DNA from: Polyangiaceae bacterium | GTDB lineage: Bacteria > Myxococcota_A > Polyangia > Polyangiales > Polyangiaceae | NCBI GenBank assembly: GCA_025937895.1 | Contig: JAICQL010000003.1 | Location: 1-64,000, forward strand | Direction of reading: 5' to 3' | Length of the DNA: 64,000 bases | Shown here: positions 1 to 64,000 of the stretch, in pieces | Numbering within the stretch: the first letter of the stretch is position 1 | Layout of the letters: every line of letters starts with the position of its first letter | Position numbers and translations under genes: made by a program | Notes under the pieces: generated by a model | Databases searched by the model: none | The model's input: only the letters and a program-made list of their open reading frames with translations | What the model was told of the DNA's origin: nothing

Positions 1-1752
1 ACGACCTCCGCCGAGCTGGCCGACGAGAGCGCGCTCGACGTCGCGGACTCGCTCTCTCCCGAGCCGTTCGAGCCCGAAGTGGCACCAGCACCGGAGGCTG
101 CCCCGGAAGAGGTCCTGGTCGCTGCGACCCCGGAGGAGATCGAGGCCGAGGCCCTCGGCGGGCAGCAGCTTGGAGACGAGCAGATTGAAGCAGAGGAGCT
201 CGCGCTGGACGGCGAGCAGCTAGCTTCCGGCGCTGAGCGGGACGGGCTCGCCGAGCTGGAGCCAGCGCCGGAGTCGGCGATCCCCGACTCGGACGCGCTG
301 GAGGTGGAGCTCGCTCCCGAGTCGGAGGTCAGCCCCGAGTCCGTGCCGCTCGATGGCGAGCTGCTGCTGGAGTCGGAAGGGGAGCCCGTGCTCGGCGCCG
401 AGCTGGAGCCGGAGGTGGCCACGGCGGAGCCGCCGCGGGTCGCGGCGGTGCAGTCGACATCGGAGCGGCAGACGGTGCCGGAGACCTTCGCCGCCAAGCG
501 CCGGGATGCTCCGCTGCCCAGCTTCGACATTCCGGACGTGGAAGCGCTGGCCGCTCGTCGCGGTCTGGCCGCGGCGGAGTCACGCGCCCCCGCGGCGCTC
601 CCCGCCCTCTCGGAGGATGATGACGACGCGGTCACCCACATGGGCCTGCCGGTCGTGCCCGAGGCGGCAAACGACTATCCGGCGGCCGTGTCGGCCGTGG
701 CTGCGAGCGGTTTTGCTGTGGCAGATCCAGCCGTGGCAGCGCTGCGGAGCCTGGACGCGGACATCGCCCTGGGCGACTCCCGCCGCGCGACCACGCGCGT
801 GATCCCGCGCCTGGATCCGAAGTCGATCCCGCAGCGGCCGCCCGCGCAAGCGCCTGCAGGGCCGCCGCTCGCTGAACGCGTAAAGGGTCTGGCGCGGGAC
901 ACCTGGGCGCGCGTGAGTCAGCTGGTACCTGGCCCAGCGCCAGAGCCAGGCTGGGGTGCAGAGGCGCCTCCGGGGCGCCAGCGGCTCTCGTGGCTGATCG
1001 AAAATGTGCTGCCGCCGCTGAGCCTCGTGCTGTTTGGCAGCGGCCTGGGTGCCGGCCTCATCATGCTCGTCGACAATGACGAGCCGGCGCAGGCTCAGGC
1101 CGTTCAAGCCCTGCAGGAGTCCGCGGGTACCTCGCGGGCGCCGGTGACCTTGGCCGAGCGCGCGCGTGTGGGCGATGGTGATGCGCTGTACAGGATCACC
1201 AACATGCCGCACGAGGAGCGCACGAGCGCGCTCACGCTGGCGCTGGAGGCGGGCTACCAGGCACAGAAGCAGAAAGAGTTCCGCGAGTTCGTCAAGGCCA
1301 CCGGCAACGCCGGTAGTCCGTTGCCGGCCAGCGCAGTGAGCCGCATGGTGGACTACGCCACCAGCCCGGAGACGATGCTGTCGGCATTCCAGGAGCTTAC
1401 CCAGTGGCCCGGCTCCACCGGACCGGACTTGCTGTATGCCGTCTGGGAAAAGGCTGCGGGCGGCAGCCGCGCCGCCAGCCTGGCGCAGCAGCTCCTGTAC
1501 TCGACGGATCAAAGGGCGAAGGCTTCGCCGGCGCTCCAGGTGGCGCTCGATCTGCGCGCGGCCACGAGCTGTGACGACTACCTGCGCGTGCTGCCCGCCG
1601 TGGTGCGCGACGGAGATCAGCGCAGCAGCGCCACCCTCCGCTATCTGGGCCACAGCGACGGCTGCGGCACGGACGGCAAGCAGGACTGTTACCCCTGCCT
1701 GCGCGAGGGGCAGCTGCTCGATGACGCGCTGAAGGCCGTCGAGCAGCGCTGA
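1..1752 (+). CDS. Hypothetical acidic N-terminal/TM protein, 5'-truncated by the window edge
   Basis: Frame 1 is open from base 1 through the 79..1752 ORF; Glu/Ala/Pro-rich N-terminal part, then one TM segment (PPLSLVLFGSGLGAGLIMLV) and a Cys-containing C-terminus. Confidence 0.7.
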   Translation, partial: TTSAELADESALDVADSLSPEPFEPEVAPAPEAAPEEVLVAATPEEIEAEALGGQQLGDEQIEAEELALDGEQLASGAERDGLAELEPAPESAIPDSDALEVELAPESEVSPESVPLDGELLLESEGEPVLGAELEPEVATAEPPRVAAVQSTSERQTVPETFAAKRRDAPLPSFDIPDVEALAARRGLAAAESRAPAALPALSEDDDDAVTHMGLPVVPEAANDYPAAVSAVAASGFAVADPAVAALRSLDADIALGDSRRATTRVIPRLDPKSIPQRPPAQAPAGPPLAERVKGLARDTWARVSQLVPGPAPEPGWGAEAPPGRQRLSWLIENVLPPLSLVLFGSGLGAGLIMLVDNDEPAQAQAVQALQESAGTSRAPVTLAERARVGDGDALYRITNMPHEERTSALTLALEAGYQAQKQKEFREFVKATGNAGSPLPASAVSRMVDYATSPETMLSAFQELTQWPGSTGPDLLYAVWEKAAGGSRAASLAQQLLYSTDQRAKASPALQVALDLRAATSCDDYLRVLPAVVRDGDQRSSATLRYLGHSDGCGTDGKQDCYPCLREGQLLDDALKAVEQR

Positions 1753-1777
1753 GCGCGCGCTGTGTCGGTGAAGGCGC

Positions 1778-3361
1778 TCAGAAGTTCGTGCTGAAGCGCA
1801 GGCGCACGGCCAGGCCCTCGGGGTGCCGGTCGATGTACGCCGTGCCTTCCGGATCCGTTGCGTCGTACAGATCCGCCTGAGCCTGAGACACAACCAGCTT
1901 GACCATGGCGTTGTTGACCCCGAGCGGTAACGCCGCGTAGGCGGCCGATTGCACGTGGAACTCCTTGTTCTTGTTGTCGAGCACCAGCTCCGTGCGGTTC
2001 GCGCCCACGCCCAGGATCAACGGGTGAGGCAGCAGCCAGCTACCCACGTCGAGCTCGAAGAAGCCACCAAAGCTCATGCGCCGGCCACTGGCTGACAGCT
2101 CGCGCTCGGGCTTGCCCTCGGCGTCACCCACGAGCTGGTTCTTCTCGTCCCAGCCGATGGCGAAGCTGCCGCCCAGGTTCACGGGGCTGAAAGCTACCCG
2201 CAGTCCGCCGCCAGCGCCGTAGTTGCTGGAGGCACCGCACTCCGCGCACTCCACCGCGCGCTCCTCCGGGGTGCCCGCGTTTTGAATGGCGTTGGGCGGC
2301 CCGGTCTGAGCCTGACGCCGATATTCCGCGGCGGCCGAGAGCTGCAGGAACTCCCACTGCAGGTCCATCGCCAGGCGCCCGCCGAGCGTATCGCTGCCGC
2401 GATTGTCCGCCAGGCCATACGCCGCGGCGAGCTCGAAGCCCAGGATGTCCGCCGGATAGTAGTGCAGCGCAGCGCGCCCGGCGACCTCACCACCCACGTA
2501 AGGTGAGTTACGCAGGAAGATGTAGTCCACCTCGTAGGTGCGGACCGCGAAATCATTGTTCGAGATCGGGTAGCTCTTGCTCGCGCCGTTGTCCTCGAGG
2601 GTGAACAGATCGAAGCCGAGCCCCTTGTGGTATACGCGCCAGGTCATGAAGCGCCCGACTTGCAGATCCCACTTCTTGCCGTTGCCGTACTGCACGTACA
2701 CGTCATCGGCGTTGATCTGATACCTGTTGTTCTGCTCCTGGACCCAGGTCACGAACTGGGCAACCACTGTCAGAAAGTACGTGCTCTCCGGAAACTGATA
2801 GTGGAACGTCGGCCCCAGGACGAAGCGACCGCGCAGATCGTGTAGCGTCTCCTTCGGGCGATCGGGCTGCTCTGGGTATTTGTAGCGAGCGTAGCCGACG
2901 TCGAGCTCGATCTGGCCGTGCATGCGGCCCCCTGCCCAGGTCAGCGGCGCCCAGATCTGCTCTTCCGGTAGCCGATACGTGGCGGCCTGGCTGCGATGCT
3001 CCTCCACCACCTGGCGCGGCACGCCAGCGCCTGCCTCGCCTGCGGTGAGACTCGGCTCGCCCTCGTTATCGGTGGCCTCCTCGCTGTCCGCGTCCGCGTC
3101 TGCGCTCTCTGCTTCGCCGGGCTCTTCCTCTTCACTGTCCGCGTCCCAGGCGTCCTGCTCGTCTTGTGCGTGAGCGAACGCCGCGGGCAACAGCAACCCT
3201 GCACACGTTGCCGCAGCAACCAGCCAGGGTAGAGCGCCCAGCGTGCGCGCAGGCCGCCGCCTGCGCGCGGCCACCAGCGATGGAGCGCACCAAGAGTCCG
3301 AAGCGAGCACGCGTGCGGGTTTAGTCGAAGGCCTCAGCCAACACCAGGACAACGGGGGCAA
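1778..3361 (-). CDS. Signal-peptide-bearing putative outer-membrane beta-barrel/porin-like protein
   Basis: Hydrophobic signal ending AFAHAQ, acidic linker, then alternating aromatic beta-strand pattern ending in RLRFSTNF (C-terminal Phe); exact start uncertain. Confidence 0.7.
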   Translation of the reverse strand: MPPLSWCWLRPSTKPARVLASDSWCAPSLVAARRRRPARTLGALPWLVAAATCAGLLLPAAFAHAQDEQDAWDADSEEEEPGEAESADADADSEEATDNEGEPSLTAGEAGAGVPRQVVEEHRSQAATYRLPEEQIWAPLTWAGGRMHGQIELDVGYARYKYPEQPDRPKETLHDLRGRFVLGPTFHYQFPESTYFLTVVAQFVTWVQEQNNRYQINADDVYVQYGNGKKWDLQVGRFMTWRVYHKGLGFDLFTLEDNGASKSYPISNNDFAVRTYEVDYIFLRNSPYVGGEVAGRAALHYYPADILGFELAAAYGLADNRGSDTLGGRLAMDLQWEFLQLSAAAEYRRQAQTGPPNAIQNAGTPEERAVECAECGASSNYGAGGGLRVAFSPVNLGGSFAIGWDEKNQLVGDAEGKPERELSASGRRMSFGGFFELDVGSWLLPHPLILGVGANRTELVLDNKNKEFHVQSAAYAALPLGVNNAMVKLVVSQAQADLYDATDPEGTAYIDRHPEGLAVRLRFSTNF

Positions 3362-3367
3362 CGTGCC

Positions 3368-5836
3368 TCAGTTGGAGACAGTGAAAGGCGCCGAGCGAAG
3401 GCTCGCTGGATCCGCGCTCGGGCCCACATACACGGTGTGCTCACCGGGCGAGAGCTCCCAGCCGCTGGTGCCCCAGTGCCGAAGATCGCGCACGGGCACG
3501 AACAGCTGCACGGCCTTGGATTCACCGGGCGCGAGCGCCACGCGCGTGAAGGCCTTCAGCTCCTTGGGGGGAGCCTCGTGCATCGCGCCGCGCGTGCCCG
3601 GCGGATAACCAACGTACAGCTGTACGATCTCCTCACCCGCCACCGTGCCAAGATTGCGCACCGTGACCTCCACGTTCAGGCGCCCGCTGGCGCTCACGCT
3701 GGAGCACAGCACGGTGGGCTCGCTGTACTCGTACGTGGTGTAGCTCAGGCCATGGCCAAACCAGAAGCGGGGCTGGGTGCCGGCGGCTTCAAAGCGACGG
3801 TAGCCATGCAGATACTCGAACGTGACCGAGGTAGCGGTGTTGCCGAAGAACGGATAGTGCGCCGCGTCCGTGGCGATGGTGAAGGGCAGCTTGCCGCTGA
3901 AGTTGATGTCACCAAACAGCAGGTTTGCCACCGCGCGGCCGCCCTCCTGCCCCGGGTAGAAGGTCTGGACGATGGCGTCCGCAGAGCCCATCCAGTCTTC
4001 CATGATGACGGCGCTGCCCACCGCGAGCAGCACCACGATCTTCACGTTCGGATCGGCAGCGCGCACCGCATTGATCAGGGCCGTCGGCTTCTGTTCGGTC
4101 CAGTGCCGGGGCTCGATGGTGGTGAGGGTGAGCGTGTCGCGATCACCGCCGCCGCCATAGGCTTCACCCTCGTCTTGGTGAGCCATGGTTACCGGGATGA
4201 TGGCGACCGTCTTGCCGACCGCGTCCGCCACGTTGGCGCTCTGCGTGACCGTCACGCCCGTGGCGCGCTCGGTGACCCCGGTCAGGAAGGAGATGCGATA
4301 CGGCGGAAAGGTCTGACTGCTGCCGCCGTCACCAAGGCCGTGTGCCGCTGCCACCGCCGCCTCGCGCGGGATGTCGGCATCCGGCCCCAGAAAGACGATG
4401 CTCTGCAGGGCGGGGGTGCCGAGCTCCCCGATGCTCTTGCCCAGTGGCAACACGCCGTTGTTCTTGAGCAGTACGGCGCCCTTCTCCTCGGCCTCGCGGG
4501 TCAGCGCCCGGTGGGTCTCGTTGTTGACGATGCTGGTGTCCTGCGGCTGGCCGTGTGTCTGCACGTACGCCGGGCTGAGCTGACCGAAGCGAGCGCGAGC
4601 GTTCAGGATGCGCTTCGCGGCGCGATCGATGGCCGCCACGTTGGCGGTGCCCAGCTCGCGGAAGGCAGCCGGGTTCGGCATCTCGATGTCGAGCCCCGCA
4701 TTGAGCGCCAGCTGGCCGTGACCAGCTCCCAGGGTGGCGCCCCAGTCCGACAGCACGAAGCCGCGCCAGCCGAAGCCACGCTCCGGATCGCTAGGCAGCT
4801 TGCGCAGGATGTTGGTCAACAGGTGCGTGTTCTCCGTGCTGGGCTGGCCGTTGACGTCGTTGTAGGCCGCCATGATGCAGGCCGGATCCGACTTCTCGAT
4901 CACGATCTGGAACGCACGCGTGTAGTTCTCGCGCAGGTTCTGCTCGTCGATGATGGCGTTCACCCCGCGCTGGTTGTCACCGCCGCGGTTCTCGTCCGTG
5001 TTGTTGCCGGCGTAGTGCTTCACGCAGGCGGGCATGCCCTGTGGGCCAGCCTGCAGACCACGCACGAAGGCAGCGCCGATCTCACCGATCAGCACCGGAT
5101 CTTCACCATACGTCTCCTGAGCACGGGCCCAGGCCGGGTGGCGCAGCACGTTGATGGTGGGCGCCAGCAGCAGGTCGGCGCGCAGCGCGCGCATCTCTGC
5201 CGCGAACACCGCGCCGATGCGCTCCTCCAGGTCGATGTCGAAGGAGGCCGCGCGCACCTCTGCCACGGGGAACGTGGTGGACTGCTCGTTCACCACGCCA
5301 CGCACGCCACGCGGGCCGTCGCGCATGCGGAAGGTGGGATAGTTGACGCGCGGCAAGGGCGCAGCCTCGAACGCGGTGCCGTTGTTCCAGTCGAAGTCCT
5401 CGTAGCCGGAGAGCAGCGTCTGTTTCTCGTTCAGCTGCAGCTGGCTGAACATCGCGTCTGCCTCGGGCGAGCTCTCCGGCAAGGTGGTGACCCGGGTGAA
5501 GCTCGGGTCCTCCTGCGGCGGGTAGCCGGCGGAGCACGACGGATCGTCATCCCCGACCGGCATGCTCGGCATGCCCGTCATCTCGCCGCCGAGGCCGCCG
5601 ATGTTGGGGCCGCCCTCGTTGTTGAGCCCCGGCGTGGCGCCCACCGAGCCCGGCCCGGCGTTGTTGCCGGCGCTGCCAGCGTTGCCACCCACGGGACCGA
5701 AGCCGGGCGTGTTCTGCGCGCCATCGCGCGCCAAGTTGGTGGGGTGGGGGGTGCAGGCCGAAAGAACGCTCCCCGAGAGCCAGGCGATCCAGACGAGGAT
5801 CGCAGCTCGGAAGAGCGCGAGGTTCGAGGCGGACAT
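3368..5836 (-). CDS. Glycoside hydrolase family 3 (beta-glucosidase-type) lipoprotein
   Basis: GH3 motifs (KHYAGNN, GFVLSDWGA, C-terminal fibronectin III-like domain); start set at MSASNLALFRAAILVWIAWLSGSVLSAC (lipobox) rather than the 6067 ORF start. Confidence 0.88.
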   Translation of the reverse strand: MSASNLALFRAAILVWIAWLSGSVLSACTPHPTNLARDGAQNTPGFGPVGGNAGSAGNNAGPGSVGATPGLNNEGGPNIGGLGGEMTGMPSMPVGDDDPSCSAGYPPQEDPSFTRVTTLPESSPEADAMFSQLQLNEKQTLLSGYEDFDWNNGTAFEAAPLPRVNYPTFRMRDGPRGVRGVVNEQSTTFPVAEVRAASFDIDLEERIGAVFAAEMRALRADLLLAPTINVLRHPAWARAQETYGEDPVLIGEIGAAFVRGLQAGPQGMPACVKHYAGNNTDENRGGDNQRGVNAIIDEQNLRENYTRAFQIVIEKSDPACIMAAYNDVNGQPSTENTHLLTNILRKLPSDPERGFGWRGFVLSDWGATLGAGHGQLALNAGLDIEMPNPAAFRELGTANVAAIDRAAKRILNARARFGQLSPAYVQTHGQPQDTSIVNNETHRALTREAEEKGAVLLKNNGVLPLGKSIGELGTPALQSIVFLGPDADIPREAAVAAAHGLGDGGSSQTFPPYRISFLTGVTERATGVTVTQSANVADAVGKTVAIIPVTMAHQDEGEAYGGGGDRDTLTLTTIEPRHWTEQKPTALINAVRAADPNVKIVVLLAVGSAVIMEDWMGSADAIVQTFYPGQEGGRAVANLLFGDINFSGKLPFTIATDAAHYPFFGNTATSVTFEYLHGYRRFEAAGTQPRFWFGHGLSYTTYEYSEPTVLCSSVSASGRLNVEVTVRNLGTVAGEEIVQLYVGYPPGTRGAMHEAPPKELKAFTRVALAPGESKAVQLFVPVRDLRHWGTSGWELSPGEHTVYVGPSADPASLRSAPFTVSN

Positions 5837-6142
5837 GCGAGGGTCTCCAGCCGTGGCTCGCGGCACCTCGTGCACGGGAGGGGCGAGCGCTCGGCAGTGG
5901 GGGGAGACATCAATAGACACCCCATCAGCCGGGCGTCCAAGACGATTTCTCCGATCGCGTAAATGAATCCCGCTGTCTCTCCCCGGCGCACCAGGTGCGC
6001 ACCCGTCGCCTGCTGCAGGGCTGGAGCGCCGCGCGGGCGGATTTTTGTAGCCCTTTTGCTGTTTCACCAGCTGCGACGAGCGACTGGGAAGCTCGCCGTC
6101 GAGCCCCGAGAGCAGGCACAGGCGCGGAGGCGCCCCGCGTGG

Positions 6143-7177
6143 TCAGGCCTTCTTCACGTGCAGGCCACACTCGCGCTGGGTTGCGTCCTCCCACCACCAG
6201 CGAGCGGCTCGCTCGTGCTCACCGGGACGGATGGGACGCGTGCATGGCTGGCACCCGATCGAGATGAAGCCATGGTCGTGCAGCGAGTTGTACGGCACCT
6301 TCTCGCGTCGGATGTACTCCCAGACCTGGGCCGAGGTCCACGCTGCCAGGGGGTTGAGCTTCAGCAGCTTGCCGCCGGCTCCGCTGAAGCTCTTGTCCAG
6401 CTCCAGCACCGCCACGTCGGTGCGCGTCGGGCTTTGATCGCGGCGCTGACCGCTCGCCCAGGCGTACAGGGGGGCGAGGGCGCGCTTCAGCGGCTCCACC
6501 TTGCGGATGCCGCAGCACTCGCCATGGCCATCCTCGAAGAAGCTGAACAGCCCCTTCTTTCGCACGAGCGCCTGCAAGGGCTCCGGCTGAGGCGTCATGA
6601 TCTGCAGCTCGACCCCGTAGAAAGCCCGTACCCGATCCAGGAAGCGGTACGTCTCCTCGTGCAGGCGCCCCGTATCCAGGCAGAACACGCTGTACGGTAG
6701 CCCGCTGCGTGCGGCCAGATCGATCAGCACCACGTCTTCGGCGCCGCTGAAGGCGATGCCGCAGCGCGCGCCGTAGCGGCGCAGGGCCCAGCTCAAGATC
6801 TCTGCCGGCGGGGCGCTGGCCAGCTGTGCCTGCGCCTCGCGCAGCTCGGCCTCGCTCAGCTCCGGCGGCGGGCCAGCGGCTGCACCATTGCCCGCGCTGC
6901 CAGCCGCGGCCCCCAGCTCCTGCACCAGCTTGAGCGTGCTGGTGAGCACCCGGTCGGGCTGCCCGGGGTCGGTGATGACGAAGAAAGGCGCCAGCTCCAC
7001 CTGGTAGCGCTCGGCCAGCTGTGCCCCGGGTGAGCTGGCATCCCCCTCCTTGGCCCAGACCACCTCGTCGATGCGGTCCCAGAGGCCGCGGCGCTCCAGC
7101 AGCTCCTGCGCCTGCACGCACTTGGCGCAGGGCTCGCCGCTGGCCAGCAGCTTCTTGACCATCGTGATTTTTCGCAT
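6143..7177 (-). CDS. cysH: Phosphoadenylyl/adenylyl-sulfate reductase with N-terminal glutaredoxin/thioredoxin-like domain
   Basis: PAPS/APS reductase domain (IAFSGAEDVVLIDLA, FCLDTGRLHEETY, ECGLH end) with CC and CxxC pairs (GECCG, GCQPC) plus N-terminal CAKC redox motif. Confidence 0.87.
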   Translation of the reverse strand: MRKITMVKKLLASGEPCAKCVQAQELLERRGLWDRIDEVVWAKEGDASSPGAQLAERYQVELAPFFVITDPGQPDRVLTSTLKLVQELGAAAGSAGNGAAAGPPPELSEAELREAQAQLASAPPAEILSWALRRYGARCGIAFSGAEDVVLIDLAARSGLPYSVFCLDTGRLHEETYRFLDRVRAFYGVELQIMTPQPEPLQALVRKKGLFSFFEDGHGECCGIRKVEPLKRALAPLYAWASGQRRDQSPTRTDVAVLELDKSFSGAGGKLLKLNPLAAWTSAQVWEYIRREKVPYNSLHDHGFISIGCQPCTRPIRPGEHERAARWWWEDATQRECGLHVKKA

Positions 7178-7357
7178 GCGTCGGAGCCTTTCAGGGCCGC
7201 TTCACGGCAACCGACACAACGTGGGGACGCGACCGCACGCGGTCAAGTCGGCGCGCCGCGCGCTCGGCCCGGCCAGCCTTTGCCACACGCCACGGAGCGA
7301 ATCAAGCGCCTCTCCTGTGAATCCGAGCCCGCCGCGCGGCAGCCCCTGTCCCGGATC

Positions 7358-8533
7358 CTATCCGGACTGGGTCAACCACTGGCCCAGAGTGGCCGTGATA
7401 CGCTCGCAGCTCCTGCCGTCAGCTTGCGAGATGTGGCGGCGGACGAAGGCCGCCGCGAGCTCGCTGCAACACCCGGGCTCTGCCAGGGCGCGCGTCACCC
7501 CCGCGATCAGCTCGTGGAAGCTGCGCGCGCGCAGGCCGCCGATGTCGTCTGGCGAGACCTTCCAGCTCGACAGCGGATCTTGCACCTTGCGCCGCCACAG
7601 CGTGCCCCAGCGCAGCACGCGCTGGTAGTTCGGGCCGTCCTGGGCGATCGGGTCGATGTGTACGCTGGGCTTGCCCGTGTAGTAGAAGGCGTTGAGCAGC
7701 GATGAGTAGTTGGAGACCAGCACCGAGCTCAGCAGCAGGTCCACCAGCGAGTCCGGATGATCGCTCTTGAATTTCAGCTGCACGTGCCGGTGGCGCGCGG
7801 CCAGCGCCTCCATCCGCTGCACGTCGGCGCGTGCGTAGCGGTGCCGATCGTGCATGCGAATGAGCAGGTTGGCTCCCAGCTCGCCCACGTGCCGCGCCAG
7901 CCGCTCGTGCAGCTCCTCGTCGTCGCCCCAGTGTGAGAGCGCGCCGCCGTGGTGCCAGGTCATGCCCAGCAGCACCGTGGGGCGGCTCAGATCGATGGGA
8001 TAGTGCTCCTGCATGGCGCCCGGTGTGAGCCGCGTGTGCAAGGGGGCGTCAGGCAGCAGCAGGTCGGAGTAGGCCGAGCCCAGCGGCAGCACGTTTTCGG
8101 CCGCAAACCCCGAGTGCTCGATGCGGTAGTCGCGGTCGCGCTCGCCGAAGGCGTGCCAGCGAAAGTCACGGTTGGGACGATCGACGGGGCCCACCAGCTT
8201 GCGCAGCTCGCGCTTCATCGTCGACAGATCATCCACCCGCCAGCCGTAGCCGTGCCACAACACGTACAGCCGCCGCGCCAGCCGCCGCTTGGGTAGATGA
8301 TTGTCCACGATCAGACAATCCGGCGCGAAGCCGCGGATGGCCTCCAGGGTGGACGGCGCACGGCGATCCAGCAGCTGGCTCGTCAGCGGCAGCAGCTGCG
8401 CCGCCGGCTCCGCCGCGTAGCGCTCCGGATCATCCAGGGCCACCAGCACCTCCACCCCGGCCTGGCGAGACAGGTAGCTGGCCAGCGCCTGGTTGTCCGC
8501 CTGAAAGCTGGTGGACCAAAAGCAAATTCGCAT
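7358..8533 (-). CDS. CDP-glycerol glycerophosphotransferase-like / glycosyltransferase-fold protein
   Basis: Motifs VLWHGYG, RMHDRHRY and VSNYSSLLNAFYYTGKPSVHIDP resemble the CDP-glycerol glycerophosphotransferase family. Confidence 0.65.
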   Translation of the reverse strand: MRICFWSTSFQADNQALASYLSRQAGVEVLVALDDPERYAAEPAAQLLPLTSQLLDRRAPSTLEAIRGFAPDCLIVDNHLPKRRLARRLYVLWHGYGWRVDDLSTMKRELRKLVGPVDRPNRDFRWHAFGERDRDYRIEHSGFAAENVLPLGSAYSDLLLPDAPLHTRLTPGAMQEHYPIDLSRPTVLLGMTWHHGGALSHWGDDEELHERLARHVGELGANLLIRMHDRHRYARADVQRMEALAARHRHVQLKFKSDHPDSLVDLLLSSVLVSNYSSLLNAFYYTGKPSVHIDPIAQDGPNYQRVLRWGTLWRRKVQDPLSSWKVSPDDIGGLRARSFHELIAGVTRALAEPGCCSELAAAFVRRHISQADGRSCERITATLGQWLTQSG

Positions 8534-8623
8534 CGTGCTGCGCAGGCCGAGGGGTACCTGGAGGTCGCGCCGGCGGCGCTTCTAGCAAAACTCCAGCTCG
8601 GGAACTAGCCTGCCACCTGCAGC

Positions 8624-9754
8624 ATGTCGCTCCCCCCAGTCCGGCGCATCGCGCTATTTTGCACGAACTTTCTGCCCACTTCGCAGGTCTTCGTGTACGA
8701 GCAGCTGCGGCAGTACCAGCGGTCGGAGGTGGACATCTTCGCCTGGCGCCGCTTTCACCGGGAGCGTTTTCCCTTTCCGCGCGTGCATCTGGCAGAAACC
8801 AGCTACGTGCTGCGGGGTGCCAGCCGGCGCTTCGAGCAAGCTTTCGCCGAGCGCCGCTTCGATCTGGTGCACGCCCATTTCGGTCCCGCCGGGGCGTATG
8901 CTTGCCGCCATGCAGCACGCCACCGGCTGCCGCTGCTGGTGACGTTTCATGGTTATGACGTGCCGCTGCTCACGAGCCGGCGTCGCTTTCTGCCGCTACA
9001 CCTGCCGTATGCGCTGGGCAGCGCCGCGATGCTGCGCGAGCTGACGCTCGGGCTGTGCGCGTCGAGCGAGCTGAAGTCGATGCTGGTCCGGCTGGGGGTG
9101 GACGAGCAGCGCCTGCGCGTACACCGCCTGGGCGTCGATCTGGCGCGCTTTCGCTGCGCGGAGGGCCCCCGCGAGCCCCTGGTCTTGATGGTGGGCCGCC
9201 TGGTGGAGAAGAAGGGCTTCGATGACGGTCTGCGTGCCTTCGCGCATGCGCGCGCGCTCGGGGCACAGGCGCGCCTGGCCATCGTGGGAGAGGGCGAGCG
9301 CCGGGCCTCTCTGCAGCGGCTGTCACGCCAGCTCGGCCTCGGCTCGGAGGTGAGCTTCCTCGGCAGCAAGAGCAACCAGGAGGTGGCGGAGCTGCTGGCC
9401 CGCGCCAGCGTGTTGCTCGCCCCCAGCGTGGTGGCGCGTGACGGGAACCGCGAGTCAGGCTTGATCGTGGTGAAGGAGGCCTCGGCCTCCGGCACGATCC
9501 CGATCGGCACGCTGCACGGCGGTATTCCGGACAGCATCGAGCACGGGCAGACCGGGTTTCTCGTCGCCGAGCACGATCCGCAAGCGATGGGCCGCCATCT
9601 GGCTGAGCTGCTGCGCGAGCCGGAGCTGCGTCAGCGGCTGGCCCGCGCCGGGCGGGCCAAGATGGAGCGCGAGTTCGACAACCGGCGCCTCGTCGCCGAG
9701 CTGGAGGACATCTACGAGGAGGTCTGTCAGCGCTGGCGGCCGCCCGCCAGCTGA
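8624..9754 (+). CDS. Glycosyltransferase family 4 (GT-B)
   Basis: HAHFGPAG, VGRLVEKKGFDDGL, ESGLIVVKEASASGTIPIGT; divergent from the 7358 gene. Confidence 0.88.
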   Translation: MSLPPVRRIALFCTNFLPTSQVFVYEQLRQYQRSEVDIFAWRRFHRERFPFPRVHLAETSYVLRGASRRFEQAFAERRFDLVHAHFGPAGAYACRHAARHRLPLLVTFHGYDVPLLTSRRRFLPLHLPYALGSAAMLRELTLGLCASSELKSMLVRLGVDEQRLRVHRLGVDLARFRCAEGPREPLVLMVGRLVEKKGFDDGLRAFAHARALGAQARLAIVGEGERRASLQRLSRQLGLGSEVSFLGSKSNQEVAELLARASVLLAPSVVARDGNRESGLIVVKEASASGTIPIGTLHGGIPDSIEHGQTGFLVAEHDPQAMGRHLAELLREPELRQRLARAGRAKMEREFDNRRLVAELEDIYEEVCQRWRPPAS

Positions 9755-9788
9755 GGCCCTGGCGCGGCCCGCAGCCGCTGCCCGGCGC

Positions 9789-11636
9789 TCAGCCCTGCTT
9801 CTCCTCGGCGGAGTCCTCTTTGTCGTCCTTCTCGTCTTTCTCTTCCTGCGCGTCCGGCAGCACCACCGCGGGCAAGCTGACCTCCGGCGGGTCACGCAGC
9901 ACGCGCTTGAGATAGCGCCTCAGGAACATGTTCAGCGAGCGGCGCGCCAGGTCCTCGTAGACGTCGGCCGTGGTGCGCTGGGTCGAGCGCATCAGCGAGC
10001 GGGTGGGGGAGCGCCAGGCGCGCACCTCGATGTCCAGCCGCTCGTCGGAGTCGGGCAGCAGGAACTTCGTGTAATAGAACGTGCCCGCGCCGAAGAAGAC
10101 GCCCCGCGGCTTGGCATTGAACACCGCGCCCGACAGCTCGATGCGGCTGTCGATGTACAGGCTCGCGACGGTCGGCTGGGGCAAGGGCAGGGGCTTGTCT
10201 TCCTCGTCCGTGCCGGGTAGCGGCGGCCCCAGCTCGAAGCGGACGATCTCCGGGTTGAACAGGCTCTGCAGGGCCGAGACCAGGATTGGGCCAGCCAGCG
10301 CCTCTCGCGCGTGCATCTCCGACTCGCGGAAGTGCCGCGAAGGCAAGCTGGAGTTCCCGGCGAAGTAGGAGCCGGAGCGGACCTGGGTGTCTGCCTGCTT
10401 GGCGGACTTGCCCAGGATGGAGCGGAAGCGCACCTCTACCCGCGGGCCATGCTGCTCCGCGTGGGCCACGAGGCGCTCCCAGAACGCCGCCGGATCGCTG
10501 CGCCGCGCACCAGTGGCAATCGAGAGCTCCTTGGCGCGAGCGGCAGCGCTCCGGTACACCTGGTGGCGCGCCTCGGCCAGCTCCTCGCTCACCGGCTCAT
10601 GGCGCGGGTGGCTGCGGGCGAACTCGTCCAGCGCCGCCAGGGTGCCGGGCGCCTTGGCTCGCTCCAGGGCCGCCAGCAGCGCAGCCCGCAGCGCCTCGGC
10701 GACCTCGTTCGGGATCTTGGAGTCCGGATGGCTGGCGATGTACTGCTCGATGGCGGCGACGCTGCCCTGGGCCTTGGCTTCGGCCAGCTCCGCGCGCGGC
10801 AGCAGCACCTCCACGATCTCCGGTGAGCGCCCGCCGCGCTCCAGGTATTCGCGATAGGCAGCGGTGGTGTCGAGGGCACGCGCCGCGGCCACGAGCTTTC
10901 GCGCGCTCAGCTTGTTGCGGACCTCCCACACACCGATGCCGAGCACGGCGCCCGACAGCACCGCCATGCCCAGCAGCGCCAGTGACCACGCCGTGGTCGG
11001 GCGCTTGAAGGGCACGTCCTGCGAGAAGGGGCTGGGAAAGTTGGTGCGCAGCAGCGGATCGAGCGCCGCCATGTGTCGCACGCTGTCCGCCCGCGTGGCC
11101 TCGTCCAGTCGCTCTTGCGACTCGTTCACCGCGCGCCTGGCCGCCTCCGCTTGCTCGTGATCCCTGGCGGGAAAGTCGAAGCTGGTGCCGTCCACGAACG
11201 TGACGCTGAGCGCGGCCGCGTTGGCCTCCACCGTGCGCAGATCCGCCAGCGAGTGCACCTGCAGCGCGGAGGAGGTGGCCTCGACCACGCCCATCGGGAA
11301 GAGATACGTCCCGCGCGCGAAGGGCAGGCTCAGCGCGCGATCGCGCAAGGTCAGGCCCCTGGTCAAGGAGGCGAAGCTCAGAGTGAAGCCCAGGCAATAG
11401 AGCAGCGCGTGCACGCCGGTGGCCAGCGCGGAGGGGTGCTTCAGATCGCCAAAGCCATAGTAGGCGAAGGCGACGGTGATGCCGAAGCAGACGGCGCTGG
11501 CGATGAACCAGCGCGCGCCCACGTACTCCGGCGCGGGCCGCATCGCCAGCGGGGCGGGCGCCAAGGTGGCCTGCGAGGCTGCTACGAAGCGTTCCTGGAC
11601 AGGGCGCGGTAGATCGTAAAACTCGATCGATTTCAT
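9789..11636 (-). CDS. Hypothetical multi-TM membrane protein
   Basis: Long ORF with N-terminal TM pair and a central TM (WSLALLGMAVLSGAVLGIGVW); acidic/lysine-rich C-terminus. Confidence 0.75.
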   Translation of the reverse strand: MKSIEFYDLPRPVQERFVAASQATLAPAPLAMRPAPEYVGARWFIASAVCFGITVAFAYYGFGDLKHPSALATGVHALLYCLGFTLSFASLTRGLTLRDRALSLPFARGTYLFPMGVVEATSSALQVHSLADLRTVEANAAALSVTFVDGTSFDFPARDHEQAEAARRAVNESQERLDEATRADSVRHMAALDPLLRTNFPSPFSQDVPFKRPTTAWSLALLGMAVLSGAVLGIGVWEVRNKLSARKLVAAARALDTTAAYREYLERGGRSPEIVEVLLPRAELAEAKAQGSVAAIEQYIASHPDSKIPNEVAEALRAALLAALERAKAPGTLAALDEFARSHPRHEPVSEELAEARHQVYRSAAARAKELSIATGARRSDPAAFWERLVAHAEQHGPRVEVRFRSILGKSAKQADTQVRSGSYFAGNSSLPSRHFRESEMHAREALAGPILVSALQSLFNPEIVRFELGPPLPGTDEEDKPLPLPQPTVASLYIDSRIELSGAVFNAKPRGVFFGAGTFYYTKFLLPDSDERLDIEVRAWRSPTRSLMRSTQRTTADVYEDLARRSLNMFLRRYLKRVLRDPPEVSLPAVVLPDAQEEKDEKDDKEDSAEEKQG

Positions 11637-11992
11637 CCTGGAGCGGGGACAACCGCCTTCGTTCGTTTGGCCGGATCGGTCAGTCCCTACTCAGAAATCA
11701 CGGTCGCCTTCACTCAGTTGTGAAGGTGCGCAGCCTAAATTCCCTGTGTGCGCGCCTGTCGTGCACGTGCGGCGAGGGCACGTCAGCGGGGGCGGGTGAG
11801 GGCCCGCGCGAGCGCCATGTCCGCCGAACCGCTACGGTTTCATTAAGTTGAAAGGCTCGAGCGGCTGCCCGCGCAGGCTGCACAATCTAAGGTAGGATGA
11901 AGTGTGCCGCGCGCGCAGCAACCATTCGGCGTCTTTGCCAGGACCATGTCTGCGCGTCTCCGAGGGAGTGGGCGAGCTGCGGGCCTTCTGGC

Positions 11993-12038
11993 ACGCTGTT
12001 GGCCACGCTGACACGCTGTTGGCCACGCTGACACGCTT
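11993..12038. repeat. 20-bp tandem repeat (about 2.3 copies of acgctgttggccacgctgac)
   Basis: Perfect copies 11993-12012 and 12013-12032, then a partial copy. Confidence 0.85.
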
Positions 12039-12129
12039 CGCGTATGCTCGAAGGGACTGCTGCCGAGGTGCTCCGCTGCCGTGAGAAACGAGAGATGACA
12101 CTCGAGAGCAGAGGCCGCAGGAACGACGC

Positions 12130-13005
12130 ATGAGCAGCGGCCCGTCGATGACCCTGCACGTGCTCGGTTCGGGCGCGGCATTTTCGCGGCGCTATGGCAC
12201 CACGTGCTCCGTGCTCAGCCTGCCCTCGGGTGAGCGATGGTTGATAGATTGTGGCCGGCAAGCACCGGAGCAGCTGCTGCATGCTGGCATGCGCTGGCAT
12301 GACGTCGCGGGGCAGCTGATCACCCACGTGCATGGCGATCACGTCTTCGGACTCGAGGAGTTCGCGTTCGTGCGCTACTACACCAGCGTGCCGGGCCTGC
12401 CCGCGGTGATGAAGGGTGGTCCGCGCCCGCGGCTGGCTGCGCACAGCGCGGTGCTGGCGGAGCTGTGGGAGGTGCTGGGGCCTTCGCTGCGCTACCGCTC
12501 CACGGCCAAGGGCGAACCGGTGACGGGCACGCTGGCTGACTACTTCGACGTGCTGAGCCCCAGCAGCGTGGAGCCGCCGGCGCAGGCGAGCTGGAATCAC
12601 GCGGAGGCCTTTCACGTGGCTGGGCTGTCGCTGGTCGTGCGCGAGACGCGGCACGTTTACGGCAAGCCATCCACGTCGCTGGAGTTTGCACTACCGGGAG
12701 AGAGCTCGCGCCTGGCCTGGTGGAGTGGCGATGCGGTGGTGGACGCCGACCTGCTGGAGCGCCTGGAGTCGCGCACCACCATCTTCTTCCACGATTGTAC
12801 GTTCGTGGATTTTCCGGGGCAGGTACACGGGCTGTTCAGCGATTTCGAGAAGCTCCCGCCGCACCTGCGCAAGAAGATCGTGCTGATGCACCATGACGAC
12901 GGCATCGAGCAGCATCGCGAGCGGGCGCAGGCGCTGGGTTTCCGGCTGGCGATGCCCGGCGACGTGTACGATCTGTGCAGCGGCCAGCGCCTGCGTGAAG
13001 GCTGA
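12130..13005 (+). CDS. MBL-fold metallohydrolase (RNase Z-like)
   Basis: THVHGDHVFGLEEF metal-binding motif, C-terminal MHHDDG. Confidence 0.85.
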   Translation: MSSGPSMTLHVLGSGAAFSRRYGTTCSVLSLPSGERWLIDCGRQAPEQLLHAGMRWHDVAGQLITHVHGDHVFGLEEFAFVRYYTSVPGLPAVMKGGPRPRLAAHSAVLAELWEVLGPSLRYRSTAKGEPVTGTLADYFDVLSPSSVEPPAQASWNHAEAFHVAGLSLVVRETRHVYGKPSTSLEFALPGESSRLAWWSGDAVVDADLLERLESRTTIFFHDCTFVDFPGQVHGLFSDFEKLPPHLRKKIVLMHHDDGIEQHRERAQALGFRLAMPGDVYDLCSGQRLREG

Positions 13006-13149
13006 GGTGGAACCTCGGCAAGCGCGCTGCTTCGCGGCGCGTGCAGAGCCAACGCCGCACTGGGTGCCGGCTGGCCGAAGCCCGTAGCGCCGCGCGCGCT
13101 GCGACCGTTTGGGGGTGCCTCCCACAGCCCCCCGCCGTATCTTTTCGCT

Positions 13150-14004
13150 GTGGCGCTGGTCGAGCACGGCTATCTGCGTGTGGCGCGCCCCCGGGGGGTG
13201 GAGCTTCGGCTGCACTGGACGGTCGCGGTAGGCGCGCTGCTCGCGGCGCGGCTGCAGCTCCAGCCGCTCATCTGGCTGGGCTTCCTGTGCGTGGTGCTCG
13301 TGCATGAGCTGGGTCACGCGCTCGCCGTGGGCAGCGCGGGCGGGCAGCTGATGGCGCTCGACATCACCGGCGTCGGCGGCAGCTGCCGCTGGCGTGGCGC
13401 GGGCACCTTGCTGGAGCGAGCCTGGGTGGCCTGGGGTGGCGTGCTCGCGCAGGCAGCTCTGCTGTTGGTGACCGCCGTCTCAGTGCTGTTGCTGGGCATG
13501 CCCGGCGGGCGCCTGGCCGCGCTCGGCTACTGCTTCATCCAGGTGAACCTGGCGCTGCTGCTGCTCAATCTCCTGCCGTTTTCGTTTCTGGATGGTGCGC
13601 TCGCGTGGCGCCTGTTCGGTGCGCTGCGCGCCTCCGATAGCAGCGTACGCCAGGCTCTGCTGGGCTGGGTCTGGCGCTGGGCGCGCCGCCGGCGAGAGCG
13701 CCGGCAAGAAGGTCCGGGCGGCGCTCCGTCGCGGCCGAGCGCGCCACCGCTGGCGAGCACGCCGCGCAGCCTCAGCGGCAGGCGGGTGGGCGAGCCGCCA
13801 GCGTCGCGGCCTGCCCCCACTCCCGAGGGCAATTCAGAGCCCACCGCCGCCAGCCTCTATGGCGCAGCCAGCTCCAACGACGGTCCGCGGGTCGATGAGG
13901 AGGCGCAGAGCGCGCCCAGGCCCAGCGAGCAAGCGCAGCGAGAGATCGATGCGCTGCTACGCCGAGTGCAGGACCGCGCGGCGCGTTCACGGCGCGGGCA
14001 ATGA
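13150..14004 (+). CDS. Site-2 protease (M50)-like membrane protein
   Basis: VHELGHALAVG zinc motif in a hydrophobic N-terminal domain; NLLPFSFLDGALAW; GTG start. Confidence 0.8.
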   Translation: MALVEHGYLRVARPRGVELRLHWTVAVGALLAARLQLQPLIWLGFLCVVLVHELGHALAVGSAGGQLMALDITGVGGSCRWRGAGTLLERAWVAWGGVLAQAALLLVTAVSVLLLGMPGGRLAALGYCFIQVNLALLLLNLLPFSFLDGALAWRLFGALRASDSSVRQALLGWVWRWARRRRERRQEGPGGAPSRPSAPPLASTPRSLSGRRVGEPPASRPAPTPEGNSEPTAASLYGAASSNDGPRVDEEAQSAPRPSEQAQREIDALLRRVQDRAARSRRGQ

Positions 14005-14187
14005 GCACGCTGCTCCGACCGGCGGGCTGAGGTGCGCGCGCTGGCACGGATCGGAGCACCTCGGGTGCCGGCCCGCCGCGCTCGCCCCTGACCCGACTTG
14101 AAATTCCCTACCCCTGGCCGCGCATTCGCTGCAGACTCGCGCCCGCCGTGCCACCGCCGGCCGCGGTTTCGATCCTGGAGTACTTTG

Positions 14188-15405
14188 ATGAATCTGAACA
14201 AGCTGTCCATCGCCGAGCTCAATCTCGCCGGCAAGCGCGCGCTGATCCGCGTCGACTTCAACGTGCCGATGAAAGACGGCAAGGTCACCAACACCCAACG
14301 TATCGACGCGGCGCTGCCCACCATCAAGTACGCGCTGGATCAGGGCGCGTCCGTGATCCTGATGAGCCATCTCGGCCGTCCCGATGGCAAGCGCAACCTC
14401 GAGTACACGCTGGAGCCAGTGGCCAAGGTCCTGAGCGAGCGGCTGGGCGCGCCCGTGCGCTTTCTGCCCGACTGTGTGGGCCCGGAGATCGAGGCAGCTT
14501 GCTCCGATCTCCAGCCGGGCACGGTGGTGCTGCTGGAGAACCTGCGCTTCTACCTGGAGGAAGAGGGCAAGGGCGCGACCAAGGAGCAGGTGGCTGCGTT
14601 CCGCGCCTCGCTCACCAAGCTGGGTGACGTGTACGTCAACGATGCCTTCGGTACCGCGCACCGCGCGCACTCCTCGATGGTGGGGGTGACCTTGCCGCAG
14701 CGTGCGTCCGGCTTCTTGATGCAGAAGGAGCTGGAGTACTTTGGCAAGGCGCTCTCCAACCCGGAGCGGCCGTTCCTGGCGATCCTCGGCGGGGCCAAGG
14801 TAAAGGACAAGATTCAGCTGATCGAGAACCTGCTCGACAAGGTGAACGCCATGATCATCGGTGGCGGCATGGCCTACACCTTCAAGAAGGTGATGGACGG
14901 CATGGCCATCGGCTCCAGCCTGTTCGACGCCGACGGCGCCAAGATCGTGGACAAGCTGGTAGCGAAGGCGAAGGAGCGCAACGTCACCTTGCACTTCCCG
15001 GTCGACTTCGTCATCGCCGACGCCTTCGCCGCGGACGCGAAGGTGGACGCGGCCAGCGATGCTACCGGCATCAAGGACGGCTGGCAGGGCCTGGATTGCG
15101 GCCCGCTCTCGCGCCAGAAGTTTGCTGCGGTGATCGCCGAGGCCAAGACCCTGGTCTGGAACGGCCCGGTGGGCGTGTTCGAGATGGAGCGCTTCTCCGC
15201 CGGTACGCGCGCGGTCGCCGAGGCGGTGGCCAAGGCCACTGCTGCGGGCGCCACCACCATCATCGGCGGCGGTGACACCGCCACTGCAGCCGAGGAATAC
15301 GGTATCGAGGACAAGGTCAGCCACGTCTCCACGGGCGGTGGCGCCTCGCTGGAGCTGCTCGAGGGCAAGAACCTGCCCGGTGTTGCAGCGTTGAGCGATC
15401 GCTGA
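14188..15405 (+). CDS. pgk: Phosphoglycerate kinase
   Basis: [32 protein letters not shown]-type C-terminus; start at ATG 14188 ([11 protein letters not shown]). Confidence 0.97.
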
Positions 15406-15415
15406 GCCCAAGTGC

Positions 15416-15440
15416 GCGCCGGGGCCCAGTGCCCCGGCGC
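15416..15440 (+). terminator. Strong GC hairpin downstream of pgk (no U-tract)
   Basis: GCGCCGGGGC-CCAGT-GCCCCGGCGC, 10-bp perfect stem 11 bp after the stop. Confidence 0.5.
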
Positions 15441-15465
15441 AGCTGCGTCGCCGTGGAACGAGCGC

Positions 15466-15540
15466 AGCCCAGAACAGCGCAGCCTAGAGCATCGCAGCCT
15501 AGAGCATCGCAGCCTAGAGCATCGCAGCCTAAAACAGCGA
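15466..15540. repeat. 15-bp tandem array at the ruvB stop codon
   Basis: agcctagagcatcgc x3 perfect (15481-15525), degenerate copies on both sides; final copy contains the ruvB stop codon (15529-15531). Confidence 0.93.
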
Positions 15541-16596
15541 GCCCTGCTTCTCCTTGGCCTCGAACGGCATGCCGAGGTGCTCGTAGGCCTTGCGCGTGGC
15601 GATGCGCCCGCGCGGAGTGCGGCCCAGGTAGCCTTGCTGCAGGAGATAGGGCTCGTAGACGTCTTCGATGGTATCGCGCGGCTCCGCCAGCGCCGCCGCG
15701 AGCGTCTCCACCCCGACGGGGCCGCCCTGGTAGGTCTCGATCAGCATGCCGAGCAGTCGCCGGTCCATCTCGTCCAGGCCGCTCTCGTCCACGGCCAGGC
15801 GCTCGCAGGCATGGCGCACGATGCTGGCATCGATCACGCCGCGGCCCTCCACCTCTGCGAAGTCGCGCACCCGCCGGAGCAGGCGATTGGCGATGCGCGG
15901 CGTGCCCCGCGAGCGGCTGGCGAGCTCGCGCGCTCCCTGCCGCTCGCACGGGATGCCCATCAGTGAAGCGCTGCGCGCCACGATCTGCTCCAGGTCGTCG
16001 ACCGCGTAGAAATCGAGCCGCAAGGTCACGCCAAAGCGCTCATGCAGTGGCTTGGTGAGCAAGCCGGCGCGGGTGGTGGCGCCCACCAGGGTAAAGGGGC
16101 GCAGATCGACCGAGATGCTCTCGGCGAAGGCGCCTTCACCCGTCACCACGTCCACGCGAAACTCTTCGATGGCGGGATACAGGGCCTCCTCCACCGGCGC
16201 GCTCAGGCGGTGGATCTCGTCGATGAACAGCACATCCCCGCGCTCGAGGCGGGTCAGCTCGCCCGTCAGCGTGCCCTTGTGCTCGATGGCTGGCCCGCTG
16301 GTGACGTGCAGGTTGACGCCCATCTCGCGCGCGAGGATGTACGCCAGCGTGGTCTTGCCCAGCCCGGGCGGACCGCACAAGAGGATGTGATCGAGCGGCT
16401 CGCCACGCTGCTTGGCGGCCTGCACGTACACCTCCAGGTTCTTGCGGTGCTGCGGCTGGCCGATGAAGTCTGCCAGGCGCTGCGGGCGAAACAGACGATC
16501 GAAGCGCGCGTCGTCACCCGAGGAGTCCGCCGCCAGAGTTCTCGGCTCCGGCTCGGGAGCGGCGCTCTCGCTCCGGGGGGACCTGCGTGCGGCCAT
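15529..16596 (-). CDS. ruvB: Holliday junction branch migration helicase RuvB
   Basis: [37 protein letters not shown]. Confidence 0.97.
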
Positions 16597-16694
16597 CGAT
16601 TTTCACAGGTACACCGGACCGCCGCAGAGCCGCAAGGCGCACCGCACGGCCAGGGCGCGGCACGCCGAGGGTAGGGCGCGCTGGCTCCGCAGGC

Positions 16695-18974
16695 TCAGGT
16701 CGGCTCGCGCTCGCTCGGTGCTGGAGCCGCCGCCTCGCTGCTCTCCATCACTGTCGTGTCGGGCGGCGGGCGCTCGGTATCGGGGGCCGTCTCCAGAGCA
16801 CGCAGCGCGGGCACGTCGCGGCGAGTGGCCTCGTCCGAGGGCGGGCGCTCGGTGTCTGGCGCCGGCTCCCCTGGCGGCGGGCGCTCGGTATCCGGGCCGC
16901 GCTCCTCCTCCAGCTCGGCGTCTGCTCCCACCGGCGCGGGCGGCGGGCGCTCGGTATCGGGGCCCTTCTCGTCCTCCGGCCGTGTCACCTCCACCGGCAG
17001 CGGCCGCGCCGAGGCACGCCCTGGCGGCTTGCTGGGTCTGGTCATGCCCGAAGCGGTGGGCAGGGTGATGCAGAACATCGCGCCCTTTTGCCGCCGATCC
17101 ACCACGTGCACCGAGCCGCCGTGCAGCTTCACCACCGAGTTGGCGAGCTGCAACGCCAGCGCCATGCCCCGGTGCTCGCGCTTCGCCAGGCCGCCCGCCG
17201 GATCGAGCATCTGCTCCAGGTCGGCGGCAGAGTGCATCTTTGCCGGCACGTCCACGTCGATGCGCACATGGTGCAGCCCGTGCCGCTCGGCGCGCACCCA
17301 CATCTTGCCGCCGCCCGATGCGCGCACCGAGTAGGCGATGAAAGTGGCGATGGCGCGCGAGCCGCGGATGCGATCCACCAGCAGGGCAGGGAGATCGGGC
17401 TCGATCTCCTCGTAGATCTGCATGTCGCCGTGGCCGCTCAGGGCCGCCGCCTTGTCCAGCGCCGCCGTGTACAGCTCGCTGAACGGCTCCTCGTCGAACA
17501 TCAGCGAGAGCTGGCCCACCTCGATGCGAGCGGCGTCCAGGATGGTCTCGATCAGGCTCAGCAGCTCCTGCCCGCGATCGGCGATGACCTTCAGGCTCTC
17601 GGCCTGGCCTTCGCTGAGCGGCTCCATTCGCACCAGCTCCGTGAAGCCCAGGATCGAGTTCAGCGGGCTCTTCAGGTCATGGCTGACGCTGGCGAAGAAC
17701 TGGCCGCGCATGCGGGTGGCGGCGGCGCGGGCCGCGATGGCGTCCTGCTGCGCCTGGGCGAAGATGCCGAAGCGATGGGCCACGCCCTCCACGGCGCGCT
17801 GTAGCTCGCGTACGATGCGGAAGCGTGGCAGGCGCGTCTCACCCGTGGGCTTGGCAAAGAGCGCCCGGGTGCCGAGCAGGCGCACGCCCTGCGTGGCGTG
17901 GTACAGATCGCTGGTGAGCGCGTTGCCCAGGAGCAGGCCGAGCGCCGCGGCGATCACCATTGCCAGGGCCGCGATCAGCAGCGACTCCATGCTCAGCACC
18001 TCCACCGTGGAGCCGTGGAAGCGCACCAGCGCGCTGGCGGGTGGGGTGCTGTCGAGCGGCGTGGTGATCTCCAGAAATCCGCCCTCGATCGGGCGCACCT
18101 CGTAGTTGTGCTCGCTCTCGATGATCTGGGTTGGGAAGCCCAGATCCCGCGCCCGCGCATACAGGTCCTGCAGGCCCACGGCCTCCAGGGTGGCGGGCTT
18201 GGGCTCGAACACGGCGCGAGCCATGATGCGCGCCACCCGCTCGCGGCCGTCCTCATCGGCGCGCCGGACGTGCGCATTGACGATCAGCGCGCAGCCCAGC
18301 GCCACGAACAGCATGGGAGTGACGGCCGCGTACAGCAGCCGGCGGCTGATGCGGTCGCGGAACTCGACGTCGTGCTCCTTGCTCAACACGACCTCAGTCA
18401 TCACCTTGGCCGGCACCAGCTCGATCACCTGCAGGAACGACATGCGCACCGTGGCGTAGAAGGCCAGCGCAGCCGTGGCGGCGAACGCCATGCACAGCAG
18501 CATCAAGGCCACTCCAGTGGTCATGTCCATCAGCGCCGGTCGCATGGGCGTGATGAACGGGGTGAGCGAGGCCAGGTGCGGGATCAACCACTGCACCGTG
18601 GCGCGGCCCGCCTGACGGCCCAGCGCGCTCACATCCTTCGCGTCCACGATGTCGCTGTCCTCGGCCAGCGCGCGCAGCAGAAAATCCAGGCGTCGCATGT
18701 CCATGTAGCCGCGCGCGGCCGCGATCACACCCGACGCCAGGGTGAGCAGGAACAGGTACCACGCGGTGCTGATGCTCAGCTCGCGATTGAGCTGCAGTAG
18801 CACCGGCGGGATCAGCGCCAGCACCGTGGCCAGGGCCAGCGAGAAGCTGAGCATCGTGAAGCCGACGACGCTGCGCAGATCCTGGATGGTGCTGCGCCGG
18901 TGCGCCAGGCTGGTGACAGCCGTGGTCAGGCGCGGCACGGTGTCGCGCTGGCTCCTGGGCTCCAGCTTGCTCAT
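16695..18974 (-). CDS. Membrane histidine-kinase-like protein with degenerate ATPase domain
   Basis: TM segments, H-box ASVSHDLKSPLNSILGF; N and G1 boxes not recognisable; C-terminal PDTERPPP repeats. Confidence 0.85.
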   Translation of the reverse strand: MSKLEPRSQRDTVPRLTTAVTSLAHRRSTIQDLRSVVGFTMLSFSLALATVLALIPPVLLQLNRELSISTAWYLFLLTLASGVIAAARGYMDMRRLDFLLRALAEDSDIVDAKDVSALGRQAGRATVQWLIPHLASLTPFITPMRPALMDMTTGVALMLLCMAFAATAALAFYATVRMSFLQVIELVPAKVMTEVVLSKEHDVEFRDRISRRLLYAAVTPMLFVALGCALIVNAHVRRADEDGRERVARIMARAVFEPKPATLEAVGLQDLYARARDLGFPTQIIESEHNYEVRPIEGGFLEITTPLDSTPPASALVRFHGSTVEVLSMESLLIAALAMVIAAALGLLLGNALTSDLYHATQGVRLLGTRALFAKPTGETRLPRFRIVRELQRAVEGVAHRFGIFAQAQQDAIAARAAATRMRGQFFASVSHDLKSPLNSILGFTELVRMEPLSEGQAESLKVIADRGQELLSLIETILDAARIEVGQLSLMFDEEPFSELYTAALDKAAALSGHGDMQIYEEIEPDLPALLVDRIRGSRAIATFIAYSVRASGGGKMWVRAERHGLHHVRIDVDVPAKMHSAADLEQMLDPAGGLAKREHRGMALALQLANSVVKLHGGSVHVVDRRQKGAMFCITLPTASGMTRPSKPPGRASARPLPVEVTRPEDEKGPDTERPPPAPVGADAELEEERGPDTERPPPGEPAPDTERPPSDEATRRDVPALRALETAPDTERPPPDTTVMESSEAAAPAPSEREPT

Positions 18975-18977
18975 GGG

Positions 18978-20618
18978 TCAGCGCTCGATGCTCCGGGCCA
19001 GCTCGGACGACAGGCGCAGAGTGTTGCCGCGCGGGATGTCGGCCTGCTGCGGCGCGGCGTCATTCTCCGGCGGACCGCCGATCGGGATCAGCACGGAGAA
19101 GCGCGAGCCCTCGCCCAGCTTGCTCTCCAGCTCGATGCGTCCGCCGTGCATGCGCACCAGGCGCCGCGTGATGGCCAGACCCAGCCCGCTGCCCGCTCCG
19201 CGCGACTGCCAGTCCCCCGCCTGCCGGTACTCCTCGAACACGGCCGCTTGCTCTTCCTTGGCGATGCCCAGGCCCGAGTCGGTCACGGTCAAGGCGGCGT
19301 GGTCACCACTCCTACCGACGGTCACCACCACACCGCCGCGGCTCGTGAACTTGATGGCGTTGCTGACCAGGTTGCCGAGCACCTGCCGGATCCGCAGCTG
19401 GTCGGCCACCGCCTCCACGGGCTCGCCCTGGATCTCGATGTTGAGATCCTTCGCCTCTGCGGCGACGCGGCTCTCGCGCACCACGTCTGCGGCGATGCTC
19501 CACAGGTTGGTCTTCTTCAGCTGCAGGTTGAGGCGGCCCGTCTCCAGCGCAGAGAGATCCAGGATGTCGTTGATCAGCGAGCGCAGGTGAGAGCCGCTCT
19601 GGCGCACGACCTGCAAGTTCTCCCGCGCCTCGGCGCTGAGCGGGCCGTCCACCTCGCTCAGCAGTACGTCGGCGAAGCCCAGGATCACGTTCAACGGCGT
19701 GCGCAGCTCGTGGCTGAGCGCCGCCAGGAAGTCGCTGCGCTCCCGCTCGTAGCTCAGGGCGCCCGAGAGATCGCGACGATAGGCGTCCTCCGCGGCGTAA
19801 AAGCGCTCCACCAGGCGGTTGAAGGCCACGGTGAGCTGACCTACCTGATCCACCCCGCGCACCATCACCGCCTGTCCGCCTGGCGCGCTGTCCAGCGCCG
19901 TCATGGCCAGGATGCGGTCGCGCACGAAGCTCACGTCCGAGTGCACCGAGCGCGCCAGGTAATATGCGACGAAGGCAGCCACCCCCACCAGGATCAAGGT
20001 GAAGCCTGCCACCGAGCGCACCAGCGGTGAGGTGGCGGACGGTGTCTCCGCGGCAGTGACGAAGCCGATCAACCACAGGCCCGCCAGGGGGGCGTCGAGC
20101 TGTACGGCGTAGAAGTGCGCGCGGCCGTGCTCGGTCTGCGTGTCGCCGTAGCCGAGCTTCTTGAGCACCATGATGCTCTGCGTGTGCGGTGGCCCGTCGG
20201 TGGCGTCGATCACCACGCTGCCCGTTTCGTCCACGACGACGAACTCCGCTCCCGAGCGATCCGCCGCGCGCTGCAGCACCTCGTTGAACTCCGGATCGGG
20301 GTGCTGCTTCATGCGCTCTGCGAGCGTGCCCCTGGCGCGAGCCGAGCCGTCGGTGCCGAGCGCCGCGTGCGGCGTGGCGCGCAGGCGCTCGCCCAGGGTG
20401 AGCGTCAGGATCTTGGCCTGCAGCGCCGTCGAGCGCTCGCTCTCGTAGCGCAGTTGATCCACGCCGAAGCGGGTGATCGCTGCCGCCGCCGCGACGCCCA
20501 CCACGATCACGATCGCCGGTACCACCGGCAGGAAGGGGAAGCCGCCCGGCGAGCGTGGCCGATCCTTGACCTTGCGCGCCACGGGCCAGAGCCGAGCGGT
20601 CGGTCCCCGCTCGCTCAT
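18978..20618 (-). CDS. Sensor histidine kinase (TM, HAMP-like, HisKA, HATPase)
   Basis: AALSHELRTPLNVILGF, QVLGNLVSNAIKFT, DSGLGI, GSGLGLAI. Confidence 0.93.
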   Translation of the reverse strand: MSERGPTARLWPVARKVKDRPRSPGGFPFLPVVPAIVIVVGVAAAAAITRFGVDQLRYESERSTALQAKILTLTLGERLRATPHAALGTDGSARARGTLAERMKQHPDPEFNEVLQRAADRSGAEFVVVDETGSVVIDATDGPPHTQSIMVLKKLGYGDTQTEHGRAHFYAVQLDAPLAGLWLIGFVTAAETPSATSPLVRSVAGFTLILVGVAAFVAYYLARSVHSDVSFVRDRILAMTALDSAPGGQAVMVRGVDQVGQLTVAFNRLVERFYAAEDAYRRDLSGALSYERERSDFLAALSHELRTPLNVILGFADVLLSEVDGPLSAEARENLQVVRQSGSHLRSLINDILDLSALETGRLNLQLKKTNLWSIAADVVRESRVAAEAKDLNIEIQGEPVEAVADQLRIRQVLGNLVSNAIKFTSRGGVVVTVGRSGDHAALTVTDSGLGIAKEEQAAVFEEYRQAGDWQSRGAGSGLGLAITRRLVRMHGGRIELESKLGEGSRFSVLIPIGGPPENDAAPQQADIPRGNTLRLSSELARSIER

Positions 20619-20619
20619 C

Positions 20620-21204
20620 TCAGTCGGTCGACAGCTTGCTGAAGACCGCGTGATCTACCCATCGTGACGCGACGAACTCGGCTTGCCTGGCGATGCCCTC
20701 CGGCTTGAAGCCGAGCCGGCCGATGACGCCCAGGCTCGCGTGATTGCCAGTCGCGGCTGCACAGCGGATGCGGTGCACGCCCACCCGCGCAAACGCAAAG
20801 CGCACGCACGCGCCAGCGGCCTCCGTCATCAGACCCCTGCCCGCCGCGTCCTGGCGCAGCCAGTAGCCGAGCTCACAGGACAGGTGCAGGTGCACGCACG
20901 AGTCGAGCCCGACGACGCCGAGCAACGCGTCCGTCTCGCGATCGCGAATGCCGAAGCGCACGGCGCGCCCCGCGTCCCAGTCGCTGGCGCAGGCGTTCGC
21001 GTAGCGACGGCTGGCTTCGGGCGTGTTGTTGAAGGGCACCCACGGTAGCCAGCGCTCGAGGTGCTCGCGTGAGCCCTCGATCACCTCCCACAGCTCCGGG
21101 CCATCGGAGGCGTCGATCGGCGTGAGCCGAGTGCGCTCCGTACGGAGCGGTTCTGCACGCAGCGCGGCGCGCGAGGGGATCGATAGAGCACGTCTCTTGG
21201 GCAC
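20620..21204 (-). CDS. GNAT acetyltransferase (RimJ/RimL-type)
   Basis: LRTERTRLTPID, GYWLRQDAAGRGLMTEA, RIRCAAATGNHASLGVIGRLGF; GTG start 21204 chosen over 21318. Confidence 0.85.
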   Translation of the reverse strand: MPKRRALSIPSRAALRAEPLRTERTRLTPIDASDGPELWEVIEGSREHLERWLPWVPFNNTPEASRRYANACASDWDAGRAVRFGIRDRETDALLGVVGLDSCVHLHLSCELGYWLRQDAAGRGLMTEAAGACVRFAFARVGVHRIRCAAATGNHASLGVIGRLGFKPEGIARQAEFVASRWVDHAVFSKLSTD

Positions 21205-21220
21205 GGCGTTCCCGCTCGAT

Positions 21221-23728
<2,508 letters not shown>

Positions 23729-23729
23729 C

Positions 23730-24804
23730 CTAGGGTACATCACGGCCGTCTCGCAGTGGCGGCTTGCGCAGGAGGTGAGCCAACTCGTTGGGCAATGCTT
23801 CGGGGGCCCCTGTGAGCAGGGCGGTCAGAGGAACGGACGAGAGAGTATGCCAATACAGATAGGCATGGCGCTGACGCAATCGGAGTTTGCTGCCCGCGCC
23901 ACCCCCTGCGGGTGCATGCGTGCGCTCGATTGCTGCGGCGAAGGCCTTGGCGGTATATGTAGGTTCTAGTGCCAGGCCGAACGAGCGGGCGAGCCCCGTC
24001 GCCGTGATCGCGCGTTCGCTCGCGTGTCCGTATCCCGCGCCCACGAACGAGCTCTCGATCTCGAGCCTAGCAAGCGCGCGCGCCGCGTGCAGTGGCCGTC
24101 CCTGGCGCCACAGCGCGTTCAGCGCCTGTCCGGTGATGATGGCGCGCAGCAGGGGATTGGCCGCAACCTGCACCGCGATCACTCGCCGCGCGATGCCCGT
24201 CTCCAGCACGCCAGCGAGCAAGCCTGCCGCCGTGCTGCCCGAGCCCGCGGCCACGACGATGCCCTCCAGGCGCTCGATGCCAGCCCGTCGGAGTTGTTCC
24301 TGCAGCTCGTCCACTGCCAGGCGATACGCCCAGGTGCCGGCAACACCCCAGCCTCCCGGACCGATCACGAAGTCGCCCGGCTGTCGTTCGCGGCGCAGCA
24401 GGCGCAGCGCAGCGAGCCCCGAGGTCGCTGGGACGGCTGCGAGGCCGGCGTGCAGGGCGGCGCGCAAGGTGTCCTCGGCGTGCTCCGTCCAGGGCTGGGG
24501 CGTCAGCACCGCTCGTGTGGGCAGCCCCAGCCGGGCGCCAAACACGCAGGTAGCCAGCACGTGGTGGCTGCCAGCGGCGCCGATGGTCAGCAAGCGTCGG
24601 GCGCCCTGGCGCTGCGCCAGCGCCAGCAAGCGCTCCAGCTTGCGCACTTTGTTGCCGCCATAGAGCTGCGCGCTATGGCCGTCGTCCTTCAGCCACAGCT
24701 CGCCCTCGAGAGGCTCTGGTAGCTCGACTTTTCGCACGGGCGTGGGATAGCTCCCGAGCGGGATCACATCGGCGTCGATCGGGTTGCTGCGCGCACTGGC
24801 CATC
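23730..24804 (-). CDS. PLP-dependent enzyme, D-cysteine desulfhydrase/ACC deaminase family
   Basis: ELWLKDDGHSAQLYGGNKVRKLE, GAAGSHH, AAGSGSTAAGLL; start uncertain (24804 or 24887). Confidence 0.8.
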
Positions 24805-24829
24805 TGAAAAAACGAGGCCTTCACCTCGC

Positions 24830-24860
24830 CAGTTTTCCGGGGGAACGTTTCTCCCGGAAA
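24830..24860. promoter_or_regulatory. Inverted repeat in the divergent intergenic region upstream of glnB
   Basis: gttttccggg...cccggaaac: 9-bp stem with one bulged T. Confidence 0.5.
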
Positions 24861-24875
24861 CATGGAGAGTTGTAA

Positions 24876-25268
<393 letters not shown>

Positions 25269-25485
25269 TTGGCTGCGGCAGCAGATGCGCGGACGTTAGG
25301 GCTTACCGGCTGGTGCTCTCGAGTCAGTGACGGGTCGTCGAGAAGGGCACTCTCTGCTTACGGTTCAGATCCATTCATCAGAGATCACCAGCTGGTCGAA
25401 TGTCCGCGAGCGCCGCGAGGAGGGGGCGACAGTAGCTCCGCGAGCCGAGCGCGAGCGCCCGCGGACCAACCAGCCGCTGCCGTTC

Positions 25486-25576
25486 GCCAGTGCTGCTCCG
25501 TCAGTGCCGCGCTCCGTCAGTGCCGCGCTCCGTCAGTGCCGTGCTCCGTCGGCGCTGCTCCCGTCAGTGCCACTCC
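25486..25576. repeat. 16-bp tandem array (gtcagtgccgcgctcc)
   Basis: Two perfect copies 25500-25531, one near-perfect 25532-25547, degenerate copies on both sides; between convergent glnB and a kinase gene. Confidence 0.88.
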
Positions 25577-25681
25577 GGAAAGACGCCCACCTACTTGAAC
25601 GACATCGCCGTGTACGACACGCGGACATGCGCGAGATCGGCATCGAGATCCTGGGCCGCGGTGCCACGGCCGTGACCCCGC

Positions 25682-28504
25682 TCAGCTGCGCGAGCCGAAG
25701 GCGCGCGCGTGGACGTTCAGCAGCTTGCCGCACAGGATGCGAGCCAGGTTCATCGTAAGCTGCAGCGCGAGCTGCGGCTGGTGCTGGCTCAGCTCCTCCA
25801 GCGAGGCACGGGTGATGCGCAGCACGCGCGTGCCATCCATGGTGGCGTGCACGTCAGCCGGGCGCGGCGTGTTGTGCAAGAACGAGAGCGTGCCCAGGAT
25901 CTCGCCCGGGCCAACCTCCACGGCGCCTGCGGCCTGCTCCACCCGCAGGCCACCGGCCAGCACGACCAGCACCGACGCCTGTCGATCGCCACGGCCCGAG
26001 ACGCAGGCGCCCCTGGCAGCATCCACCAGCTGCCCCTGCGCCAGAAAGGCCTGCACGGCCTCGCGCGCGATCCCGTCGAATAGCCCGTCGGCGTTGCCGC
26101 CACCCGTGAACAGCGCGTCCAGCTGCTCATCGCTCAGTCGTAGCGCGGCAGAGCGCCGGCGCAGCTCCGCTGCTTGCTCCGGCGCGCTCAAGCGCGCCGC
26201 CTCCAGCAAGGCGGCAGCTGCATTCCCGGGCTCGCCCAGGTGCAGGCGCGTCTCCGCCAGCCGCTCCAGCACCTCCACTTGCTCGGGCGCGCCCAGCCCC
26301 AGCGCGAGGGCACGCTCGTACAGCTGCACGGCGTGATCAAAGGCCAGCCCGAGCTCCGCCCGGCGAGCGGCGGCGATCGCATAGTGCCGGGCGCGTTCAT
26401 CGTCGCCCGCCTTCCAGTAGTGATCTGCGAGCGTCTCTGCTTCCGCGCCGCGCGCCAGCAGCGCGTCTGCCCAGCGGCGATGATGAGCCGCGAGCTCGGC
26501 GGCGCTCAGCCGCGCCGAGAGCACCTGGGCAATGCGCTCGTGCCGCACGCCGACGCACTCACGCCCGTGGTGATACACGGCCTGTGCGAGGCCCGCGTCC
26601 GACAGCTGTCCCAGGCAGACCCGGGCGCGCTCGATCGGCAGCTCCAGGGCCTCTGCTACCGCCTCCGGCAAGGCCGGCGCGCCCGCCACCGCGAGCAGAT
26701 CCAGGCAGCCGCGCGCCTCCGGCGCGAGGCGCCGTAGCTCGAAATCCACCAGCGCATCGAGCGGAGCGACAGCGCCCTGCGGCACGCCCTCCGGGTGCTG
26801 GCTCAGGTGCTCACAGAACAGCGAGATGAGCAGGGGATCGCCTGCCGTCTCCTCCGCGATGCGCCAGGCCACCCGATCGCTGCAGCGCAGCGTGTCCTTG
26901 CACAGGGCAAATGCATGCTCCGGCGCGAGCGGGCCGATCTGGCGGTGCTGGCGCACGGCGGCGCCCAGCGAGCTGGCTCCGCCCAGCCGGAGGAAGAAGG
27001 AGCCGTCGCTGCCGGCCGGTGGCCGGTGCGTGCCGAGCAGCAGCAGGGCGGGGGGATCGGGCGCGCTGCACAACCGCAGCAGGAGCTCCGCGCTGTCCTC
27101 ATCTCCCCACTCCAGATTGTCGATCAGGATCAGCAGCGGGCCCTGATCCGAGATGCGCCCCAGCAGCTCCTTCAGCGCGGTAAATGCTCGCTCGCGCTGC
27201 TCCGAGAGCGCCATGGCGGGCTGCACCAGGCTACGCTGGGCTTGAATGGCCGGCACGCGCTCCAGCACCGGAAAGAGGCTCGTCAACGCCCGGCAGTTTC
27301 TGGGCAGCAGCTCGTTGGCTCGACTCTCTGGCAAGCGGCTCAGATAGCGGCTCAGCGCGTCGATGACGGCGTCGAACGCCTTGTAGGGCAGCGCCTCACG
27401 CGGGTAACAGCGCCCCGCCAGCACCACGGCGCTCGGATCTCGGCGCACCTCGCGAGCAAAGTGCCGGGCCAGCAGGCTCTTGCCAAAGCCGCTCTGTCCC
27501 TCGAGAAAGAGCACCTGCGGTAGCCCGCGCCGGGACTGCTCGAGCGCCTGCTGCAGCCACTCGCGCTCCGCCTCCCGCCCGACGAGGCGCTGGGGGTCGG
27601 GCAGCTGAGAGACGCGCGCCGAGCCGTCCAGGGTCAAGGTACGGCGCACGGCGGCCTCGCCCGCGCGCGTGTCGGCGGAGCGCTGCAGCAGCTGCAGCGC
27701 GAGCTGCTCCAGATCCGGCGGCAGACCATCGATCAGGGCGGAGGGCGGTGCTGGATCCTCCGTCTGCTTGCGCAGCAGCACATCGTTCAGGCTGCCCTCG
27801 AACGGCAGCTGGCCGGTGAGCGCGCGGTACAACATGGCGCCGACCGCGTACCAGTCGGTGGCCTTGGTGGCGCGGCGGCCCGCAGCCTGCTCGGGCGCCA
27901 TGTACGCTGGCGTACCGACCACCGCCCGCTCGTCCAGGCTCGCTTCATGGGCGTCGGGCCCTCGACCGTCCGCTAGCACCAGCCCGAAGTCGAGCACCAC
28001 CACGCGGCCTTCGGGCGTGACCAGCACGTTGCTGGGCTTGAGGTCGCGATGCAACCTGCCCGCCGCGTGGATCGCGCTCACCCCGAGCGCCAGCTGGGCC
28101 AGCGCCGAGCGCAGCCGGCCCTCGTCGAAGGGCCGTCGGCGGCGTGGATCGATGCGCGTCTCGGTGATGGAGAGCGTGCCGCCGTCGGCGGCGGTGGCAG
28201 CGCCATCCGAGCGCAGGACATGCTCGGTGAAGGGCGTACCGTTCACCAGCTCCATCGTGAAGAACCAGCTGTCATCGTCGTTGACCATGTCGTACAGCGC
28301 GACGACGTTGGGGTGCCGTACGTCTGCCAGGGAGCGGAACTCCTTCTTCAGGTCGTAGATGCCGGCCGGGTCAATGCGGCTCAGGGTCTTGAGCGCCACG
28401 TGCTCGCCGCGCTCGCGGTCGAACACCTCGTACACGATGCCCATCCCACCGGCGCCGAGCCGACGGAGCGGCTGGTAGCGCGCCGTGCCCAGAAACTCCG
28501 TCAT
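25682..28504 (-). CDS. Ser/Thr kinase + AAA-type ATPase + TPR-like region + C-terminal cNMP-binding domain
   Basis: HRDLKPSNVL, LDFGLV, P-loop FLEGQSGFGKSLL, LILIDNLEWGDE, C-terminal GEILGTLSFLHNTPRPADVHA. Confidence 0.92.
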   Translation of the reverse strand: MTEFLGTARYQPLRRLGAGGMGIVYEVFDRERGEHVALKTLSRIDPAGIYDLKKEFRSLADVRHPNVVALYDMVNDDDSWFFTMELVNGTPFTEHVLRSDGAATAADGGTLSITETRIDPRRRRPFDEGRLRSALAQLALGVSAIHAAGRLHRDLKPSNVLVTPEGRVVVLDFGLVLADGRGPDAHEASLDERAVVGTPAYMAPEQAAGRRATKATDWYAVGAMLYRALTGQLPFEGSLNDVLLRKQTEDPAPPSALIDGLPPDLEQLALQLLQRSADTRAGEAAVRRTLTLDGSARVSQLPDPQRLVGREAEREWLQQALEQSRRGLPQVLFLEGQSGFGKSLLARHFAREVRRDPSAVVLAGRCYPREALPYKAFDAVIDALSRYLSRLPESRANELLPRNCRALTSLFPVLERVPAIQAQRSLVQPAMALSEQRERAFTALKELLGRISDQGPLLILIDNLEWGDEDSAELLLRLCSAPDPPALLLLGTHRPPAGSDGSFFLRLGGASSLGAAVRQHRQIGPLAPEHAFALCKDTLRCSDRVAWRIAEETAGDPLLISLFCEHLSQHPEGVPQGAVAPLDALVDFELRRLAPEARGCLDLLAVAGAPALPEAVAEALELPIERARVCLGQLSDAGLAQAVYHHGRECVGVRHERIAQVLSARLSAAELAAHHRRWADALLARGAEAETLADHYWKAGDDERARHYAIAAARRAELGLAFDHAVQLYERALALGLGAPEQVEVLERLAETRLHLGEPGNAAAALLEAARLSAPEQAAELRRRSAALRLSDEQLDALFTGGGNADGLFDGIAREAVQAFLAQGQLVDAARGACVSGRGDRQASVLVVLAGGLRVEQAAGAVEVGPGEILGTLSFLHNTPRPADVHATMDGTRVLRITRASLEELSQHQPQLALQLTMNLARILCGKLLNVHARAFGSRS

Positions 28505-28694
28505 GACTCGCACTTTCTTGGCACGAGGTCTGACGTGCTGTCTCGCAACCGTCCAGCTTCTGGCGCTCCAAGTGCAGCGGCCCGCCGTCCGGTGAAGCCC
28601 GGCGGTGGCGCTGGCGGGCGAAGCTTGGGCCTGGCCAGGACCGGAGTTGATTGCGGAGGACGCGCGCTGCGCTAGAGGAGCCTCAGAGAAGAGC

Positions 28695-29165
28695 ATGCAG
28701 CCACAATCCGTCCTGATCCTCGACGACGAGGAGATGGTGCTCACCAGCCTCTCGACGTACCTGGCCTTGGAGAGCGACTATGAGGTCTTCACGTTCACGT
28801 CGGCGCGCCAGGCCATCGCGCACCTCGAGGCTAACGAAGTGGGCATCATCATCTCGGATTTTTTGATGCCCGAGATGGACGGTATCAGCTTTCTGACCCG
28901 CGCGCGCGAGCTCAGGCCGGACGCGCCCCGCGTGCTGCTGACGGGCTACGCCGACAAGGAGAACGCGATCAAGGCCATCAACCAGGTGGGCCTGTATCAG
29001 TACGTGGAGAAGCCCTGGGACAATGACGATCTGCGGCTCATCATCCGCAATGGTCTGGAGAAGCGCGCGCTGCTCGATCAGCTGGGTCAGCAGATGCGCG
29101 AGATCAAGCAGGCCTATCAGGAGCTCGCGGGCATCCAGGAGGAGATCCTGAAGGCGTTCGCCTGA
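28695..29165 (+). CDS. Response-regulator receiver protein with C-terminal coiled coil
   Basis: ILDDEEMVLTSL, IISDFLMPEMDG, LLTGYAD, YVEKPWD. Confidence 0.93.
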   Translation: MQPQSVLILDDEEMVLTSLSTYLALESDYEVFTFTSARQAIAHLEANEVGIIISDFLMPEMDGISFLTRARELRPDAPRVLLTGYADKENAIKAINQVGLYQYVEKPWDNDDLRLIIRNGLEKRALLDQLGQQMREIKQAYQELAGIQEEILKAFA

Positions 29166-29172
29166 GCTCGAG

Positions 29173-30825
29173 CTACAGCTGACAGCCCGCGTTCTGCAGC
29201 ACCTGGTTGGCCCGGGTCAGGCCCGTGCCCGCGTTCCCGCCGTAGTCGTTGTGCGGACAGGCGTCGGCGGCCTGATTGTCGCCGCTGCAGCCGGGTGAGT
29301 TGCGGGTGGCGCAGACCGCCGGGTTGCTCGCCAGGCACTGCAGAAACGCACGGCAGTTCACGACGCCCGTCGAGTCCTGCCCGGCCTGCGGCGCGTCGCA
29401 GTCGATGTTGGGCGAGAGCCGCTCCGCGCAGCGCGTGCAGTCGCCCTGGTTGCCACCACAGCAGCTGCCGTCCACGCAGGCGCCGCTCGCGCAGTCACCA
29501 TCCGCCGTGCAGCGGAGACCCGGCGCACAGCGCGCGCAGCTGCCGGCACCGCCACAGTCCACGTCGCTCTCGACCCCGTTGCGAGTGTCATCGTCGCACG
29601 ACACGCATACATTGCCGCTGCACAGCCCGCTGGCGCAGTCAGCGCCCGCCCGGCAACCCGAGCCGTCGGGGCAGCGGGCGCAGCCAGCGCCGTTGCCGCC
29701 GCAGTCCACCCCCGTCTCGTTGCCGTTCTGCTGGTTGTCATCACACGAGAAGGCCACGCAGACGCCGCCGCTGCAGTTGCCGCTCTGGCAGTCTCGATCC
29801 AGCGCGCAGTCGCGGCCCAGAGCGCAGCGCGCGCAGCCCGGATTGGCGCCGCCGCAGTCCACGTCGCTCTCGCCGCCGTTCTGCACGCTGTCCTGGCAGG
29901 AGATGCAGATGCCCTGCGCGCAGTCGTCACGCGCGCAGTCGCCGTCCACGCTGCAGGTCGCGCCGTCTGCACAGCGCTGACAGCCCGGATCCGGACCGCC
30001 ACAATCGACATCGGTCTCCGTACCGTTCTGCTCGTCGTCTTCACACAGCGGTGAGGCGCGGCACGCGCCGAGCGCGCAGATGGCGCTCGCGCAGTCAGAG
30101 CCGTTCACGCAGGCCGTGCCCAGCGGGCAACCAGGACAGGTGCCTCCGCCGCAGTCGACCAGGATCTCATTGCCGTTCTGCTGGCCATCGGCGCACGAGA
30201 TTTCGGTGCACACCCGGGTCGTGGGCGAGCACAGGAGCGGAGAGCTGCAGTCCGCGTCTTCGCGGCAGGCCTGACCCTGGGCGCACTTGTTTGCACAGCT
30301 GCCACCGCAGTCCACCGCGCTCTCGTCCTGATTGCGCTGCTGATCCTGGCAGGTGGGAGCGGCTGCGGCGCAGCTGTCCGGGCACGAGCCGCCGCAGTCG
30401 ATGCCCGTCTCATCGCCGTTCTGCACGTCGTCGCTGCAGCTTGCGGACGAGTTGTCGGGGCAGTTGGGGCCGGGGCAGAGCTGCAGTGGGCAGGCGCTCA
30501 CCTCGTCCAGGCTGGTGCACGCCTCGGGCTGCTGGCATGCGCCGTCTACACACGCCTCGCCCGCGCCGCAGTCTTCATCGCTGGCACAGCTGGAGGCCGT
30601 GTCGCTGGCGCCGGCCGCGCCATTCGCCAGTGAGCCACCCGGGCCATTGCCGGCCGTCACCTGCTGCTCGGGCGCGACCACGTTCGGCTCGAAGTCTTCG
30701 CCCAGAGTGCAAGCCAGCACACCCAGCACAACTCCGCACGAGAGTGCCGTGGCGAGCGCCGAGCGCCGTTGTCCAGCCGCGCCCCTGCGAGGCACCGGAC
30801 CCGACGACCGTGGGTTCACTGGATG
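29173..30825 (-). CDS. Cys-rich repeat lipoprotein (myxobacterial DCGG-type disulfide repeats)
   Basis: Seven modules of the type NGxExxVDCGGxCxxC...DCxSxxC; likely lipobox VLGVLAC; start approximate. Confidence 0.8.
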   Translation of the reverse strand, partial: HPVNPRSSGPVPRRGAAGQRRSALATALSCGVVLGVLACTLGEDFEPNVVAPEQQVTAGNGPGGSLANGAAGASDTASSCASDEDCGAGEACVDGACQQPEACTSLDEVSACPLQLCPGPNCPDNSSASCSDDVQNGDETGIDCGGSCPDSCAAAAPTCQDQQRNQDESAVDCGGSCANKCAQGQACREDADCSSPLLCSPTTRVCTEISCADGQQNGNEILVDCGGGTCPGCPLGTACVNGSDCASAICALGACRASPLCEDDEQNGTETDVDCGGPDPGCQRCADGATCSVDGDCARDDCAQGICISCQDSVQNGGESDVDCGGANPGCARCALGRDCALDRDCQSGNCSGGVCVAFSCDDNQQNGNETGVDCGGNGAGCARCPDGSGCRAGADCASGLCSGNVCVSCDDDTRNGVESDVDCGGAGSCARCAPGLRCTADGDCASGACVDGSCCGGNQGDCTRCAERLSPNIDCDAPQAGQDSTGVVNCRAFLQCLASNPAVCATRNSPGCSGDNQAADACPHNDYGGNAGTGLTRANQVLQNAGCQL

Positions 30826-31199
30826 AAACACTTGGTGCAAGCGCCGCTGCTTTTCTGCGGGCTCCAGTGCCCTGCAGGCATGCTGGAGCGGAACAGGCTG
30901 CGCTTCGAATATAGCCCCGCGTGCCAGCTCGGTCACGACAAACCGTGGCTTGCACGACCGTGCTTTGGATAATTCCAGGAGCAATACAAGCTCGACGAGG
31001 CACTCACGCGTCTCTCGATGACGCAGCGTTGGAAGCGTTTTCAGCGTGTCATCACGTCGATGTTGCCGCTTGGCTCTCGCGAGCACGAGCTCGGCGCGCG
31101 ATCCAGGTCGAGTGGATGGCGGGGCGAGTGCAGCGCGAGCAGCTGGTGCGAGCGAGGGCTCTGGTGTGCGCTGCCCGTGGCGTCAGCGAGCGACGCCGC

Positions 31200-32453
31200 T
31201 CAATCGTCCACGCTGCGCAGCGCCAGGTACTTCAGGTAGCGACCCTCGGGGTGCCCGATCATGACCGGATGGTCCAGCGCCTGCCCGGAGTCCATCACCA
31301 GCTGCAGCGAGCGGCCCGCGCGCAGCGCCGCCTGCGCCACGCTGTCGCGGAACGAGTCCACGTCGATCTGCGACGTGCAGCTCGCGGCCGCATATAGCCC
31401 GCCGGGCGCCAGCACGGCCAGCGCCAGGGTGTGCAGGCGCTCGTAGGCGCGCAGCGCTCGCCGGCGCTGCATGCGGTTGCGCGCGAAGCTCGGCGGATCG
31501 GTGATCACCACGTCGAACGTCTGCTGCTCGCGCGCCGCCGACTCCAGGTACTTGATGGCGTCACCGGTCACGAACTCGAACGCATCGGGATCGAAGCCGT
31601 TGAGCTCGGCGTTGTCGCGCGCGCGCGCCATCGCCTCCGGCGCGCGGTCCACGCTCACCACGCGCCGCGCTCCACCGCGTGCCGCGTGCAGGGAGAAGGC
31701 CCCGGTGTAGGCGTAGAGGTTGAGCACTGACGCGCCCTGACACCACTGGCCCAGGCTGCGCCGGTTCTCGCGATGATCGAGGAACAGGCCTGTCTTCTGC
31801 CCGGCACCAAGATCAGCGTAGAAGCGCAGACCGTGCTCCGAGACGATCAGCCGCTCGGGTGGGGGGCGGCCCGCCAGCACCTCCAGGCCGTCGCTGCCCT
31901 TCTGACAGATCCCCTTCAAGTCGGTGACTCGCTGCACGGCGCTGATCACCCACGGCAGCAGACGCGTGAGGGCACTGGAGTCCAGCGACACCATGGCGAA
32001 TGGCCCATACACATCCACCACGATCCCCGGCAGGCCATCGCCCTCGCCGTTGATCAGCCGGTATGCCGTGGTGAGCCCATTGGCGAGCAAGGGCCTGCGG
32101 CGCCGCGCGGCCCGCTCCACGCTCTGCTCGAACCAGGCCGCGTCCGGTACACGGCCCCGGCTGTAGATGCGCACCGACAGCGGTGACGCGGGATCGAAGA
32201 TGCCGATGCCGGTCCAGCCCTTGCAGTGTACGCGCAGCCAGCTACCGGGGGGCAGGTTGAGACCGGCAGGCAAGTGGTCGCGATAGATCCAGGGATGCCC
32301 CTTGCTGAGCGATGACTCGAGATCGCTCGCGACGTGTACGCTGGGTAGGCCATCTTTCGGATCACCGGGCGGCCAGGAGCCGGACTGACTGCGAGGAGAA
32401 CCGACGTTCATGCGGCCCACCGCCCTAGCGCGAATGTCGGGGTGATGCAACAC
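31200..32453 (-). CDS. Class I rRNA (cytosine) methyltransferase, RlmI-like
   Basis: PUA-like N-terminus (GHPWIYRDHL), VLNLYAYTGAFSLHA, VITDPPSFARN. Confidence 0.9.
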   Translation of the reverse strand: MLHHPDIRARAVGRMNVGSPRSQSGSWPPGDPKDGLPSVHVASDLESSLSKGHPWIYRDHLPAGLNLPPGSWLRVHCKGWTGIGIFDPASPLSVRIYSRGRVPDAAWFEQSVERAARRRRPLLANGLTTAYRLINGEGDGLPGIVVDVYGPFAMVSLDSSALTRLLPWVISAVQRVTDLKGICQKGSDGLEVLAGRPPPERLIVSEHGLRFYADLGAGQKTGLFLDHRENRRSLGQWCQGASVLNLYAYTGAFSLHAARGGARRVVSVDRAPEAMARARDNAELNGFDPDAFEFVTGDAIKYLESAAREQQTFDVVITDPPSFARNRMQRRRALRAYERLHTLALAVLAPGGLYAAASCTSQIDVDSFRDSVAQAALRAGRSLQLVMDSGQALDHPVMIGHPEGRYLKYLALRSVDD

Positions 32454-32464
32454 TCTTACCTGTC

Positions 32465-32821
32465 ATGGAGTCTGTTCGAATAGACCGCTGGCTGTGCGCC
32501 TCACGCCTGTACAAGACGCGCTCGTTGTCGCAGCAGGCGTGCACGGGCGGCCTGGTCAAGCTGAACGGTGCGCCCGTGCGTCCCAGCCACCCCGTCCGCC
32601 CCGGTGACGAGATCCGCGCAGAAGCGCCGCGCGGTCTGGTGGTCTGGGTGGTGACGGGGCTCGCGGAGAAGCGGCTGTCCGCGCCCGAGGCGCAGAAGCT
32701 GTATGAAGATCACTCGCCCCCACCGCCGCCGCGAGAAGAGAGCGTGGCGCCGCGCGCTCGCGGCACGGGCAGGCCGACGAAGGCAGAGCGGCGCGCGCTC
32801 GACCGTCTGCGCCACCTCTGA
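32465..32821 (+). CDS. RNA-binding S4 domain protein (Hsp15-like)
   Basis: RIDRWLCASRLYKTRSLSQQACTGGLVKLNG. Confidence 0.9.
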   Translation: MESVRIDRWLCASRLYKTRSLSQQACTGGLVKLNGAPVRPSHPVRPGDEIRAEAPRGLVVWVVTGLAEKRLSAPEAQKLYEDHSPPPPPREESVAPRARGTGRPTKAERRALDRLRHL

Positions 32822-32840
32822 CGCGGCGGCTCGGACACCG

Positions 32841-34463
32841 TCAACCGAACGGGCAGGGCGGGGCAGCGCGCCGCTCCGGCTGACTGCGGGGCAGGCGAAT
32901 CGTGAACGTGGTCCCCTGTCCGAGCTGGCTGCGCACCTGAATGCTGCCGTGATGCTCCTTGACGATGGCCTTGCAGATGGCCAGCCCCAGCCCGGAGCCA
33001 TCTTCCTGATGCTTCGTCGTGAAGCCGCAGACGAAGATCTGATCGAGGTGCTCCGCCGGGACCCCGATGCCGTCGTCCTTCACCTCGATCTCCACTTCGT
33101 CGCCCAGGCAGCGCGTCGCCAGGGTGATGGTGCCTCTGCCCCGCGCGCGCACGGCGTGCGCCGCGTTCACCATCAGATTGACCAGCACCTGGTTCAAGCG
33201 CCCGGGATAGCCCATCAGGGTGACCCCAGCCCCGAATTGCCTCTGGATCGAGACCTCATGACGCAGCTCGTGCTGCACGAGCGCCAGCGTCTCCTCGGCG
33301 ATTGCGTTCAGGTCCAGGGTGGATAGTCTTGCGTCCTCGCTGCAAGCGAAGCGGCGTAGCCGCTGTACAATCTCGCTGACCCGCGTGGAGCCGCTGCCCA
33401 CCACCCGCGCCGAGTCGCCCAGCACCTTCAGCAGACGCGTGACCGCCGGCGCGCAGAATGCATCCGGGTGGGCGTCGCGCAGCTCGACCGTCAGCTTCTC
33501 CAGTGCCTGCGCCAGCGTACGCTGCGTGCTGCTCACGGCGCTCAACGGTGTGCGAACCTCGTGCGCGATGCCCGTGAGCAACATGCCCAGGCTGGCCATC
33601 TTCTCCTTCTGCAGCAGCTGCAGCTGGGCGTCGCGCAGCTGCTGGTTGGCTGCTTCCAGCTCCAGGATGGCGTGCTTCTCCTGGGTGATGTCGTGCGCCG
33701 TGCCGGTGAGCCCGAACACGCTGCCCTGCTCGTTCTTCAGCGGGGCCAGCGTCGAGCAGAACCAGCGCGTGCTGCCGTCCTGATGCTGCAGGCGAAACTC
33801 GCAGCTCGGCTGCACCACCCCGGTCTCCTTCGTCAGCTCGGCACAGGCCCAGAGCCGCGGCAGATCGTCGGCGTGCACCAGCAGGTCAAAGCTCTGGCCC
33901 AGCAACTGTTGCTGCGTGTAGCCGAGCAGGCGCTGTGCATTGGGCGAGACGTAGGTGAACGCATCCTGGCGATCGAGCGCGAACACCAGCTCGCTAGCGT
34001 TCTCCACGAAGCCGCGGAAGCGGCCCTCGCTCTCCTGCAGCCGGCGCTCCACCTCCTTGCGTTGCGTCACGTCGGTCAGCGCGATCAGCCCCAGCGCTTC
34101 ACCGCCCAGCTGCCAGGACTGGATGTTGCACACCACCCATACCTGCGCGCCCGAGCTGGTGGTCAGTAGCAGCTCGCGATCGCGCACGCGCCCGGTGTCC
34201 CGCAGCTCTGCCATGATGGAGGCCCGCTCGGTGGCAGCAGCGTAGAAGTCCAGGGTGTGCCGCCCCACCAGCTGCTGAGCGGGCACGCCGACCAGCGCCG
34301 CCGTCTTCTCGTTGCAATACAGGATCTCGCCGTCGCTCTGGCGCGAGATCAAGAGCGGGATGGGCGACACCTCGGCCAGCGCGCGCAGCACCTCGTCGCG
34401 CGGCAAGCTGGTCCGGGAGCTCACCACCTCTGGGTCCCCGGCACGCTCCGGGGGAAGCAGCAC
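32841..34463 (-). CDS. PAS-domain sensor histidine kinase
   Basis: Two PAS domains, GIAHEVRTPLSAV, NQVLVNLMVNAAHAV, DDGIGV, GSGLGLAI. Confidence 0.93.
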   Translation of the reverse strand: MLLPPERAGDPEVVSSRTSLPRDEVLRALAEVSPIPLLISRQSDGEILYCNEKTAALVGVPAQQLVGRHTLDFYAAATERASIMAELRDTGRVRDRELLLTTSSGAQVWVVCNIQSWQLGGEALGLIALTDVTQRKEVERRLQESEGRFRGFVENASELVFALDRQDAFTYVSPNAQRLLGYTQQQLLGQSFDLLVHADDLPRLWACAELTKETGVVQPSCEFRLQHQDGSTRWFCSTLAPLKNEQGSVFGLTGTAHDITQEKHAILELEAANQQLRDAQLQLLQKEKMASLGMLLTGIAHEVRTPLSAVSSTQRTLAQALEKLTVELRDAHPDAFCAPAVTRLLKVLGDSARVVGSGSTRVSEIVQRLRRFACSEDARLSTLDLNAIAEETLALVQHELRHEVSIQRQFGAGVTLMGYPGRLNQVLVNLMVNAAHAVRARGRGTITLATRCLGDEVEIEVKDDGIGVPAEHLDQIFVCGFTTKHQEDGSGLGLAICKAIVKEHHGSIQVRSQLGQGTTFTIRLPRSQPERRAAPPCPFG

Positions 34464-34592
34464 GCGCGAGTCCGTCAGAGGCGTGCTCTCCGTTTTTCGC
34501 GCTGCAGAGCGTGAGTGCTCATCGTCAGTGCGATCTAAACCCGCACCTGGTGCTTGGCCAGTGTTTCGGCGCGAGCCGCCCGGAGCACGCTT

Positions 34593-35852
34593 TCAGTGCA
34601 GCCACCAGGCGAAGACTGTTCCAGCCGCCATGAACATCAGCCAGAGCGTCCAGTTCAGCTGGCTGCGCGACATGAACGGACGTTTCGGCGGTGGCGGCGG
34701 CGGGGGCAGGCTGGGCCGGGGCACGGGCGAGGGGGAGACCGTGCCCGTCGTCGTGGTGGTGCTCGTGCCCGCGTCCTTGGGCGGCGGAGCCTGGGGCTCG
34801 GCGAGCCAGCGCGCTCTCGCCTCCGGGCCAGCGTCGAGCGCGGCCACCGCCTCACGGATCAGGTTCCGGTGGTGCTCGATGCGGCCACCCAGGACGCGCT
34901 TGACCAGACCTCCGACACCCGCCGGCGGCACGACGATGCGCTCGTTGCGCAGGTACTGCTCGAGGGCATTCTTGAACTCCTCCGCCGACTGAAAGCGCAG
35001 CGCCAAGTCCCGCTGCAGCGCCTTCAGCACCACGGCCTCCAGCTCCTTGGGATAGCCGTTCATGATTTGCGTGGGACGCGGGATGCGCGCCTGGCGCACC
35101 AGCTCGATCGTATGCCGGCTGTCCTTGCCACGGAACAGACGGAAGCCCGTCGTCAGCTCGAACAACACGATGCCCAGCGAGAAGATGTCGCTGCGGCGAT
35201 CCAGCACCTCGGCGCGGGTCTGCTCGGGCGACATGTAGCCGACCTTGCCGCGCACGAACGGCGCACCATCAGCCCCCAGGCGCCCCACGGTGCTGGCCAC
35301 GCCGAAGTCCACCAGCTTCACGGTGCCGTCGAGGCCCACCAGGATGTTCTGCGGGGACATGTCGCAGTGGACCAGATTGCGTGGCACGCCCTTCTGATCC
35401 TTCATCTCGTGTGCGGCGTGCAGCCCGCCCGCCGTGTCGGCGATCAAGCGCACGGCATGCTCGGCGGGGATGGCGCGGCGCTTGTTGGCCTCGGAGATCA
35501 GCGCATGCAGCGCCGCTCCCTCCACCCACTCCATCACCATGTACAGGATGCCGTTGCTCTGGCTCACCTCGAACACGCGCACCACGTGCTGGTGGCGAAT
35601 GCCAGCGACCACCGCGCCTTCGACCAGGAACATGGTGCGAGCCTTGGGCTCGCGCGCCAGCTCCTCCCGGATCACCTTGATCGCAACGGGCTGGGTGTGT
35701 TTGCCACTCGTGTCACGCGCCACCCACACGCTCGCCATGCCGCCTTTGCCGATGAGGACCAGCAGCTCGTAGCGGCCGAGCGTGGTCCCCCGCAGGTAGG
35801 AGGGATCGAAGTCGCTGGCGAGCGCGTTCAGGTTTGCTTCGGGGCTGCTCAT
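34593..35852 (-). CDS. Ser/Thr protein kinase, non-RD (HCD), C-terminal tail anchor
   Basis: IGKGGMASVWVA, LVHCDMSPQNIL, VDFGVAS, terminal TM LWLMFMAAGTVFAWWLH. Confidence 0.92.
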   Translation of the reverse strand: MSSPEANLNALASDFDPSYLRGTTLGRYELLVLIGKGGMASVWVARDTSGKHTQPVAIKVIREELAREPKARTMFLVEGAVVAGIRHQHVVRVFEVSQSNGILYMVMEWVEGAALHALISEANKRRAIPAEHAVRLIADTAGGLHAAHEMKDQKGVPRNLVHCDMSPQNILVGLDGTVKLVDFGVASTVGRLGADGAPFVRGKVGYMSPEQTRAEVLDRRSDIFSLGIVLFELTTGFRLFRGKDSRHTIELVRQARIPRPTQIMNGYPKELEAVVLKALQRDLALRFQSAEEFKNALEQYLRNERIVVPPAGVGGLVKRVLGGRIEHHRNLIREAVAALDAGPEARARWLAEPQAPPPKDAGTSTTTTTGTVSPSPVPRPSLPPPPPPPKRPFMSRSQLNWTLWLMFMAAGTVFAWWLH

Positions 35853-36060
35853 GCTGGCTCGAACTGGGGCGGCGCGGGCGGCGGGCGCGCTGGAGGAGGA
35901 GAGACCGCAAACATGACTGATCTAGCTAGAAAGCCCCTCACGGCAAAGAGTGCTGGCAAGTACTCGGCCAACAGGCCATGCACAGCGCAGGCAGGTTTCC
36001 AGGTGTCGCTGCGGCGCGTCAGGCTTGCCAGCCCGCCATCGACTCGATAGGCCTCCCGCC

Positions 36061-36459
36061 GTGGACCATCTCATTCGGGTTGATGACATCCTCGCTGCGT
36101 TGATCGTGTCGCTGGTCATGATGCGGCGGCTGGAGGTGAAGAACACCCTGGCCGAGCACAACCCGACGGTGCCAGCGGAAGGTTTTGATACCTGGCGCCG
36201 CAAGGCGCTCCGGGCATACAACTGGGTTGCTGGCGCTTCTGCCGCCAAGGTCCTGGTCAGCGTGGCCTGGTACTGGGGCGGCATGCGCCTGGGCGTGCCG
36301 GCACCCTGGTTTCAGCTGGTGGGGTTGCTGGTGTTCATGACCTGGCTGCTGTGCCTGGTCTGGGCATGGAAGATGGCGACCGACGCCGCCGTGCTGCGCC
36401 GCCAGCTCGGCATTCAGCTGCGCCCACGCACTCCACGGCCCTCCGAATCCGGGCGCTAG
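36061..36459 (+). CDS. Hypothetical small membrane protein
   Basis: GTG start, two hydrophobic segments. Confidence 0.6.
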   Translation: MDHLIRVDDILAALIVSLVMMRRLEVKNTLAEHNPTVPAEGFDTWRRKALRAYNWVAGASAAKVLVSVAWYWGGMRLGVPAPWFQLVGLLVFMTWLLCLVWAWKMATDAAVLRRQLGIQLRPRTPRPSESGR

Positions 36460-36492
36460 GCTCGCGGCCCGCGCAGGACGCGGGCGCGCCTT

Positions 36493-37872
36493 TCACTCGC
36501 GAGCGCTCGCGGCGGCTGCGCCGGAGGCAGGAGGCGGCAGCGTGTCCTTGGGACGTTCCCTCAGGCAGCGCTCGATGCCCTCGACCAGCTCCGGGGCAGC
36601 GCCGTCCGGCAAGCTCGGATGGCCCATGACGTTGAACAACATGCGGCTTGCTGGAAACCAGACAATCAGCGCGCGGCCCTTGATGTTGTCGTAGGGCACA
36701 CCGGCGCCCATTGTGCCATCAGGGCGCAGCCAGGCGCGCGAGTCCAGACTGTTGTGGCGGTTGTCGCCCAGCACCCAGACCTCACCCGGCTTCACCTCGT
36801 ACGGGCCCTGGTGCTGGGGCATGCGATGCTCCTCGTACCAGGTCAGGTACGACTGATCGCCAAGGAACTCCACGTACAGCTCCCCGCTGTTTCGGCCGAA
36901 AGGTGCTCCGTCGTCCTCGCTGTACACGCCCACGCGACAGCTGGGCACGCGCCAGCCGTTGATGCTGGGATGGCCCGAGTCCACGGTGAGGATGTCACCC
37001 GGGATGGCGATGACCCGCTTGATAAAGTCTTGCCGCTCGTTGTTCGGATTGGTGTCGGGAAACTCGAACACCATCACGTCGCCACGCCCGGGTGGCAGCT
37101 GCTCGAACAGGCGATAATCCAGGAACGGGATCTTGGGTCCGTAGCTGAACTTGCTGACGAAGATGTGATCGCCGATCTGCAAGGTCGGCTTCATCGAACC
37201 GCTCGGGATCTTGAACGCCTCGATAACCACGGCGCGCAGCAGTAGCGCCACCAGGATGGCGATGCCGATCGACTCCGCATATTCGCGCAGCTCACTCTTG
37301 CGCCAGGGCGCAAGCTGCGTCGTGGCACGCTCTGCCGCGTCGGTGAAGGCCCGGTTGAAGCGGGCTGAATCGAAGGGCTCCGCCTTCAGCGCCAGGCTCA
37401 GCTCGCTCAGGGCCTCCTGCAAGGTGGCCAGCTGCGTGGCGCCGAGCTTCTGCGCGATGTCGGCCTCGTGCCGATCGAGCAAGCGATCGGTCTCTTCCAG
37501 CAGCTGGACCGCCGCCTCGTAGTCCTTGCGCGACTCGGTCGGAATGTCCGTCCTGCCGCCGGGGGAGAAGGGAGCGGAGAAAGGCAAGCGATGCCGGAAA
37601 TACCAGAGCAGCGCCTCCACCAAGGTGAACGCCACGATGCCTGCGGGCACGCTCTGATCGCGCGCCGCTTCATCGAAGGGCCCTGCCAGCTCGTGCGCGC
37701 TGAGCCAGTGGATCAGCCCCCAGGCGGCCACGGCGGGCACGACGAAGAACCAAAAGCCCCAGTAGAGGTAGCGCAGAGCTTCGGTGCGAGGGAGCGACGA
37801 GGACGACGGCAAGTTAGACGTGGCTGCCTTCTTACTCGGGCAGCCCCTCCTGGGCAACCAGTGCCGGTGCAA
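36493..37872 (-). CDS. lepB: Signal peptidase I with long N-terminal extension
   Basis: IPSGSMKPTLQIGDHIFVSK, IKRVIAIPGD, VLGDNRHNSLDSR. Confidence 0.95.
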   Translation of the reverse strand: MHRHWLPRRGCPSKKAATSNLPSSSSLPRTEALRYLYWGFWFFVVPAVAAWGLIHWLSAHELAGPFDEAARDQSVPAGIVAFTLVEALLWYFRHRLPFSAPFSPGGRTDIPTESRKDYEAAVQLLEETDRLLDRHEADIAQKLGATQLATLQEALSELSLALKAEPFDSARFNRAFTDAAERATTQLAPWRKSELREYAESIGIAILVALLLRAVVIEAFKIPSGSMKPTLQIGDHIFVSKFSYGPKIPFLDYRLFEQLPPGRGDVMVFEFPDTNPNNERQDFIKRVIAIPGDILTVDSGHPSINGWRVPSCRVGVYSEDDGAPFGRNSGELYVEFLGDQSYLTWYEEHRMPQHQGPYEVKPGEVWVLGDNRHNSLDSRAWLRPDGTMGAGVPYDNIKGRALIVWFPASRMLFNVMGHPSLPDGAAPELVEGIERCLRERPKDTLPPPASGAAAASARE

Positions 37873-37932
37873 GTGACCTGCCAGGGTCTGAGGCGAGCGC
37901 GACCGCCCCGGCGGCGCTCCAGCTTGGGGCGC

Positions 37933-39105
37933 TCATTCGCCGAGCTGAACCAGGTAATCGATTTTGGCCGCCTGGTCGCCGGCTGGCGGGGTGGATCGCC
38001 CCACCAGCGCGCTGTGATCGAACATCAGATAGTAGTTGCCCGGCTGCGCCTTGAACTCCAGGCGCAGGGGCTGACCCGCGCGCAGCTCCGCGTCGATCAC
38101 GGGTGCGGCGAGCAAGCGGGCAGGGCCTGGCTGATTGACGTAGCTGCGCAGCAGTGCGAGCGCTCGTGCCTCGGGCAGCACCAGCACGTCGACCGCCGCC
38201 ACGCCGTCCAGGCTGAGGTGCAGCGACAGCTTCTGATCGCTCTCGGGCACGTACAGGCCTCCGATCAGATCCTGCTGGCCCGAGTGGAGCTCCGTGCGAT
38301 CGTTGTCGATGGTCAGCTTGTCGGAGCTCCGCACCTGAAAGGGGCGGAACGGGCGCTGTCCCAGCGGCACCAGCCCCGTGCTGAACTCGGCATCGCCGCG
38401 CGCGGAGTGGCGGATGACCGTGAAGCCACGCTCGATTTGCCGCCGCACGATGTCCTGACCCACGGCGTTGGCGTCCACCCCCGTCACGCCGATGCCGATG
38501 TGGGCCAGCGCCGACTCTATCATCAAGGTACGAAAGGCGATGCCGGCCACGCTGCGCGGACGGAAGTAGATGTACATCGCGCCGTCCCGCTGCTGGAAGT
38601 CCGCGGCGTATTCCACCGTGCCGCTGCTGGAGAAGCCGAGCCGGCCGGTGAGATTGGTCCAGCCGTAGCCGCTGCCCGAGTAGCTGACGACGACGCTCTG
38701 GCGCTGCTCCTCGTCGATGACCCGCGCCTGGCAGCTGTCAGCGAAGAAGCGGCCGAGGACGGGCTCCGTATCGCTCAGCTTGAGCGGCGCGCCGCGGCGC
38801 TGCATCTCCACGCAGAAGCGCTCCAGCCCGAACTCGAGCAGATCAAAGCGCAGGGACTTGTTGGCAGGATCATTGACCACGCCGGCGCTGACCACCGAGA
38901 GCGCGCTGACCCCCAGCGCTTCCGAGCTCCCGCAGCCGCCCAGCAACGCGGGTATCAGCAACCCGGGTATCAGCAAGGCGGGTATCAGCAACCCAGCCCT
39001 CAGCAGGCTGTCCAGGCAGAGCCGGGCTGCGGCAGCTCGGCGAAGAAAGGACCCGGCGCGTTCACCCACGCTCAGCCGAGCAGCGCCGGAGCGCAGCGTT
39101 TTCAC
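37933..39105 (-). CDS. Lipoprotein of unknown function
   Basis: Positive n-region, repetitive hydrophobic h-region LLIPALLIPGLLIPALLGGC (lipobox); GTG start approximate. Confidence 0.78.
   Translation of the reverse strand: MKTLRSGAARLSVGERAGSFLRRAAAARLCLDSLLRAGLLIPALLIPGLLIPALLGGCGSSEALGVSALSVVSAGVVNDPANKSLRFDLLEFGLERFCVEMQRRGAPLKLSDTEPVLGRFFADSCQARVIDEEQRQSVVVSYSGSGYGWTNLTGRLGFSSSGTVEYAADFQQRDGAMYIYFRPRSVAGIAFRTLMIESALAHIGIGVTGVDANAVGQDIVRRQIERGFTVIRHSARGDAEFSTGLVPLGQRPFRPFQVRSSDKLTIDNDRTELHSGQQDLIGGLYVPESDQKLSLHLSLDGVAAVDVLVLPEARALALLRSYVNQPGPARLLAAPVIDAELRAGQPLRLEFKAQPGNYYLMFDHSALVGRSTPPAGDQAAKIDYLVQLGE
38943..39002. repeat. 15-bp tandem array encoding a signal-peptide h-region
   Basis: caacgcgggtatcag / caacccgggtatcag / caaggcgggtatcag / caacccagccctcag. 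Confidence 0.88.
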
Positions 39106-39163
39106 GGGCTCTGTATAGCCAATGGTTGACACCGCCTGCAACGCGCGAAAGTGTCTGGATTCG

Positions 39164-40177
39164 ATGACCTCGATGAGCGCAGCGCAGAAGATCGCGATCC
39201 TGGGCGCAGGTGCCTGGGGTACTGCGCTGGCGCAGCACCTGGGCTATCACGGGGTGCCGGTCACCTTGTGGGCGCGCCGCGCAGAGCTGGCAGGTGAGCT
39301 GCAGCGCACCCGCCAGAACGCGCTGCTACCGGGGGTCACGCTGAGCGCCGGCGTGAGCGTCAGCCAGGATCTGCAGCAGACGCTGAGCGGCGCAGGGCTG
39401 GTGCTGCTGGCGGCGCCTTCGCACACCGCCCGCGAGCTGCTCGCGCGCGCTGCGCCGGCGTGGCCGGCGGGTGCCACCCTGGTGAGCGCCGCCAAGGGCA
39501 TCGAGAACGACACCTTGCTCACGACCGGAGAGGTGGCGGAGCAGGTGCTGGGTGAGCGCCTGGGCGGGCGCATCGTGGTGCTCTCCGGGCCCAGCTTTGC
39601 CATGGAGGTGGCGGCAGGGCAGCCCACGAGCCTGGTAGCGGCCGCTGCCGATCTGGAGCTCGCGGAGTCCGTGCAGCGCCAGCTCTCTCTCGGTCGCCTG
39701 CGGGTCTACACCAGCACGGATCCGGCAGGTGTGCAGGTGGCCGGCGCCTTGAAGAACGTGATCGCCATCGCCGTGGGCGCGAGCGACGGCCTGGGCTTTG
39801 GGCAAAACGCGCGGGCCGCGCTGATCACGCGCGGTCTCTCCGAGATCGCCCGGCTCGGCGTGGCCAAGGGCGGGCGCGCTGCCACGGCGGCAGGGCTGGC
39901 AGGTCTGGGCGATCTGGTGCTGACCTGTACGGGAGACATGTCCCGCAATCGCACCGTCGGGTTTGAGCTCGGGCGGGGCCGGCCGCTGGCAGAGGTGCTG
40001 GCCAGGTTGGGGCATGTCGCCGAAGGTGTGACCACGGCGCGCAGTGCGGACGATCTGGCCCAGGCGCTCGGCGTCGAATTGCCGATCTGCGCGCAAGTTC
40101 GCCAGGTGCTGTACGCCGGCAAGCAGCCGCACGACGCGGTAGAGGACCTGATCCGGCGGCCTCTCGGGCGCGAGTAG
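39164..40177 (+). CDS. gpsA: NAD(P)-dependent glycerol-3-phosphate dehydrogenase
   Basis: ILGAGAWGTALAQHL, SAAKGIE, LSGPSFAMEV, KNVIAIAVGASDGL. Confidence 0.96.
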   Translation: MTSMSAAQKIAILGAGAWGTALAQHLGYHGVPVTLWARRAELAGELQRTRQNALLPGVTLSAGVSVSQDLQQTLSGAGLVLLAAPSHTARELLARAAPAWPAGATLVSAAKGIENDTLLTTGEVAEQVLGERLGGRIVVLSGPSFAMEVAAGQPTSLVAAAADLELAESVQRQLSLGRLRVYTSTDPAGVQVAGALKNVIAIAVGASDGLGFGQNARAALITRGLSEIARLGVAKGGRAATAAGLAGLGDLVLTCTGDMSRNRTVGFELGRGRPLAEVLARLGHVAEGVTTARSADDLAQALGVELPICAQVRQVLYAGKQPHDAVEDLIRRPLGRE

Positions 40178-40303
40178 GCAGAGCTCGAGCGCTCGAGCGC
40201 TCCGTCCCCCGGCTGCAGCAGGCGCGCCGCAGAAAGGCTCGACGGCCGGGCGTTGACGCTTTTGTGCATCTTCGCTCCCGCTTTGGCTAAACAGAGGAGC
40301 TAG

Positions 40304-42406
<2,103 letters not shown>

Positions 42407-42408
42407 GC

Positions 42409-44013
42409 TCAGCTGCCGCTGGTGAGGCGCACGTTGACGCAGCTGGGCACGTCCGCCGCGAACGCGCCGTCCAGCGCGGGCCCCAGCTCTTCCACTCGCT
42501 CGACCCAGTAGCCCTTGCCGCCCAGCGCTTGCACCACCTGCTCGTAGTGGGAGTGCTCGAGTGACGTGGCGACCGCGCGTTCTCTGCCATAGATCTGGAC
42601 CTGTCCACGCCGCACCTGGTTCCAACCGGCGTCGTTGCCGATCACGGTGACCACGGGCAAGCGATGGCGAGCCAGCGCTTCAAACTCCATCGCGCTGAAC
42701 CCGAACGCGCCGTCGCCCGATACGATCACGCTGCGCGCGCGCGGCCGCGCCACGCTTGCTGCCAGCGCGTAGCCAGGGCCTACGCCCAGCGTGCCGAGCG
42801 GACCGGGATCGAGCCACAGCTGTGGCCAGGTGAGCGAGAGCGCCTGGGCCACGCTGGCCACGAAATCCCCGCCATCGCCGATGACGATCGAGTCGTTGCC
42901 CAGCCGCTTTGCCAGCTCGTGACAGACGCGCAGCGGGGTGGGCGGGTTGACGTTGCTCTCCATCTCGGCACGCAGAGTCGACTTGCGCGCGAGCTCCACC
43001 CCGTCCAGCTCCTCCAGCCACTGCGGCGTGCGCTTCTTCTCGGCGCGCTCCAGCAAGGACTCCAGAAATAGTCCCACGTCCGCGTTGATCGCGAGATCCA
43101 GGGTGCGATTGTGACCGAGCTGGGCAGCGTCGATGTCCACCTGCACCACGCGTGCGTCCGTGTTCCAGAGCGGCGCACGACCGTAGCCGACCCGGAAGTC
43201 CAGCGGGGTGCCGAGCACGAACACCAGGTCACTGCGCTCGAGCGCGTGACGGCGCGAGTGCGAGAAGAGGGAGGGGTGGGTCGGCTCTAGCGCACCGCGC
43301 GCCAGGCCGTTCAGGTAGAAGGGCAGCTGCAGGTGCTGAGTGAGCCGCTCCAGGATGGCCTGACGGGGGCTCCAGCGGAGCTGCGAGCCCACGATGAAGC
43401 AAGGCCGCTCCGCGGCCTCGAGCAGGCGCGCCGCGCGCTCCGCGCTCTCTGGATCGCAGCCCGGGCGGGCGGGTGCCAGCGGGCTGGTGGGCGGCGGCTC
43501 ATCGCTGGCGCTCGCCATCAGCAGATCCAGCGGTGCCTCCAGGTACACGGGGCCGGGCAGCCCCGCCTGCGCGATGCGAAACGCGCTGTCGATGTACTCC
43601 TGGATGCGGCGAGTCTCGGGGATCTGCGCGGCCCACTTGCTGACGGGCGCCATCAGCCGAACCGAGTCCAGGTCCTGCAGCGAGCCCATGTCAGCGAGCG
43701 AGCGCGGCCCTGCGCCGCCCAGGCAGATCAACGGTACGCCAGCGCGCTGGGCGTTGGCCATTGCGGTGATGGTATTGGCCACGCCAGGGCCTGCCGTGAC
43801 CAGCGCGATCCCGGGTCGACCCGTGATGCGCGCGTGAGCATCCGCGGCGAAGCCCGCTGTCTGTTCGTGACGGGTGTCGAAAAGGCGGATGCCCTCGTCG
43901 ACGCAACCGTCGTAGATCGCCTGGATGTGAATGCCGCAAAGCGTGAACACGGCATCCACGCCGTGGCGCCTGAGGGCACGAGCGATCAAACGCCCTCCGT
44001 GAACCTGCCCCAT
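42409..44013 (-). CDS. Thiamine-diphosphate enzyme, acetolactate synthase large subunit-like
   Basis: DTRHEQTAGFAADAHARITGRPGIALVTAGPGVAN, VSGDGAFGFSAMEFEALARHRLPVVTVIGNDAGWN. Confidence 0.9.
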   Translation of the reverse strand: MGQVHGGRLIARALRRHGVDAVFTLCGIHIQAIYDGCVDEGIRLFDTRHEQTAGFAADAHARITGRPGIALVTAGPGVANTITAMANAQRAGVPLICLGGAGPRSLADMGSLQDLDSVRLMAPVSKWAAQIPETRRIQEYIDSAFRIAQAGLPGPVYLEAPLDLLMASASDEPPPTSPLAPARPGCDPESAERAARLLEAAERPCFIVGSQLRWSPRQAILERLTQHLQLPFYLNGLARGALEPTHPSLFSHSRRHALERSDLVFVLGTPLDFRVGYGRAPLWNTDARVVQVDIDAAQLGHNRTLDLAINADVGLFLESLLERAEKKRTPQWLEELDGVELARKSTLRAEMESNVNPPTPLRVCHELAKRLGNDSIVIGDGGDFVASVAQALSLTWPQLWLDPGPLGTLGVGPGYALAASVARPRARSVIVSGDGAFGFSAMEFEALARHRLPVVTVIGNDAGWNQVRRGQVQIYGRERAVATSLEHSHYEQVVQALGGKGYWVERVEELGPALDGAFAADVPSCVNVRLTSGS

Positions 44014-44150
44014 CTTCGCCCCGTATCTCCCTGCTGTGCCTCTGGGCTGCCGCGCGCAGGCTGCCCCCGCACACCCCGTGATACGGCGGACTACCCTCCC
44101 AACTACAGCCGGCGCAGCGGTCAGACCAGCGCGCGCGGGGTCGCCAGAGC

Positions 44151-44220
44151 GAGCAACGGAGCTCGGGTCAACGGAGCTCGGGTCAACGGAGCTCGGGTCA
44201 ACGGAGCGGGGTCAATGTAG
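44151..44220. repeat. 15-bp tandem array at the stop codon of the PglZ-domain gene
   Basis: gctcgggtcaacgga x3 (44161-44205) with degenerate ends; the end copy contains the stop codon (44212-44214). Confidence 0.9.
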
Positions 44221-45999
44221 GCCAGGTGCGATCCCCGCGCGGGAGCGGGGGCTGCGCAAGAGCCATGCGGACGCCGGCACGAGCACCTGCTCCGGCAGAG
44301 CGCCCCCGCGCTGGGCCGCACCCGTACCTCGCTCGTTCGCCTGCCAGTGGAAGCCGTGATCGCCGAAGATGACGACCATCGTGTCGGGCGCCTGGCTCTT
44401 TAGCCACGGTTCGATCTCGTCGGCCAGGCTGCGGGCCATGCGCTCGATCCGGCGGGACTCCACCTCACCGGGCTTTGCCAGCTCGGCCGCCAGTCGGTCG
44501 AGGCGAAACAGCTCGCGCGTGCCCACGCGTAGCGGCTGGATGCCCGAGCGCGCCTCGGGCTCCGCCGGCTTGCCGGGCTGAGCGGGACGCGGTCGGAGCG
44601 CACTTGCCGAACCTGTCTCCGCCAGCCGCTGCGCCACGGAGTTGCTGGGCAGCGCCGCCCAGAGCAGGGCCTGGTCACGGCAGACAGCTTGCCCTGCCAG
44701 GCGCTGTTCGAGCTCCTCATTCAGGCGCTGCCCCAGATCAAAGCGCATGCAATCCACCAGCAGCAGCTCGCAGCTGCGCGCACGATATTGATTGAGCCAG
44801 CGCAGCACGACGTCGAAGATGTCGCGCACCATCGTTGGCCGTCGAGCGTGCCCGTTCAGCGTCTTGAAGGCAGCCGCGTAGCTCTGCGCAAAGCCCTCTG
44901 CCCAGCTGTCCACTGCGGCCCGCAGCTCTTCGGGCGCGTAGCCGCTCGCCACCTCGCGCATCAGCGGCACATACGCGGTCATGAAGGCGCGCTCCACGCT
45001 GGCGTGCTGCTTCGGTCCATTCATGCTCCTCAGCTGGGCCAGCCAGGAGGCGCAGCGGCGCTGTAGCTCGGCTCGCTGCTCTGCGCTGCCAGGCGCCCCG
45101 CCAGCGGCGAGCTCGCTGCTGCGCGGCGGCAGGTCACTCGAAGCCGGGACGGCCGCGCTCGAGTCCGCCGGGGCTGTGTTGGCAGGCTCGGGAGAGGCTG
45201 GCTCGCCGTGCGAGGCGGCTGGCTCGCCGTGTGAAGCGGCTGGCTCGCCGTGCGAGCTGGCGGGCTCGGCAGCTGCCTCTGCAGCCGCAGGGTATCGCAC
45301 GGGCAGCTCCGCCGGCGCAGTGGAGGAGCCTGCGTCGATGAACGCCGCGACATCGGGAGGCGCGAGCGCCGTATCGGTAGCGTACGAGGCCGGGGGCGTC
45401 GAGCTGGGGGAGCTAGACACAGGCTCGCCAGAATTCGGTTCGCAAGAAGCAGCGTCGCCAGAGCTGGAGACAGCGTCGTATTCGATGTGCGCCACCCGCC
45501 CTGCCAGGGAGGCCAGTGGCAGCCACTCGCGCAGACGCTGCGGCGCACCGGCCACGCACAGCTGCGCGCTCTGCTCGGGCAGCAGGATCTGCAGCGGCTC
45601 CAGCTCGGCAAAAGCAAACATGCGCCGGAGCGCGTGGCTGTCCTCGACGCTCAGACCGCCGGCAGTATCGGCGATGCCCTCCAGGCTGGTGAAGCGCAGC
45701 GCGATGCCGCCAGCGCCGAGCAGGCGCGAGCGGTACAGCTGGTCACTGAGGCTGGTCTCCAAGGAGTCACGCGGGCCGTAGCCCGCAGGCGCGGCGCCCA
45801 GGCGCTCCAGCTGGGCCTCGATCGACGCCAGGACGAACGCCATCAACCGGCTCCGGTGCTCTGCTCCGGGGCCAGGCAGGACCACCTCCACCCGCTCCGC
45901 GGCACGAGCAGCCGCTTCGAAGCTACTCGCGTCCGTGGTGATGGCAGGGGGTAGAGAGCGAGTGGCGAGTCCCGAGCTATTCGCCGCCAGCGTGGTCAT
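44212..45999 (-). CDS. PglZ-domain (alkaline phosphatase superfamily-like) protein
   Basis: ELLLVDCMRFDLGQRLNEEL, LPSNSVAQRLAETGS, TMVVIFGDHGFHW; start at 45999 preferred to 46245. Confidence 0.72.
   Translation of the reverse strand: MTTLAANSSGLATRSLPPAITTDASSFEAAARAAERVEVVLPGPGAEHRSRLMAFVLASIEAQLERLGAAPAGYGPRDSLETSLSDQLYRSRLLGAGGIALRFTSLEGIADTAGGLSVEDSHALRRMFAFAELEPLQILLPEQSAQLCVAGAPQRLREWLPLASLAGRVAHIEYDAVSSSGDAASCEPNSGEPVSSSPSSTPPASYATDTALAPPDVAAFIDAGSSTAPAELPVRYPAAAEAAAEPASSHGEPAASHGEPAASHGEPASPEPANTAPADSSAAVPASSDLPPRSSELAAGGAPGSAEQRAELQRRCASWLAQLRSMNGPKQHASVERAFMTAYVPLMREVASGYAPEELRAAVDSWAEGFAQSYAAAFKTLNGHARRPTMVRDIFDVVLRWLNQYRARSCELLLVDCMRFDLGQRLNEELEQRLAGQAVCRDQALLWAALPSNSVAQRLAETGSASALRPRPAQPGKPAEPEARSGIQPLRVGTRELFRLDRLAAELAKPGEVESRRIERMARSLADEIEPWLKSQAPDTMVVIFGDHGFHWQANERGTGAAQRGGALPEQVLVPASAWLLRSPRSRAGIAPGLH
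45193..45263. repeat. In-frame 21-bp repeats (EPAASHG) in the PglZ-domain gene
   Basis: gctggctcgccgtg(c/t)ga... about three copies. Confidence 0.8.
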
Positions 46000-46175
46000 G
46001 GAGCACCCATGCCGGATCGAGCCGTAGTGGCCCAATTTTTCGCGCGCTCGCGTGCGCTCGGACCGGGAGTACGCGGCGCGGCCGAGCGCGTCCGGCGGTG
46101 CGTGGCACCCGTCTTCCGGCGCTCGGAAAAATTCGAATCCGCTCGGGTGTTTGACCTTAGTGCGGCGGATGATCG

Positions 46176-46203
46176 TTGACGCGCGCGGGAAGCGAGTTAG
46201 TTT
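46176..46203 (+). promoter_or_regulatory. Putative promoter for the candidate ncRNA
   Basis: TTGACG (46176-46181), 16-bp spacer, TAGTTT (46198-46203). Confidence 0.4.
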
Positions 46204-46208
46204 ACTAG

Positions 46209-46446
46209 GCGAGTTCCCTCTGCGGAGCTCGAACGGTGCGCTCAATGGATCCCTGACATGATCGAACCAGGGACTCGAGAGCAGGCGGAGTGCTAGGCCC
46301 GGATACTTTTCACCGGGAAGCCGGAAGCCGACAACGAGAGTCCCACCTAGCGAAGCTAGGGGTTCATTGTACGATTATCACCTTCGGCTCATGCGGTACG
46401 GAACCGCCTCGAGTGGGTCGGCTTTGCCGGCCCACTCTCTTTTTGT
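46209..46446 (+). ncRNA. Candidate structured RNA, unclassified (independent sRNA or cis-regulatory leader)
   Basis: Intergenic; hairpins 46250-46273, 46298-46317, 46346-46360, 46393-46407; closing stem 46274-46288/46404-46413; intrinsic terminator at the end. Confidence 0.6.
46411..46446 (+). terminator. Rho-independent terminator
   Basis: GAGTGGGTCGGC-TTT-GCCGGCCCACTC (12-bp stem, one G:U) followed by TCTTTTTG. Confidence 0.9.
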
Positions 46447-46578
46447 GTGCTTTTGTCACGAATCGAAGGCAGCGCTCTGCTGCTTGCCCCTGGGTGGCCT
46501 GCTGAGCTGGGTGGACTCAGCGCGGGCAGCTGAAGCTCGCTGAGGACACGGCCCTACACGCGGTTTTGCTCGGCCCAG

Positions 46579-46632
46579 CAGCCCTGTGGCTACAGCCCCC
46601 GTGGCCAAGGTGCAGCCCCGTGGCTAAGGTCG
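46579..46632. repeat. Degenerate 20-bp tandem repeat (cagccccgtggc(t/c)aaggt)
   Basis: About 2.7 imperfect copies upstream of the cupredoxin-like gene. Confidence 0.6.
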
Positions 46633-46681
46633 CTTTCTCAGTGGCCGTCAGTCCGATATCGTGTGCAATATCGCCGCCATC

Positions 46682-47446
46682 ATGTTCTCCAGGTGCCAGG
46701 CACTGCTGACTCGTACGCGAAAGTCGGTCGTGCTGCTCGGCGCGCTCGCTTCGATTGCGTGGATATCCACAGCTCGTCCTGCTGCGGCCACCAACATTCG
46801 TGGTCGGCTCGTCGGTTTTGAGCACCTGAGAAACCCCATCTGGGTGGAAGCCAAGGACCCTGCACAACACGGCTACTCGTTTCGTGAGCCGGTCCCCACG
46901 GTTCCGGCAAACATGCGCAAGCTGTTTCCCGCGATCAGCAAGGAGCTCTGCATCGTCGCCCTCGGCAGTGGCACGGCCGGCGCCGTCAAGCCGGTGAGCG
47001 TACGCATCTCCGGCGGCCGCACCACGCCGGTGACCTTGGTCGTCGTTCCGGGTACCGAGCTTCGTTTCAAGAACTCGGATCCCTTCGATCATCGTCTGTA
47101 TGGAGTGGGCTTCGGCACGCTATCACCCTCGACCACGAGCAAGGGAGCGACTCGTCGCTGGACCGCGCTGGAGGCGGGGCGCTACGAGATCCGTGACGAG
47201 CTCACGCCCAGCCTGAAGATGTGGGTGGTGGCGGAGCCCACGGTGGCGGCCACCACCTTCCCGAGCAGCGACGGCAAGTTCACGCTCAGCGTCGATGATC
47301 CCGGTCAGTACAGCGTGCAGGCGTATTTCGCGGGCGAGCCAGTGGGCAAGCCGCTGAGCGTCGTGGTGGAGCGCCGCGACGTCGACGTCAGCAGCCGTCC
47401 GCTGGTCGTCGCAACCAAGGCTCCGGTCGAGGACAGCAATCCGTAA
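46682..47446 (+). CDS. Secreted cupredoxin/plastocyanin-like hypothetical protein
   Basis: Signal-peptide-like N-terminus; VTLVVVPGTELRFKNSDPFDHRLYGVG; overlaps next gene at TAATGA. Confidence 0.7.
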   Translation: MFSRCQALLTRTRKSVVLLGALASIAWISTARPAAATNIRGRLVGFEHLRNPIWVEAKDPAQHGYSFREPVPTVPANMRKLFPAISKELCIVALGSGTAGAVKPVSVRISGGRTTPVTLVVVPGTELRFKNSDPFDHRLYGVGFGTLSPSTTSKGATRRWTALEAGRYEIRDELTPSLKMWVVAEPTVAATTFPSSDGKFTLSVDDPGQYSVQAYFAGEPVGKPLSVVVERRDVDVSSRPLVVATKAPVEDSNP

Positions 47447-49167
47447 TGATCGCCACTCGCTTCTGGATCGGTTTGCTCGGACTGACGCTCAGTGTGGCGG
47501 CGCTGGTCGCCTACCTTGCCGTGAGCATGCATGACCGCCTGGGCGTGCGCATGGCGGCAGAGGGCCTGTCCGCCGACAGCCGGGTCGTATCGTGGTACCT
47601 GAAGAACTCGGCGCGCGAGGGCGCAGCCCAGCTGATCCGCTTCGCAGGCAATGACAGCGTGGCGCGCGCTCTGGCCAGCGCCAACCGGGCAGAGCGGGGC
47701 GAGGTCGATGCGAGCACCCGCCGCCAGCTCAAGTCCACTCTCGCCAAGATCGCGCAAGAGCTGCCCAGGGACGAAGCGTTCGACGCCATCTTTGCCGTGT
47801 CTCAGAGCGGTGAGGTGGTGGCCAGCATCGGCTTCGATCAGGCGAGTGATCCCGATTTCGAGCTGGGCGGCTACCCAGTGGTCGCCGACGCGTTGCACGG
47901 CTACGTGCGCGACGACACCCTGGTCCTGGATCGGCTGTATCGCGTGATGGCCCGCCCCGTCGAGTTCGAGCTGGGCCAGCTGCCGGCCGGCGCCATCGTG
48001 GGGGCGCGCGTGGTGGACGATCGCTTTGCGGCCGAGCTGTCCGAGCGCACCGGCGCTGCGGTCGCGTTCTACAACGGCGGGCGGAGGATCGGGCTCGGTG
48101 CCCCCAGTACCTTTGATCGCTCAGGGCTCGATCAGATCGTCACGGACCTGCCCTCGCTGGAGAATGACGCGGACTATCGCGACAAGGGCCGCACCGACGT
48201 GCACCCGTTCCCGGATGGCCTGGCCGTGGTCTACGCACGCCTGCCGGGCGAGGCCTGGAAGCTCGGAGCTGGCTACGCGGTGGCTCGTCACGCGCCGCGC
48301 GTGCAGGGCATCGGTGGCGTGCTGAAGCAAGCCGACAGCAAGGACAAAGAGGCGGTGAGCGCGCTGGCGCTGCTGGCCATCGCGCTCGTCTCGATCGGAG
48401 TGGGCCTGGCGCTCTCCTTCGTCGAGTACACGCTGCCGCTGAAGGCGTTCAAGCAACAGGTCAAGGCCCTGTCCGCGGGCAAGGCCACGCAGCTCATCGT
48501 CGAACGGATGCGCGGCCCGTTCCGCCAGCTCGCGCTCGACCTCAACCTGGCCCTCGATCGCGCTCCGCGCTCCGCGCTGGGTGATGACGCACCGATAGCC
48601 GTCGGCTTCGACCAGGTGTTTGGCGATGCGCCCGCATCTTCCCCGCCCATGGCAGCATTTGGAGTGCCCGGATCCGTGCCGCCGGGCAGCTTCGCAGGGC
48701 TGCCGCCTGCCTCCACGGAGGTCAGCGCGCCGCAATACGGCCAGGTCAGCGCCGTGGGCTTTGACGCGGCCGCGGGCGCACGCGGCGCCCCTCCGCGGCG
48801 CCGCTCGCTCCAGCAGCCTATGGCTCAGGCGGAGCCCGCCTTTCCGGTGGCCGGTAGCGCCGCCGTCGCAATGGCTCAGCCCGCGGTTCAGGCCGAGCAC
48901 GCTCCCGCTCCAGCTCACCTGCCAGCGGACGCGGCCATCAATGGCAGCGATGTCGAGCCCGAGTGGATGCAGGTGTACAACGACTTCGTGCGCATCAAGC
49001 AAGACTGCGGCGAGGCGACCGAGGGCTTCACCTTTGAGCGTTTCAGCCAGGAATTGCGCAAGAATCGCGACAAGCTGCGGCGCGACCACGGCGTGCAGCG
49101 CGTACACTTCAGCGCCTACGTCAAGCAGGGCCGAGCCGCGCTGAAGGCCAAGCCCATCCGGGACTGA
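47446..49167 (+). CDS. MXAN_5187-like membrane protein with extracytoplasmic sensor-like domain
   Basis: N-terminal TM, Cache-like region, second TM, conserved C-terminal FVRIKQDCGEATEGFTFERFSQELRKNRDKL. Confidence 0.8.
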   Translation: MIATRFWIGLLGLTLSVAALVAYLAVSMHDRLGVRMAAEGLSADSRVVSWYLKNSAREGAAQLIRFAGNDSVARALASANRAERGEVDASTRRQLKSTLAKIAQELPRDEAFDAIFAVSQSGEVVASIGFDQASDPDFELGGYPVVADALHGYVRDDTLVLDRLYRVMARPVEFELGQLPAGAIVGARVVDDRFAAELSERTGAAVAFYNGGRRIGLGAPSTFDRSGLDQIVTDLPSLENDADYRDKGRTDVHPFPDGLAVVYARLPGEAWKLGAGYAVARHAPRVQGIGGVLKQADSKDKEAVSALALLAIALVSIGVGLALSFVEYTLPLKAFKQQVKALSAGKATQLIVERMRGPFRQLALDLNLALDRAPRSALGDDAPIAVGFDQVFGDAPASSPPMAAFGVPGSVPPGSFAGLPPASTEVSAPQYGQVSAVGFDAAAGARGAPPRRRSLQQPMAQAEPAFPVAGSAAVAMAQPAVQAEHAPAPAHLPADAAINGSDVEPEWMQVYNDFVRIKQDCGEATEGFTFERFSQELRKNRDKLRRDHGVQRVHFSAYVKQGRAALKAKPIRD

Positions 49168-49237
49168 GTCCATCCGGGACTGAGCCCATCCGGGACTGAG
49201 CCCATCCGGTACGGCACTGAGTCCATCCGGGACTGAG
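49153..49237. repeat. 16-bp tandem array starting in the last codons of the MXAN_5187-like gene
   Basis: (c/t)ccatccgggactgag x5, one copy carrying a 5-nt insertion; copy 1 = Pro-Ile-Arg-Asp-stop codons. Confidence 0.94.
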
Positions 49238-49337
49238 CCCGGCACGGCGAGCCAGCGGCGAGGCGCGCGGGCCTGGGGGCGAGCGGGTGAAATTCCCTTC
49301 GCGCGAGCGCGGGCCAGGTATTAGAAGCAAGCCCAGA

Positions 49338-50300
49338 ATGGCATCGCTGCACAAAGTCGTGATCATCGGTTCCGGCCCCGCCGGCCTCACCGCCGCAATC
49401 TATGCGGCACGGGCAAACCTCCAGCCGCTCTGCGTGGAGGGGTTCAACGCCGGAGGCCTGGTTCCTGGTGGCCAGCTGATGTTCACGACGGATGTCGAGA
49501 ACTATCCGGGCTTCCCCAAGGGGGTGACAGGCCAGGAGATGATGGAGCTGTTCCGGCAGCAGGCGGAGCACCAGGGCACGCGCTTCATCACTGCGGACGT
49601 GCAGCGCGTCGATCTCTCGGAGCGGCCCTTCAAGCTCTGGGTGGGTGAAGACGAGAATGAGCTGCATCTGGCCCAGAGTGTGATTATCGCCACCGGCGCG
49701 CGCGCCAACTACCTCGGCCTGCCCAGTGAAGACGCGCTGAAGAACCGTGGGGTGAGCGCGTGCGCGGTCTGTGACGGCGCGCTGTTTCGCAACAAGGATG
49801 TGGTGGTGGTGGGCGGCGGTGACACCGCGATGGAGGAGGCGAGCTACCTCGCTGGCCTGTGCAGTCACGTCACCTTGATTCATCGCCGCGACGAGTTCCG
49901 CGCGTCGCAGGCCATGCAGCGCCGCGTGCGGGAGAACCCGAAGATCCAGATCCTGACGAGCCACGTCGTGCAGGAAGTGATGGATCCCGCTCTGGGGCGA
50001 GTGACTGGCGTGCGAGTGCGCGATCTGAAAGCTGGCAGCGAGCGGCCGATCGAGTGCGCCGCGCTGTTCGTCGCGATCGGTCACACACCCATGGTCGACC
50101 TCTTCCGCGGGCAGCTGGAGACGCACCCCAATGGCTATCTGCGCGTGAAGCCGGGCAGCACTCACACGAGCGTGGAGGGCGTGTTCGCCGCGGGTGACGT
50201 GGCGGACTGGAACTATCGCCAGGCTGTGACGGCTGCGGGCACTGGCTGCATGGCAGCGCTCGACGCGGAGCGCTGGCTCGCCATTCACGGCTCGCACTGA
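49338..50300 (+). CDS. trxB: Thioredoxin reductase
   Basis: [47 protein letters not shown]; start 49338. Confidence 0.96.
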
Positions 50301-50315
50301 GCCGGGGGAGGGGCT

Positions 50316-51236
50316 TCAGGTCGCTGCGGGCCGGTTGCGCTCGAGGTGGCGCAGCACCTCCTGCAGGTCCTCCCAGACCTCGCGCTTGGCCTGCGGCTGG
50401 CGCAGCAGGTATGCGGGATGGAACGTGGGCATCACCGGCACCTGGCCGCGGAAGAGCTTCCACTGCCCGCGCAGGCGCATGATGCCTGTCGTCGTGCCCA
50501 GCAGGCCCTGCACCGCCGTTGCGCCCAGCGCGATGATGACCCGGGGCTGCAGTAAACTGAGCTGCTCTTCCAGGTAGGGCCGGCACTGGGTCATCTCGTC
50601 CGGCTCCGGCTTGCGATTGCGCGGCGGACGGCACTTGACCACGTTGCACACGTACACGTCGTCCCGAGCCAGCTTCATCGCGGCGATCATCCGATCCAGC
50701 AGCTGGCCCGCGGGGCCGACGAAGGGCTCGCCCCGCCGATCCTCTTCTTCGCCGGGACCCTCACCCACGAACACCACGCCCGACCGGCCGCTGCCCCGCG
50801 CAAACACCGTCTGAGTCCGCTCGCGGTGCAGTGCGCAACGTGTGCAGCCCTTGATCTCTTCGGCCAGCTCGGCGAGCCGCCCGGCACCAGGGGCGATCGG
50901 CAGCGAGACATGCACTCCGCTGGCAGGCGCTGAAGCCGCTGGGGCGGGAGCCTTGGCAATGGGCGCCGCCGCTGGTGCTGGGCCCCGCTGCGACGGCACC
51001 GCAGCCTCGCGCTGCGGGCGAGGCAACGCTGGCGAAGACGCAGGCCGGGGCTCCACCCGAGGCCTGTTCTCCACGTGAGCTCTGGCCTCGACCTGACGCG
51101 GCGGAGCTGCGGGCACTCCCCACGCCCCCGAGCCCTCCAGCAGCTCCAGCTGTGCCCGCAGCGCACCGCAGAGCTCTGCCAGCTCTCTGCGCAGCTCTGC
51201 GCCCGTCAGTTCCCGCGTCTCCGATGTGCCGTCCAC
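50316..51236 (-). CDS. Uracil-DNA glycosylase, Fe-S (family 4/5-like)
   Basis: CTRCALHRERTQTVFA, VGEGPGEEEDRRGEPFVGPAGQLLDRM, MPTFHPAYLLR; GTG start 51236. Confidence 0.92.
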   Translation of the reverse strand: MDGTSETRELTGAELRRELAELCGALRAQLELLEGSGAWGVPAAPPRQVEARAHVENRPRVEPRPASSPALPRPQREAAVPSQRGPAPAAAPIAKAPAPAASAPASGVHVSLPIAPGAGRLAELAEEIKGCTRCALHRERTQTVFARGSGRSGVVFVGEGPGEEEDRRGEPFVGPAGQLLDRMIAAMKLARDDVYVCNVVKCRPPRNRKPEPDEMTQCRPYLEEQLSLLQPRVIIALGATAVQGLLGTTTGIMRLRGQWKLFRGQVPVMPTFHPAYLLRQPQAKREVWEDLQEVLRHLERNRPAAT

Positions 51237-51258
51237 GTCACCTCCAGAGTGCGGGAGT

Positions 51259-51675
51259 TCATCGGGGGCTGCAAGCCGGCCCGGCGGGAACGCACAGACC
51301 GGAAGTCGGGCCGTCGGTTTGCTCCGGCGCAGGCGGGCGGCAATGTTCGGATGGGGAAAGGACCAGAGCCGCCCGGGCGTGCTGATCGGCGATGCGCAGG
51401 TGCGCCTCCGCTTTCGACGAGGAGCCTTGAGCCCGCTCCAGCTCGGCGAAGTGCAGCTGACTTCGTGCCACCGCGAGCTCGCGCGGCGCACAGCGCAGCG
51501 CGCCGCTCGCTTCCGCCTCCAGGATGGCCTGACCGATGCGCGCGATGTGCTGATCTATCAGCGGGTCACGCACACACCCCGTCGCCCAGCACCAGCTCAG
51601 CGTGAGCCCTGCAAAATGCCAGGCCCCCAGCGCTGATTGCGCTCCTGCCCCGGCCGCGCGTGACCCGGAGCGCAT
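51259..51675 (-). CDS. DUF4398-like small exported protein
   Basis: APRELAVARSQLHFAELERAQGSSSKAEAHLRIADQHARAAL. Confidence 0.65.
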   Translation of the reverse strand: MRSGSRAAGAGAQSALGAWHFAGLTLSWCWATGCVRDPLIDQHIARIGQAILEAEASGALRCAPRELAVARSQLHFAELERAQGSSSKAEAHLRIADQHARAALVLSPSEHCRPPAPEQTDGPTSGLCVPAGPACSPR

Positions 51676-52028
51676 CAGAACGGCTCGGCTCGTGGCACGA
51701 GTGGCGCGGGCTCGACGTGTTGCGCCACCTGGACCGCGCGACTGGCGTAGTCGTGCGCCACACGCGCGAGCGCGATGGCGTCGCCATAGTCCGCCTCCAT
51801 CGCCTCACTTCGAGCCTTTCGCAGGTGCTCCAGCGCGTAGTGATACTCGTAGGGCGCGCGCGCCTCGGCGCCCAGTTGCTCCGCTCGCGCAAGCTCCTCC
51901 GAGGCCTGCGTGATGTGCGCCGCATAAATGGCGTTGCCGCAGCCGAGCGCTATGCTCGCCCCCAAAGCCAGCACGGCTCTGCGGCACCCATCCAGCGAGC
52001 TTCCACGACACGAAATGGCCAAGCTCAA
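51675..52028 (-). CDS. DUF4398-like small (lipo)protein
   Basis: ASIALGC lipobox-like; helical AEQLGAEARAPYEYHYALEHLRKARSEAMEADYGDA; end overlaps next start. Confidence 0.7.
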   Translation of the reverse strand: MSLAISCRGSSLDGCRRAVLALGASIALGCGNAIYAAHITQASEELARAEQLGAEARAPYEYHYALEHLRKARSEAMEADYGDAIALARVAHDYASRAVQVAQHVEPAPLVPRAEPF

Positions 52029-52185
52029 AGCCTAGCAGAGCACCGTCGCGGGCCAAACCGCCATCACGAGCGGCGTGGGGACATCAAACCATCGGGCGCG
52101 AGCCGCCCATCACCTGCGAGCGGTGCGCAGCGCCCATGGCGGTGCCTACCTGGCACGGCGTCCAGCACGGCAACACCGCACCAAC

Positions 52186-52275
52186 AACCCAGAGCTCAAC
52201 AACCCAGAGCTCAACAACCCAGAGCTCAACAACCCAGAGCTCAACAACCCAGAGCTCAACAACCCAGAGCTACAG
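52186..52275. repeat. 15-bp tandem array at the lexA stop codon
   Basis: aacccagagctcaac x5 perfect (52186-52260) + degenerate sixth copy containing the lexA stop (52270-52272). Confidence 0.96.
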
Positions 52276-52905
52276 CCGCCGGTAAACGCCGACGACGACG
52301 CCCAGGAGCATCGTGGGCCGGAAGTCGGACGCGCGCACCAGGATGGGAGCCATCTGGTCATTCGCCGGCTGGAAGCGCACGTAGTCCTTCTCCGGGTAGT
52401 AGTACTTCACCGTGGCCTCGTCGCCGATGAGCGCCACCACAATCTCGCCACGGTCCGCAGAAGCCTGCTTGCGCACGAAGATGTAGTCCCCGTTCAGGAT
52501 GCCCGCATTGATCATCGAGTCACCCTGGACTCGCAGACCGAACACGTCGCGGCCGCCACGCACCAGCATCCGATCGACACGCACGGTGTCCACGACGTTC
52601 TCCTCCGCCAGGAGCGGCAGGCCTGCCGCAACCCGTCCGAGAACTTGAACGTCGATCGCCGAATCATCCGCGCCAGCCACCGCCTCCGGCTCTTGACTGA
52701 CGAGCCGCAGCGCACGGCTCTTCATGTCTTCGCGACGCAGGTAACCTTTGCGCTCCAGCGCGCGCAGATGATCGTTGACTCCGTTTGTGGAACGGATGCC
52801 CATCGATTCGCCGATCTCGCGGAGGGTAGGTGGGTATCCCCGCTCTTCGATCGACTGGCGGATGAAATCGAGCGTTTGCGCCTGGCGCTTGGTGAGACCC
52901 TGCAT
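52270..52905 (-). CDS. lexA: LexA repressor
   Basis: [56 protein letters not shown]; start M4 (52905) preferred. Confidence 0.97.
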
Positions 52906-52912
52906 CCCGCCC

Positions 52913-52941
52913 ATCTTACTGAACGGGTGTTAGGAAGTCAA
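52913..52941 (-). promoter_or_regulatory. lexA promoter with LexA-box-like operator in the spacer
   Basis: Minus strand: TTGACT-17 bp-TAAGAT; spacer contains CTAACACCCGTTCAG. Confidence 0.65.
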
Positions 52942-52986
52942 ATCGTCAGGTGACACACCTGCCGGTTTCGCTAACGTATTAAAGTT

Positions 52987-53451
52987 TCAAGAAAATCTGC
53001 CCGAAATGCCCAGCATCGTCAGCTTGTCGTTGGTGCTGCGGAGCCGCCCGACGAGCATGTGAACCGTGCTCCAGAGCACCTCGTACGCGAGCTCCTTGTC
53101 CTGAAACAGCAGGTCATCGAGGTCCTCTTTCGAAATGGCGAGCAACCGGCAGCCATCGTGCGAGAGCGCATCTGCCGAGCGTGGTGATTCATCCAGCAGC
53201 GCCATCTCGCCGAAGACCTGGCCTGGGCCCAGGACCGCCAGCGCCTCTTCTCCGACGCCGGGCACCTGACGCGCGATGCGCACCTTGCCCTCCAGGATCA
53301 AATACACTTTGTCGCCAACATCTCCGTGCTGAAAGATATTCGCGCCGGTGGGGAATGATTCCTCGTGCGCGATCGAGGCAACGCGCTCCAGCGCATGATC
53401 CTTCAGGCTCGAGAACAGCTCCACGCGGCGCAATTGCTCGGTTCGATCCAC
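52987..53451 (-). CDS. Cyclic-nucleotide-binding domain protein
   Basis: GDVGDKVYLILEGKVRI, GQVFGEMALLDESPRSADA. Confidence 0.92.
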   Translation of the reverse strand: MDRTEQLRRVELFSSLKDHALERVASIAHEESFPTGANIFQHGDVGDKVYLILEGKVRIARQVPGVGEEALAVLGPGQVFGEMALLDESPRSADALSHDGCRLLAISKEDLDDLLFQDKELAYEVLWSTVHMLVGRLRSTNDKLTMLGISGRFS

Positions 53452-53494
53452 GCGCTCTCCTTTGAGGAAGGCTGCTGAGTCGGCAGACTCACGT

Positions 53495-54313
53495 TTACCG
53501 CCGCTCGAACGTCACCACAATCGTGATCGTGGACGTCATGGGCGTGCCACTGCGATCGAGCTTGGGCAAGTAGGTCTTGCTCCACGCGCAGCGCTGCGCC
53601 GCTCGGCCCAGGCCGTAGCCGGGGCTGCCCACGACCTGCACGTCGAGCGGCTTGCCCTGCGCAGAGACGGTGACCACCACGTTCACCCGCTCGTAGTTGA
53701 TGTGATCCGCTTCGGGAGGAAAGGGACATGCCCATTGGCGCTCCACGATGTCAGCCTCGCGCGAGCGATCCACGCCGGTGTACGGTGCCGTGCCCTTGCC
53801 GCCGGGGACGCCGTCGGCGCGAGCGGTGGGCGCGCGCACGGCTGTCTTGCTGGTGCCGCTCGAAGCCGTGACGCCCCCCGCATAGGACTCGGCATTGCCC
53901 TGCACGAAGGTGGTGCCCGTGAGATCGACGGGCTCATCCGGATCGGGCTCTGCCGTCAGCACTTTGCCTGCCTGTGCGGCAGCAGGCGCCGGTGGGGGTG
54001 GCTCGGCGGGAGCTGGAGCCTTCTCGGGCGGTGGCTTTGGCTCGGGCTTCGGGGGTGGCTCCGGCTCGGGTTCGGGCTCGGGCTCTGGTTCAGGCTCCGG
54101 CTCGGGTTCGGGCTCCGGCTCGGGTGGAGGCTCCGGCTCCAGCGCGACCTCGGTGCGAGTGCGCTCCGCCATCGCTGCCTGGACCTGGCGAGCGAAGTCA
54201 GCCAGCTCGAACAACCCGGTCAGGCCACCAAAGGCCACAGCCGCATGCAGCAAGAAGGCCGTCGCCACAGACACGGCCAGGCGGCGTCGCTGCAGCCGAT
54301 GTTCATCTCGCAT
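53495..54313 (-). CDS. tonB: TonB-like energy transducer
   Basis: N-terminal TM, (EP)n region, C-terminal VNVVVTVSAQGKPLDVQVVGSPGYGLG. Confidence 0.85.
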   Translation of the reverse strand: MRDEHRLQRRRLAVSVATAFLLHAAVAFGGLTGLFELADFARQVQAAMAERTRTEVALEPEPPPEPEPEPEPEPEPEPEPEPEPEPPPKPEPKPPPEKAPAPAEPPPPAPAAAQAGKVLTAEPDPDEPVDLTGTTFVQGNAESYAGGVTASSGTSKTAVRAPTARADGVPGGKGTAPYTGVDRSREADIVERQWACPFPPEADHINYERVNVVVTVSAQGKPLDVQVVGSPGYGLGRAAQRCAWSKTYLPKLDRSGTPMTSTITIVVTFERR

Positions 54314-54370
54314 CCCGGCACCCGGGCATCGCTCTCAACCTCGCACCAAAATCGCGTCACGCGGGCGGCA

Positions 54371-54835
54371 TCACGGGGCCGCCGCTGGAATCGGAGCGGG
54401 TGCCGGCGTCGCCTCATCCCGCGGAGCCGGCGCGACGCCAAACGCGAATTTGGCCAACCCTGCCTGCTTCAAAATGTCCAGCACGCGGATGACCCGGCCG
54501 TGCTCCACCTTCTTGTCGGCGCGAATCACCACGCGCATGTCCTTGTTCCGCGCCTTGGCCTGCCGTGCCAGCTCGGCGATCGCCTCGTCCGTGGTGACCG
54601 GCGTGGAGTCCACCCGCGCCGCGCCGTCGGCCGTGAGATCCACGCTGAAGACGTTCTGCACCTCTTCACCGCTGGCCGCCTTGGGCAAATCCATCGGCAT
54701 ACCCTGAGAGACGATGATCTTGGCCGTCACCATGAAGACGATCAGGAGCACCAAGGTGACGTCCACGAGCGGCGTGACGTTGATGCTGCTGATGATGCCT
54801 TCATCACCATCGTCGTTGCTGCTGCTACTCGCCAT
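54371..54835 (-). CDS. exbD: Biopolymer transport protein ExbD/TolR
   Basis: INVTPLVDVTLVLLIVFMVTAKIIV, VVIRADKKVEHGRVIRVLD. Confidence 0.93.
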   Translation of the reverse strand: MASSSSNDDGDEGIISSINVTPLVDVTLVLLIVFMVTAKIIVSQGMPMDLPKAASGEEVQNVFSVDLTADGAARVDSTPVTTDEAIAELARQAKARNKDMRVVIRADKKVEHGRVIRVLDILKQAGLAKFAFGVAPAPRDEATPAPAPIPAAAP

Positions 54836-54870
54836 GTGCGCTCGCTCGCTCCGCTGCTACGTCAGGCACG

Positions 54871-55587
54871 CTACTCTGCATCACTGGCCACGGCGGCTGG
54901 CGGAGCGCTGCTGGTCGGACGCGTGCCACCCTTCGCCACCAGGTGTGCGAGCAACACGCTGCCGAGCGCGTCCGTCTGCGCCAGGATCGAGCGCAGCCGC
55001 CGCTGAAACACGTTGTACATGGCCACTGCCGGAATCGCCACGAACAGGCCCACGGCGGTGGCCACGAGCGCCTCTGCGATCGCTGCCATCACTTCCTGCG
55101 GAGCCGCCAGCCCCTGCGCGGCCTCCGATGCGGCCGCTGCCACGTCCTGGCGGCCCAGCGCTTCGAAGGCCTCCACGACGCCGATCACGGTTCCGAACAA
55201 GCCCACGAACGGTGCATTGTTGCCCAGCGTGCCCAGGTACGCCAGGCGGCGCTCCAGCTTCAAGCGCTGCAGCGCCTTCGCGCCTGACATCGCCTCCTCG
55301 GCGGATTGGGCGCCGCGATCCGCTTCGTCCAGTCCGCTCAGCACCACTGCAGCCTCGGCGCTGGGAGAGGCGTCGAGCAAGCGCCGTGCACCCTCGAGAT
55401 CGGCCTTGCGCAAGCGCTCGCGCAGCTCGCGCGAGAGCCGCTCCGTATCATCCTTCAGTGAGTGGTAGAACCAAGCACGCTCCAGCATCACCGCGACGGA
55501 CAAGACGCTCAGTCCGAGCAGCAGCCACATCACCCACTCCGCACCGAAGTTGGTCATGAGCCGCTGCAGCCACTCGACTAGATTCAT
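54871..55587 (-). CDS. exbB: MotA/TolQ/ExbB proton channel
   Basis: LGNNAPFVGLFGTVIGVVEAFEAL, AEALVATAVGLFVAIPAVAMYN. Confidence 0.94.
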   Translation of the reverse strand: MNLVEWLQRLMTNFGAEWVMWLLLGLSVLSVAVMLERAWFYHSLKDDTERLSRELRERLRKADLEGARRLLDASPSAEAAVVLSGLDEADRGAQSAEEAMSGAKALQRLKLERRLAYLGTLGNNAPFVGLFGTVIGVVEAFEALGRQDVAAAASEAAQGLAAPQEVMAAIAEALVATAVGLFVAIPAVAMYNVFQRRLRSILAQTDALGSVLLAHLVAKGGTRPTSSAPPAAVASDAE

Positions 55588-55696
55588 TTTCTATCGTTCT
55601 CCCGGAGCCAGTCATTAGCTCCGCGCGTCCCAAAATGGCACCCCCATTCGAGTGCCCGCCCGGCACGGGGTGAGATTCCGGCCGCTGGTCGACGGG

Positions 55697-57361
55697 TCAG
55701 AGCTCGTGTGGCATCAAATCGCGGGGGGACCGGAAGTGCTGCAGCGGGGAATAGTGGCGTAGGCTGGATACGCTCCGCATGTACACATCGGCATACGTCG
55801 TCACCTGGACGCCGAAGATGCTTTGCTCCCCAGCCTCCTTGAGCAGTGAGCCCCAGTACGGATGAAACGCGGCGTCCACGGCCCTCACCAGGCCGTGATG
55901 CTCGCGGTCGATCCCCTTTAGCTCTTCACGGATGGAGGCGATGGCGCGCTTGATGCGGGCGCGCTCCAGCGAGACAGCCGCGTCCGACGGGACCTTCGGA
56001 TAGCTGCGGAAGCGCGCCTGGTAGAAGCGCAGGTCGTCTTCCAACCGCCCGCGTGAGGCGTCGAGCTCGCGCAGGCGGCCAAAGCGCGCCGCGCAGCTCG
56101 AGTGAGCCGCGAGCTCGGCGCCCAGCTCCTGGATGATCATCGCCGTGCGCCACGTCGACTCCTTCTTCGAGCGCAGGATATCGCCATAGATGTGATCGCC
56201 CACGTACAGCACGCGAGCGCCGCGGATACCGAGCACGCGCTCGAACTCGGCGAGGTTGCCTCCTTCGTAGATGCGCCCGCGCTCGATGCGTCCGCCCGCG
56301 TCCTTCAGCACGTCGCGATCGCGTTCCATCAGCGCTCGGCCTTCGCGGAACCAGCCGGGCTTCTGCGCCGCGACCACCACCGCATCAAAATAGTGCCGCC
56401 ACGTCGGGTACTCTTTACGGCGCGAATCCAGCAGGTACGTCATCAGCGTGTCGGTGTACGACCACGGCGAGTTCGTCAGCAGGAACAGCTTCTTGCCGGC
56501 AGAGCGGAACTTGTGCAGCGTTGCCTCGAGATCGGGATCTCGCTGCACGTAGCGCGGCAGATCCAGGGTCACGTTGGCGTAAAAATCACCATCGCGGTGC
56601 GCCTCGTCGATTGACTTGCGCACGTCGTCGAAAACGGTGCCGTAGTCGACGCGCCCGCCGTGTCGATCGAGGGCATCGACGATGGCTGCATAGCTGGTCA
56701 CCTCGGACAGCGAGAACAGGGTGTCTATCCAGTGATAGCGAGGCGTGTTGGGCCTGACCTGTTTCTCGAAATACAGCTCGTGTAGCTGCTGCGAGTCCAG
56801 CGGCGCGAGCCCGTGATAGCCTTTGTGTACCGCCTTGAAGCGATCCATCTTCAGCACGTTGCCGAAGCGTTTGTCCACCAGCAGCCCGCGGATGGGAAAG
56901 CGCGTATCGTAGCGGATCTGCCGCAGGTAGCGCGGATAGCCGCGGCCGATCATGCGATCGACGGTCAGCTGCACGCTGAGCTCGTCGAGCGCTTGCTGGT
57001 GATAGATCGCCAGCGTGTAGTCCATGTCGAAACCGAGCCAGTCAATCTTCGACAGGTTCAGGTCGCGGTTCACGAACACGCGGTCGTTAGGATCGATCCT
57101 CACCTTGTGCGGCGTGGACGCCGCCGAGAGATTGGCGAGCGGCAGCAGCAGCTGCTCCGGGGCATCCCTGGCGGTGGCCGGAGCCACGCTGGTGGGGGAC
57201 GAGGCCGGGTCCAGGCCCGGCTCTACTGGGGCGGTTTGGTGCGGGGCAGGGGGGGGATGCGTCTTGAAAGCGAGAGCAGACTCGACGCGCCGCGGCGCCA
57301 GAGGGTCGGTCACGTGGCTTAGGGTAGCACGAGGTCTGAGGCGCGACCGAGCTTGCGACAT
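55697..57361 (-). CDS. HAD-IG family 5'-nucleotidase
   Basis: WLGFDMDYTLAIYHQ, KLFLLTNSPWSYTDTLMTYLL, VLYVGDHIYGDILRSKK; true start uncertain. Confidence 0.92.
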   Translation of the reverse strand: MSQARSRLRPRATLSHVTDPLAPRRVESALAFKTHPPPAPHQTAPVEPGLDPASSPTSVAPATARDAPEQLLLPLANLSAASTPHKVRIDPNDRVFVNRDLNLSKIDWLGFDMDYTLAIYHQQALDELSVQLTVDRMIGRGYPRYLRQIRYDTRFPIRGLLVDKRFGNVLKMDRFKAVHKGYHGLAPLDSQQLHELYFEKQVRPNTPRYHWIDTLFSLSEVTSYAAIVDALDRHGGRVDYGTVFDDVRKSIDEAHRDGDFYANVTLDLPRYVQRDPDLEATLHKFRSAGKKLFLLTNSPWSYTDTLMTYLLDSRRKEYPTWRHYFDAVVVAAQKPGWFREGRALMERDRDVLKDAGGRIERGRIYEGGNLAEFERVLGIRGARVLYVGDHIYGDILRSKKESTWRTAMIIQELGAELAAHSSCAARFGRLRELDASRGRLEDDLRFYQARFRSYPKVPSDAAVSLERARIKRAIASIREELKGIDREHHGLVRAVDAAFHPYWGSLLKEAGEQSIFGVQVTTYADVYMRSVSSLRHYSPLQHFRSPRDLMPHEL

Positions 57362-57387
57362 CGAGCGTTTGGGGGGAGTCTTGATGG

Positions 57388-58119
57388 GTGAAGGTCCCTC
57401 CCATAGCGGTCCTCGTCACGGGCGACCCCGTGCCTGCAACTCGCGACCGACTCGGCGGATATCTCGAGCTGATCCGGGCGATGGCGCCCGGTTTTGCGGG
57501 GGCGCCCTGGCAGGCACACGATGCGCGCGCTCTCGATGTCCTACCGGACCTTACCGACGCCCTGGCTGTCATCATCACGGGCTCCGCTCTGAGCCTCACG
57601 GAGCCGCAGCCGTGGATGCGCCGAGCCTCCGAGCGGCTCGCCGCGCTGGTTCGCCGTGAGACGCCGACGCTCGGCATCTGCTTCGGCCACCAGCTGCTCG
57701 GGCACGCCCTGGGCGGCAGAGTTGCGCTCAATCCGCGCGGCCGCGAGATGGGTACCGTCAGGTATGAGGCTCTGCTGCCCGATCCGGTGCTGGGACCAGC
57801 AGGCTCGTGGCCCGTGAACGCCACCCACCTGGACTCGGTGGTCGAGCTACCGCCAGGCGCGACGGTGCTGGGGACCACGGCGCTGGAGCCCCATGCTGCA
57901 GTCCGATTTGGGCCCGCGGCGTGGGGCGTGCAGTTTCACCCCGAGATCGACGGCGCCGTGATGCGTGAATTCATCGCCGCGCGCCGGCCTGCGCTGGTCG
58001 GGGAGGGGGTCGACGTGGCTCAGCTGGAGCAGGGGGTGCGAGATGCGCCCGACGCGGCGGCGCTCATCGAGCGCTTTCTGCACGTGGCCGGACAGCTCCG
58101 GCTGCGGCGCGCAGGCTAG
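57388..58119 (+). CDS. Type 1 glutamine amidotransferase (GMP synthase-like)
   Basis: PTLGICFGHQLLGHALGG, GVQFHPEIDG; GTG start. Confidence 0.92.
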   Translation: MKVPPIAVLVTGDPVPATRDRLGGYLELIRAMAPGFAGAPWQAHDARALDVLPDLTDALAVIITGSALSLTEPQPWMRRASERLAALVRRETPTLGICFGHQLLGHALGGRVALNPRGREMGTVRYEALLPDPVLGPAGSWPVNATHLDSVVELPPGATVLGTTALEPHAAVRFGPAAWGVQFHPEIDGAVMREFIAARRPALVGEGVDVAQLEQGVRDAPDAAALIERFLHVAGQLRLRRAG

Positions 58120-58272
58120 GTTTTCCCGCCGCTCTTTTTCTGCCTGGTTTCGCCACGCGAGCTTTACAAACCGCGCACGCGGCCGCATCCTCCGCCGCCC
58201 GTTCGGGCTCGAGCCAGCGCTCGTGCCTGGCCGGGCCGGGGCCTCCGCCCGGAGGCTGGTACGAGGTGAGCT

Positions 58273-59376
58273 ATGGGATTTTCGTGTGGCATCGTGGGCC
58301 TGCCGAACGTCGGCAAAAGCACTCTGTTCAACGCGCTCTCCAACGCGAAGGCCGAGGCAGCCAATTTCCCGTTCTGCACGGTAGAGCCGAACGTCGGCAT
58401 CGTGCCGGTGCCCGATGAGCGTTTGGACCGGCTCGCGGAGCTGTACAAGACCAAGAGCAAGGTGCCGACATCGCTGCGCTTCGTCGACATTGCGGGGCTC
58501 GTCCGCGGTGCCTCCAAGGGCGAGGGCCTGGGCAATCAATTCCTGGCCAACATCCGCGAGGTGGACGCCATCGCCCACGTGGTCCGCTGTTTCGTCGATG
58601 AAAACGTGACTCACGTCGACGGGCGTGTCGATCCCGTCGCAGACGTCCAGACCATCCAGACCGAGCTGGTCCTGCGCGACCTGGACTCCGTCAGCAAGCG
58701 CCTCGACAAGGCGCGCAAGATGGCCAAGGGCGGCAGCGCCGTGGAGCGGGCCGCCGCCGGGCTGTGCGAGCGACTGGAGAAGCATCTGGACGCGGGCAAG
58801 CTCGCCGCCTCCTTCCAGGCGGATGGCGAGGTCGAGGCGGAGATCCTGAAAGAGCTGCAGCTGCTCACCAGCAAGCGCATGTTCTACGTCGCCAACGTGG
58901 ATGAAGGGTCGCTGGGCGCGCTGGACCGCAACCCACATCTGGCGGCATTGCGTGCGCACGCCGCGGCAGAGGGCGCGGCGGTGGTGCCCATCTGCGCCAG
59001 GCTGGAGGCGCAGATTGCAGAGCTCGACCCGGCAGATCGTCCCGAGTTTCTGGCTGGCGCAGGCTTGACCGAGGCGGGGTTGAATCAGGTGATTCGCACG
59101 GGCTACCAGCTGCTGGGCTTGATCACCTTCCTCACTGCGGGAGAGAAGGAGTGTCGGGCCTGGACCATTCCCAAAGGTTGGCTCGCGCCGCAGGCAGCTG
59201 GCGTGATTCATACGGATTTTGAACGCGGCTTCATCAAAGCCGAGGTGATCGACTGGCGCGACCTGCTGCAGTACGGCAGCGAGGCCAAGTGCCGCGAGGC
59301 GGGCAAGGCCCGCATCGAGGGCAAGGGATATGAGGTGCAAGACGGGGACGTCGTGCACTTCCGCTTCAACACCTGA
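58273..59376 (+). CDS. ychF: Redox-regulated ATPase YchF (Obg family)
   Basis: GIVGLPNVGKSTLFNALSNAKAEAANFPFCTVEPNVG; TGS domain at the end. Confidence 0.97.
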   Translation: MGFSCGIVGLPNVGKSTLFNALSNAKAEAANFPFCTVEPNVGIVPVPDERLDRLAELYKTKSKVPTSLRFVDIAGLVRGASKGEGLGNQFLANIREVDAIAHVVRCFVDENVTHVDGRVDPVADVQTIQTELVLRDLDSVSKRLDKARKMAKGGSAVERAAAGLCERLEKHLDAGKLAASFQADGEVEAEILKELQLLTSKRMFYVANVDEGSLGALDRNPHLAALRAHAAAEGAAVVPICARLEAQIAELDPADRPEFLAGAGLTEAGLNQVIRTGYQLLGLITFLTAGEKECRAWTIPKGWLAPQAAGVIHTDFERGFIKAEVIDWRDLLQYGSEAKCREAGKARIEGKGYEVQDGDVVHFRFNT

Positions 59377-59415
59377 AAGTCGAGCCGCTGAGCGCGGCGC
59401 GCTCGTTCGGCCCGC

Positions 59416-60294
59416 TCAGCTGCTGCGGGCTGCTCTGCGCTGTCGTGCCCGGAGCACGAGCCCGTACAGTCCGAAGGTGATGATGACCAAGAACACCTCC
59501 AGCGGGCGCAGCTTGCGGGGCACGGGGGGAGGGGCGCTGGGCGTCGCCTCCACGGCTCCTTCCGCTGTCGGCGCTGCTTCGAAGGCCTCCGTTCGTCCCC
59601 GCGCGAGCTGCGGCTCAGGCTCGCGTGCGGGCGCTGCAGGCTCGGTGTCTTGGCGAACTGGTGGCTGTGCAGGCAGCGCCGGGGCTTCAAATGCCTCGGT
59701 ACGCCCCGCGCTGAAGGCGGGCGCCGGGACCACAGGGCTGGCGGGAGGCGCTACGAAGGCCTCCGTCCGACCGGGAGAGAACGCACCGTGAGCCGCGGGT
59801 GGGGCCGCCGGTTGCTCCCGAACCACAGGCGGCACCGAGCCGATCTCGACCGTGCCCGCGTATGGATCTGCGGCAGAGGCAGGAGCTGGGGTGGAGCCCG
59901 CCCTGGCGGGTTGGTCCTCGGAAGACGCGCCTGCTGCCGGGGCAGGCGGAGTGAAGGCTCCAACTCGAGGCGGCTGCACCCCGCCCACCTGTGGCGCGAC
60001 CCCGAGCATGGTACCCATGCGGCGCGCCGCTCGTGGAGGCTGAACCAGCGGCTTGGCGACCCCGACGGCGGGCAATGGAGGTGTCGGGCCTCCGGCTGCA
60101 GCACCCTCGGGTAACTGCCCAGCCTCGCTCAGCTTCTTCCGGTGCTCATCGACCATCTCCTGTACCGATTGGTCGGAGTTCAGCATCATCGTGCCCCGGA
60201 ACTTGGGCGCGGAGGTTCCCTGCAGCTTGAACCCGCACTTTTTGCACGGCGTTGCAGTGTCATCGTTCTTGGTGCCGCAATTGGGGCAAAACAC
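59416..60294 (-). CDS. Zinc-ribbon protein with GRTEAFEA repeats and C-terminal TM
   Basis: MFCPNCGTKNDDTATPCKKCGF; three GRTEAF(E/V)A motifs; LEVFLVIITFGLYGLVL. Confidence 0.85.
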   Translation of the reverse strand: MFCPNCGTKNDDTATPCKKCGFKLQGTSAPKFRGTMMLNSDQSVQEMVDEHRKKLSEAGQLPEGAAAGGPTPPLPAVGVAKPLVQPPRAARRMGTMLGVAPQVGGVQPPRVGAFTPPAPAAGASSEDQPARAGSTPAPASAADPYAGTVEIGSVPPVVREQPAAPPAAHGAFSPGRTEAFVAPPASPVVPAPAFSAGRTEAFEAPALPAQPPVRQDTEPAAPAREPEPQLARGRTEAFEAAPTAEGAVEATPSAPPPVPRKLRPLEVFLVIITFGLYGLVLRARQRRAARSS

Positions 60295-60463
60295 GAGCGC
60301 GTACCTCCGCTGCGATCCTAGCCGCTTCTCGGCCGCTTACCAAAAGGCTTAGCCAGCACGGAAAGCTCTGACGATTCGCCGGCGCACTATGGCCCCTTTT
60401 CGAGCCCGGCGTCACCCGCGCCGACCGGGTCACGAGGTCGTGACAGGCCCCCCAAGCCCGCCC

Positions 60464-60493
60464 TTGACACTGCGCTTTCGAGGTCACTACGGT
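60464..60493 (+). promoter_or_regulatory. Putative nuoE promoter
   Basis: TTGACA-18 bp-TACGGT about 155 bp upstream of the nuoE start. Confidence 0.5.
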
Positions 60494-60646
60494 GCGCTCG
60501 CTCGCGGCCGCCCGTTGCCTCTCTCGGGCAGCTCCCTGGAGGGAGTTGCGTTTCCGGGGGGATCAGGGTAGCGGGCTCGCTGCCCCCGCAACGCGAGTGT
60601 TCCTCGTCGGACTCGCCGCCTCTCAACCAACACAGATCTATAGAGC

Positions 60647-61129
60647 ATGGCCTTCGTCCTGAGTGAGGAGCATGAGCGCGAGCTGACCGAGATCCTGTCG
60701 CGCTATCCCAACAAGATGGCAGCGTGCATCCCGGCGCTGCATCTCTGTCAGAACGCCAACGGTAATTGGCTTTCGCCCGATGCCATTCAGTTCGTGGCGG
60801 AGCGGCTGGAGCTGAGCCCCGCCCACGTCAAGGGCGTCGTCACCTTCTATTCCCTGTTCAACGAGCACCCTCCGGGTAAGCACCAGCTCTGGGTTTGCCG
60901 CACGCTGTCGTGTGCGCTGAAGGGGAGCGGTGCCATCCTCGAGCACTGTCAGAAGCGTCTGGGGGTGGGCGTTGGGCAGACCACCGCTGACGGCCGGTTC
61001 ACGCTGCGCACGGCGGAGTGCCTCGCTTCTTGCGGTACGGCGCCGATGATGCAGGTGGACAAGACCTACTACGAGCAGCTCACCCCCGAAAAAGTCGATC
61101 AAATACTGGCCGGGCTCGGCAAAGGCTGA
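60647..61129 (+). CDS. nuoE: NADH-quinone oxidoreductase subunit E
   Basis: VVTFYSLFNEHPPGKHQLWVCRTLSCALKGS, CLASCGTAPMMQV. Confidence 0.96.
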   Translation: MAFVLSEEHERELTEILSRYPNKMAACIPALHLCQNANGNWLSPDAIQFVAERLELSPAHVKGVVTFYSLFNEHPPGKHQLWVCRTLSCALKGSGAILEHCQKRLGVGVGQTTADGRFTLRTAECLASCGTAPMMQVDKTYYEQLTPEKVDQILAGLGKG

Positions 61130-61197
61130 GTGAGCGCCAAGTTACCGCGAGGCGGGCGGTCCACGGGGGCCTCTCTTCTCGAGACCCAGGCATCCGC

Positions 61198-62544
61198 ATG
61201 CTCAAGCGCACCGACTACCTGACCAAGAACTACGGCAAGCCGGACGGCTTTAGCCTGCAAACGTACGAGAGCTCGGGGGGCTATCGTTCCATCCGCCGCG
61301 TGCTCAGCATGCCGCGCGAGGCAGTGATCGAGGAGGCCAAGAAGGCTCACGTTCGCGGCCGTGGCGGTGCAGGCTTCGATTGCGGCACGAAGTGGAGCTT
61401 CATGCCCAAGCCGGGCAGCAAGCCCCACTACCTCGTCATCAACGCAGACGAGGGCGAGCCGGGCACCTTCAAGGATCGCACCTTGATGGAGCAGAATCCG
61501 CATGCAGTGCTCGAGGGCTGCATGATCGGCATGTACGCCATCAACGCGCACGCCTGTTACATCTACGTGCGCGACGAGCTGCACCTGGCCAAGTCGCGGT
61601 TGTGGGGGGCGATACGCGAGCTGCGCGCCAAGGGCTTCCTTGGCGATCTGCCGTTCGGTAACAACTATCCTCTTCAGATCAACGTGCACACCGGGGCGGG
61701 TGCCTACATTTGTGGCGAGGAGACCTCGCTGCTCAACTCGCTCGAGGGGCGCCGCGGTGAGCCGCGCTTGAAACCTCCGTTTCCGGCACAGGCCGGCGCC
61801 TTCGGCTGCCCTACCACGGTCAACAACGTGGAGACGGTGGCCATCATGCCCACCGTTTTCCAGCTGGGCGGAGACGCCTTCAGCAAGCTGAGTGACCTGC
61901 ATGCGTGGAATGACGGCGGGGTGCGGTTGTTCGGCGTCTCCGGTCACGTCAAGCGGCCGGGCATCTACGAGTGTGCCGTGGGCCTCACCTTGCGCGAGCT
62001 GATCTACGATCTGGGCGGCGGCATCGAGGGAGATCGCGAGCTCCTGGGCGTCATCCCTGGTGGCTCGTCCTGCCCCGTCCACCTGCCGAACGAGGTGGTG
62101 CACGTGCCGAACAACCCGAAGTTCGAGCTGTTCAACGGCCGCAGCATCCTCGATCTCCCGCTCGGCGTGGATCCGTTCCGCACGGTGGGCAGCATGCTGG
62201 GCACGTGTTGCGCCATCGTGCTGAGTGACGCGGCCGATCCCGTGCTGGCGATGCAGAACCTGATGCGCTTTTACAAGCACGAGTCCTGCGGGCAATGCAC
62301 GCCATGCCGTGAAGGCTGCGGCTGGCTGGAGCGCATTTTTGACAAGATCGTGGAAGGCACCGCCAGCCTGGAAGAGCTGGATCAGGTCCACGAGATCGCG
62401 TCGAACATCACGGGCAACACCATCTGTGCGTTCGGCGACGGTGCCGCGCAGCCGGCGTTGTCCTTTGTACGTAAGTATCGCGAGCAGTTTGAGGATTACA
62501 TCCTCAATCAGGGGCGGTCGCAGACCGGCAGGTTGACGGTATGA
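61198..62544 (+). CDS. nuoF: NADH-quinone oxidoreductase subunit F
   Basis: RGRGGAGFDCGTKW, NADEGEPGTFKDR, ESCGQCTPCREG; ATG 61198. Confidence 0.97.
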   Translation: MLKRTDYLTKNYGKPDGFSLQTYESSGGYRSIRRVLSMPREAVIEEAKKAHVRGRGGAGFDCGTKWSFMPKPGSKPHYLVINADEGEPGTFKDRTLMEQNPHAVLEGCMIGMYAINAHACYIYVRDELHLAKSRLWGAIRELRAKGFLGDLPFGNNYPLQINVHTGAGAYICGEETSLLNSLEGRRGEPRLKPPFPAQAGAFGCPTTVNNVETVAIMPTVFQLGGDAFSKLSDLHAWNDGGVRLFGVSGHVKRPGIYECAVGLTLRELIYDLGGGIEGDRELLGVIPGGSSCPVHLPNEVVHVPNNPKFELFNGRSILDLPLGVDPFRTVGSMLGTCCAIVLSDAADPVLAMQNLMRFYKHESCGQCTPCREGCGWLERIFDKIVEGTASLEELDQVHEIASNITGNTICAFGDGAAQPALSFVRKYREQFEDYILNQGRSQTGRLTV

Positions 62545-63155
62545 GCGCAGGAAACCTACTTTTTGGGCTGTGTTCGATCGCGTGCCTGGCTGGCGCGGTG
62601 ATCACGGTTAGCGCGCAGAACCCCATCCGTGGGGCCATGGGATTGCTGACCACCATCTTCGGTATCGCCGGCCTGTTCTTGAAGCTGCGGGCGGAGTTTC
62701 TGACCGCCATTCAGCTGATCGTCTACGCGGGCGCGGTGGTGGTGCTGTTCGTCTTCGTGCTGATGCTGCTCGGGCCCGACGCGCGCGCGCCGGCCCGCTC
62801 CGGTCGCTCGGCGGCGAGCCGGGCGCTGGGTGGCGGCCTGTTCGCCGTGACCAGCCTGTTCGGTCTGTTCTCGCTCCTGAGCGAGCGGAGCAAGCCGCAG
62901 CCGCTGGGCGGCTACTCTCCCGATCATGGCAGCGTCGAGGCCGTCGGGCGGGCGATCTTTGGTCCCGGCCTGTTTGCCTTCGAGCTGGTGACGGCCCTGC
63001 TGATCGTGGCGGTGATCGGCGCCATCGCCGTGGCGCGAGGCCGTCAGGGCGCAGTGAAGAAGATGCCGGCGGTGCGTGCGCCTCGTGAGCTGTTTGCGGG
63101 CCCGCCGCGGCCGCGGTCCGTGCCGCGCAGTCTGGGTCCGGAGGGTGCCGAATGA
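62541..63155 (+). CDS. nuoJ: NADH-quinone oxidoreductase subunit J
   Basis: QNPIRGAMGLLTTIFGIAGLFLKLRAEFLTAIQLIVYAGAVVVLFVFVLMLLG; 4-bp overlap with nuoF. Confidence 0.95.
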   Translation: MSAGNLLFGLCSIACLAGAVITVSAQNPIRGAMGLLTTIFGIAGLFLKLRAEFLTAIQLIVYAGAVVVLFVFVLMLLGPDARAPARSGRSAASRALGGGLFAVTSLFGLFSLLSERSKPQPLGGYSPDHGSVEAVGRAIFGPGLFAFELVTALLIVAVIGAIAVARGRQGAVKKMPAVRAPRELFAGPPRPRSVPRSLGPEGAE

Positions 63156-63469
63156 GTTCCTTGGGTGACGCCGTCGAGCACTATGTGCTGCTGTCCTCGC
63201 TGATCTTCGCGATTGGGGGCATCGGCTTCCTGGTGCGGCGCAACGTGTTGGTTCAGCTGATGAGCATCGAGCTGATGCTCAACTCGGTCAACTTGCTGTT
63301 CGTCGCCTTCAACCGGGTGCACGGCGAGACAATGGTCGGGCATGTCTTTGCCTTCTTCATCATCGCCGTGGCCGCTGCGGAGGTCGCAGTTGGCCTGGCC
63401 ATCGTTCTTTCCTACTACCGCTTGAAATCCACCGTCTACACGGACGAGGCGGACCTGCTGCGGCACTGA
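63152..63469 (+). CDS. nuoK: NADH-quinone oxidoreductase subunit K
   Basis: FAIGGIGFLVRRNVLVQLMSIELMLNSVNLLFVAF. Confidence 0.96.
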   Translation: MSSLGDAVEHYVLLSSLIFAIGGIGFLVRRNVLVQLMSIELMLNSVNLLFVAFNRVHGETMVGHVFAFFIIAVAAAEVAVGLAIVLSYYRLKSTVYTDEADLLRH

Positions 63470-63502
63470 GCCCCAGCAGCGAGCGCAAGGTACGGCCCTC
63501 AC

Positions 63503-64000
63503 ATGCACGCATTCGAGAAGATCTTTCCCGCGGGGGACTTTGCCCTGCTCGCGCTGATCCTGGGCATGCCGTTGCTCGGCGCGTTCGTGAACGGCGTCTT
63601 CGGCAAGCGGCTCGGCAAGGACGCCGTGCGGCTGATGGCGCTCTCCGCGCTCGGCATCTCTTTCCTGGGCAGCGTGTTGGCCTTCCTGATGCTGCGCGCC
63701 GCGCAGGGCGGGGGAGAGCATCCGGCGCGCTTCGTGTGGCAAGCCTGGGAGTGGCTCGGCCTGTCGCGAGCGGGTGAGGCGAGCCTCATCCATGCAGGCT
63801 CGCCTCCCAGCATGGTGCAGCTGGAGGTGGCGTTCTCGATCGACGCCCTCAGCGGAACGATGGCCCTGATCGTGACGGGGATCGGCTTTCTGATCCACCT
63901 CTACTCCACCTCGTACATGGAGCACGACCCGGGCTTTCACCGGTTCTTCGCCTATCTGAACCTGTTCATCTTCTCGATGCTGGTGCTGATCCTGGGCGAC
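63503..64000 (+). CDS. nuoL: NADH-quinone oxidoreductase subunit L, truncated by window end
   Basis: Open from ATG 63503; ...FSIDALSGTMALIVTGIGFLIHLYSTSYMEHDPGFHRFFAYLNLFIFSMLVLILGD. Confidence 0.93.
   Translation, partial: MHAFEKIFPAGDFALLALILGMPLLGAFVNGVFGKRLGKDAVRLMALSALGISFLGSVLAFLMLRAAQGGGEHPARFVWQAWEWLGLSRAGEASLIHAGSPPSMVQLEVAFSIDALSGTMALIVTGIGFLIHLYSTSYMEHDPGFHRFFAYLNLFIFSMLVLILGD

Follow-up and report, generated by a model that had tools for sequence, protein, structure and literature searches.

A 16-bp minisatellite very probably born by local duplication across the stop codon of an MXAN_5187-family gene in a Polyangiaceae genome

Introduction

Mycobacterial interspersed repetitive units (MIRUs), which are larger than the repeat unit described here, make up a family scattered between genes, with ends that overlap the stop and start codons of the neighbouring genes. 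In Beggiatoaceae and Cyanobacteria, TAACTGA direct repeats form intergenic tandem arrays with stops in all three frames; a single 7-bp sequence recurs there in 169 dispersed sets, and in 13 cases the repeats overlap the upstream gene's stop codon (PMC4679880). For myxobacteria, our search of open-licence papers found no description of arrays seeded by a gene terminus. Here we analyse such an array in a window of 64,000 nucleotides (the whole stretch of DNA studied) from a Polyangiaceae genome, and conclude that it is very probably a lineage-specific minisatellite (VNTR-type array) that arose when a segment spanning a stop codon was tandemly duplicated on the spot, with no function needed to account for it.

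Results and discussion

The array occupies positions 49153-49237 and, read directly from the sequence, consists of a 16-bp unit present five times head to tail (Table 1), a copy number that rests on a fragmented assembly (8.57 Mb in 425 contigs, listed as 92% complete with 7.7% contamination). TRF assigns it a period of 16, 5.3 copies and a score of 121, against a top score of 70 in Markov shuffles of the window (n=10), and it qualifies as a minisatellite, defined as a head-to-tail run of at least three near-identical copies with a unit length of roughly 10-60 bp. Copy 1 contains the final 12 coding bases and the stop of an MXAN_5187-family gene. An earlier note, made from the sequence of this stretch, had given the same coordinates, had read copy 1 as the C-terminal Pro-Ile-Arg-Asp-stop of an MXAN_5187-like gene and had listed the five TGA positions, with frames for the first three, all of it correctly. 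Its claim that the period of 16 places TGA in all three frames holds as arithmetic for copies 1-3, to which the simple progression is confined because the 5 bases inserted in copy 4 put the later TGAs out of step. The longer copy 4 (CCGGTACGGCAC, 49201-49221) resembles the sequence directly 3' of the array (CCCGGCACGGC, 49238-49253); the likeness may hint at the origin of copy 4, or may be due to chance.

The host gene is assigned by its match to the MXAN_5187 family model NF041620 (260 bits, cut-off 200, residues 4-572) and to the C-terminal domain model NF041621 (85.6 bits, cut-off 30); a match to a CHASE4-like region is weak and under the gathering score. In several relatives, too, trxB lies 3' of the gene, separated from it by 0 to 286 nt or, in one case, by 975 nt. 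Three reverse-strand open reading frames that run through the array (48121-49245, 49116-50297 and 49121-49390) overlap confident genes of the opposite strand and were rejected as artefacts of G+C-rich DNA.

Table 1. Features at the array locus (window coordinates)
Feature	Position	Strand	Remarks
MXAN_5187-family gene, 573 aa	47446..49167	+	NCBIfam NF041620 and NF041621 above cut-off
Array copy 1	49153..49168	+	CCCATCCGGGACTGAG; Pro-Ile-Arg-Asp-stop + G; TGA at 49165 (frame 0); ancestral copy on comparison with orthologues
Array copy 2	49169..49184	+	TCCATCCGGGACTGAG; TGA at 49181 (frame +1)
Array copy 3	49185..49200	+	CCCATCCGGGACTGAG; TGA at 49197 (frame +2)
Array copy 4	49201..49221	+	CCCATCCGGTACGGCACTGAG; 21 bp, 5-base insertion; TGA at 49218 (frame +2)
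Array copy 5	49222..49237	+	TCCATCCGGGACTGAG; TGA at 49234 (frame 0)
Rest of intergenic region before trxB, 100 bp	49238..49337	.	No sigma-70-like promoter or intrinsic terminator match
trxB (thioredoxin-disulfide reductase)	49338..50300	+	Intact; TIGR01292 378 bits, cut-off 343

Presence or absence of the array was compared between species, with one genome per species, in relatives that are mostly metagenome-assembled Polyangiaceae together with other Myxococcota. The MXAN_5187-family protein is encoded in 57 of the 59 relatives. At 68 distinct loci the end of its gene can be read, and most of these termini have the form KA[SNTK]P[IVL][KR]x-stop. An array at the stop is present in the window and at none of the 67 other distinct orthologue loci. 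When 13 orthologues are aligned Pro570 is invariant, and the protein ends coincide or lie one residue apart. In the genome of the same genus (G001) the gene is present, with trxB 286 nt downstream, and its terminus is single-copy. A degenerate two-unit pattern run on 108 family genomes in all recovered the window's own array, which served as the positive control, and matched in no other genome searched, the one of the same genus included. Since the conserved C-terminus is single-copy in orthologues and the array is absent from relatives, copy 1 is shown to be ancestral and the array to be derived in this lineage. Capture by the gene of a stop from a pre-existing array is ruled out, as its C-terminus aligns to its end in relatives.

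This polarity bears on what the earlier note had called a gene-terminus duplication seen directly. The duplication is an inference rather than an observation, albeit a strong one that the orthologues now polarise. The note had also proposed that the orthologous locus be compared to learn whether the first copy alone is ancestral, and had named conservation of the array in distant relatives as the result that would point to a selected element; the comparison indicates that only copy 1 is old, and among the genomes searched the array is found in this one alone.

The exact 16-bp unit was found nowhere in the 8.57 Mb outside this array. Elsewhere there are just single units with 1-2 mismatches, about as many as a reversed-pattern control yields. 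The unit is not dispersed, the property by which local origin was judged, and the array lacks the mark of dispersed families of the TAACTGA, MIRU or REP type, namely a unit present at many loci.

Further arrays are seen in the window. The minus-strand gene 52270-52914 has a TAG stop from which six identical copies of the 15-bp CAACAACCCAGAGCT extend (52182-52271; TRF 100% match), at 44154-44215 a 15-bp unit repeated 4.2 times begins at the TGA stop of a minus-strand gene ending at 44212, and at 15456-15543 a 15/30-bp array covers the stop of the minus-strand gene 15529-16596. A second 16-bp array, of the unrelated unit GCTCCGTCAGTGCCGC (4.9 copies), is intergenic at 25495-25571, and a long array of 15-bp units, CAGCCCTGGTCCTGG (7.4 copies) followed by CAGGTCTCGGCGGGT (3.9 copies), lies inside the end of the predicted gene 40355-42406, at 42181-42349.

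In the origin we propose, replication slippage would most likely have copied in situ a 16-bp stretch running from the fourth-last codon of the MXAN_5187-family gene to the base after its stop. Amplification to five copies would have followed, one of them gaining 5 extra bases. The protein is unchanged because the ribosome stops in copy 1, and stop-spanning arrays in general would be tolerated, and presumably neutral, because duplications across the stop leave the protein unaltered. That stops fall in three frames follows passively from the period (16 = 1 mod 3), and nothing suggests that the three-frame TGA was selected. The locus is in this respect a clean, polarised example of a non-coding minisatellite born from coding sequence with the protein unharmed, although the finding alone changes nothing that is known of gene function.

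Three explanations that invoke selection or insertion were weighed against this local origin. A selected 3' element between the MXAN_5187-family gene and trxB, whether terminator, 3'-end stabiliser or repeated protein-binding site, would suit an array flanked by a co-oriented gene pair that is also found side by side in several relatives, and the array RNA can indeed fold (-54.6 kcal/mol, z = -1.9). This folding is unremarkable, slightly better than that of shuffles, of which 10 of 200 fold equally well, and a G+C-rich tandem repeat may achieve as much without function. Positions 49100-49400 contain no match to an intrinsic terminator (a G+C-rich stem followed by a U run) or a sigma-70-like promoter, the array has no Rfam match, and the relatives retain the gene pair, 0 to 286 nt apart, with the array missing from every one examined; we consider such an element improbable. 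A selected translational backstop, in which TGA in all three frames guards against readthrough and frameshift, is a very remote prospect. The array does provide a stop in each frame within 69 nt of the real one, and its collapse to one copy would leave frame +2 stop-free over the roughly 160 nt examined downstream. Yet in-frame readthrough would pass copies 2-4 and end only at TGA 49234, 69 nt on, whereas without the array an in-frame stop lies 54 nt downstream, so that the array makes frame 0 slightly worse; it is not conserved, and in this genome the period of many stop-spanning arrays is divisible by 3 (15, 18, 21, 30), so that their stop recurs in one frame. Insertion at the gene end of a member of a dispersed repeat family has a precedent in interspersed repeats that overlap ORF ends, such as those of Beggiatoaceae, but is hardly credible here given a unit confined to this array, a copy 1 that is conserved coding sequence, and other stop-spanning arrays whose units, the stop and its common context apart, are unrelated.

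Those other arrays raise the question of how often gene ends are duplicated in this genome, which is unusually rich in short tandem arrays: TRF finds 401 in a sample of 1.61 Mb, about 249 per Mb, against 105, 160 and 115 per Mb at the same settings in samples of about 0.2 Mb each from three relatives (G001, G020 and G021, respectively). With 1183 genes in this sample predicted by a home-made codon-usage caller, approximate for genes and robust for stop positions, and a simple null model of uniform unit seeding in the gap before duplication, predicted stops are spanned (by an overlap of at least 3 bases) by about 36 arrays where 21.4 are expected, and starts are overlapped by 6 against 7.3 expected, which is no excess. 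In co-oriented gene pairs there are 13 arrays at stops against 5.0 expected and 4 at starts against 5.0. Many of the stop-spanning arrays have a like anatomy, with the last codons, TGA and a few bases repeated, each with a unit of its own, and gene-end arrays with unrelated units include examples of 13 bp (5.7 copies), 16 bp (4.1 copies) and 14 bp (4.4 copies). TGAGC, which occurs in stop-spanning units, was rejected as a shared element, as it is the commonest stop context (316 of 968); TGA makes up 79% of stops in the genome, and arrays that span no stop show no clear excess of it (26 against 21.6).

The excess of stop-spanning arrays over random seeding means that something beyond blind placement is at work, and these counts at stops and starts, in the whole sample and in co-oriented pairs, are what a lineage bias towards tandem duplication at gene 3' ends would produce, for instance if termination of transcription or translation perturbed replication. 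Such a bias would be the cause behind local duplication, not an alternative to it. We nevertheless judge it unlikely: the excess is modest, falling to 7 against 5.0, which is not significant, in the held-out 0.38 Mb by itself and to 4 against 1.7 for co-oriented stops at a stricter threshold (an overlap of 6 bases, with 2.9 copies or more), and the edges of the arrays scatter between about -20 and +40 nt relative to the stop, without peaking there. Arrays also become sparse just before the next start, as expected if selection clears promoter and ribosome-binding regions. The spread of edges fits a picture in which duplications arise anywhere and those close to promoters and ribosome-binding sites are lost to selection; such purging around starts could by itself account for the excess at stops. 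The broader proposal, that gene 3' ends are hotspots for array birth in this Polyangiaceae lineage, with two hundred or so terminus-seeded minisatellites per genome by extrapolation, we regard as doubtful. Terminus-seeded arrays in this genome could serve as strain-typing markers, and could help to test at which sites tandem duplications arise or survive in a high-GC genome.

Comparison with known repeats

Local duplication across the stop codon places the array among bacterial minisatellites and VNTR loci, with which it has in common short, near-identical head-to-tail units that are local, lineage-specific and apparently expanded by slippage. It differs from bacterial minisatellites in that its first copy is a coding gene end, which makes its birth point readable, and from VNTR loci in being known from one genome assembly rather than from copy-number variants. 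MIRUs are dispersed, whereas the unit here belongs to a single locus. The closest described case is that of the Beggiatoaceae TAACTGA repeats, which share with this array both the stops in three frames and the overlap with an ORF end; there the repeated sequence is a dispersed 7-mer, while here it is a unique 16-bp unit derived from the gene's own end.
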